Shown: positions 1 through 33,558 of the stretch, in pieces | How the letters are laid out: the number at the start of each line of letters is the position of its first letter | How positions within the stretch are numbered: position 1 is the stretch's first letter | Assembly: GCA_026014705.1 (NCBI GenBank) | Contig: JAOZHU010000013.1 | Location: 1-33,558, forward strand | From: Candidatus Bathyarchaeota archaeon | Lineage (GTDB): Archaea; Thermoproteota; Bathyarchaeia; Bathyarchaeales; Bathycorpusculaceae | DNA length: 33,558 nt | Reading direction: 5' to 3' | The notes under the pieces: model-generated | Told to the model about the DNA's origin: nothing | The model's database searches: none | What the model saw: the letters and a program-made list of their open reading frames with translations, nothing else | Made by a program: the position numbers and the translations under genes

Positions 1-504
1 GCTGTTGGACTTGCCAGACCCGAAGTCACCCACTACAGACGCAAACTGTCATCGAATTATAGCCCGTCAGAAAACGCCAAAACGCTTTTGCTTGTGCCGC
101 AAACCCGCACTAAACCTTTTCACAAAGCGCAGGAATACAAGAAAATAAGCAAAACCGTCGCTGCTGATGGGCATGTTTGCTTTTACGCTGCGCCCTTCGG
201 AGTGATTCCGCTGGAGCTGGATGAAATCTACCCGCTTTCGCAACATGAAACAGCGCTTCCGCTGGACAAAGAAACAGTAGATTACGTCGCGAACCAAGTA
301 GTAGAGTACATCCAACGTGCACGCTACGCTGCTGTCGTTTTGCTTCATGACCCACAGCAATGGGGCAACAGCATCAAAAAAGCTTGTAGCAGAATTTGCC
401 TGAAAAAAGGAATACGCTTTGAACACGTAAACATTAAAGCGGAAAGCACCAAAAACATTTTAACTCGCCTAGAGCTGATTCTGAAGCAAAACCCGAGCGA
501 ATAA
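1..504 (+). CDS. Archaeosine synthase-type (ArcS/DUF5591) protein, C-terminal part, 5' truncated
   Basis: The frame is open from base 1 to the TAA at 502-504, so only the C-terminal 167 residues are present and the start lies outside the window. The visible part has LLLVPQTRTKPF followed by FGVIPLELDEIYPLSQHE. This is the layout of the C-terminal domain (DUF5591 type) of archaeal tRNA-guanine transglycosylase relatives and ArcS, which carries a conserved xPLELxxxYP segment. ArcS acts on preQ0-modified G15 in the D-loop of archaeal tRNA during archaeosine formation. The missing N-terminus would show whether this is full-length ArcS, a TGT fusion or a shorter paralogue. It is the first visible gene of a tight plus-strand operon; the next gene starts 2 nt after its stop. 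Confidence 0.7.
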   Translation, partial: AVGLARPEVTHYRRKLSSNYSPSENAKTLLLVPQTRTKPFHKAQEYKKISKTVAADGHVCFYAAPFGVIPLELDEIYPLSQHETALPLDKETVDYVANQVVEYIQRARYAAVVLLHDPQQWGNSIKKACSRICLKKGIRFEHVNIKAESTKNILTRLELILKQNPSE

Positions 505-506
505 CC

Positions 507-1112
507 TTGATTCGAGCCGACCTGCATTTACACACAACGTATTCTTCTGATTCTTCGATAACACCTAAAACACTTGTAGAGCAGCTTGTTGCCCATGACT
601 TCATCAAAGTCGCAGCCGTAACCGACCACGATACCACATGCGGAATCAGCGTAACACGGCAGCTAGCCGCAGCTTACCCTGACATCCTGATTATCCCAGG
701 CGTGGAGATAAGCACGCCAAACGGTGACATCGTAGTTTTAGGCGCTGAGGAAACGCCCCCTCAGCCCTGGACAGTGCAAAACGTGGTGGATTTCGCCAGA
801 GACCACGACTATGTCTCCGTAGTTGCGCATCCTTACAGGGAATACGGCATGGGCGACTTGGCGCGGAACTACAAGTTTGACGCTGTCGAAGTCTTCAACG
901 GCGCGTCAACGCCTACAGCCAACAAGCTTGCGCACGACTTAGCCAAGTTGATGGGTTTGCCCGGTGTCGCAGGCAGCGACGCGCATCAACCTGCTGAGTT
1001 ATGCACGGTTTACACGGAAATTCAAGCGTCTTTGGATGTTGATGAAATTCTGAAAGCTGTGAAAAAAGGCTTGGTCACGGTGCCGCAGCCGAGAAAGTCA
1101 ATACGTTTTTAA
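507..1112 (+). CDS. PHP-domain metal-dependent phosphoesterase
   Basis: The 201-residue protein shows the full PHP signature: DLHLHTTYSSDS at the N-terminus, AAVTDHDTT near residue 40, IPGVEIST near 68, VVAHPYREYG near 110 and GVAGSDAHQP near 155. These His and Asp residues bind the metals of the PHP phosphoesterase barrel. The length suits the stand-alone PHP_C-type archaeal family (PHP-associated C-terminus) rather than a polymerase domain. The substrate cannot be read from sequence; relatives hydrolyse nucleotide or sugar phosphates. The start is TTG at 507, 2 nt after the upstream stop and immediately before the first metal motif, so there is little room for another start. Operon position implies coexpression with the tRNA-modification and RNase genes. 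Confidence 0.9.
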   Translation: MIRADLHLHTTYSSDSSITPKTLVEQLVAHDFIKVAAVTDHDTTCGISVTRQLAAAYPDILIIPGVEISTPNGDIVVLGAEETPPQPWTVQNVVDFARDHDYVSVVAHPYREYGMGDLARNYKFDAVEVFNGASTPTANKLAHDLAKLMGLPGVAGSDAHQPAELCTVYTEIQASLDVDEILKAVKKGLVTVPQPRKSIRF

Positions 1113-1166
1113 AAGAGCACAAGGCATGATTATTGATTGAATTTCAAACAAAAGGACTGGTCGTAG

Positions 1167-2423
1167 TTGCACATTAGGTTTTTGGGGGGAGCCCGCGAAG
1201 TCGGCAGAATAGGAATAGCCGTCAAATCTGAAAAAAGTCAGGTTCTGCTGGACTACGGCGTAATGCTCGACCGTGAACCAGGCTTCCCAATGCATGTGCC
1301 GCCGAAAGAAGTAGACGCGTTAATCTTAACTCACAGTCACTTAGACCATTCAGGCGCACTGCCCATTTTCTACATAGACCAGAAACGCCTCTTATACACA
1401 AACAAGCTTAATTTGGAATTAACGCAGCTGCTAATCCAAGACTTCATCCACCTCTCCAGCTACTACCTGCCCTTCGAGTACTTAGAACTAAAGACCATGA
1501 TGAAAAGCAATAAACACTTGGACTATGGAGTCAAAGAAAAAGTAGGCGACATGCAAATCCAGCTGCTCAACGCAGGGCACACACCGGGAAGCGCCCATGC
1601 ATTAATCGAAACTGAAGGAAAAAGACTGCTATACACAGGAGACTTCAACACTGCAGACAGCAAACTCTTGGCAGGCGCAACCATGAACTACGGGGATTTA
1701 GACGCGGTAATAATGGAAAGCACATACGCAAACGAAGACCACACAGAACGCGGCGAACTTGAAAAACGCTTTGTGGAAGCCGTCACCGAAGTAGTAGAAG
1801 ACGGCGGCAGTGTTCTTGTACCCGCCTTCGGCGTTGGACGTGCCCAAGAAATCATCTCAGTGCTAGCGGCATACCACTTCGAGTACCCAGTCGTTTTAGA
1901 CGGCATGGCTCGTGAAGTAAGCAGAATAATGATGAATTACAAAGAGTTCCTTAGAGACCCCCGATTGTTTGTTGACGCGGTGCACGCAACCGAATGGATT
2001 GACGGCTGGCGAGACCGCCGCAAAGCGCTCAAAGAACCCAGCGTCATCGTTTCACCCGCAGGAATGCTGAAAGGCGGACCAGCAGCCTTTTACGCCTCGA
2101 AGCTTGGAAAAAAAGCCTCAAACGCCATTTTCCTCGTAAGCTACCAGATTCCAGGCACACCTGGAAAAGAACTGCTGGAAAAAGGAATCTGCACGATTGA
2201 CGGAAAAGTACGCAAAGTCAAAGCACGCGTTGAACACTTCGACTTCTCTTCCCACTGCGGAGCAAGCCAGCTCAAAGAGGCTTTGCAGAAACTGGGCGGA
2301 AAACCCAAAGTTTTCGTTGTACATGGAGCAGAAGGTAACTGTGAACTTTTTGCGAACTGGGCTCGCTCCGAGCTTGGTTTAGAAGCTGTTGCCCCGCGGA
2401 CTGGAGACACATTTGAGGTCTAA
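1167..2423 (+). CDS. Beta-CASP metallo-beta-lactamase ribonuclease (aCPSF2-like)
   Basis: The 418-residue protein has the MBL motifs HSHLDH (residues 56-61), a GHTPGSAH segment and YTGDFN. The beta-CASP part includes MESTYANEDH, VSPAGMLKGGP and a C-terminal VVHGAEGNCE. This is a zinc-dependent endo- or exoribonuclease of the CPSF73/RNase J superfamily acting in RNA processing or decay. It lacks the N-terminal KH domains of aCPSF1, so aCPSF2 is the better match. The chosen start is TTG at 1167, with AAAGGA (1151-1156) as a weak upstream ribosome-binding site. The protein then begins MHIRFLGGAREVGR, the normal first strand of the fold. The next gene begins 2 nt downstream. Confidence 0.9.
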   Translation: MHIRFLGGAREVGRIGIAVKSEKSQVLLDYGVMLDREPGFPMHVPPKEVDALILTHSHLDHSGALPIFYIDQKRLLYTNKLNLELTQLLIQDFIHLSSYYLPFEYLELKTMMKSNKHLDYGVKEKVGDMQIQLLNAGHTPGSAHALIETEGKRLLYTGDFNTADSKLLAGATMNYGDLDAVIMESTYANEDHTERGELEKRFVEAVTEVVEDGGSVLVPAFGVGRAQEIISVLAAYHFEYPVVLDGMAREVSRIMMNYKEFLRDPRLFVDAVHATEWIDGWRDRRKALKEPSVIVSPAGMLKGGPAAFYASKLGKKASNAIFLVSYQIPGTPGKELLEKGICTIDGKVRKVKARVEHFDFSSHCGASQLKEALQKLGGKPKVFVVHGAEGNCELFANWARSELGLEAVAPRTGDTFEV

Positions 2424-2425
2424 CT

Positions 2426-2983
2426 GTGACTGCAAAAATAGGACTTTTAGCCATCGGCCAGGCAGACGCTACTGTACTGCTTGAGCTCAAGGACGGTCTA
2501 GCAACTGTTTTCCCAGATACAACCTTTGCAGTGATTGATGCAGGTTTACCTATGCCTAGGAGAGCCCTCGACAAAAACCGCGGGCAACACCGGTCTGACA
2601 TTATATTAAGCGAAGTTCAAGCATATGCAGTTAAGCGGAAAAACTTGCGTAGCGTTTTAGGCGTTGTAGACGCAGACATTTTTGTTTCCGAATTGAACTT
2701 CGTATTTGGCGAGGCGGCGTGCCCTGGCAAGGCAGCAGTGATTTCTACAAGTCGGTTAAAACCCGAATTCTACGGTGAACCCCCCAACAATGAACTTTTT
2801 GCGGAGCGCGTCCTAAAAGAAGCCGTCCACGAACTGGGACACACATTAGGCTTGAAGCACTGTACACGCTCTTCTTGTGTCATGCATTTCTCCAACTCAA
2901 TTTTTGACACCGACAGAAAACAAAGCGCGTTCTGCGATGAGTGCTACTTGAAAGTTGCACTAAGTGTTAACAACTTGCGGTGA
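2426..2983 (+). CDS. amzA: Archaemetzincin family zinc metalloprotease
   Basis: The 185-residue protein carries the archaemetzincin signature HELGHTLGLKHC (residues 135-146), then C151, M153 (the Met-turn) and the pair C170 and C173. In the family the three His residues bind the catalytic zinc, Glu136 is the general base, and four Cys residues hold a second zinc. All are present. Length matches the family. The start is GTG at 2426, 2 nt after the RNase stop, giving MTAKIGLLAIGQ. The biological substrate of archaeal archaemetzincins is unknown. Placement directly before an intramembrane protease puts two unrelated peptidases in one operon. Confidence 0.93.
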   Translation: MTAKIGLLAIGQADATVLLELKDGLATVFPDTTFAVIDAGLPMPRRALDKNRGQHRSDIILSEVQAYAVKRKNLRSVLGVVDADIFVSELNFVFGEAACPGKAAVISTSRLKPEFYGEPPNNELFAERVLKEAVHELGHTLGLKHCTRSSCVMHFSNSIFDTDRKQSAFCDECYLKVALSVNNLR

Positions 2984-2989
2984 AAGCAT

Positions 2990-3808
2990 TTGACTGAGAA
3001 ATTTGATGCCCAAATCGTGTATCTACTTCCTGTCTTGGCAAGCCTGCTGTTCGGATTAGGCTGCGCCTACTTATTGTTAGTGCAGCCAGCGCCACTTGTT
3101 CCTGTCACGCCCTTCCCTGACGAAACAACTTCTGGCCCTTTGGGTAACGCGCTGTATTTTGTCTTGATTGTGGCTGTCGGCGCCGCTGTGCTGTATTTGC
3201 TTGTTAAATGGAAGAGCCGAAAATTAATCATCATACTCATAGCATCTGCCCTGACAGCAGCTTCAATGTTGCTATCAGTATTCTATTTCTCTGTGCTGTT
3301 TGCCTCTGTTCCGAACGCGGCGATCATAGTAGCTGCGCTATCCATAGCTGTGACCCTGCTGGTTGACCTCGCAATTTTCCGTTTTGGCAGCAACATTCGC
3401 AACACCATAGTAGTATGCCTAGGCGGCGCACTCGGCGTGTTCTTCGGCGTGTCTATCCCACTAGTGAGTGGACTCTTGATTTTGTGTTTCTTGGCAGTCT
3501 ACGATATATTCGCCGTCTACAAGGGTCCAGTGGGCAAAATAGCACATGCGGGACTTGAGCAGCTTAAAGGGTTAAGTTTTTCCTTCAAGGACATCCAGAT
3601 GGGTCTCGGAGACTTAGTATTTTACTCAATGCTTAGCGCCAGCATGCTCTTCAATTTTGGCATGCTCGCTTACGCCGCATCGTTTGCGGGCATCTTGGCA
3701 GGCGTGTTCTTGACTTTCGTGATGCTGGAGAAGAAAGGAATTTTCCCAGGTTTGCCCTTTCCAGTGTTCTTAGGTTTAGCAGGCGGACTCCTCGCCTCGC
3801 TCATATAG
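2990..3808 (+). CDS. Presenilin/signal-peptide-peptidase-like A22 intramembrane aspartyl protease
   Basis: The 272-residue protein is hydrophobic throughout, with about nine predicted membrane segments. The catalytic pair is visible: YD at residues 171-172 (LAVYDIFAVYKGP) and GLGD at 205-208. A late PGLPFPVF segment (about 253-260) occupies the place of the PAL motif of presenilin homologues. It should cleave membrane-spanning peptides within the bilayer. The start is TTG at 2990, 6 nt after the archaemetzincin stop. The gene ends with TAG; the same frame meets TGA 14 codons later, so leakage would add only a short tail. It is the last gene of the operon and faces the flavoprotein genes. Confidence 0.92.
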   Translation: MTEKFDAQIVYLLPVLASLLFGLGCAYLLLVQPAPLVPVTPFPDETTSGPLGNALYFVLIVAVGAAVLYLLVKWKSRKLIIILIASALTAASMLLSVFYFSVLFASVPNAAIIVAALSIAVTLLVDLAIFRFGSNIRNTIVVCLGGALGVFFGVSIPLVSGLLILCFLAVYDIFAVYKGPVGKIAHAGLEQLKGLSFSFKDIQMGLGDLVFYSMLSASMLFNFGMLAYAASFAGILAGVFLTFVMLEKKGIFPGLPFPVFLGLAGGLLASLI

Positions 3809-3822
3809 CCCCTTATAGGGCA
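3808..3822. terminator. Short inverted repeat between convergent genes
   Basis: CCCT at 3810-3813 and AGGG at 3817-3820 form a four-pair stem around TAT, overlapping the end of the presenilin-like gene. It lies between two convergent genes and could help end transcription from either side. There is no clear T-run, so support is weak. Confidence 0.2.
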
Positions 3823-3871
3823 TGTGGCAGCAGAGGCGACTATAGCGTGAGAAGTTTTCCGCGATGAGCAT

Positions 3872-4459
3872 TCAGATGTTTTGTTGGAACCATTTTTTGA
3901 AGACGGGGCTGATTGTTGCTGGTCCTTCAAGCACGAAAACGTCTTCCATGTGTCTGAGTTTGTTGACTTGTTCCACTTCTTCCTTTCTGACGCGGAGTTT
4001 CATTTCTTTCCCGTTTGGCAGTTTCGTGGACACTACACCTATGGCGTAATCGGTGGGTGCGATGTAAACGGGCACGAAGGCTTTGAGGCTCATTATTGCG
4101 GCGTTGGTGAGCATGGTGTCGCCGATGCCGTTGGCGATTTTTGCCACGGTGTTTGATGTGGCTGGGGCAATGAGTAGGAATTCGTATTTGCGCATTTGCA
4201 TCCATGCGGCGAGGAACGGCGCGTTGGCGTTAATTTCAGCGGTGACTTTCGGGAAGTTCTGTCGTAGCTCGCTTTCGAGCTTGTAGAATTTCAGCACTGT
4301 TTCGGCGGCTTTGGACACGAAAACCTGTATTTCTACCTTGTTTGCATATTCGTTTTTCATTTTTTTCATGGTTTCGATGTACTCGGCGATTTTGTCGCCT
4401 GCGCCTGTGATTCCCCACGCAACTTTTCTCTTCGCGGTTTCCGTTTTTTCTGCTGTCAC
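3872..4459 (-). CDS. afpA: Archaeoflavoprotein (AfpA-type), FMN-binding
   Basis: The 195-residue protein begins with a basic stretch, then VAWGITGAGDKI, the first strand-loop-helix of the flavoprotein (PF02441-like) fold. LLIAPATSNTVAKIANGIGD follows at about residues 95-114, the FMN-contacting loop of this family. AfpA relatives in Archaeoglobus are FMN proteins linked to ferredoxin and to iron-sulfur flavoproteins. Related proteins act as dihydromethanopterin reductases, so that remains an alternative. The start is GTG at 4459. The gene lies 17 nt downstream of an iron-sulfur flavoprotein gene on the same strand, as expected for electron-transfer partners. It is convergent with the protease operon. 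Confidence 0.8.
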   Translation of the reverse strand: MTAEKTETAKRKVAWGITGAGDKIAEYIETMKKMKNEYANKVEIQVFVSKAAETVLKFYKLESELRQNFPKVTAEINANAPFLAAWMQMRKYEFLLIAPATSNTVAKIANGIGDTMLTNAAIMSLKAFVPVYIAPTDYAIGVVSTKLPNGKEMKLRVRKEEVEQVNKLRHMEDVFVLEGPATISPVFKKWFQQNI

Positions 4460-4476
4460 GGTTAGTTTTTCTCCTT

Positions 4477-5067
4477 TTATTTTTCGCGTTCTTTTGTGAG
4501 TTGGGCGAATTTCTTCACCGTTTTCTTTAGGCTTCTGAAGCCTTCTTCGTCCTGTTTTACGCCTTCCAGCGTGTCTTTGCTCCAGAAAGTGGCGCCCAAG
4601 TTTGCGCCGAAGAATCCGCCGCTGACGGGGATTATTCCGTTGAGGATGAAGAAGGTGTGGATCTGCATGAGTGCGAGTTCTTGGCCGCCTGCTCTGTCGC
4701 CGCCTACGGCTATGCCCATGCCTGTTTTTCCTTTAAAGACGCCTGTGTCTGCGGCGACTAGTGCTCGGCACCTGTCCATTATGGCTTTGGTTTGGGCGCT
4801 TACGCCTCCGTTGTACACGGGTGACGCTATGACTATGCCTTTTGCTTTGGTTAGCAGCACGTATAGTTCTTGCATGTCGTCTTGGATGACGCAGGCTTTG
4901 TTTTCGAGGCAGTAGTCGCAGTGGGTGCAGTAGCCGATGTCTTTTCCGCGGGTTGTCCAGAACCGTGTTTTGATGTCTTGCTCTTCCAGCATTCGCAAAG
5001 CTTCCTTCAACACGTGTTCGGTTGCTTGTTGCCGTGGACTGCCGCATATACCGAGTATCATAAGCAT
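4477..5067 (-). CDS. Iron-sulfur flavoprotein / NAD(P)H:FMN reductase family
   Basis: The 196-residue flavodoxin-fold protein starts MILGICGSPRQQ, the phosphate-binding loop of the NADPH-dependent FMN reductase family. It has ASPVYNGGVSAQTKAIMDR in the middle. Between these, Cys 47, 50, 53 and 59 form C-x2-C-x2-C-x5-C, the compact cluster motif of iron-sulfur flavoproteins (Isf) that ligates a 4Fe-4S cluster next to FMN. Family members reduce oxygen, peroxide or other acceptors using ferredoxin electrons. The ATG at 5067 gives MLMILG; a second ATG two codons later is also possible. It is the first gene of the pair with the AfpA-like gene and its promoter must lie in the region shared with the rRNA promoter. 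Confidence 0.85.
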   Translation of the reverse strand: MLMILGICGSPRQQATEHVLKEALRMLEEQDIKTRFWTTRGKDIGYCTHCDYCLENKACVIQDDMQELYVLLTKAKGIVIASPVYNGGVSAQTKAIMDRCRALVAADTGVFKGKTGMGIAVGGDRAGGQELALMQIHTFFILNGIIPVSGGFFGANLGATFWSKDTLEGVKQDEEGFRSLKKTVKKFAQLTKEREK

Positions 5068-5564
5068 TCATCAGTGAATCAATAACGCTGTTGCGCATTA
5101 AAGTTTTCTCAAGGTTGGCGCTGGAAGCCCGTTTATTCGGCGTTAGCTGGTGGGTGATTGCGGAGAATTGCGGGGGGAGGTGTTGTCGCCAGTTAGCCTT
5201 TAGAGTTTTAGGCGGTGGGTTTTTCGGTTGGGCTGCGGGTGAATGTGGAAACTGCTTTTTTGGTGCTTAAGCAAACGTTTATCTCGGGCTTAGACGTAAT
5301 GTTTATATTGACTGAAATCGCATCTGATTAAACTCAGCTACGATAGCTGCCCCGCAATATCATATATGGCGGCGGCTCAACCCCAACCGGAACGGCGAAT
5401 TCGCCTTGCAGGGATGCGGGTGTTGGCCTCCAATTGCGGGGACATGTATGTGGACCTGATTAATTGCTCGTTAGGTCTGAATTGGGCTTTGACGTTTATG
5501 TGGTTGAAACTCCCTCCAAATCCAGAAAGAACGATTTGCGAGAAGTACCATTAGTGAATAAACA

Positions 5565-7145
<1,581 letters not shown>

Positions 7146-7427
7146 AACGTCAAAGCCCAAAAACACATGCAAATAGCCATTTTAGCAACCTATTGAAAAA
7201 TAAATGGAGCGGTAGGGTTGTTTTGCGCCTAAATGAAGCATCGGCTATGAGTGCACATAATTGAGTTACATGTAAAACCTGTATTGATATTCTATTTTGT
7301 CCTGTTGCGGTATGGAACCCAAGATTTTTCCAACTTTTTCTGCAAATCTCAGTGTTATTGGCATGTAGGAATTGTAACGAGCTGTATTCCAGTCCAGCCG
7401 CGACTTCAGGGAGAAGTTCACGCTACG

Positions 7428-7778
7428 ATGAACCTTCTAGACACAGGCATCGTCATCGAAATGCTTAAAGAAAAAGAGCAACGCCAAGGCATAATCTCCA
7501 TCATAACCCTCGCCGAGATTCTACGAGGCATCAACACGCAGAAGCGACCTGCAATTAGACGGCTGTTGGAAGAAAGCTTCGCCGTCATAAACTTAGACAC
7601 CACAGCAGTCGAAAAGTACTGTGACCTCTACAGCAACCTCAAAAAACAAGGCACACTCCTACCCGACGCAGACCTATTCATCGCCGCAGCCGCCATAAAA
7701 CACGACTTAACATTGGAAACAACCGACGAACGCTTCCAAAGACTAAAAACCAGACGGCTTAAAACTCAAATAATCTAA
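7428..7778 (+). CDS. PIN-domain VapC-type ribonuclease toxin, apparently orphan
   Basis: Starting at the ATG at 7428 the product is 116 residues and begins MNLLDTGIVIEML, the normal start of a PIN domain with its first acidic residue at Asp5. The other expected acidic sites are visible: TLAEILRG near residue 30, and LLPDADLFIAAAA near 85. PIN toxins are Mg2+-dependent RNases. The frame is open upstream to 7251, but that extension (MHIIELHVKP onward) is not antitoxin-like and would displace the PIN start. No AbrB, RHH or Phd-like gene precedes it. It could be solitary, or regulated in trans by an antitoxin elsewhere. Its codons are A/C-rich like those of the next genes. Confidence 0.8.
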   Translation: MNLLDTGIVIEMLKEKEQRQGIISIITLAEILRGINTQKRPAIRRLLEESFAVINLDTTAVEKYCDLYSNLKKQGTLLPDADLFIAAAAIKHDLTLETTDERFQRLKTRRLKTQII

Positions 7779-7800
7779 AAAACCAGCGGAAACCAAAAAA

Positions 7801-7852
7801 ACAGTTCTATGCAGGTGCTTTATAAAAGGGGGTATAGTTTTTCCCGAGCGCT
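7801..7852 (+). repeat. 53-nt promoter-like direct repeat, copy 1
   Basis: This sequence is about 85% identical to 9751-9803 on the same strand. Both contain CTATGCAGGTGCTTTATA, then AAGGGGG, TATAG, a T-run and AGCGCT. The TTTATAAAA inside looks like an archaeal TATA box, which would place a transcript start near 7846. The copies flank the MNT/HEPN and winged-helix/RelE genes. Confidence 0.7.
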
Positions 7853-7854
7853 AG

Positions 7855-7888
7855 AGCACACGCGCTGAAATAAGGGTGTGCTGTTTTT
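7855..7888 (+). terminator. Hairpin followed by T5, in the leader of the MNT gene
   Basis: AGCACAC (7855-7861) pairs perfectly with GTGTGCT (7876-7882), and a T5 run follows at 7884-7888. If transcription starts at the repeat's TATA box near 7846, the hairpin would end a transcript of only about 45 nt. It could act as a terminator, an attenuator or a small RNA end. Confidence 0.35.
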
Positions 7889-7921
7889 GCGTAAGCCTTA
7901 ATAGTAACTGGAAGAATTTTA

Positions 7922-7933
7922 TTCCATATGGAA
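7922..7933. promoter_or_regulatory. Palindrome over the start codon of the MNT gene
   Basis: TTCCATATGGAA is a perfect 12-bp palindrome covering the ATG at 7928. TTAATAG at 7898-7904 could be a TATA box for a leaderless transcript, so the palindrome sits near the start site. It may be an operator for the HTH domain encoded by the gene itself. Confidence 0.3.
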
Positions 7934-8536
7934 GAAAAAACTGCCAATAGTTTCAGGATACTCGCCCTGTACCGAACAGACTACGCTGCAAGCCTGCACG
8001 CTAGAGCCATGGCGAAACTCCTAAACACAAGCCACATGACCCTGTTACCGCACCTGAAAAAACTCGAACAACACAAAATACTCCAATCCAAAAAAGAAGG
8101 CAGAAACAAACAATACACACTCAACAAAGACAACACCCTCACAAAACACCACCTCATAATAACCGAAGAACTCACCACAATAACATACCTACAAAAAAAC
8201 TTCCTCATAAAAAAACTCAACCAACACCTAACCAACACAGACACCACAAACCCGCTAATTCTCTTCGGAAGCTACGCAAAAGGCTATGCAACAGAAGAAA
8301 GCGACATAGACCTATTCATCATAGGCAAAACCACACCAAACCAACTGAGCCAAATAAAAAAATTCGAAACAACCTTCGGAAAAAAAATCAACATCAAAAC
8401 TGCCACCGCTGATAACTTCAACGCCGGCTTACGAACAGGCGATATTTTAATAAAGGAAATAGTCAGAAACCACATAATCCTCCAGAACGCAGATCCCTTT
8501 GTAACCACGCTATGGAGGTTTCACACTGAACGATGA
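7928..8536 (+). CDS. Winged-helix plus MNT nucleotidyltransferase (antitoxin of HEPN/MNT pair)
   Basis: The 202-residue protein has two parts. Residues 1-70 read as a winged helix (FRILALYRTDYAASLHARAMAKLL, then HLKKLEQHKILQSKKEGRNKQY). Residues 105-200 are a minimal nucleotidyltransferase with GSYAKGYATEESDIDLFI at 114-131, giving the GS motif and the metal-binding pair Asp126 and Asp128. MNT proteins paired with HEPN toxins act as antitoxins; in the SO_3165/SO_3166 system the MNT adds AMP to the toxin. The extra DNA-binding domain suggests self-regulation. The gene overlaps the HEPN gene by 11 nt, so the two are translationally coupled. Coding sequence is very A/C-rich. Confidence 0.85.
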   Translation: MEEKTANSFRILALYRTDYAASLHARAMAKLLNTSHMTLLPHLKKLEQHKILQSKKEGRNKQYTLNKDNTLTKHHLIITEELTTITYLQKNFLIKKLNQHLTNTDTTNPLILFGSYAKGYATEESDIDLFIIGKTTPNQLSQIKKFETTFGKKINIKTATADNFNAGLRTGDILIKEIVRNHIILQNADPFVTTLWRFHTER

Positions 8537-9041
8537 CGAAGCCATAACATGGTGCTTCAAACAAAAACGCGGCATACGCCTAATAGAACCAAACCCAAAC
8601 CTTGCAAAAGCTTATCTCCAAAAAGCAATAAGCGCACTAAACACCATGACTGCAGCACTGCAAATCAAAGAAACCGACTGGACAGCAACAACCGCATACT
8701 ACGCAAGATACTTCGCACTATACGCGCTGCTAATGAAAATAGGCGTCAAATCCGAAATCCACGACTGCACCATCAACATAGCAAAACTCCTCGCAAAAAA
8801 CAAAATCCTCAACCCACACCTAATCAACGACATCACAAAAGCCAAACAAACAAGAATCGACACCCAATACTACGTGACAAAAGAACTCACCCAAACAGAC
8901 AGCAAAAACAACACAGAAGCAGCACGCAAATTCGTACTACAACTCGAACAAGCAACAGAAAACATCACATCAGAACAAATCAACAACATACGAGCACAAC
9001 TTAACAAAGCGCGAGAAACAGCAGGTTCCTTATCTGTTTAG
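8526..9041 (+). CDS. HEPN-domain protein (toxin of HEPN/MNT pair), apparent CTG start
   Basis: From CTG at 8526 the product is 171 residues. Its N-terminus (LNDDEAITWCFKQKRG, then LIEPNPNLAKAYLQKA) matches the usual start of archaeal HEPN proteins. That conserved part lies upstream of the first ATG at 8646, and no ATG, GTG or TTG exists between the in-frame stop at 8502-8504 and 8646. GGAGGT at 8514-8519 is a strong ribosome-binding site six bases before the CTG. The usual HEPN R-x4-6-H is not clear. Instead RIDTQYY occurs at about 110-116, which keeps Arg and Tyr but has Gln near the His place. It may be an RNase toxin neutralised by the upstream MNT, or a non-catalytic HEPN partner. Confidence 0.8.
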   Translation: MNDDEAITWCFKQKRGIRLIEPNPNLAKAYLQKAISALNTMTAALQIKETDWTATTAYYARYFALYALLMKIGVKSEIHDCTINIAKLLAKNKILNPHLINDITKAKQTRIDTQYYVTKELTQTDSKNNTEAARKFVLQLEQATENITSEQINNIRAQLNKARETAGSLSV

Positions 9042-9055
9042 CAAAATGTTCCACT

Positions 9056-9077
9056 TATCATATAAGTTTATATGATA
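9056..9077. promoter_or_regulatory. Perfect 10-bp inverted repeat over the promoter of the winged-helix gene
   Basis: TATCATATAA (9056-9065) and TTATATGATA (9068-9077) are perfect inverse complements separated by GT. The repeat contains TATA-box sequence about 30 nt upstream of the ATG at 9106. Bound protein would block the promoter, so it is a likely operator, perhaps for the downstream winged-helix protein. Confidence 0.6.
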
Positions 9078-9105
9078 GTTTTGGGTAATCACTACGGCGA
9101 AGCTT

Positions 9106-9378
9106 ATGGTGACCGCGCGAACCCAAGTTCTCCACGAACCACAACTAGACACGTTACTCATGGTTGAAAAAGCCATCATAGACGCCGAAGAATACCCGAC
9201 AAGAACTGAACTCTGGAAAAGCTTACCCAGAAAAATGCAGTACCAAACCTTCAAACGCATACTGGACTATCTGGAAGCCTCAGGAAAAATCGCCTACGAC
9301 AAGAAAAAAATCATCTACACCGGCGTCAACAACCCCAAACTAGAAGCCCTAATCAAATCAAGCGTAAGAATCCTCTAG
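9106..9378 (+). CDS. Small winged-helix protein, probable antitoxin or regulator paired with RelE-like toxin
   Basis: The 90-residue product starts MVTARTQVLHEPQLDTLLMVEKAI. It continues with a helix-turn-helix-like segment (YPTRTELWKSLPRKMQYQTFKRILDYLE) and a wing (GKIAYDKKKIIYTG). The start can be ATG at 9106 or GTG at 9109. Family and target are not known to me beyond general resemblance to archaeal winged-helix proteins. Its stop codon shares the tetranucleotide CTAG (9375-9378) with the stop of the RelE-like gene on the opposite strand, so the two genes are tail to tail and physically inseparable. That arrangement and the palindromic promoter suggest a toxin-antitoxin pair, though such pairs are normally co-directional. 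Confidence 0.75.
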   Translation: MVTARTQVLHEPQLDTLLMVEKAIIDAEEYPTRTELWKSLPRKMQYQTFKRILDYLEASGKIAYDKKKIIYTGVNNPKLEALIKSSVRIL

Positions 9379-9698
9379 GTTGTTCTGTAACCAAACACCT
9401 TATCGTATTCCTGATGCGACAACACATCCAAAATAAACGGACAACCATTCACAATCGTGTAACACGCGCGAAACCCCTCAGGAAGACTGTACCTGTACAA
9501 GTTATTCACGCCATAATGTTCAAGGTACCGTTTAGGAATCTGACTTTTCCTAATCAACTCGCCCGCGTACACGTTCTCCCTCAAAACCTCCTTCATATCA
9601 CCAACCCACTTGGAAATCTTGCTTTGCGCCCCAACCTTTCTTAGAAGCTCGGCAAGCTCTTCAGAAATGAACACTTTAGACGCGGGTCTCCGAACCAT
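9375..9698 (-). CDS. RelE/ParE-superfamily toxin-like protein
   Basis: The 107-residue protein has the core of the RelE fold in its second half: YRYSLPEGFRACYTIV, then FILDVLSHQEYDKVFGY. It ends RTT after the final Tyr, typical of archaeal RelE homologues whose C-terminal basic and aromatic residues contribute to ribosome-dependent mRNA cleavage. Length suits the family. The ATG at 9698 gives MVRRPASKVFISEELAELL. No classical RelB-like antitoxin is adjacent; the only close gene is the convergent winged-helix gene. It could instead be a solitary RelE homologue. Confidence 0.75.
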   Translation of the reverse strand: MVRRPASKVFISEELAELLRKVGAQSKISKWVGDMKEVLRENVYAGELIRKSQIPKRYLEHYGVNNLYRYSLPEGFRACYTIVNGCPFILDVLSHQEYDKVFGYRTT

Positions 9699-9750
9699 GC
9701 AAAAGAATTAACAAGGGCAGCACGTTTAAGCCTTATCCATCAAACCCAAA

Positions 9751-9803
9751 ACAGCCCTATGCAGGTGCTTTATATAAGGGGGTTATAGCCTTTTCCAAGC
9801 GCT
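9751..9803 (+). repeat. 53-nt promoter-like direct repeat, copy 2
   Basis: This is the second copy of the 7801-7852 element, with seven substitutions and one extra T. TTTATATAA inside it would start a transcript near 9798. The fumarase gene downstream has its own closer TATA box, so this copy may drive a separate short RNA or a longer alternative leader. Confidence 0.7.
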
Positions 9804-9850
9804 CACGCGACGAACCACAGCATACCAAATTATAAGTACAAGTCGCACTC

Positions 9851-9858
9851 TATAAAAG
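9851..9858 (+). promoter_or_regulatory. TATA box for leaderless fumarase mRNA
   Basis: TATAAAAG lies about 20 nt before the GTG at 9874. At normal archaeal spacing, transcription would begin at or next to the start codon, so the mRNA is probably leaderless. No ribosome-binding site precedes the GTG, in agreement. Confidence 0.55.
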
Positions 9859-9873
9859 AACACCGACAAACAA

Positions 9874-10758
9874 GTGAAACCCACCTTGAACCTGACACGC
9901 ACCATAGAAAACACAGCCATCAACCTCATAAAACAAGCAGTCACCTACCTGCCAGAAGACATCAAACAAGCACTCCAAAAAGCCTACACTGAAGAAACAA
10001 ACACAACCGCAAAAACACAACTAAAAACCATCCTCTGCAACATCGCACTAGCCGAAAAACACCAAACCCCAATATGCCAAGACACAGGCACAATAACATT
10101 CTACCTCAAAGCAGGCACACAAATGCCAAACCTACACACGATAGAAAAGACGCTAACCACCGCAACACAAAAAGCCACAAAAGAAATCCCACTCAGACCA
10201 AACGCCATCCACCCATTCAACCAAAAAAACACAGAAACCAACACAGGCAAACACACACCACCAATACACTGGGAAATCACCAACAGCAACTACTTGGAGC
10301 TAACAGTCATGCCAAAAGGCGGAGGATCCGAAAACGTCTCCGCTGTCAAGATGCTGCTTCCCACCGATGGCATAAGCGGCTTGAAAAAGTTCGTGATTGA
10401 CGCTGTCATAGCCGCTGGCGCTCAACCGTGCCCACCAACCATTTTGGGCGTTGGAGTTGGCGGTGGAGCAGACACAGCAATAGCCTTAGCGAAAAAGGCA
10501 CTGCTCAAGCCCTTGAACGAAGCCAACGCCGACCCAGAAATCGCCCGCCTAGAACAAGAACTTCTGGAAGCAACAAACATGACAGGCATAGGACCCATGG
10601 GACTAGGCGGAAAAACCACGGTGCTAGGCGTTCACATAGACTACGCGCACAGGCATCCAGCATCGTTTCCAGCAGCCATTGCCTTCAGCTGCTGGGTTGC
10701 GCGACGCGCTTCTGCAAGAATCACTGCTGACGGCACAGTAGAGTACTTAACGCATTGA
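9874..10758 (+). CDS. Class I fumarate hydratase (or tartrate dehydratase) alpha subunit
   Basis: The 294-residue protein matches the alpha half of the two-subunit iron-sulfur fumarases. PICQDTGTITFYLKAG (Cys68), QPCPPTILGVGVGGGAD (Cys186) and AFSCWVARRA (Cys273) provide three cluster cysteines, and MPKGGGSENVS lies between. The enzyme interconverts fumarate and malate; tartrate dehydratase alpha subunits look alike. The start is GTG at 9874, without a ribosome-binding site. The beta subunit gene, required for activity, is not in the window. The first half of the coding strand (to about 10310) is very poor in G, then composition becomes ordinary, although the protein reads normally across the change. 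Confidence 0.88.
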   Translation: MKPTLNLTRTIENTAINLIKQAVTYLPEDIKQALQKAYTEETNTTAKTQLKTILCNIALAEKHQTPICQDTGTITFYLKAGTQMPNLHTIEKTLTTATQKATKEIPLRPNAIHPFNQKNTETNTGKHTPPIHWEITNSNYLELTVMPKGGGSENVSAVKMLLPTDGISGLKKFVIDAVIAAGAQPCPPTILGVGVGGGADTAIALAKKALLKPLNEANADPEIARLEQELLEATNMTGIGPMGLGGKTTVLGVHIDYAHRHPASFPAAIAFSCWVARRASARITADGTVEYLTH

Positions 10759-11007
10759 CGCACAAAAAGCAGCACATATTGAACCGTAATTTTGCAGCGT
10801 ATTCTTGCTGCCTGAAATTTTTTCATTTGCTCTCTCCGAGAATCAACCGTTTCATAATGCTTGCTTCTTGGTTGTTTTTGTTCGAAAATATTCTTTCACA
10901 AGTTTTATATTCACATAGAGGAAAATAAATTGCTTGATAATGGTCTGAATCGGCATCGGCATCTGATGCTAGAAGGACATTGGATGTAAAAAGGTGGCAG
11001 GTTACCC

Positions 11008-11289
11008 TTGCATCGAGAGAGAAAGGTGCTGAAACGCGGTTGGGACAGCATCACGATTGACCTCTTAGCCGCCGCTCTGCAGCCTGAAAAGAGAATGCGC
11101 ATAATGTATAAAGCGAATTTGAATTTTGACCGGTTCAAACGGTACTTTTACGATTTGCTGGAGAAAGGCTTCATTGAAAAAATGGAAGACAATGACGGGC
11201 ATGCATTCTATAAAACTTCGGAACGGGGAAAAACACTGCTTGCAGCCCTCAGGAAAGCGCATGACCTAGCAAATCTTGATGCCCCGTGA
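11008..11289 (+). CDS. Winged-helix protein with RIMYxANL motif (HTH_45/ArnR1-like)
   Basis: The 93-residue protein has a first helix, then the recognition region MRIMYKANLNFDRFKRYFYDLLEKGFIE and a wing with YKTSERGKTLL. This is the small archaeal winged-helix family (PF14947-like) related to ArnR1-type regulators. A TTG at 11008 follows AAGGTGG (10991-10997), a fair ribosome-binding site. TTTTATATT at 10901-10909 may be its TATA box. Two more genes in the window encode the same core (12036 and 32639), all next to surface-protein genes. Regulation of envelope genes is plausible but not shown. Confidence 0.8.
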   Translation: MHRERKVLKRGWDSITIDLLAAALQPEKRMRIMYKANLNFDRFKRYFYDLLEKGFIEKMEDNDGHAFYKTSERGKTLLAALRKAHDLANLDAP

Positions 11290-11346
11290 CACTTCCGCAG
11301 ATTTTGAATTTTGGATACAGTTTTAAAATAGCGCTTGCGGCTCAAG

Positions 11347-11652
11347 TTAGGTTGCTGATGCACGCATAGACTTGTGCGGTTTTTTCTTGTATAGTCCCCA
11401 AGGCTCCAACTTGAGCTCGTGTCGTGCTTCTGGAGGCTGTTTAGCTTGAATTGGCAATAGGTTCTGCCACTCGTCCAAGATTCTTATTCTGCAGCTTCCT
11501 TTTTCGTATTCGTACTCTACTATGCCGTTTTCGCAGAGAAACTGTGCGAATTCTACGAGCTTGTCTCCTTGCGTTTTCAGCAGTTTTGACAGTTCGCTGG
11601 CGCTGTGCCATTTGCCGTCGTTGAGAACGGCGAACAGTTTACCTACGTTCAA
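11347..11652 (-). CDS. Small winged-helix protein of unknown function
   Basis: The 101-residue product begins MNVGKLFAVLNDGKWHSASELSKLLKT and continues ENGIVEYEYEKGSCRIRI, a simple winged-helix pattern covering the first 60 residues. The basic C-terminus (YKKKPHKSMRASAT) has no clear domain. The start is TTG at 11652. It converges with the winged-helix gene ending at 11289 and points away from the next gene. I do not recognise a specific family or target; it is most likely a DNA-binding regulator. Confidence 0.65.
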   Translation of the reverse strand: MNVGKLFAVLNDGKWHSASELSKLLKTQGDKLVEFAQFLCENGIVEYEYEKGSCRIRILDEWQNLLPIQAKQPPEARHELKLEPWGLYKKKPHKSMRASAT

Positions 11653-12035
11653 TTTTAATCATTTTGTACTCTATTGGGGCGCATTTAAATTGTGAGGAAC
11701 CTGTGGTAGGGTTTGGTTTGAATTTTACTTCTATATTTTTTAGTGGCTATTTTATAGAAAAGTGCTGGCGGAGATTTTATATTTTTAAGCCCTATTTGCG
11801 CTTTATACTTCTAAGCAGTTGTTTTTGAGCCTTACTTTTCGTTCTTCACGTTTTATAAACTTACAGAGCGATGTTCTGGGTTTAGAGGAGAAGGCAAAAC
11901 AAACTTTTGGTTTATTTTTCCGCTCCGGCTGCACGGAGGGATTGGTTACTCCTGAGAGTAACGGTTTTAACTTCAGAATATTGAAGCAGCCTTGCAGGTT
12001 GGTTTTTGTGCGGCTGGTTTAGTTAGTTTGGGCAG
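11653..12035. other. AT-rich intergenic region with several TATA-like boxes
   Basis: No convincing gene is present. TATA-like sequences occur at 11774-11782 (TTTTATATT) and 11805-11812 (CTTTATAC), both facing the winged-helix gene at 12036. A 67-codon open frame at 11819-12022 has no start context and no recognisable domain. The region probably holds divergent promoters for the flanking regulators. Confidence 0.4.
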
Positions 12036-12461
12036 GTGAATTGTTACTTCCATTGCGGAATTGGATTGGGTGTTTGTGTGGTGTTTTTGGGTTTCGGGAA
12101 AGACGACAGCAAGAACAGGGATAAGCTGGAAATTGTGCGTGACATGCTGCTCGCCGTGGTGGGCAAAGTGAAGAAAACTAGGATAATGTATCAGGCTAAT
12201 TTGAATTATAGCCAAGTGGAGAAGTATTTGAGTTTGCTTTTAAGAAACGATTTGATAGAGTGTGACGGTGACTCCTGTTATTCGCTTACGCTTAGAGGCA
12301 AGGATTTTCTGAAGTCTTATGCTGCTTATGTTGATAAATGTGGTCGTGTCAAGAAGGAAGTGGAGCGAACCGCCAAAGACCGCGTTCAACTGGAAAGCTT
12401 GTTTTTCAATAATGAATGTGGTAGCAAGCAAGCGTTAGCTAAGAAAGACGCACAAAAGTAA
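12036..12461 (+). CDS. Winged-helix protein with RIMYxANL motif (HTH_45/ArnR1-like)
   Basis: The recognisable protein starts around DDSKNRDKLEIVRDMLLAVV. It contains KTRIMYQANLNYSQVEKYLSLLL, a wing with YSLTLRGKDFL, and a basic C-terminal helix that may form a coiled coil. This is the same small archaeal winged-helix family as at 11008 and 32639. GTG at 12036 gives 141 residues; TTG at 12087 gives a more typical N-terminus and may be the true start. It precedes a secreted protein gene by about 200 nt. Confidence 0.75.
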   Translation: MNCYFHCGIGLGVCVVFLGFGKDDSKNRDKLEIVRDMLLAVVGKVKKTRIMYQANLNYSQVEKYLSLLLRNDLIECDGDSCYSLTLRGKDFLKSYAAYVDKCGRVKKEVERTAKDRVQLESLFFNNECGSKQALAKKDAQK

Positions 12462-12608
12462 AGGCTAAACCACAAGTTATCAAAAACTTTTTGCGTGTTT
12501 TACGATTCTGTGGCGACAACAGAGCGTGCGTTTGATTTTTCTCGGTTTCAACAGGGTCATGGAGTATAGAAAAATTAACTAGAATATTGCCCTCGTTTTT
12601 CCATGGCA

Positions 12609-12617
12609 GTTTATAAG
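12609..12617 (+). promoter_or_regulatory. TATA box upstream of secreted protein gene
   Basis: GTTTATAAG lies about 50 nt before the ATG at 12664. A start near 12637 would leave a short leader, and the mRNA carries AAGGT (12651-12655) as a ribosome-binding site. Confidence 0.45.
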
Positions 12618-12663
12618 CAAAAATCGTAACAGCATCGGTGAGGAGAATGGAAGGTACCGAGAT

Positions 12664-13137
12664 ATGAAAATCAAGAACATAGTGGCTTTGGTTGTCTGCA
12701 TCGCAAGCTTTGCTTTAATCGTTAACATGGCTTATGCAGCTTCTGCTACGTGGGCGACAATTTCAGTCGAAGACAGTAGCGGAAAACAAAAAGTAGAATT
12801 TGACGTAGGAGAGACCGTTTATCTGAAGTGGACAGCAAACGGCGACGTCGACATAGTTGTAACCTACTACGAGACTGAGGATGACCCCACTGGAGACCCT
12901 ACATCCTTCAACTGGTATAATCAGCCCTCTTCGGGTACTGTGTCTTTTGAACCAGATGCGGTTGGTTTCTATGAGGTTTCTTGTACTGGTGCAACAAAAA
13001 AGAGGCTGCTTGCTTATGGAACGTTCTTCGTGATTCCCGAAAGCATTTTGGGAACGCTGATGGCGACAGCGGCGTGTTTCGCGGCGTTTGGCGCATTCAG
13101 ATACAACCGCTCCAAAAAACTTCACGGACACAACTAG
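12664..13137 (+). CDS. Secreted, C-terminally anchored protein; possible archaeosortase substrate
   Basis: The 157-residue protein has an N-terminal signal peptide (residues 1-26, ending AYAA) and a beta-rich domain (WATISVEDSSGKQKVEFDVGETVYLKW). The C-terminus is FFVIPESILG followed by a hydrophobic helix (130-145) and a basic tail RYNRSKK. A short Pro-Glu motif, a membrane helix and basic residues make up the tripartite signal of PEF- and PEFG-type archaeosortase targets. Here the motif is PES. The archaeosortase gene at the window end is a possible enzyme. A plain C-terminal membrane anchor is the alternative. The domain itself is not one I can name. Confidence 0.7.
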   Translation: MKIKNIVALVVCIASFALIVNMAYAASATWATISVEDSSGKQKVEFDVGETVYLKWTANGDVDIVVTYYETEDDPTGDPTSFNWYNQPSSGTVSFEPDAVGFYEVSCTGATKKRLLAYGTFFVIPESILGTLMATAACFAAFGAFRYNRSKKLHGHN

Positions 13138-13186
13138 CCCACAAGCAATCGCTTATGCTGCAGAGTGATTAAGGAGTGAGCCAAAA

Positions 13187-13939
13187 GTGGTCCTGAAATA
13201 TCGAGCCGCAAAGTGGGCTCCGACATTCAGCCCGCTTCCCAATGTCAATCAGCACCTGCGTTTTAATGTGGGAATCGCTATTCCCGCTAAGAATGAGGAG
13301 CACAACATTGAATATGTGCTGTCTGGGCTGAAGGGCATCGGCTATCGAAACGTACTAGTTATTGATGGGTTGTCAAGTGATGGTACGCTTAAGGTTGCGG
13401 CGAGAAACGGCGCCAAAATCGTTTTGCAGGATGGATGCGGTAAAGGTGCTGCCGTTCGGCAAGTGTTAAGCAACGACTATTTGAGTGCCGACGCGTTGGT
13501 TTTGATGGATGCTGATGGGTCAATGTCGCCTCAGGAAGTGCCGCGTTTCGTTGAAGCTTTGCGTAATGGCGCTGATGTGGTTAAGGGTTCGCGGTTTGTT
13601 TCAGGAGGCGGCTCCAGCGACATGACGATTGCGCGGAGAATTGGCAATAGCCTGTTCACCATGTGCGTTAATCTGCTGTGGGCTGCAGATTATACGGATA
13701 TGTGTTATGGTTTTGTCGCTTTCAGCCAGAAGGCCATACGCAAGTTGGCTCCGGTTTTGGAATCTAATAATTTTGAGATAGAGACGGAGCTTTTCATTAA
13801 AGCCAAGAAATTAGGTTTGAAGGTTGTTGAAGTTCCAAGCTTTGAATACTCACGGAAAAGCGGAGCCTCTAATCTCCATAGTTTAAGAGATGGGTTTAAA
13901 ATCCTCAGAACAATACTCTTAGAAGCCATACGCAACTGA
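13187..13939 (+). CDS. GT2 glycosyltransferase, dolichol-phosphate mannosyltransferase-like
   Basis: The 250-residue protein has the GT-A fold markers: IAIPAKNEEHNIEYVL at 31-46, VLVIDGLSSDGT, GCGKGAAVRQ, the metal-binding VLMDADGSMSP and VKGSRFVSGG. A hydrophobic MCVNLLWAADYTDMCYGF and a FEIETELFIKAKKLGLKVVEVP motif follow, as in DPM1 and AglD-type enzymes. It should transfer a sugar from a nucleotide donor to a polyprenyl phosphate on the cytosolic face of the membrane. It has no C-terminal membrane helices, so it is the soluble type. The start is GTG at 13187 with AAGGAGTGA upstream. Confidence 0.88.
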   Translation: MVLKYRAAKWAPTFSPLPNVNQHLRFNVGIAIPAKNEEHNIEYVLSGLKGIGYRNVLVIDGLSSDGTLKVAARNGAKIVLQDGCGKGAAVRQVLSNDYLSADALVLMDADGSMSPQEVPRFVEALRNGADVVKGSRFVSGGGSSDMTIARRIGNSLFTMCVNLLWAADYTDMCYGFVAFSQKAIRKLAPVLESNNFEIETELFIKAKKLGLKVVEVPSFEYSRKSGASNLHSLRDGFKILRTILLEAIRN

Positions 13940-14011
13940 AAAGTCAAACACTTCTCTTCTCCGTAGCTTCTGTCTAAGTTCTTAGTTTCAGTTTTATTGA
14001 CGAGGCGAATC

Positions 14012-14512
14012 ATGAATTTGAAGAAGCCAACCGCAATGCTACTTGGATTCTTGTTGCTTCTCCTAGCGTTTTCCACGTTTTGCGTTGCCGAGGTGCAACC
14101 GGATTCTGTCGCCGATGATCTGCAGGCAGTCAGCAACGCCTTTGAAGAAGCTTTCGGCGCGGTTTTGGCGGCTGAGCAGGCAGGCGCGAACGTTACTGTA
14201 CTGCTGGTTCGCTTAAACAGGGCTGGGGATTTGTTGGCGTCGGCTGAAGTGGCCTACAGGCGTGGAGATGCTGGTGCCGCTGCGGAAAGGGCAGATGCTG
14301 CGTTTCAAATCGCTGTGGAAGTCAGGGCGGACGCAGTTGGCGCGGAGGAAGCGGCCTTAGGGGCGTATCAAAACGCGTTGTGGTTCAACAGTTTGTTTTC
14401 TGTGACGGGCGGAGTTGTCTTTGTTGTAGTCTTATTTTTCACGTGGCAGCGAGTCAAGCAACGTCACTTCGGAAAGCTGTGCTGTGAAAAGCCTGAGGTG
14501 GTTGGGCAATGA
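14012..14512 (+). CDS. Secreted or membrane-anchored helical protein, unknown function
   Basis: From the ATG at 14012 the product has 166 residues. A signal peptide (MNLKKPTAMLLGFLLLLLAF) is followed by an alanine-rich helical region of about 90 residues (VSNAFEEAFGAVLAAEQAG, then AYRRGDAGAAAERADAAF), likely coiled-coil. A C-terminal transmembrane helix (VVFVVVLFFTW) and a short basic cytosolic tail end the protein. GAGGCG at 14001-14006 supports this start over the in-frame TTG at 13997. The stop overlaps the start of the next gene (14509) by four bases, so the two are coupled and probably act together at the cell surface. No known domain was recognised. Confidence 0.75.
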   Translation: MNLKKPTAMLLGFLLLLLAFSTFCVAEVQPDSVADDLQAVSNAFEEAFGAVLAAEQAGANVTVLLVRLNRAGDLLASAEVAYRRGDAGAAAERADAAFQIAVEVRADAVGAEEAALGAYQNALWFNSLFSVTGGVVFVVVLFFTWQRVKQRHFGKLCCEKPEVVGQ

Positions 14513-15117
14513 AACTTGCGGATTGCAAGCTTGTTTTCGTCGCTGTAGGCTTAATTGGTGTTTTGCTTATTTCGGCGCCTGTGCTAGGTACACTTGTGCG
14601 TTTTCCAGACGGTGAAGCGTTTTCTGAGCTTTATCTTTTGGGTCCTGAACGCATGGCTGAAAACTTCCCATTCAACATCGCTACAGGACAGAATTTTTCA
14701 GTTTATGTTGGCGCAGGCAACCACATGGGTTCGCCGGCTTATTATGCAATTTACGTAAAATTCGGCGGCAGTGGTGAGCCGTTGCCTAACGCGACAGGCG
14801 GTGTGCCGAGTCCGCTTGAGCCTTTGTTTGAGTACCGTTTTGTGCTGGAAGATGGTGACACGTTTGAGAGACCGTTAAGCTTTTCAGTTGTTGATGCTTC
14901 TTTCTCGGAGAACCAGTCCATGGTTAAGACGGTTGAGGTGAAAGGAGTCAGTTTTGATGTGGATGCGCCTGTTGCGTGGGATGCGGAGCAGCAGGGCTGG
15001 TATTACAGGCTTCTCGTGGAGCTTTGGATTTATAACGCTCAACATCACAAAATCGAATTCACCGATCGCTTTGTCTATCTCCAGTTGAACATGACAGGCA
15101 ACAAGTCTGCAGCATAA
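14509..15117 (+). CDS. Secreted DUF1616-type C-terminal domain protein
   Basis: The 202-residue protein starts with a signal peptide or membrane anchor (residues 1-27). It then carries the extracellular half typical of DUF1616 proteins: FSELYLLGPERMAENFP, GQNFSVYVGAGNHMGSPAYYAIYVKF, and a C-terminal RFVYLQLNMT. Full DUF1616 proteins also have about five membrane helices before this domain; these are missing here. A gene at 31861 encodes such a membrane half without the extracellular domain. The role of DUF1616 proteins is not established, but they occur with surface glycan genes. The ATG at 14509 overlaps the preceding TGA by four bases. Confidence 0.78.
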   Translation: MKLADCKLVFVAVGLIGVLLISAPVLGTLVRFPDGEAFSELYLLGPERMAENFPFNIATGQNFSVYVGAGNHMGSPAYYAIYVKFGGSGEPLPNATGGVPSPLEPLFEYRFVLEDGDTFERPLSFSVVDASFSENQSMVKTVEVKGVSFDVDAPVAWDAEQQGWYYRLLVELWIYNAQHHKIEFTDRFVYLQLNMTGNKSAA

Positions 15118-15177
15118 CAATAAAGCAATCTCGCTTTCTCGGGAATCATTTTTGGATGTTGCTCATTAAAAGGAATA

Positions 15178-16236
15178 ATGTTTGGTCTAAAAGTTCACAC
15201 CTGTTTAGAAAGTGAGGATGGTGGTAAACAAGTGGTATCTGTAGCGGATAAGAAAATGAATGTTGGCATAGTTGGATTGGGCAAAATGGGGCTGCTCCAT
15301 GCGTCTATATTGAATGTTTGGCCAAATGTTCGTCTGGCAGGTTTCTGTGACAAAAGTTGGCTAATGCGTAGGGTTGCAAAGAAAATTTTGAAAGACGTGT
15401 TGGTAACCGATGAGTTAGAGCAATTTATGAATCTTGATCTTGACGTAATTTACGTTACAACTCCAATATCGTCTCACTATAGTGTTGTTAAAACAATTAT
15501 TTCTAAGCGTCTTGCGAAACATTTATTCGTGGAGAAAACGCTTACGCGGACTCTTTCTGAGTCTGAAGACATCTGCGCTTTATCGAAAAACTACGGCGGT
15601 AACACGATGGTCGGTTACATGAAGCGGTTTTGTGTAACCTTCAAAAAGGCAAAGGAATTATTAGACAAAAAAGTGTTAGGTGCCTTGCGGTCTTTTGATG
15701 CATATGCGTATTCATCTGATTTTGCTGAAGTAGAGCAAGGTTCCACCCTATCTTTGAAACGAGGGGGATGCCTTTTAGACATAGGTTCGCACATCTCGGA
15801 CATAGCACTTTGGTTTTTCGGTGACCTGCGAGTCAAATCTGCGCGAATAAAATCTTCAATAACGCAGGGCTCCATAGATTCAATCAATTTCAGTGTTGAC
15901 GGTTCAGACAATCTTAGTGGCAATTTTGATGTCTCATGGGTTGAGAGCGGATATCGAATGCCCGAATTCGGAATAGTCATAAAAGGAAGTAATGGGGTTC
16001 TAACGGTGGATGACTATGAACTAAGACTCGAGTTGCACGGCGCTAACCCGCTAACATATTATAGACAAGACCTTAAGGACAGCGTATTTTTTGCGCTCGG
16101 CGAATCCGAATACTTCCGAGAAGATGAGTATTTTATAAGATCTATACTTAATGGAGATAGTTCAGAACCCACTTTTAGCACCGCCAAAAAAGTTGATGCT
16201 CTATTGGAATCAGCGAGGTGTAAAACAGATGAATGA
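15178..16236 (+). CDS. Gfo/Idh/MocA-family sugar oxidoreductase
   Basis: The core begins MNVGIVGLGKMGLLHASIL, a Rossmann nucleotide-binding motif. It continues with VIYVTTPISSHYSV, HLFVEKTLTRTLSE (the family's EKP-type lysine region reads EKT) and GGCLLDIGSHISDIALWFFG, the conserved G-x-H region. Family members oxidise or reduce sugar nucleotides or inositols with NAD(P). The ATG at 15178 (AAAGGA upstream) gives 352 residues; the ATG at 15256, directly before the Rossmann strand, gives the more usual N-terminus. It opens the T-rich glycan locus and overlaps the next gene by eight bases. A role in making a modified sugar for this locus is inferred from context. Confidence 0.88.
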   Translation: MFGLKVHTCLESEDGGKQVVSVADKKMNVGIVGLGKMGLLHASILNVWPNVRLAGFCDKSWLMRRVAKKILKDVLVTDELEQFMNLDLDVIYVTTPISSHYSVVKTIISKRLAKHLFVEKTLTRTLSESEDICALSKNYGGNTMVGYMKRFCVTFKKAKELLDKKVLGALRSFDAYAYSSDFAEVEQGSTLSLKRGGCLLDIGSHISDIALWFFGDLRVKSARIKSSITQGSIDSINFSVDGSDNLSGNFDVSWVESGYRMPEFGIVIKGSNGVLTVDDYELRLELHGANPLTYYRQDLKDSVFFALGESEYFREDEYFIRSILNGDSSEPTFSTAKKVDALLESARCKTDE

Positions 16237-17134
16237 AAGAAAACTCGAATTTCTCGTGGGCGACAATCCTTTTCACGGGATCAGTCATCTTTCTCAGAAA
16301 AGAGCACGTTCGCGCACCAAGGAAGAATCACTTTTCGACATCGAACGCGCCTCCAAGTTGGTGAAATTTTGTCTGGAAAACGGTGCTTCTGGATTCACGT
16401 TTTCAGTCAGTGAAACTACGCTTTCAATTTTAGAAACTTTGTGCCAAGATGCGCAAGTTGATTTATACCCTGTCGTGCCTTATGCATATGAATATGTTAG
16501 GATAGCAACCAAGACAGGTGGCTTTGCTGGTTTAGCGACGAAGATGTTTAAGCAGATTGCACTTTCTAGAGACATTAGAGTTGTAGCACCTGTTCTTTTT
16601 TGCGGCCTTAGGATTGACCCGGAAACATTTATGAAGACGTATCTGATGTATGAGTTGTCGCGGATTAGACGTGCATCAAGCCCGAATGGGCATTTAAAGT
16701 GCGTTATACTTCATGAGGTAGTTACGGATATGGCTTTAGCCCTTAATTTTAGGTGGCTTTTTCTATCCTATATTAAGTTCATGTTAAAATCTAATGTTCG
16801 GCCGGGTATTCACACACGTAATTTACCTTTTCTCGTAAAGAAGTTTGAAGAATGGGCTATCGATACAAGCGAGTTAGCGATTCTTACTCCTTTTAACAGC
16901 ATAGGTTTTGAGATGAATCCTTCTCGGATTGAGTGCGAAAAAGCGCTGCAGAATCTGTCGAGAGCACAAGTGATTGCTATGAGTATTTTGGCATCAGGTT
17001 ACCTTAAACCGATTGAGGCGATAAAGTATGTTGCGGGTATTCCGCAAATTAAATGCATTGCAGTTGGTGTTTCCTCAGAACGGCAGGCAGTTGAGACTTT
17101 TCGACTGTTGAATGAACAGAACGGGAAGTGCTAA
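16229..17134 (+). CDS. TIM-barrel-like protein of unknown function in glycan locus
   Basis: From the ATG at 16229, preceded by GAGGTG, the product has 301 residues. It starts LEFLVGDNPFHGISHLSQKRA and proceeds through alternating strands and helices (FCLENGASGFTFSVS, DLYPVVPYAYEY, VVAPVLFCG, CVILHEVVTD). Near the end is IKCIAVGVSSERQAVETFRLL, a pattern like the last strands of a TIM barrel. I do not recognise a named family; aldo-keto reductase-like or aldolase-like barrels are the nearest ideas. The eight-base overlap with the oxidoreductase implies coupled translation and probably a joint step in sugar modification. An open frame continues upstream to 16151 but lies wholly within the oxidoreductase gene. 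Confidence 0.7.
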   Translation: MNERKLEFLVGDNPFHGISHLSQKRARSRTKEESLFDIERASKLVKFCLENGASGFTFSVSETTLSILETLCQDAQVDLYPVVPYAYEYVRIATKTGGFAGLATKMFKQIALSRDIRVVAPVLFCGLRIDPETFMKTYLMYELSRIRRASSPNGHLKCVILHEVVTDMALALNFRWLFLSYIKFMLKSNVRPGIHTRNLPFLVKKFEEWAIDTSELAILTPFNSIGFEMNPSRIECEKALQNLSRAQVIAMSILASGYLKPIEAIKYVAGIPQIKCIAVGVSSERQAVETFRLLNEQNGKC

Positions 17135-17164
17135 CTAGTTCCAACTTTACTGGTTGTTTTTTCG

Positions 17165-18301
17165 GTGATGTCATTGGGGATGTTGGTTGTAGTTTTAACT
17201 TTAATCGTCTCGTCTGTTTTGGTGTTTTTTTATTGTGGGTATTTCTTGTTTGGGCGACGCATGAGCCGAGAAGTCAATTATGCTGTTGATGGCTTTGATT
17301 ATTTTCCTATTGTGTCATTGGTTGTTGCGACTTATAACGAAGAAGACATCATTCGTGAGAAAATTGATAATATTCGCAGTCTGGATTATCCTATTGAGAG
17401 ATTGGAAATAATCTTTGTGGATTCCTCGACGGATGGTACGCGTGGGATTATTCGAAGTTGGGTTGAGGAAGGTAGTTTCAACGTGCGTTTGATTGAAGAG
17501 TCTTCGCGAAAGGGGTTGGCAACGGCGCTCAACATTGGATATGCAGCGGCAAAGGGCGAGGTTGTGGTGAAAAATGATGCGGATATTACTCTGGATAGAC
17601 TGGCGTTGAAGGAGCTTGTGAAATATTTTGGTAACCCCCACATTGGCGCTGTTACTGGCGCGCTTCGCATAACGAGCTCGTCAAAGTTGGAGCAGGGTTA
17701 CAAATCTATTTATTCAAAGTTACGCCTTGCAGAGGCGAACTTGGACTCCACATACATTTTTGAACCGTTTAGTGCTTTTAGGAAGGCTTTAATTGCGCCC
17801 TTAGATGCGCGGTCTGTAGCTGATGATTGTGAAATTGCTTTAAAAATCAGGAAGAGCGGCTATAAGACGGTATATTCCCCAACTGCAGTTGCGTTTGATG
17901 AGTGCCCCGCTGGTTTGAAGGATAGACTGCGTCAGAAATCTCGAAGAGCTCAAGGGCACATACGTTTGTTACTCCAAAATCTTGGTTTACTGTTCAATTC
18001 TCGGTACGGTAGGTTTGGGTGGATTGTCTTTCCAGCTAATTTTTTCATGATGATTATTTCGCCTTGGCTGTTTCTTTCGTTGGTACCATTAGGCTTTCTA
18101 TTTTTGTCGGAGTTGTTCGGAGTATATTCTGCATCAGGGCTATTTGTTTTCGGGATATTGTCCGTTGCGTTTATTTACGTTAAATCAATACCTAGAACTC
18201 TCGCTGGCTTTTTAGAGGCACAATTAAGCTTGATAGTGAGCTTTTTTAAGCTGGCCTTGAATGGACCAGATTTTATGTGGACAAAAGAAAAAAGAACGTA
18301 A
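17165..18301 (+). CDS. Membrane-bound GT2 glycosyltransferase (hyaluronan/cellulose synthase-like)
   Basis: The 378-residue protein has one N-terminal membrane helix (residues 5-27), a GT-A domain and about three C-terminal helices. Visible motifs are SLVVATYNEEDIIREKI, IIFVDSSTDGT, VVKNDADITLDR (the DxD), SVADDCEIALKI (the ED-type base region) and RQKSRRAQGH, in the place of the QxxRW motif of processive enzymes. It should use a nucleotide sugar on the cytosolic side to extend a glycan or modify a lipid-linked sugar. The ATG at 17168 is nearly as likely a start as the GTG at 17165. The gene's end overlaps the following gene if that gene starts at 18261. Confidence 0.88.
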   Translation: MMSLGMLVVVLTLIVSSVLVFFYCGYFLFGRRMSREVNYAVDGFDYFPIVSLVVATYNEEDIIREKIDNIRSLDYPIERLEIIFVDSSTDGTRGIIRSWVEEGSFNVRLIEESSRKGLATALNIGYAAAKGEVVVKNDADITLDRLALKELVKYFGNPHIGAVTGALRITSSSKLEQGYKSIYSKLRLAEANLDSTYIFEPFSAFRKALIAPLDARSVADDCEIALKIRKSGYKTVYSPTAVAFDECPAGLKDRLRQKSRRAQGHIRLLLQNLGLLFNSRYGRFGWIVFPANFFMMIISPWLFLSLVPLGFLFLSELFGVYSASGLFVFGILSVAFIYVKSIPRTLAGFLEAQLSLIVSFFKLALNGPDFMWTKEKRT

Positions 18302-19706
18302 TTTGGTGGTTAGTTTCCCCAATTATGTAAGTTGTAGACGCAAACTCTTGTCCCAATTAAGGAGCGGGGTAGAAATAGCAATAAAAAAAACGAACGGATT
18401 ATATGATGTCTCTGAAATAGCTCGGACGCGGCTTTGCACGAGTTGCGGTACATGCGCTGCTTTTTGTCCGAGTGAAGCAATAATTATGAAAAACGATACT
18501 TTTGAGGGTATATTAGTGCCGGAAGTTGACTCTGCTAAGTGCAATTCTTGCGGTGTCTGCCTAAAAGTTTGTCCAGGTGCGGAGGTAAATATCAAAGAAT
18601 TCAATCACGCCCTTTTTGGGCAACAACCGGCGCACGCTCTTTTTGGCAACTTTGTAGAATGCTATTACGGTCACTCAACCAATTACAATTCCAAACTTAT
18701 CAATTCTGTAGCTTCAGGTGGTATTGCTACACAGTTGTTGGTTTTTGCTCTGCAAAATGGGGCGATTGATGGTGCCTTGGTTACGCGTTTTTGTAGGGAG
18801 GATTGTTTGAAGCCGGAGGGATTTTTGGCAACAACTGTTGAGGAACTTGTATCCGCTGCGGGATCCAAATATTGTTCAAGCCCAACTAATTTTGGCTTAA
18901 AAGAGTTACTCCGCAAAGAAGGGCGATTTGCAGTGGTTGGCTTGCCTTGTCATTTACATGCGATACGAAAAGCACAGCAAGTTTTTCCGGAATTGAGGGA
19001 AAAAATAGCTTTGACAATTGGTTTGTTTTGTGCTTTTACTATTAGTTCTCAGGGTGTTGACACTTTGTTAGCAAAGATGAAACTTGACCGGGATAATGTG
19101 AGAAAATTTGCGTTTCGTGGTCACGGTTGGCCAGGGTATTTATGGGCTGAAACATTGAATGGTGATTCGTGCAAAATCCCATTAATGGGCTTGTTTAATG
19201 ATTACCTTTCTGTCTTTGAATCTTACCTATTTACGCCTTGGCGGTGCATGTTGTGTCAAGATCACTTTAACCAACTCGCTGACATTACCCTTGCAGATGC
19301 TTGGCTTCCTGAATTTAAGAGAAGCAAAATCGGTTTGTCTTTGATAACTGCAAGGTCTGAGAAAGGGCAGCAGCTAATTCAACGCGCAATTGAAGCAAAA
19401 GTGGTAACGCTAAGAAAGTATCCTTTTGAAAGAATAGTTAGGTCACAATGGAGTTCTGCAAAATTCAAAAGCAAACACTGGGCTGTTCGGTTAGCTTTAG
19501 TCAAGAAAATGGGCAATCGCGTGCCCTCATGTAGTGTTGCCGATATCCATTTTTCATCGGTTGAATCTTTTTTTATAAACGCTGCCCGGTTGCGCTTAGC
19601 AAATTTGCGTAAGAATCAATTTGCGCTCTCAGTTTTAAAGGCTTTTCCTTTGTGGTGTTATAAGGCTTACAATGCAATATTTTTCGTTTTGGACAAGCTT
19701 TTCTGA
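18261..19706 (+). CDS. FrhB-like iron-sulfur protein (F420 hydrogenase/dehydrogenase beta subunit family)
   Basis: The 481-residue protein has two 4Fe-4S motifs near the N-terminus: Cys 59, 62, 65, 69 (CTSCGTCAAFCP) and Cys 94, 97, 100, 104 (CNSCGVCLKVCP). The FrhB/FdhB-like domain follows, with SVASGGIATQLL, VVGLPCHLHAIRKAQ and ITLADAWLPEF. Family members exchange electrons between F420 or flavin and other carriers. Versions in polysaccharide clusters are often encoded beside pyruvyl transferases, as here, but their reaction is unknown. ATG at 18261 overlaps the upstream gene by 41 nt. TTG at 18303 or GTG at 18306, just after the upstream stop, are good alternatives. About 170 residues beyond the family core are unassigned. 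Confidence 0.85.
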   Translation: MDQILCGQKKKERNLVVSFPNYVSCRRKLLSQLRSGVEIAIKKTNGLYDVSEIARTRLCTSCGTCAAFCPSEAIIMKNDTFEGILVPEVDSAKCNSCGVCLKVCPGAEVNIKEFNHALFGQQPAHALFGNFVECYYGHSTNYNSKLINSVASGGIATQLLVFALQNGAIDGALVTRFCREDCLKPEGFLATTVEELVSAAGSKYCSSPTNFGLKELLRKEGRFAVVGLPCHLHAIRKAQQVFPELREKIALTIGLFCAFTISSQGVDTLLAKMKLDRDNVRKFAFRGHGWPGYLWAETLNGDSCKIPLMGLFNDYLSVFESYLFTPWRCMLCQDHFNQLADITLADAWLPEFKRSKIGLSLITARSEKGQQLIQRAIEAKVVTLRKYPFERIVRSQWSSAKFKSKHWAVRLALVKKMGNRVPSCSVADIHFSSVESFFINAARLRLANLRKNQFALSVLKAFPLWCYKAYNAIFFVLDKLF

Positions 19707-19771
19707 GCGTATAGATTGTTCAACGCTGACTGAAACCTTTTTGATATTATAATGATGTGGGTGGGTAAGCA

Positions 19772-21100
19772 CTGATAATTCAGGGTACGGCGCGACCAAT
19801 TCGGGTTTTCATCACTCAAGTTTGCGATGTTGGGAACAAAGGCGATCAAGGAATTCTAAAAAGTGAAATTGCACTACTAAGAAAGTTGTTTCCCCACTGT
19901 GAGATTTCTGTCGCGACATGGTGGTCAAACGATTTGCTAAAGGAAGTTGAACCTGAAATTGAGGTTTATTCTCCACTGGTTGACTTCAAGATAAGGGGCA
20001 AAGAAGTTCCACTAACTCTATATCTTCCTGTTCTCGTGGTTACTTTTTTTCTTTCTGTCCTTTCAGCGTTGTTAGTTAGATTCAGTTTTACGCCACTTTA
20101 CCGTGGAGGGCACCTGTGTGCTCTTAAAAATGCGGATCTAGTAATTTCGTCAGGGCATCAACCTTTTTTTGAATGTTCGCGTTATCGCCAAAGGACATTG
20201 TGGGATACGTTGGCCAATTTTCTTGTAATGTTTTGGGGGGCAACTGATGTATTAGTCGCCAGAAAGATATTTAGGCGACGTTTCGCTACTTTCCCGCAAT
20301 CTGTAGGACCATTTAATACTTTTGTCGGGCGGTTTTTTGCCAGGTTTATTTTTGGCAATATGGATGCTGTTTGTGTTAGAGAGAATATTTCTAAACATAC
20401 GCTTGAGCAATTAGGTGTTTTGACGCCTATTTTTTCGTTGGTTGATATGGGCTTTTTTTTTGAGGCAAATTTAGTAGTCCAGAAAGCTGATTTTACTGTT
20501 CCGGTAATTGGTGTTTCCCCTTGCTTTATTGCGGCAATGGGTGATGAGGAAAAGGCACGTTACGTTTTAGTTATTTCTGAGGTGATGAAAAAAATGCAGG
20601 AGCAATATGGAACTTCTGTGGTGCTTTTGCCCAGTCAGACGACTCAGGGGAAGGCGATGGTCGTATCTGGACGGGAAAGTGATTGTGCTGTTTGTGAACT
20701 TATCCAAACTAATGTTTGTGGGCAGCGTCTTGGGCAGCAAACAGTTACCACTACTTTTTGTACTCAGTTTATAGACGAGTTTGTTAACATTTTACGGCAA
20801 TTAGATATGTTGATAACTACCAGAATGCATCCTAGTATTTTTGCTGCAGGGCTAAGTGTGCCTTTTGTTGAAATTATTTATGAGCACAAGCAAGTTGGTT
20901 TGCTCAAGAGCTTGCAGTTGAGTGAAGTTGGCCTAAGTGTCAATGATCTTTCAATTGAGAAACTTCTTGCTAAAGCCAATTATGTTTGGGAAAATCGGGG
21001 TGCCATCCAAAAACATTTGAAGGAACAAGTAGCGTTGCTTCGTTCAAGGGATAGACCGATTTTGGAGCGTTTGCTTACACTCCTGGTTACTTCGAATTGA
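19772..21100 (+). CDS. Polysaccharide pyruvyl transferase family protein, apparent CTG start
   Basis: The frame holds IRVFITQVCDVGNKGDQGILKSE right after its opening, the N-terminal VGNxGD motif of pyruvyl transferases (CsaB/WcaK family). The C-terminal TTRMHPSIFAAGLSVPFVEIIYEHK segment is the conserved R-x-H and tyrosine-lysine region. The enzyme transfers pyruvate from phosphoenolpyruvate to a sugar as a ketal. The N-terminal motif lies upstream of TTG at 19886, and between the in-frame TAA at 19769-19771 and that motif no ATG, GTG or TTG exists. CTG at 19772 is the earliest option, giving 442 residues. ATATTATAA at 19744-19752 fits a leaderless transcript beginning near there. A hydrophobic stretch at about 80-100 suggests membrane association. 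Confidence 0.8.
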   Translation: MIIQGTARPIRVFITQVCDVGNKGDQGILKSEIALLRKLFPHCEISVATWWSNDLLKEVEPEIEVYSPLVDFKIRGKEVPLTLYLPVLVVTFFLSVLSALLVRFSFTPLYRGGHLCALKNADLVISSGHQPFFECSRYRQRTLWDTLANFLVMFWGATDVLVARKIFRRRFATFPQSVGPFNTFVGRFFARFIFGNMDAVCVRENISKHTLEQLGVLTPIFSLVDMGFFFEANLVVQKADFTVPVIGVSPCFIAAMGDEEKARYVLVISEVMKKMQEQYGTSVVLLPSQTTQGKAMVVSGRESDCAVCELIQTNVCGQRLGQQTVTTTFCTQFIDEFVNILRQLDMLITTRMHPSIFAAGLSVPFVEIIYEHKQVGLLKSLQLSEVGLSVNDLSIEKLLAKANYVWENRGAIQKHLKEQVALLRSRDRPILERLLTLLVTSN

Positions 21101-21195
21101 TGATTAGTGTGCGGGGTTGAATCTATAATTTTGGTTGTTGCATCTTTGAGAATTCATCAGTTACCAAATATTTGTCATAGTTTTAGGTGATTCTA

Positions 21196-22866
21196 TTGCT
21201 TCATCACCTTAAGAAAAAGAGTTTCCCAATTTGCAGTGTTCTAACTAGCGTAGCATTTGTTTTATGGCTTTTTTCTTCGCTTCAGGCGCGTAGTTCACTA
21301 AATGGCGATATGAGCAAATTGGGCTTGTTTTCAATACTGCCCGCTTCCTTCTTTGTAGCTTTTTCATTACTAGTTATTTCCTTCTTTGTTACGCTGTATT
21401 GGATTAATAAAAACTGGTTGAGCTTAATCGTTTGCCAGACTCTTCTTCTAATCTTTTTTCTAAATCTAACTCCAGCAATAATTGAAAATACGGCTAGATT
21501 TAATGCTGGTTACTCAATTTTTAGGTCTGTTGACTACATTTCAGAGACCGCAAAAATAACCCCTACTGGTCATTGGGCTCTCAATTGGCCCAGTTTTAGC
21601 GCTCTAATGAATATTTTTGTGCAAATTACTTCAATTTTAGGGCAAACACTTCTACTTATTTACCCAACGTTTTTTAACATTTTACTTCTTCTACCTCTAT
21701 TCGCATTCTTTCGGGTTTTAAGTAACAATAATAAGATAGTTTGGGTTTCAATATGGTTTGTCTTCTTTGGCAACTGGGTAAGTCAAGACTACTTTAGTAT
21801 GCAAAGCATAGGTTTTTTTTCAATAGCCTTGTTGCTCTTTCTATCATTTAAGAACATGAATCAGGGTTTACGTATTCGGCAATGGGTAGTCGTGTTTCTT
21901 TTGATTTCCTTCTATCTGGCTAGCAGTCATTTGTTGTCTTCTCTTGCTATTTTGTGTGCACTCTTTGTCCTGACGTTAACTAAACATTTACCAAGATACG
22001 CGTTGTTCTTGGTTTGTTTGTCATCGATTGTTAGCTGGACAATTTTTAATGCCCACAGCTACTTTTCAGGGAATATAAACCATTTATTTGCACAAATTCT
22101 GGACTTTATGCAGATTTTCCAGAGAAACGTGGCGACTAGGATTTCTGGGAGTGCCGCTCACGTATTGGTCACTCAAGTTCGAATGACGTACTCTGTCGCG
22201 ATTATCGCTATTGCTGTTTTGGGTTTTGTGTTAATTTGCAAAAACAAGCGGGTGGGTGCTGTGGATAAGCAAGTGTTACTGGTTCTGGCGGGTTTTTCGT
22301 TCCTACTATGCTCATTTGCATATGGCGGGGAAATGTTTCAAAGAGTATACCTGTTTAGTTTGCTTCCTCTAGCCTATTTTGCGTGCAGGGGATTAAAAAA
22401 TCGGTTTATTTTTTGTTTATTTTTCATATTCTTTGTGGTCTTTGCGCCTTCACTGCATGTAATTGCTCATTATGGAAACGAAACAATGAATTATGTTCCA
22501 CATAGTGAAATAATCGGCGTTAATTTTCTTTATGACAAAACCGCCGCTGGTCATGTTGTTGGTGGACTATCACTTTCGGGCGATTTTAGAGACCTGAACT
22601 ACCATCAAAATTATAGCTACACAAGTTTTAGAAACATTTATCTGAATAATAGTTCTGGTGACCTTTGGATTAAAGCAAGAGAATTGCACACTGACAGGTT
22701 TGTATGCATATCGTATGCGACAAATGCCTGCTTTTCCTTCTTTTATGGGGATTCAATGTTTTTGCAGGACATATATTCTAATCTTACTAAGGCTACAAAT
22801 TATGGTCTGTTGTATTCCAACCCTTCTTTTGTGGTTTATTATTCAGCTGCTGAAAACAATCCTTAA
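21196..22866 (+). CDS. Multi-pass membrane protein, probable polysaccharide polymerase or GT-C glycosyltransferase
   Basis: The 556-residue protein has about 12-13 hydrophobic helices and a C-terminal soluble region of about 120 residues. Near the third helix are TGHWALNWPSFSALMNIF and VSQDYFSMQSIGFFSIAL. The LNWP and QDYFSxQ pattern is familiar from large archaeal membrane proteins in glycan loci, usually annotated as hypothetical or as glycosyltransferases. It could be a Wzy-like polymerase or a lipid-linked sugar transferase. TTG at 21196 is preferred over GTG at 21187, because AGGTGA at 21185-21190 then becomes its ribosome-binding site. DNA here is visibly T-rich. Confidence 0.7.
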   Translation: MLHHLKKKSFPICSVLTSVAFVLWLFSSLQARSSLNGDMSKLGLFSILPASFFVAFSLLVISFFVTLYWINKNWLSLIVCQTLLLIFFLNLTPAIIENTARFNAGYSIFRSVDYISETAKITPTGHWALNWPSFSALMNIFVQITSILGQTLLLIYPTFFNILLLLPLFAFFRVLSNNNKIVWVSIWFVFFGNWVSQDYFSMQSIGFFSIALLLFLSFKNMNQGLRIRQWVVVFLLISFYLASSHLLSSLAILCALFVLTLTKHLPRYALFLVCLSSIVSWTIFNAHSYFSGNINHLFAQILDFMQIFQRNVATRISGSAAHVLVTQVRMTYSVAIIAIAVLGFVLICKNKRVGAVDKQVLLVLAGFSFLLCSFAYGGEMFQRVYLFSLLPLAYFACRGLKNRFIFCLFFIFFVVFAPSLHVIAHYGNETMNYVPHSEIIGVNFLYDKTAAGHVVGGLSLSGDFRDLNYHQNYSYTSFRNIYLNNSSGDLWIKARELHTDRFVCISYATNACFSFFYGDSMFLQDIYSNLTKATNYGLLYSNPSFVVYYSAAENNP

Positions 22867-22941
22867 TTTCTTACTAGAATGTACAAAAAAACTGAGTAAA
22901 TCCAACTTGTAACATGAAATTTGTTTAACAGAGGAACCCGA

Positions 22942-24270
22942 ATGGATAGATTAATAGTGAAGAGTGTAAAAGTAACTAATAAATTGCTCGAAATAGAGTT
23001 TGATTGCACTGGAAAAACCAAGAGATTTTTTTCCAGTAACCGTTTTTTCGCTGAATATAGCATTTGTATAGACGATGTACCTGAGACAATTTTGCTAATT
23101 CCTTTCTTATCCACTGTTTGCCCTGTCGCATGGGCTAATCAAGCAGATGTGTATGTTGAAACTATGGATAAAACATTTTTGCAATCACTTGAGAAAGTTA
23201 GATTGGCCCTTCAGAATTTTTATCCGCTAATCACATTTAGGGGTAAGATCCTCTCAAATAAATCTGCCGATACTCTCCCTGTAAGAATTCACAAAGGGTC
23301 AATGTCTCTCTTTAGTGGCGGCGTTGATTCGTTAGCAACATTTATCCGTCATGAAGCTGAGAACCCAGTTTTGGTGGCTGTTCATGGATCAGATGTTCAT
23401 GTAAACGACTTCGAAGGTTGGCGGAGGGCAACCACATATTTTGCAGATTTCCTTAAAACAACCGGTGCCACATTTAGAACCATAAGAAGCAACTTTCATA
23501 GTTTAGTTGACGAACTGATGATTAAGACTTTTTATAAAAAACTTGATGGGAGATGGTGGCGGCGTGTAATGCATGGATTAGCCTACCTGGGTCTCTGCGC
23601 ACCCCTCACTTATCTGGACGAAATTGGAACAATTTACATTGCATCAACTTTCACTAAGGAATTTCATAAACCTTGGGGTTCTTGCCCAGAAATAGATAAT
23701 AATGTCGCGTGGACTGGAACAAAATGCGTGCATGATGGTTTCGGGCTTTCCCGTCAACAGAAATTGCAGGTGATTGCAGAGTATGTTAGGCATAAGTGTC
23801 CTAACTTGCCAATTCGTGTCTGCGGTTGGCGTGGCAAAGGTGCAAACTGCAGTATGGGTAAATGCGAAAAATGTGGCAGAACTATTATTGGGCTCGAATT
23901 AGTTGGACTTGACCCGAACAACCATGGGTTCAGGATTACCTCCAATACGTTTTCAGATATATTGACAAATTTGAAGAGTAACAAACTGCCATTTGGTGAT
24001 GATGAGGTCTGGATGTGGACTGATCTACAGCGTCATGCGCGTCACGCCGGAACCTTACCGCACCCTGAAGCGAGAGCCTTAATCGATTGGCTAGCAAAAA
24101 CAGATGTGGCGCGCATTGGGTATACAATCCCCAGAGAACAGCTGGTTTTTGGAAGTATTGTCCCCCTTTTCAAATATCTGCCCTATCCACTGTGCAGAGC
24201 AAGCAGTCAGATGTACAACACTTTTAAGATATCATATAAACGAACAGAGTATAAACTGCGTAACCTCTGA
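22942..24270 (+). CDS. PP-loop ATP pyrophosphatase-like protein with C4 zinc motif (QueC-like C-terminal half)
   Basis: From the ATG at 22942 (GAGGAA upstream) the protein has 442 residues. SLFSGGVDSLATFIRH at residues 123-138 is the PP-loop that binds ATP pyrophosphate. A later segment has Cys 294, 303, 308 and 311 (KGANCSMGKCEKCGR), like the zinc site of QueC. The first 115 residues are a separate beta-rich domain without a match I know. PP-loop enzymes adenylate a substrate so that nitrogen or sulfur can be added. In a glycan locus, sugar or uronate amidation, comparable in principle to WbpG-type sugar amidotransferases, is plausible. QueC function itself is unlikely given the length and context. 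Confidence 0.8.
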   Translation: MDRLIVKSVKVTNKLLEIEFDCTGKTKRFFSSNRFFAEYSICIDDVPETILLIPFLSTVCPVAWANQADVYVETMDKTFLQSLEKVRLALQNFYPLITFRGKILSNKSADTLPVRIHKGSMSLFSGGVDSLATFIRHEAENPVLVAVHGSDVHVNDFEGWRRATTYFADFLKTTGATFRTIRSNFHSLVDELMIKTFYKKLDGRWWRRVMHGLAYLGLCAPLTYLDEIGTIYIASTFTKEFHKPWGSCPEIDNNVAWTGTKCVHDGFGLSRQQKLQVIAEYVRHKCPNLPIRVCGWRGKGANCSMGKCEKCGRTIIGLELVGLDPNNHGFRITSNTFSDILTNLKSNKLPFGDDEVWMWTDLQRHARHAGTLPHPEARALIDWLAKTDVARIGYTIPREQLVFGSIVPLFKYLPYPLCRASSQMYNTFKISYKRTEYKLRNL

Positions 24271-24419
24271 GATGGTAACTTCTGCACGCAGAGAATACAC
24301 GGATGCTTAAAACACGAACTCAGCGCAAGAACTTAATTTTTAGCGCAATGCTACAATTGTTCCACTATACATTGTTATTGGGTGTTTCTCTGTGGCAGCG
24401 CCATTTTGCGCTTTTAGCG

Positions 24420-25799
24420 TCAGTTCTCTTCTTCATACGATAGCAGTTTTTGGTAGGCAAGCTTGCCTATTCCTGTTTGATAATTAATGCATAAGTTCCA
24501 ATTGCTTTCAGAGATCGCATCTGGGGCTTCACTGCTTGACCAGAGCCAAGCTAAGCATCCAGAGATGTGTAAAGAGACATAAAGGCTCAGCATTTTATCA
24601 AAATCTTTTGCTTGAGTTGTTTCATCATCTGCTTTTGAGCCGAACTCGGTAATCCACACCTGTTTATTCCTCTGGAAGGAACCCAGCACGTTGGTGGTCG
24701 TTATATTTAGCCATATCTCTTCAAAGTTAGGCTGTTGTGGACTGTAAGCGTTAAAGCTGATGAAATCCAACGTGTTAAAGATTCTCTGGTCCCATCCCCA
24801 ATCATCAACAAAAATATTCTTCATTCTCGGTACTCCATCTGAAGCTGTACCTATATGCGTGTTGACAAATCTGATTGTGACTGGCCGCCCATCTAGCACT
24901 TTAACTACGTTTGACAGCTCTTGAAACAGGTTAATGAAATTTTCCTTTTGATCAACGTCTTCAAAAGGCGCAGGTAACTCATGTGGCCAGTACCAAGGTT
25001 CATTTAGAATTGCCCACGCCCAAATCCCTGGAGTGCCAGCCAGATAGCTAACCGTGTGAGTGAACATGTCAACGAAAGCCTCTCTCATTTCGTCGCTCCT
25101 AACAATCGCTATTCCAGTGTTATTTCCCGTCACAGGATCAATCACGTAGTCAGGCGTACACCATGGGCTGTCACTTCCCCACAATGTATGAAATGTCACA
25201 AGAACTTTGATGCCATTCTGATTGGCTATGTTTATAACACGTTTAACATTAGTCAAAAAAGTATCACCATATGGGCTCTTATCAGGGTGAACCCCATCAT
25301 AGCTTCCCCGTGTATGCCCTTCCAAACGATACCAGTATAGGCTTAGACTAATAACCTCAATACCGTCCTGTCTAAAACGTGAAAAATCTCTTTCCAAAAT
25401 AGCATCCGACAGAGACTTATTTGAATACATGTGATACGCCGATAGATAATTTAACCCCTTTGCAATGTGTGTTGTCTCATTACCAAGTTTAAGACGCATA
25501 GTAACGACCGAACTACCCGTTTCAAGCGCGCTCTCGCTCTGCAGTTCATTCTGGTCAATGGTCGTTTGATAACCGTTCGAGTTATCGCAGGCTCCTGGAG
25601 AACTGCTCTTACCCTCAATATGCGTAGCGCTGTCTGAGACTAATAACTGCGAGTTATTCTCGGCGGTTAACATTTGGCCTTGCGTCGAAGTTTTTGGAAA
25701 ATTATAATCGCACAACTGGCTTCCTGTTGTGAGAAAACCTGAAAAGAACAAAACGCCAACGATTATAAGGACACAAATACAACTTGCTTTCAAATTCAT
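24420..25799 (-). CDS. Secreted GH5-like glycoside hydrolase
   Basis: The 459-residue protein begins with a signal peptide or membrane anchor (hydrophobic residues 8-24). A low-complexity region rich in Ser, Thr and Asn (about 30-105) follows. The TIM barrel starts at GLNYLSAYHM (115). WAILNEPWYW holds the Asn266-Glu267 acid/base pair, and WITEFGSK holds Glu385 as likely nucleophile; both are the expected clan A positions. It should cleave a beta-linked glycan outside the cell. It is the only minus-strand gene of the glycan locus and lies divergent to the flippase. Processing the locus's own polymer or scavenging are both possible. Confidence 0.85.
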   Translation of the reverse strand: MNLKASCICVLIIVGVLFFSGFLTTGSQLCDYNFPKTSTQGQMLTAENNSQLLVSDSATHIEGKSSSPGACDNSNGYQTTIDQNELQSESALETGSSVVTMRLKLGNETTHIAKGLNYLSAYHMYSNKSLSDAILERDFSRFRQDGIEVISLSLYWYRLEGHTRGSYDGVHPDKSPYGDTFLTNVKRVINIANQNGIKVLVTFHTLWGSDSPWCTPDYVIDPVTGNNTGIAIVRSDEMREAFVDMFTHTVSYLAGTPGIWAWAILNEPWYWPHELPAPFEDVDQKENFINLFQELSNVVKVLDGRPVTIRFVNTHIGTASDGVPRMKNIFVDDWGWDQRIFNTLDFISFNAYSPQQPNFEEIWLNITTTNVLGSFQRNKQVWITEFGSKADDETTQAKDFDKMLSLYVSLHISGCLAWLWSSSEAPDAISESNWNLCINYQTGIGKLAYQKLLSYEEEN

Positions 25800-26048
25800 C
25801 GTCTGCCCTCTTGTTTCTGGTTTTTCTTGGAATCGCCCCGTGTTGAAAGTATGTCACGATATATCATTTCTTCAAACAGCCTTCATGTATTGCTCAAAGT
25901 TGGCGTGCACATGTTCATTATCAACGGGTAAACAAACACACTATTATATCTTATGATTTAAGATTAGTCATTTGGGATCACACTGTAACAAACGCAGAAC
26001 ACCAAAAAACTCCACGGCAGACTAAAAGATAAAAAGTTCTTGATTTTT

Positions 26049-27635
26049 ATGACCGATGAACTATCACGAGTAACCGAAGACTCGGCACGTGGCGGCTTCT
26101 TCCTCTTCTCAGGCGCAACAACAGCCACCATAATAATGGCCCTATCCGCTATACTCGTAGGAAGGCTGTTAGGTCCAGAGCTATATGGACAATACAACCT
26201 CGTCCTGGTAATCCCCAATCTCCTGCTGCTATTTACGGACCTGGGCATCAACGCGGGCATAACAAAATACGCAGCAAGCCTACGGACTGAAGGACTACCC
26301 GACCGCATTCCAGCAATAATCCGCCACGGCATGCTCCTACGCCTGATCACAGGCACAGCCGCAGTAATGCTGAGCATAACCTTCACAAACGTGTTCACAG
26401 CACTCATCAACAGACCAGACCTAGCAAGCTACATCCAACTGACCTCAATCCTCGTAATCTTCCAAGTAATATACACAACCGCAAACTCAGCCTTCGTAGG
26501 CATAGACAAATCAGAATACTCAGCACTAACAACAAACATCCAAGCCATCGCAAAAACAATACTGCAAATCACACTCGTAATTTTAGGATTCAGCCTAACC
26601 GGCGCTTTAATTGGCACAATAGGCGGCTTCGCCATCGCAGCAGCCCTCTCCAGCACCATACTATTCCTTAAACTTCTAAGACCCACACAAAAAACTCAAA
26701 ATACACAAACAAGCTATGCCCAAAACCTCAAGCTTCTAACACGCTACGGCGCGCCACTGTACGTAGCCGTCGTGCTAACAGGCTTAATCCCGCTTTACCA
26801 GCAAATAATCCTCGCCTTCTTTGCCCCCGACACCGCCATAGGCAACTTTAAGGCAGCCACAAACTTCGTCGCCCTGCTCACCATAATAGCAACAGCAATA
26901 ACAACCGCGCTGCTCCCAGCCTTCTCAAAACTTGAACATTCGGCAGAAAAAATAAACGCTTTCTTCAAAAAAGCAAACAAATACACCTGCATCATAATAG
27001 TGCCCACCACAACCCTCGTCATCCTATTCTCTCAACAAATAGTCCAACTGCTCTACGGCACCACATACGATTCAGCCGCACTATTCCTGTCCGTAAGCGC
27101 ACTAATCTACTTCCTCGCAATAATCGGGCACCTAAGCCTAACAAGTCTATTCAACGGCCTAGGAAAAACCCGCCTAACACTCTACGCAACAATCATAAAC
27201 TTCATAACCCTCACAATCCTGTCGCCTCTGCTTGCACAAGCATACAGCGTTATAGGCGCCATCGCTGCCTCGTTAATCGCAGGGTTCTCCGCAGCCGTAT
27301 ACGCAGCAATCACCGCGGTGCGGAAGCTAAGAATCCAATTCGAATTCAAGAAAACAATAACCGTCTACATAATCTCTGCTATATCAAGCATACCCGCCAT
27401 AAGCCTAATACTCTACACGTCACTTTCGCCTACCGCGGTCCTGATAGTCGGAGCGCTCAGCTACCTGATCATCTACGCCACGCTCATGCCCATAATGCGC
27501 ACCGTCGACCAAACCGAACTAGAAGCACTAACAAAGATAACAGGAAGAATACCGCTACTCAGGTGGCTCGCCAAACCACTACTCAAATACCAACTCCAAA
27601 CCCTACTCCTAATCGATAAAACCTCAAAAACCTAA
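26049..27635 (+). CDS. Oligosaccharide flippase (Wzx/AglR-like, MOP superfamily)
   Basis: The 528-residue protein has about 13-14 membrane helices. Its N-terminal segment (GGFFLFSGATTATIIMALSAIL, then RLLGPELYGQYNLVLVIPNLL and TDLGINAGITKYAA) matches Wzx-like polysaccharide flippases, which move lipid-linked oligosaccharides across the membrane. The ATG at 26049 is chosen because GATAAAAAG at 26027-26035 would place the transcript start close to it, giving a leaderless mRNA. An in-frame TTG at 26040 is less likely. Codons are A/C-rich, in clear contrast with the T-rich genes at 15178-24270, so the gene may have a different history from the rest of the locus. Confidence 0.9.
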   Translation: MTDELSRVTEDSARGGFFLFSGATTATIIMALSAILVGRLLGPELYGQYNLVLVIPNLLLLFTDLGINAGITKYAASLRTEGLPDRIPAIIRHGMLLRLITGTAAVMLSITFTNVFTALINRPDLASYIQLTSILVIFQVIYTTANSAFVGIDKSEYSALTTNIQAIAKTILQITLVILGFSLTGALIGTIGGFAIAAALSSTILFLKLLRPTQKTQNTQTSYAQNLKLLTRYGAPLYVAVVLTGLIPLYQQIILAFFAPDTAIGNFKAATNFVALLTIIATAITTALLPAFSKLEHSAEKINAFFKKANKYTCIIIVPTTTLVILFSQQIVQLLYGTTYDSAALFLSVSALIYFLAIIGHLSLTSLFNGLGKTRLTLYATIINFITLTILSPLLAQAYSVIGAIAASLIAGFSAAVYAAITAVRKLRIQFEFKKTITVYIISAISSIPAISLILYTSLSPTAVLIVGALSYLIIYATLMPIMRTVDQTELEALTKITGRIPLLRWLAKPLLKYQLQTLLLIDKTSKT

Positions 27636-27763
27636 AAATAGCCTGTGATTCTTCACGAGGTTCACAATAAAGTCTTTATGTAGTTTAAAGTTGGTCACAC
27701 ATTGCAGCCGCACATAAGCACAAAAAGTATGCACATACGCTAAAATGACCACTGTTTTAACTG

Positions 27764-27778
27764 CCTCCCGTAAGGAGG
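27764..27778. other. Short inverted repeat CCTCC/GGAGG
   Basis: CCTCC (27764-27768) and GGAGG (27774-27778) surround CGTAA, upstream of the AbrB-like gene. It could fold in RNA, but the predicted promoter (TTATTAATG, 27801-27809) lies after it, so its role is unclear. Confidence 0.2.
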
Positions 27779-27845
27779 AAATCAAGCGTTTCCGACAATG
27801 CTTATTAATGTAAGACAATCCATACTTTGTTGGGTGAAATCGATT

Positions 27846-28106
27846 TTGGTAGAAACAGTCACAGTAACTTCCAAAGGTCAAGTAACTATTCCTTCAAAAC
27901 TGAGAAAAGAACTAAAAATAGCCGAAGGAGAGAAACTCCTAATTGTCCGCGACGCAGACACCATCAGGATTATTCCCCTACCAAAGTTATCAAAGCTAGC
28001 CGGTGTTGACCAAGACCTTTTCAAGGGCAGAAAAACCTCAAAAGAAATCGAGGCTAACCGGAATGAGTGGACCAAGGAATTTGAGAAACGAATCCAGCAA
28101 GCCTAA
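27846..28106 (+). CDS. AbrB/SpoVT-family antitoxin (VapB/MazE-like)
   Basis: From the TTG at 27846 the protein has 86 residues and begins VETVTVTSKGQVTIPSKLRKEL, the swapped-hairpin AbrB DNA-binding domain. GEKLLIVRDADTIRIIPLPK follows, with a C-terminal helix (SKEIEANRNEWTKEFEKR) that would bind the toxin. GGGTGAA eight bases upstream supports TTG; an ATG at 27798 would add residues unlike any AbrB. The antitoxin overlaps the next gene, a PIN toxin, so they form a VapBC pair. Palindrome-poor but TATA-like sequence at 27801-27809 is a candidate promoter. Confidence 0.87.
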   Translation: MVETVTVTSKGQVTIPSKLRKELKIAEGEKLLIVRDADTIRIIPLPKLSKLAGVDQDLFKGRKTSKEIEANRNEWTKEFEKRIQQA

Positions 28107-28524
28107 AATCCTCTTAGACACAAAGCCCCTCATCAAATTTTTCGCAAAAGAGGAAGGCTGGGAACCCATCCAGAAAATCCTATCCATGATAGAAGACGAG
28201 AAAATAGAGGCATCAATAAGCGTGGTCACACTGACAGAAATCCAATACGAATACATGCAGGAAAGAAGAGCCGATTTGGCAAAAACCAGAACTGAACAAC
28301 TTAGGTACACGGCGTACATCAAAAAACTTGAAATCAATGAAGAAACCGCCATCAAAGCTGGAGAATTCAAAGGCAAATACCATATTCCCATCGCCGACGC
28401 ATTTATAGCAGCCTCAGCATACTACACAAAATCAATCGTAATCAGCGACGACGCAGACTTCAAAAAAATATCAGAAATCGAAACCCGAACAGAAGAAGAG
28501 TTCAACACACACATCTCAACATAG
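28063..28524 (+). CDS. PIN-domain VapC-type ribonuclease toxin
   Basis: From the ATG at 28063 the product has 153 residues; a TTG at 28081 is an equal alternative, because KPKILLDTKPLIKFF, the start of the PIN domain, follows shortly after. Acidic sites appear as LLDTK, TLTEIQYEYM, IPIADAFIAASA and VISDDADF, so the catalytic set seems complete. The gene overlaps the AbrB-type antitoxin gene by over 20 bases, typical of translationally coupled VapBC pairs. The predicted activity is Mg2+-dependent cleavage of specific RNA, often tRNA or rRNA. Confidence 0.87.
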   Translation: MSGPRNLRNESSKPKILLDTKPLIKFFAKEEGWEPIQKILSMIEDEKIEASISVVTLTEIQYEYMQERRADLAKTRTEQLRYTAYIKKLEINEETAIKAGEFKGKYHIPIADAFIAASAYYTKSIVISDDADFKKISEIETRTEEEFNTHIST

Positions 28525-28711
28525 ACATCTAACCCTCGCAAAAAGAGTCACAGAATTGCCCGCCAAAGAAGAACGCTAAACACCAAGATTATGGTCGCGA
28601 ATAGCCCTGCGTTCCATCAGGTTCTGACATATTAATTTTTTCAAAATTTTGCTTTTATCCCTGCAACAACCTAATCCAAGTGTCAACACCAGAGTCCTTG
28701 GAGGCGATAGC

Positions 28712-28831
28712 ATGAAACTCTACTACTGCGAAAACTGCAAACACGCAATGCTGGAAACGCGACAAGCCCTACGCCACAGGCTGCGTCACCTAACCCACAA
28801 AATAAAACACGCAGAATACGAAGGAACATAA
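28712..28831 (+). CDS. 39-residue single C2H2 zinc-finger protein
   Basis: The miniprotein begins MKLYYCENCKHAMLETRQAL and carries Cys6, Cys9, His22 and His26, which is exactly C-x2-C-x12-H-x3-H. That spacing is the classical C2H2 zinc finger. GGAGG at 28698-28702 gives a strong ribosome-binding site nine bases before the ATG, so the short gene is likely translated. An in-frame TTG or CTG extension upstream lacks such support. Stand-alone archaeal C2H2 miniproteins are known but their targets mostly are not. It lies between two AbrB/VapC pairs; nothing shows that it belongs to either. Confidence 0.75.
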   Translation: MKLYYCENCKHAMLETRQALRHRLRHLTHKIKHAEYEGT

Positions 28832-28947
28832 CGCAACCGCCCTCCGCACCATATGCGCCTAAGTGTCAAACAGGAAAATGATCGCGCTAACAAAAACGTG
28901 GGAATATTTATGTAAGTGGGAAAATTGTGGATTTGTGGGAAAAAGAG

Positions 28948-29199
28948 ATGAGCGTGACCACAGCCAAAGTCGACGAAAAAGGCAGAATAATAATCCCAAA
29001 AAAAATCAGGAAAACAACTAACCTCAAAAAAGGCAGCGCAGTAACCATCAAAACCAAAGGAAAAACCATAATAATTGAGCCACTGGAGCCAGTCGCTGAC
29101 AAATACTACGGAGCCTTTAAAATAGACAAATGGCCCGCAAACATAGACGAATTCACAGTCGAGGTCACAAAGCAATGGTGGAAAACTCAACATACGTAG
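28948..29199 (+). CDS. AbrB/SpoVT-family antitoxin (VapB/MazE-like)
   Basis: From the ATG at 28948 the product has 83 residues. It starts MSVTTAKVDEKGRIIIPKKIR, continues GSAVTIKTKGKTIIIEPLEP and ends with a toxin-binding tail (WPANIDEFTVEVTKQWWK). This is a second AbrB-type DNA-binding antitoxin, distinct in sequence from the one at 27846. A GTG at 28927 is in frame and would add seven residues. ATATTTATG at 28905-28913 may be the TATA box. The gene overlaps the start of the next PIN gene (29175) by 25 bases. Confidence 0.87.
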   Translation: MSVTTAKVDEKGRIIIPKKIRKTTNLKKGSAVTIKTKGKTIIIEPLEPVADKYYGAFKIDKWPANIDEFTVEVTKQWWKTQHT

Positions 29200-29626
29200 A
29201 CACCAACATATTCATACGCTGGCTGGGAAAACACATAGAATTCGGCGAAGCAGCCTACAACTGGATCAAAAAAAAATTGAGCGCTCACAAAGCGGAACCT
29301 ACCTCACCTCCAGTTTGACCATCTACGAGACATTTATAATAATAGCAGGATTAACAGGCAAAAACCTCCGGGACAAAGCCTTTACCGAAGAAATCATAAC
29401 CGCAATAACCCACATAAAAAGCCTAGTAATTGAACCACTAAAAACCGAAGACTTCACCGCAGCAATGGCTCTAATGGACGAATACAACCTTGACGGTGAA
29501 GACGCGGTGCACTTGGCTGTAGCAATTAGAGCAGGCGCACAAGAAATCTTGTCAAACGACAAAGACTTTGATGTTACATCAATGAAAAAAAGTAGAAGTG
29601 CAGGAAAACTGCAACACTGCAGTTGA
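29175..29626 (+). pseudogene. PIN-domain VapC-type toxin split by a frameshift at an A9 run
   Basis: The first frame (ATG at 29175) encodes MVENSTYVDTNIFIRWLGK, the start of a PIN domain, but runs off into KAEPTSPPV and stops at 29318. The other frame encodes RSQSGTYLTSSLTIYETF and the rest of the PIN domain (DGEDAVHLAVAIRAG, then ILSNDKDFD) to the TGA at 29626. The frames join smoothly if one A is added to the nine As at 29268-29276, or if ribosomes slip back one base there. All PIN motifs are then present. It may be a sequencing or assembly error, a decayed toxin, or a -1 programmed frameshift. Confidence 0.8.
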
Positions 29627-29885
29627 CCAAAAATTCACATGCAAAGCAATAAAAGCTGGATATAAAAGAAGCAAAAAATGTGAAACGCGCAAAACCCTTT
29701 ATTTCTGACCGAGAATATGCTTGCCCCTTAGCTGATGTTGCTTACAAACAAATCCGAGAAGCGTTACTCTAACAATGTAACAGCGCCATATTCTACATGA
29801 ACTATTGACGCGAGCTAACTCTGAAAAGCGAAAGTGCCCTTTTCTCATTCAGAAATTCATACCCAACAGCCAACAGCAACAAGGT
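29627..29885. other. Gene-free spacer between convergent toxin genes
   Basis: No gene or clear structural element was seen. It separates the frameshifted PIN gene on the plus strand from a PIN gene on the minus strand. Confidence 0.3.
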
Positions 29886-30293
29886 TTAGCCTATCCACAG
29901 CGTTTCACTGATATCCCTGAAGTGCTCGTCACCTGTGACTATTTTGGCGTCAAACGTCCTTGCCGTTGCTAAGACTATTGCGTCGAAGAGACTTGGCGTT
30001 TTAAGCCCGTCTCTTTTGGCTTTGTCAGCGAGTTCCATGTAGCATTTTGCGGATTCAATCGCTATATCTTTGTCGATGGATACTATGTCTGAAATTTCTT
30101 CTATTGCAACTAAGCGTTCACGGATTATGCTTTCTTCAACGCCTTCCCTGAGATACTTGCGCGCTATTTCAGCAATAACAGTATCTGTAGTGAACGTTTC
30201 TTCGGCTTTTTGGATGATTTCGCGTGCTTTTTCTCCGCTCTTGCTTCCGATAAAGATTTCAACCCATGCGTAGGCGTCAATTACGGTCTTCAC
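29886..30293 (-). CDS. PIN-domain VapC-type ribonuclease toxin
   Basis: The 135-residue protein has a complete PIN pattern: TVIDAYAWVEIF at the N-terminus, TVIAEIARKYL near 40, TPSLFDAIVLATA near 100 and IVTGDEHFRD near 118. The ATG at 30293 gives MKTVIDAYAW. Its start overlaps the end of an RHH-type antitoxin gene upstream on the same strand by 17 bases, the classical VapBC order. Predicted activity is Mg2+-dependent RNA cleavage held in check by the antitoxin. Confidence 0.88.
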   Translation of the reverse strand: MKTVIDAYAWVEIFIGSKSGEKAREIIQKAEETFTTDTVIAEIARKYLREGVEESIIRERLVAIEEISDIVSIDKDIAIESAKCYMELADKAKRDGLKTPSLFDAIVLATARTFDAKIVTGDEHFRDISETLWIG

Positions 30294-30486
30294 CGCGATC
30301 CTCCTCTGAGAAAGCTTTTATTTTTCCTTTGTCCACGCCGAAGGCGTCGTTGAGCCTCCCTTTGCGTTGTTGCGCGGCAAACACTCGTATTGTCTCGTCA
30401 AGAGTCTGTGTATGCAGCTTTCGTTGTAGCCTTTCCAGCATTCTAAGCGTATTCCTTGAGACCCTTACGGTTGTGGTTTTGCTCAT
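30277..30486 (-). CDS. Ribbon-helix-helix-type VapB antitoxin
   Basis: From the ATG at 30486 the protein has 69 residues: MSKTTTVRVSRNTLRMLERLQ, then TLDETIRVFAAQQRKG and an acidic tail ending SEEDRGEDRN. A basic strand and two helices match ribbon-helix-helix antitoxins; the tail would neutralise the toxin. Extending upstream to 30534 would add a Tyr/Ile/Cys-rich segment (YLYTCILYT) that is really promoter and operator DNA. The gene overlaps the downstream PIN gene by 17 bases. A perfect palindrome at 30499-30519, just before the ATG, is a likely binding site for the pair. Confidence 0.82.
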   Translation of the reverse strand: MSKTTTVRVSRNTLRMLERLQRKLHTQTLDETIRVFAAQQRKGRLNDAFGVDKGKIKAFSEEDRGEDRN

Positions 30487-30498
30487 AGCCTTCACAAC

Positions 30499-30519
30499 AC
30501 TTGTATATAATATACAAGT
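30499..30519. promoter_or_regulatory. Perfect 21-bp palindromic operator of the RHH/VapC pair
   Basis: ACTTGTATAT and ATATACAAGT are perfect inverse complements around a central A. On the minus strand the palindrome lies 13 bases before the antitoxin ATG (30486), directly after TATA-like CTTATATAC (30519-30527). This is the usual place for VapBC autorepression. Confidence 0.65.
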
Positions 30520-30534
30520 ATATAAGTATATCAC

Positions 30535-30865
30535 GGGTTTACGTCAACACGTGAAACGCGGAAGTCCCCGACTTCCAAAAACAACAATACAAGCTATACC
30601 GCAACACCGCCCCACGAAGCTTATAAAGCACCAATCAAAAAACAAACTAAGCCAATTTCACCCATTATCACAAAAAAATAGAACACACTTCAGAAAAGCC
30701 GAGAAGATGCAGGCTTTTGCCGAACAGAGAGAAGAGTAGCCAAAACCGAAACCCATATCTTCAGTTCTCAAACTAAGACCATTCAGGTTACTACAACCGA
30801 ACAGAAAAACATTAACATCTCTTAAAAACGCAAAAAAACGAGGCAACCAAAAAGGAGAAACACAG
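30535..30865. other. Intergenic region with a hairpin and promoter elements
   Basis: No convincing gene occurs in these 331 bases. GGAAGTC (30560-30566) and GACTTCC (30570-30576) form a perfect seven-pair stem with a CCC loop. CTTATAAAG at 30617-30625 is a TATA-like box facing the membrane-protein gene and would start a transcript near 30648. AAGGAG at 30851-30856 is the ribosome-binding site of the gene at 30866. Confidence 0.4.
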
Positions 30866-31627
30866 ATGAAAAAAACCAGCAAAATAGCCGTATTCACGAT
30901 GTTGACATTAGGCATAAGCCTAACTGCAGCGTCTGCGGTGTACGTTTCGTCATTCTTAGCAATACTCGGCGTAGCAATAATCTTCTGGGGCGCCATACTA
31001 CTCTACATAACGCCAACCAAGCAAGTACCCTTAACCCTGCTAACCGCCTCAGCAACGGCAAACTCAGGCAACATCGAAAGAATACTAGCCGAGCACAGTC
31101 TAACGCACAAGGGCATTTACCTCCCGCCGAAAAACCTTACTGATATTGAATTAAGCCTCACGTTTATCCCGAAAAAGCCGAACACGCCATTGCCGATTCG
31201 CGAAGGCACACTCGACGAAAAACTGACCTCTCCAACAACAAGCGGCGTGTTCCTAACCCCTCCAGGCTTAGCGTTATCGAAGCTGTTTGAGCAGGAACTC
31301 GGCGTATCCTTCACAAAAACCAACTTGAAATACTTGCAAGAAAAAATGCCCAGTCTTCTCGTCGAAAACATGGGTTTAGCAGAAAACGTGGACATCCAAA
31401 CCCAAAGCGACACAATAACGGTTGAAATAGCCAACAGCCTATTCAGCAGCGTCTGCCAAGAAACCAGAAAACTGCCACTAACACATAACGCTGTCGGCTG
31501 TCTCCTGCCCAGCGCCATCGCATGCGCTTTCGCCAAAGCAACTGGAAAGCCAATTGTGATAGATGATGAAAGACAAGGCACAGACGACAACACAACCACA
31601 ATCGAATACCGCGTCTTGGAGGAATAG
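30866..31627 (+). CDS. Membrane protein of unknown function; frame continues beyond a TAG
   Basis: The 253-residue product has two N-terminal membrane helices (residues 7-30 and 32-49, ending LLYITPT). A soluble region follows (ERILAEHSLTHKGIYLPP, GVFLTPPGLALSKLFEQELG, THNAVGCLLPSAIACAFAKATGKPI), finishing IEYRVLEE before TAG at 31625-31627. AAGGAGAAACAC precedes the ATG. I recognise no named domain; similar proteins occur near archaeal surface-glycan genes. After the TAG the same frame stays open for another 71 codons with membrane helices, so the true protein may be longer. It begins an operon with the DUF1616-type gene at 31861. Confidence 0.72.
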   Translation: MKKTSKIAVFTMLTLGISLTAASAVYVSSFLAILGVAIIFWGAILLYITPTKQVPLTLLTASATANSGNIERILAEHSLTHKGIYLPPKNLTDIELSLTFIPKKPNTPLPIREGTLDEKLTSPTTSGVFLTPPGLALSKLFEQELGVSFTKTNLKYLQEKMPSLLVENMGLAENVDIQTQSDTITVEIANSLFSSVCQETRKLPLTHNAVGCLLPSAIACAFAKATGKPIVIDDERQGTDDNTTTIEYRVLEE

Positions 31628-31843
31628 GAAACGCAGCTTCCGCCGCTCACGTTTACAGATGCGAGCATACTGTGCACAATAGGCGCAATAGTCCTCTTAG
31701 TAACCGTAGAATTGACTTCGCCGTATTATGGCATAACTAACCTTGCTGTGAACAGGAAAAACCTAAAGAACGCGGCATTCGCGGTAAGCGCAGCCTTTTT
31801 AGTCACAATCGCAGTAAGAGTAATCAGCATACTCACATCGTAA
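31628..31843 (+). CDS. In-frame continuation after TAG: two-helix membrane segment
   Basis: These 71 codons follow the TAG directly, in the same frame, and read ETQLPPLTFTDASILCTIGA then VLLVTVELTSPYYG. A basic loop NRKNLKNAAFAV and a second helix end at TAA 31841-31843. It has normal codon use and looks like a genuine C-terminal membrane part. No ATG, GTG or TTG precedes the TTG at 31712, which is inside the first helix. GGAGGA at 31618-31623 lies seven bases before ACG at 31631, so reinitiation at a non-standard codon is possible. Readthrough of TAG or a recent nonsense mutation are the other options. The next gene starts 17 nt later. Confidence 0.6.
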   Translation, partial: ETQLPPLTFTDASILCTIGAIVLLVTVELTSPYYGITNLAVNRKNLKNAAFAVSAAFLVTIAVRVISILTS

Positions 31844-31860
31844 CCGCTGAGGACGAAACT

Positions 31861-32478
31861 ATGACAAAAAAGCAATCCGAAACTGAAATACAGGAACTGA
31901 TACTGGAAACCATACGCGCAAAGAAACCAGAAACCACCCAACAACTAATCAACCTTCTGCACGAGAAAACTAACTTACCCGAAAAAGAGATAACGCGCGT
32001 GATACTTGAGCTGGAAAGCCAAAACAAGATACGCTTCACAAAACCCGAAAATCCACCATCAACCGAAGCAGCACATGTTTTCTCCTCAAAATACGCATGG
32101 TACTGGATAACCATCGCGCTGGCGGTAGCCACCACGCTTGCTGTTTTCACTATTCCCGAAGACGCATATCCCATTGTGTATGTGCGTCAAGCCTTAGGCG
32201 TGATCTTCGTGCTCTTTCTGCCAGGCTACGCCTTCATCAAAGCCCTGTTCCCAGCTAAAGTTCCGATAAAAACCAGTAGCGAAAACTTGGACGCAATTGA
32301 GCGCATAGCCCTTAGCTTGGGCATGAGTATAGCGCTTGTCCCGATAGTTGGTTTAATACTCAACTATACACCTTGGGGAATACGTTTAACGCCTATAACC
32401 CTCAGCTTGCTAGCGCTAACAGCGGTAACGGCTACTGTAGCGGTTGCCCGTGAACGCGAGAGCGCAAAGCCGCAATAG
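31861..32478 (+). CDS. Winged-helix plus DUF1616 membrane half
   Basis: The 205-residue protein begins with a winged-helix-like region (EIQELILETIRAKKPETTQQ, then EITRVILELESQNKIRF) of about 65 residues. Four to five membrane helices follow, with AYPIVYVRQALGVIFVLFLPGYAF and LDAIERIALSLGMSIALVPIV, the DUF1616 membrane signature. The extracellular domain usual in DUF1616 proteins is absent; the gene ends soon after the last helix (ARERESAKPQ). A secreted protein at 14509 has just that missing domain. GAGGAC seven bases before the ATG is the ribosome-binding site. Its exact function is unknown; context suggests envelope glycan or archaeosortase-linked work. Confidence 0.82.
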   Translation: MTKKQSETEIQELILETIRAKKPETTQQLINLLHEKTNLPEKEITRVILELESQNKIRFTKPENPPSTEAAHVFSSKYAWYWITIALAVATTLAVFTIPEDAYPIVYVRQALGVIFVLFLPGYAFIKALFPAKVPIKTSSENLDAIERIALSLGMSIALVPIVGLILNYTPWGIRLTPITLSLLALTAVTATVAVARERESAKPQ

Positions 32479-32550
32479 TGGACAGCCACTTACTTGCTCT
32501 ATTATGGCTTAATCATTGCCAAAACACGAAGCAGGTTTGCCGTGAAGGAT

Positions 32551-32562
32551 GGCGATTTCGCC
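32551..32562. terminator. Inverted repeat GGCGA/TCGCC after DUF1616 gene
   Basis: GGCGA (32551-32555) and TCGCC (32558-32562) pair around TT, followed by a T/C-rich tract. It lies between the DUF1616-type gene and the next regulator and may end transcription. Confidence 0.3.
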
Positions 32563-32638
32563 TTTCTCTTTGTAGCAGTCTAGAATTGAAGTAAATCAAG
32601 TTTTGAGCAAGTCTTAAACTGTTTTCGGGGTTGCACCG

Positions 32639-33010
32639 ATGGGTAAGAATCGCGGTACCTTAAATTTGGTAGCGGACATTCTGGAAGCCGCGAGAACAGG
32701 CGCGTCTAAAACTCGCATAATGTACAGGGCAAATTTGAGCTTTAAGCTGTTAAAGAAATATTTGGATATGACGCTTAGAGTGGGCTTCATTCAACCGCGC
32801 GGCTTCAAATATGAACTAACAGCACATGGGTATGTCTTTCTAAAACGATACAGGCAATTCCAAGAGAAATACGCTCAAACTCGCAAACTGCTGAAGGATT
32901 TAGCTGCAGAACAGGCATTCTTAGAGGCACAATGCCGAAACGGATTGAACCAAAACGAGCCGAAAAGCCAGCGGTGGGAAGAAAAAGTGCATGACCAGCC
33001 ATCACCTTGA
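32639..33010 (+). CDS. Winged-helix protein with RIMYxANL motif (HTH_45/ArnR1-like)
   Basis: The 123-residue protein shows RGTLNLVADILEAARTGASK, then TRIMYRANLSFKLLKKYLDM and the wing YELTAHGYVFLKRY. A helical, polar C-terminus follows (EKYAQTRKLLKDLAAEQ). It is the third member of this small winged-helix family in the window and the closest to the archaeosortase gene, which starts within about 80 bases of its end. A regulator of the surface operon is a reasonable guess. The ATG at 32639 has no strong ribosome-binding site (GGGGTTGCACCG upstream). Confidence 0.82.
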   Translation: MGKNRGTLNLVADILEAARTGASKTRIMYRANLSFKLLKKYLDMTLRVGFIQPRGFKYELTAHGYVFLKRYRQFQEKYAQTRKLLKDLAAEQAFLEAQCRNGLNQNEPKSQRWEEKVHDQPSP

Positions 33011-33087
33011 TCCGGTAGTTTCCTTTTTCTGAAGTGCCAATTTGAGAGCGCGTGGCGGTCAGCGTCTACAATAGCAGCGTGGATGAT

Positions 33088-33558
33088 ATGCAGAAAACAG
33101 CAAACAACCGTTGGCGCAGTAGCTTATTCTTACTGCATAACCAGCACAGTATAGCTTTAGCCTTAAAGGCGTCGTTTGTCGCCGCAACATCAATCGCGCT
33201 TTACGCGCAGGATTTAGCACTTGTGTTCATTAGTGCGCTGGGCGACGAATCAGCCTTTCACATTTTGGCCATTCCATTCTTGTTCACTTATCTGCTGTAC
33301 CGAAAACGACGGATGATACGCGCTACCCTTCAACGAAAAGAAGCTAACGCGTCTTTCTTTGAAAGAAACTCTGGTTCCTTAATAGGCATAACGCTATGCG
33401 CTATTGCAATCCTTGTTTACTGGTACGGTTCTTACACTTTCACACCGTTAGAGTTTCACATGGCAACTTTGCCCGTTCTTGCAGCAGGATTAACCCTGAT
33501 ATTTTTTAATGCGCAAACGCTCAAGCACCTTGCCTTTCCGATAGCTTTTCTGTTCTTT
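33088..33558 (+). CDS. Archaeosortase/exosortase family transpeptidase, 3' truncated
   Basis: The frame runs from the ATG at 33088 (GTG at 33079 or 33052 are alternatives) to the window end, 157 residues, and is cut. It starts MQKTANNRWRSS. Membrane helices include LALKASFVAATSIALY and FHILAIPFLFTYLLYRKRRM. Further on come YWYGSYTFTPLEFHMATLPVL and FNAQTLKHLAFPIAFLFF, the typical first half of exosortase and archaeosortase proteins. The catalytic Cys, Arg and His lie further downstream and cannot be checked. The enzyme cleaves and re-attaches C-terminally tagged surface proteins, and the PES-tailed protein at 12664 is a candidate substrate. It follows a winged-helix regulator. Confidence 0.82.
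   Translation, partial: MQKTANNRWRSSLFLLHNQHSIALALKASFVAATSIALYAQDLALVFISALGDESAFHILAIPFLFTYLLYRKRRMIRATLQRKEANASFFERNSGSLIGITLCAIAILVYWYGSYTFTPLEFHMATLPVLAAGLTLIFFNAQTLKHLAFPIAFLFF

Follow-up and report, generated by a model that had tools for sequence, protein, structure and literature searches.

A conserved gene pair of Bathyarchaeia whose downstream member seems to begin at a near-AUG codon

Results

The frame of a membrane protein gene near the end of the window (the whole 33,558-nt stretch of Bathyarchaeota DNA analysed here) is broken by a single TAG, and comparison with homologous loci indicates that the two sides of this TAG are two conserved neighbouring genes, A and B, rather than one interrupted or recoded gene. 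In the window and in a few relatives gene B seems to begin at a rare near-AUG codon, which is ACG in the window. We favour, with a probability of roughly three in four, a translationally coupled A-B pair in which A ends at the TAG and a separate protein B would be initiated at the near-cognate ACG. The features of the junction and of the genes that follow are:

30866-31627, + strand: gene A, 253 aa, start ATG 30866, stop TAG 31625-31627
31618-31622, + strand: GGAGG, Shine-Dalgarno-like, within the last codons of gene A and 8 nt 5' of ACG 31631
31625-31627, + strand: TAG, ordinary stop of gene A; every adjacent homologue has TAA, TGA or TAG here and none a sense codon
31631-31633, + strand: ACG, proposed start of gene B, 3 nt past the stop of A, aligned to ATG, ATA or ATT of relatives
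31631-31843, + strand: gene B, 70-aa membrane protein with two helices and a basic loop between them, stop TAA 31841-31843
31861-32478, + strand: gene of a DUF1616 protein (PF07760, E 1.4e-34)
32639-33010, + strand: gene of an HTH_45 winged-helix protein (PF14947, E 1.4e-19)
33052-33558, + strand: gene of an exosortase/archaeosortase family protein (PF09721, E 1.3e-9), running past the window end

The original prediction had described this layout accurately: the frame opened by ATG 30866 meets the TAG and then continues for 71 sense codons to TAA 31841-31843, its end lies 17 nt before the ATG (31861) of the DUF1616 gene, and the GGAGG is present ahead of ACG 31631. The first 28 codons past the TAG are likewise free of ATG, GTG and TTG; the earliest such codon is a TTG at codon 29, within the first membrane helix of gene B, and only GAA and the TAG stand directly 5' of the ACG, leaving no canonical start at or near the conserved start position. 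Further upstream, between a flippase-like gene (26040-27635) and A, three small gene pairs within 27798-30534 resemble antitoxin/PIN-type toxin modules when the ORF list is inspected by eye (27798-28524 and 28927-29626 on the + strand, 29886-30534 on the - strand).

Homologues of A and B

When the read-through A-B protein was used as query, 25 of the 61 genomes searched gave matches, and the homologous loci that we dissected consist of two genes, with A ending in TAA, TGA or TAG and B following as a gene of its own. B was absent from all 110 frames that matched A, and no homologue carried a sense codon in place of A's stop, nor a one-base change of that stop to sense. The suggestion of a fresh nonsense mutation in a single gene thus finds no counterpart among the homologues, which have a stop codon between two genes and are never fused. 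B lies in frame 0, 1 or 2 relative to A in 21, 15 and 24 of 60 adjacent pairs from Bathyarchaeia, respectively, and because 21 of 60 is near chance, the same-frame layout of the window needs no explanation. The spacing between A and B varies as well, mostly from -4 to +13 nt (+3 nt in the window), with stop overlaps (ATGA, GTGA or 32 nt) in some relatives, gaps of 0 to 13 nt in others, and distances of several hundred bases to 1 kb in a few (L010, L012). Homologues that end at this point and are followed by a separate downstream gene with a normal start had been named beforehand as the outcome that would speak against a continuous protein, and this is largely what we found.

Three loci deserve separate mention. 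At L010 (679-1460; G025 C105), whose A is among the closest (57% identity), the genes are separated by about 0.8 kb, and the spacer encodes an AbrB-like sequence (VTVTAKGQITIPSELRKAL) that suggests a toxin-antitoxin insertion between them. At L012 (1390-1510; G060 C31), the first 40 in-frame codons of A include no ATG, GTG or TTG and B is about 1 kb off, so that this locus is possibly rearranged or frame-shifted. The window's own genome holds a second A-B pair (L034; G000 contig C17, 1589-2559), with an ATGA overlap and ATG as the start of B.

In relatives, the opening motif of B is, for example, MNFPL or MQLPPL, and the protein has two hydrophobic helices. B was surveyed at family, order and class level; full-length homologues occurred in 69 of the 257 class-level genomes, the window copy scoring E 4.9e-31. 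For A, a phylum-level sample of 398 genomes gave hits mostly in the window's own order, with weaker matches elsewhere. Because of these full-length homologues and of low pairwise dN/dS values (see below), the comparative evidence indicates that the extension past the TAG is real coding sequence and not a chance open frame. No family exceeded the cut-off for gene A in Pfam or NCBIfam, and no sequence match was found among the sequences of solved structures; B likewise had no match above the cut-off in Pfam or NCBIfam. The AlphaFold model of A (pLDDT 85) predicts two N-terminal membrane helices and a soluble alpha/beta domain. The best Foldseek match to this model had an E value of 4.1e-3 and a TM-score by query of 0.31, with none at E <= 0.001, and the soluble domain may faintly resemble the TRAPPC3/Bet3, H-NOX or BcsD fold.

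The proposed start codon of gene B

The ACG at 31631-31633 aligns exactly with the first codon of B in relatives: the window reads TAG GAA ACG CAG CTT CCG, L011 reads TAA GTT ATG CTA CTG CCC, L069 reads TAA ACT ATA CAA CTG CCG and L073 reads TAA ACT ATT CAG CTT CCG. Scoring the start of B in 72 homologues gave 53 ATG, 6 GTG, 6 TTG, 6 near-cognate codons and 1 CGA, the last belonging to a weak homologue (L131) in which the start could not be placed. The six copies without ATG, GTG or TTG begin with ACG (the window, and L121 of G122, a relative in another family), ATA (L069), ATT (L073) and CTG (L032 and L033, of the same lineage as L120); for the CTG loci the start is placed with less certainty, because one extra residue precedes the motif. 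Each of the six differs from ATG at a single position. Four changes are needed to place the start-less rows on a tree of the A proteins, namely in the window, in L069 with L073, in L121 and in the CTG group. The comparison shows a two-gene organisation, the placement of the ACG at the start position of relatives, the recurrence of near-cognate starts and the conservation of B.

An SD-like motif precedes the start of B in all six near-cognate homologues, and the full GGAGG occurs in both ACG cases versus 3 of 54 canonical cases, a difference noticed post hoc and in small numbers. The A genes served as a rough control: apart from L012 and a copy cut by its contig end, they begin with a canonical codon, but the control is weak because more in-frame codons could serve as a start in A. 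Of the options originally put forward, the last, initiation at ACG 31631 behind GGAGGA, is the one favoured, as close relatives carry ATG, ATA or ATT at that codon and G122 carries ACG too. Searching the literature for ACG initiation in archaea yielded nothing relevant, a point against the coupled reading.

Conservation of gene B, and alternative explanations

The B genes of L069 and L073, which start with ATA and ATT, respectively, differ with dN 0.19 and dS 0.78 (dN/dS about 0.24); they are sister rows (support 100/98), both start-less. The A-B sequence of PLYI01000031 (Candidatus Bathyarchaeota archaeon palsa_989) is identical to L069/L097 of G073. Between the B genes of the window and L073, dN is 0.32 and dS 1.83. 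If the ancestor of L069 and L073 already lacked ATG, selection would have kept a start-less B since that ancestor. B is probably still made without a canonical start, because dN is below dS between L069 and L073 and because B in the CTG lineage is out of frame with A.

These values also bear on the possibility that B lost its start recently in the window lineage, through an ATG-to-ACG change, and is now dying out. A single substitution separates the two codons, and a decayed, frameshifted B copy does exist in G073, but the B frame of the window is intact and of full length with dN well below dS (which does not by itself date the start change), start-less B is intact across the L069/L073 clade, near-cognate codons stand at the same position in three further relatives, and the GGAGG has been retained; we consider decay unlikely. 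The decayed G073 sequence (C114; L072 1689-1960 / L097 1369-1640) is a second, frame-shifted B; the intact copy, with its ATA start, lies about 2 kb downstream of it.

An error in the consensus or assembly, with ACG standing for a true ATG, would need a single wrong base in a genome assembled into 44 contigs, yet ATA, ATT, ACG and CTG occur at the same place in independent assemblies and random errors would not favour this codon, which makes this explanation improbable.

Readthrough of the TAG, by suppression or pyrrolysine, would yield the single 325-residue A-B protein at least in part, as first proposed. It could draw on the window, L069, L073 and L121, where B is in the frame of A, has no canonical start, and is separated from A by only a stop and one codon; four of the six start-less cases thus have the sole layout that permits readthrough, which counts against the coupled reading. 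The association between a missing start and the same frame that readthrough would predict is not significant (4 of 21 versus 2 of 39, p = 0.17), and the stops in these four cases are TAG, TAA, TAA and TGA, so no single suppressor fits. In most relatives B is out of frame with A, the start-less CTG lineage included, and in that lineage readthrough therefore cannot supply B. TAG also closes 3 of the 18 window ORFs of at least 200 aa, among them the DUF1616 gene directly downstream. A search of the genome, which is 96% complete, with profiles of three components of the pyrrolysine system (PylS, PylD and PylB) gave no match for the N-terminal part of PylS and only sub-cut-off matches for the C-terminal part of PylS, PylD and PylB, as in control genomes without pyrrolysine. 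With PylS, PylB and PylD all below the cut-off, we rejected pyrrolysine recoding and regard the TAG as an ordinary stop in the window; together with the absence of any homologue in which one base turns the stop into a sense codon, this makes readthrough very unlikely.

Discussion

For the coupled A-B pair we infer initiation at the ACG, coupling and a role in the A:B ratio, in the following way. Translation of gene A would terminate normally at TAG 31625-31627, and the GGAGG inside the last codons of A would position ribosomes, probably those arriving from the termination of A 3 nt upstream, so that initiator Met-tRNA could start B at ACG 31631. The product would be a separate 70-residue membrane protein with two helices, and the weak near-cognate start would probably hold the amount of B below that of A.

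Coupled pairs, which have been described in archaea, have a gap of a few nt or an overlap, with the SD inside the upstream gene, and their products are often partners in a single complex (PMC6728339, PMC10666635). The A-B pair has this layout, with both genes on the same strand, a gap of +3 nt and GGAGG 31618-31622 in the upstream gene; it differs in its gap in place of the usual overlap and in a putative start outside ATG, GTG and TTG. An ATT start in E. coli gives about 0.3% of ATG in a figure quoted in PMC10666635, and with a near-cognate start B should therefore be in short supply, barring help from coupling. This weakness counts against the coupled reading, as does a Sulfolobus pair, cited in PMC6728339, whose stop and start adjoin but which was not coupled in vitro. 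Streptomyces sigR, which starts with GTC, shows that the ratio of two coupled genes can be set through a rare start (PMC5472188), and by analogy the near-cognate start of B may serve the same purpose. In sigR, and putatively in the window, the rare start belongs to one of two co-transcribed and coupled genes; unlike in the window, the rare start of sigR is on the upstream gene, the window's being on the downstream gene and in an archaeon, and repression through IF3 was demonstrated by experiment for sigR. That the codon is a single step from ATG counts against the coupled reading, because a recent change of an ATG leaves the same trace.

The neighbourhood of the pair recalls exosortase/archaeosortase loci (TIGR04178, PF09721). 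A-B is followed in the window by the DUF1616, HTH_45 and exosortase-family genes, an exosortase/archaeosortase-family ORF lies upstream of A in L016, and secreted proteins with a VPE[LI][GA]T-type tail are encoded downstream of B in some relatives. Unlike components of such loci, neither A nor B has a match to a sortase, substrate or other curated family, and the link is one of neighbourhood only; a part for A-B in archaeosortase-type processing of surface proteins would be a guess from this setting. By eye, similar-looking ORFs also stand upstream of A in L022 and L029. Downstream of A in L012, L013, L016, L017 and L119 are ORFs whose C-terminal regions combine a VPE[LI][GA]T motif with a hydrophobic segment and a basic terminus, as in exosortase/archaeosortase sorting tails; the two of these ORFs that were tested had no NCBIfam match.

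What remains notable is that near-cognate starts recur in B, and a suspected recoding thereby becomes an example of rare start-codon use in archaea that can be tested. We put it at about even odds that this start, repeated and in one clade stable, means that Bathyarchaeia initiate productively outside ATG, GTG and TTG in coupled genes, where a weak start may set the ratio of the partners. In several genomes, gene callers that accept only ATG, GTG and TTG would overlook or shorten a gene that is intact and conserved. The A-B pair, which matches no curated family, occurs in many Bathyarchaeia and sometimes lies beside archaeosortase-family genes, is a candidate membrane pair worth naming.
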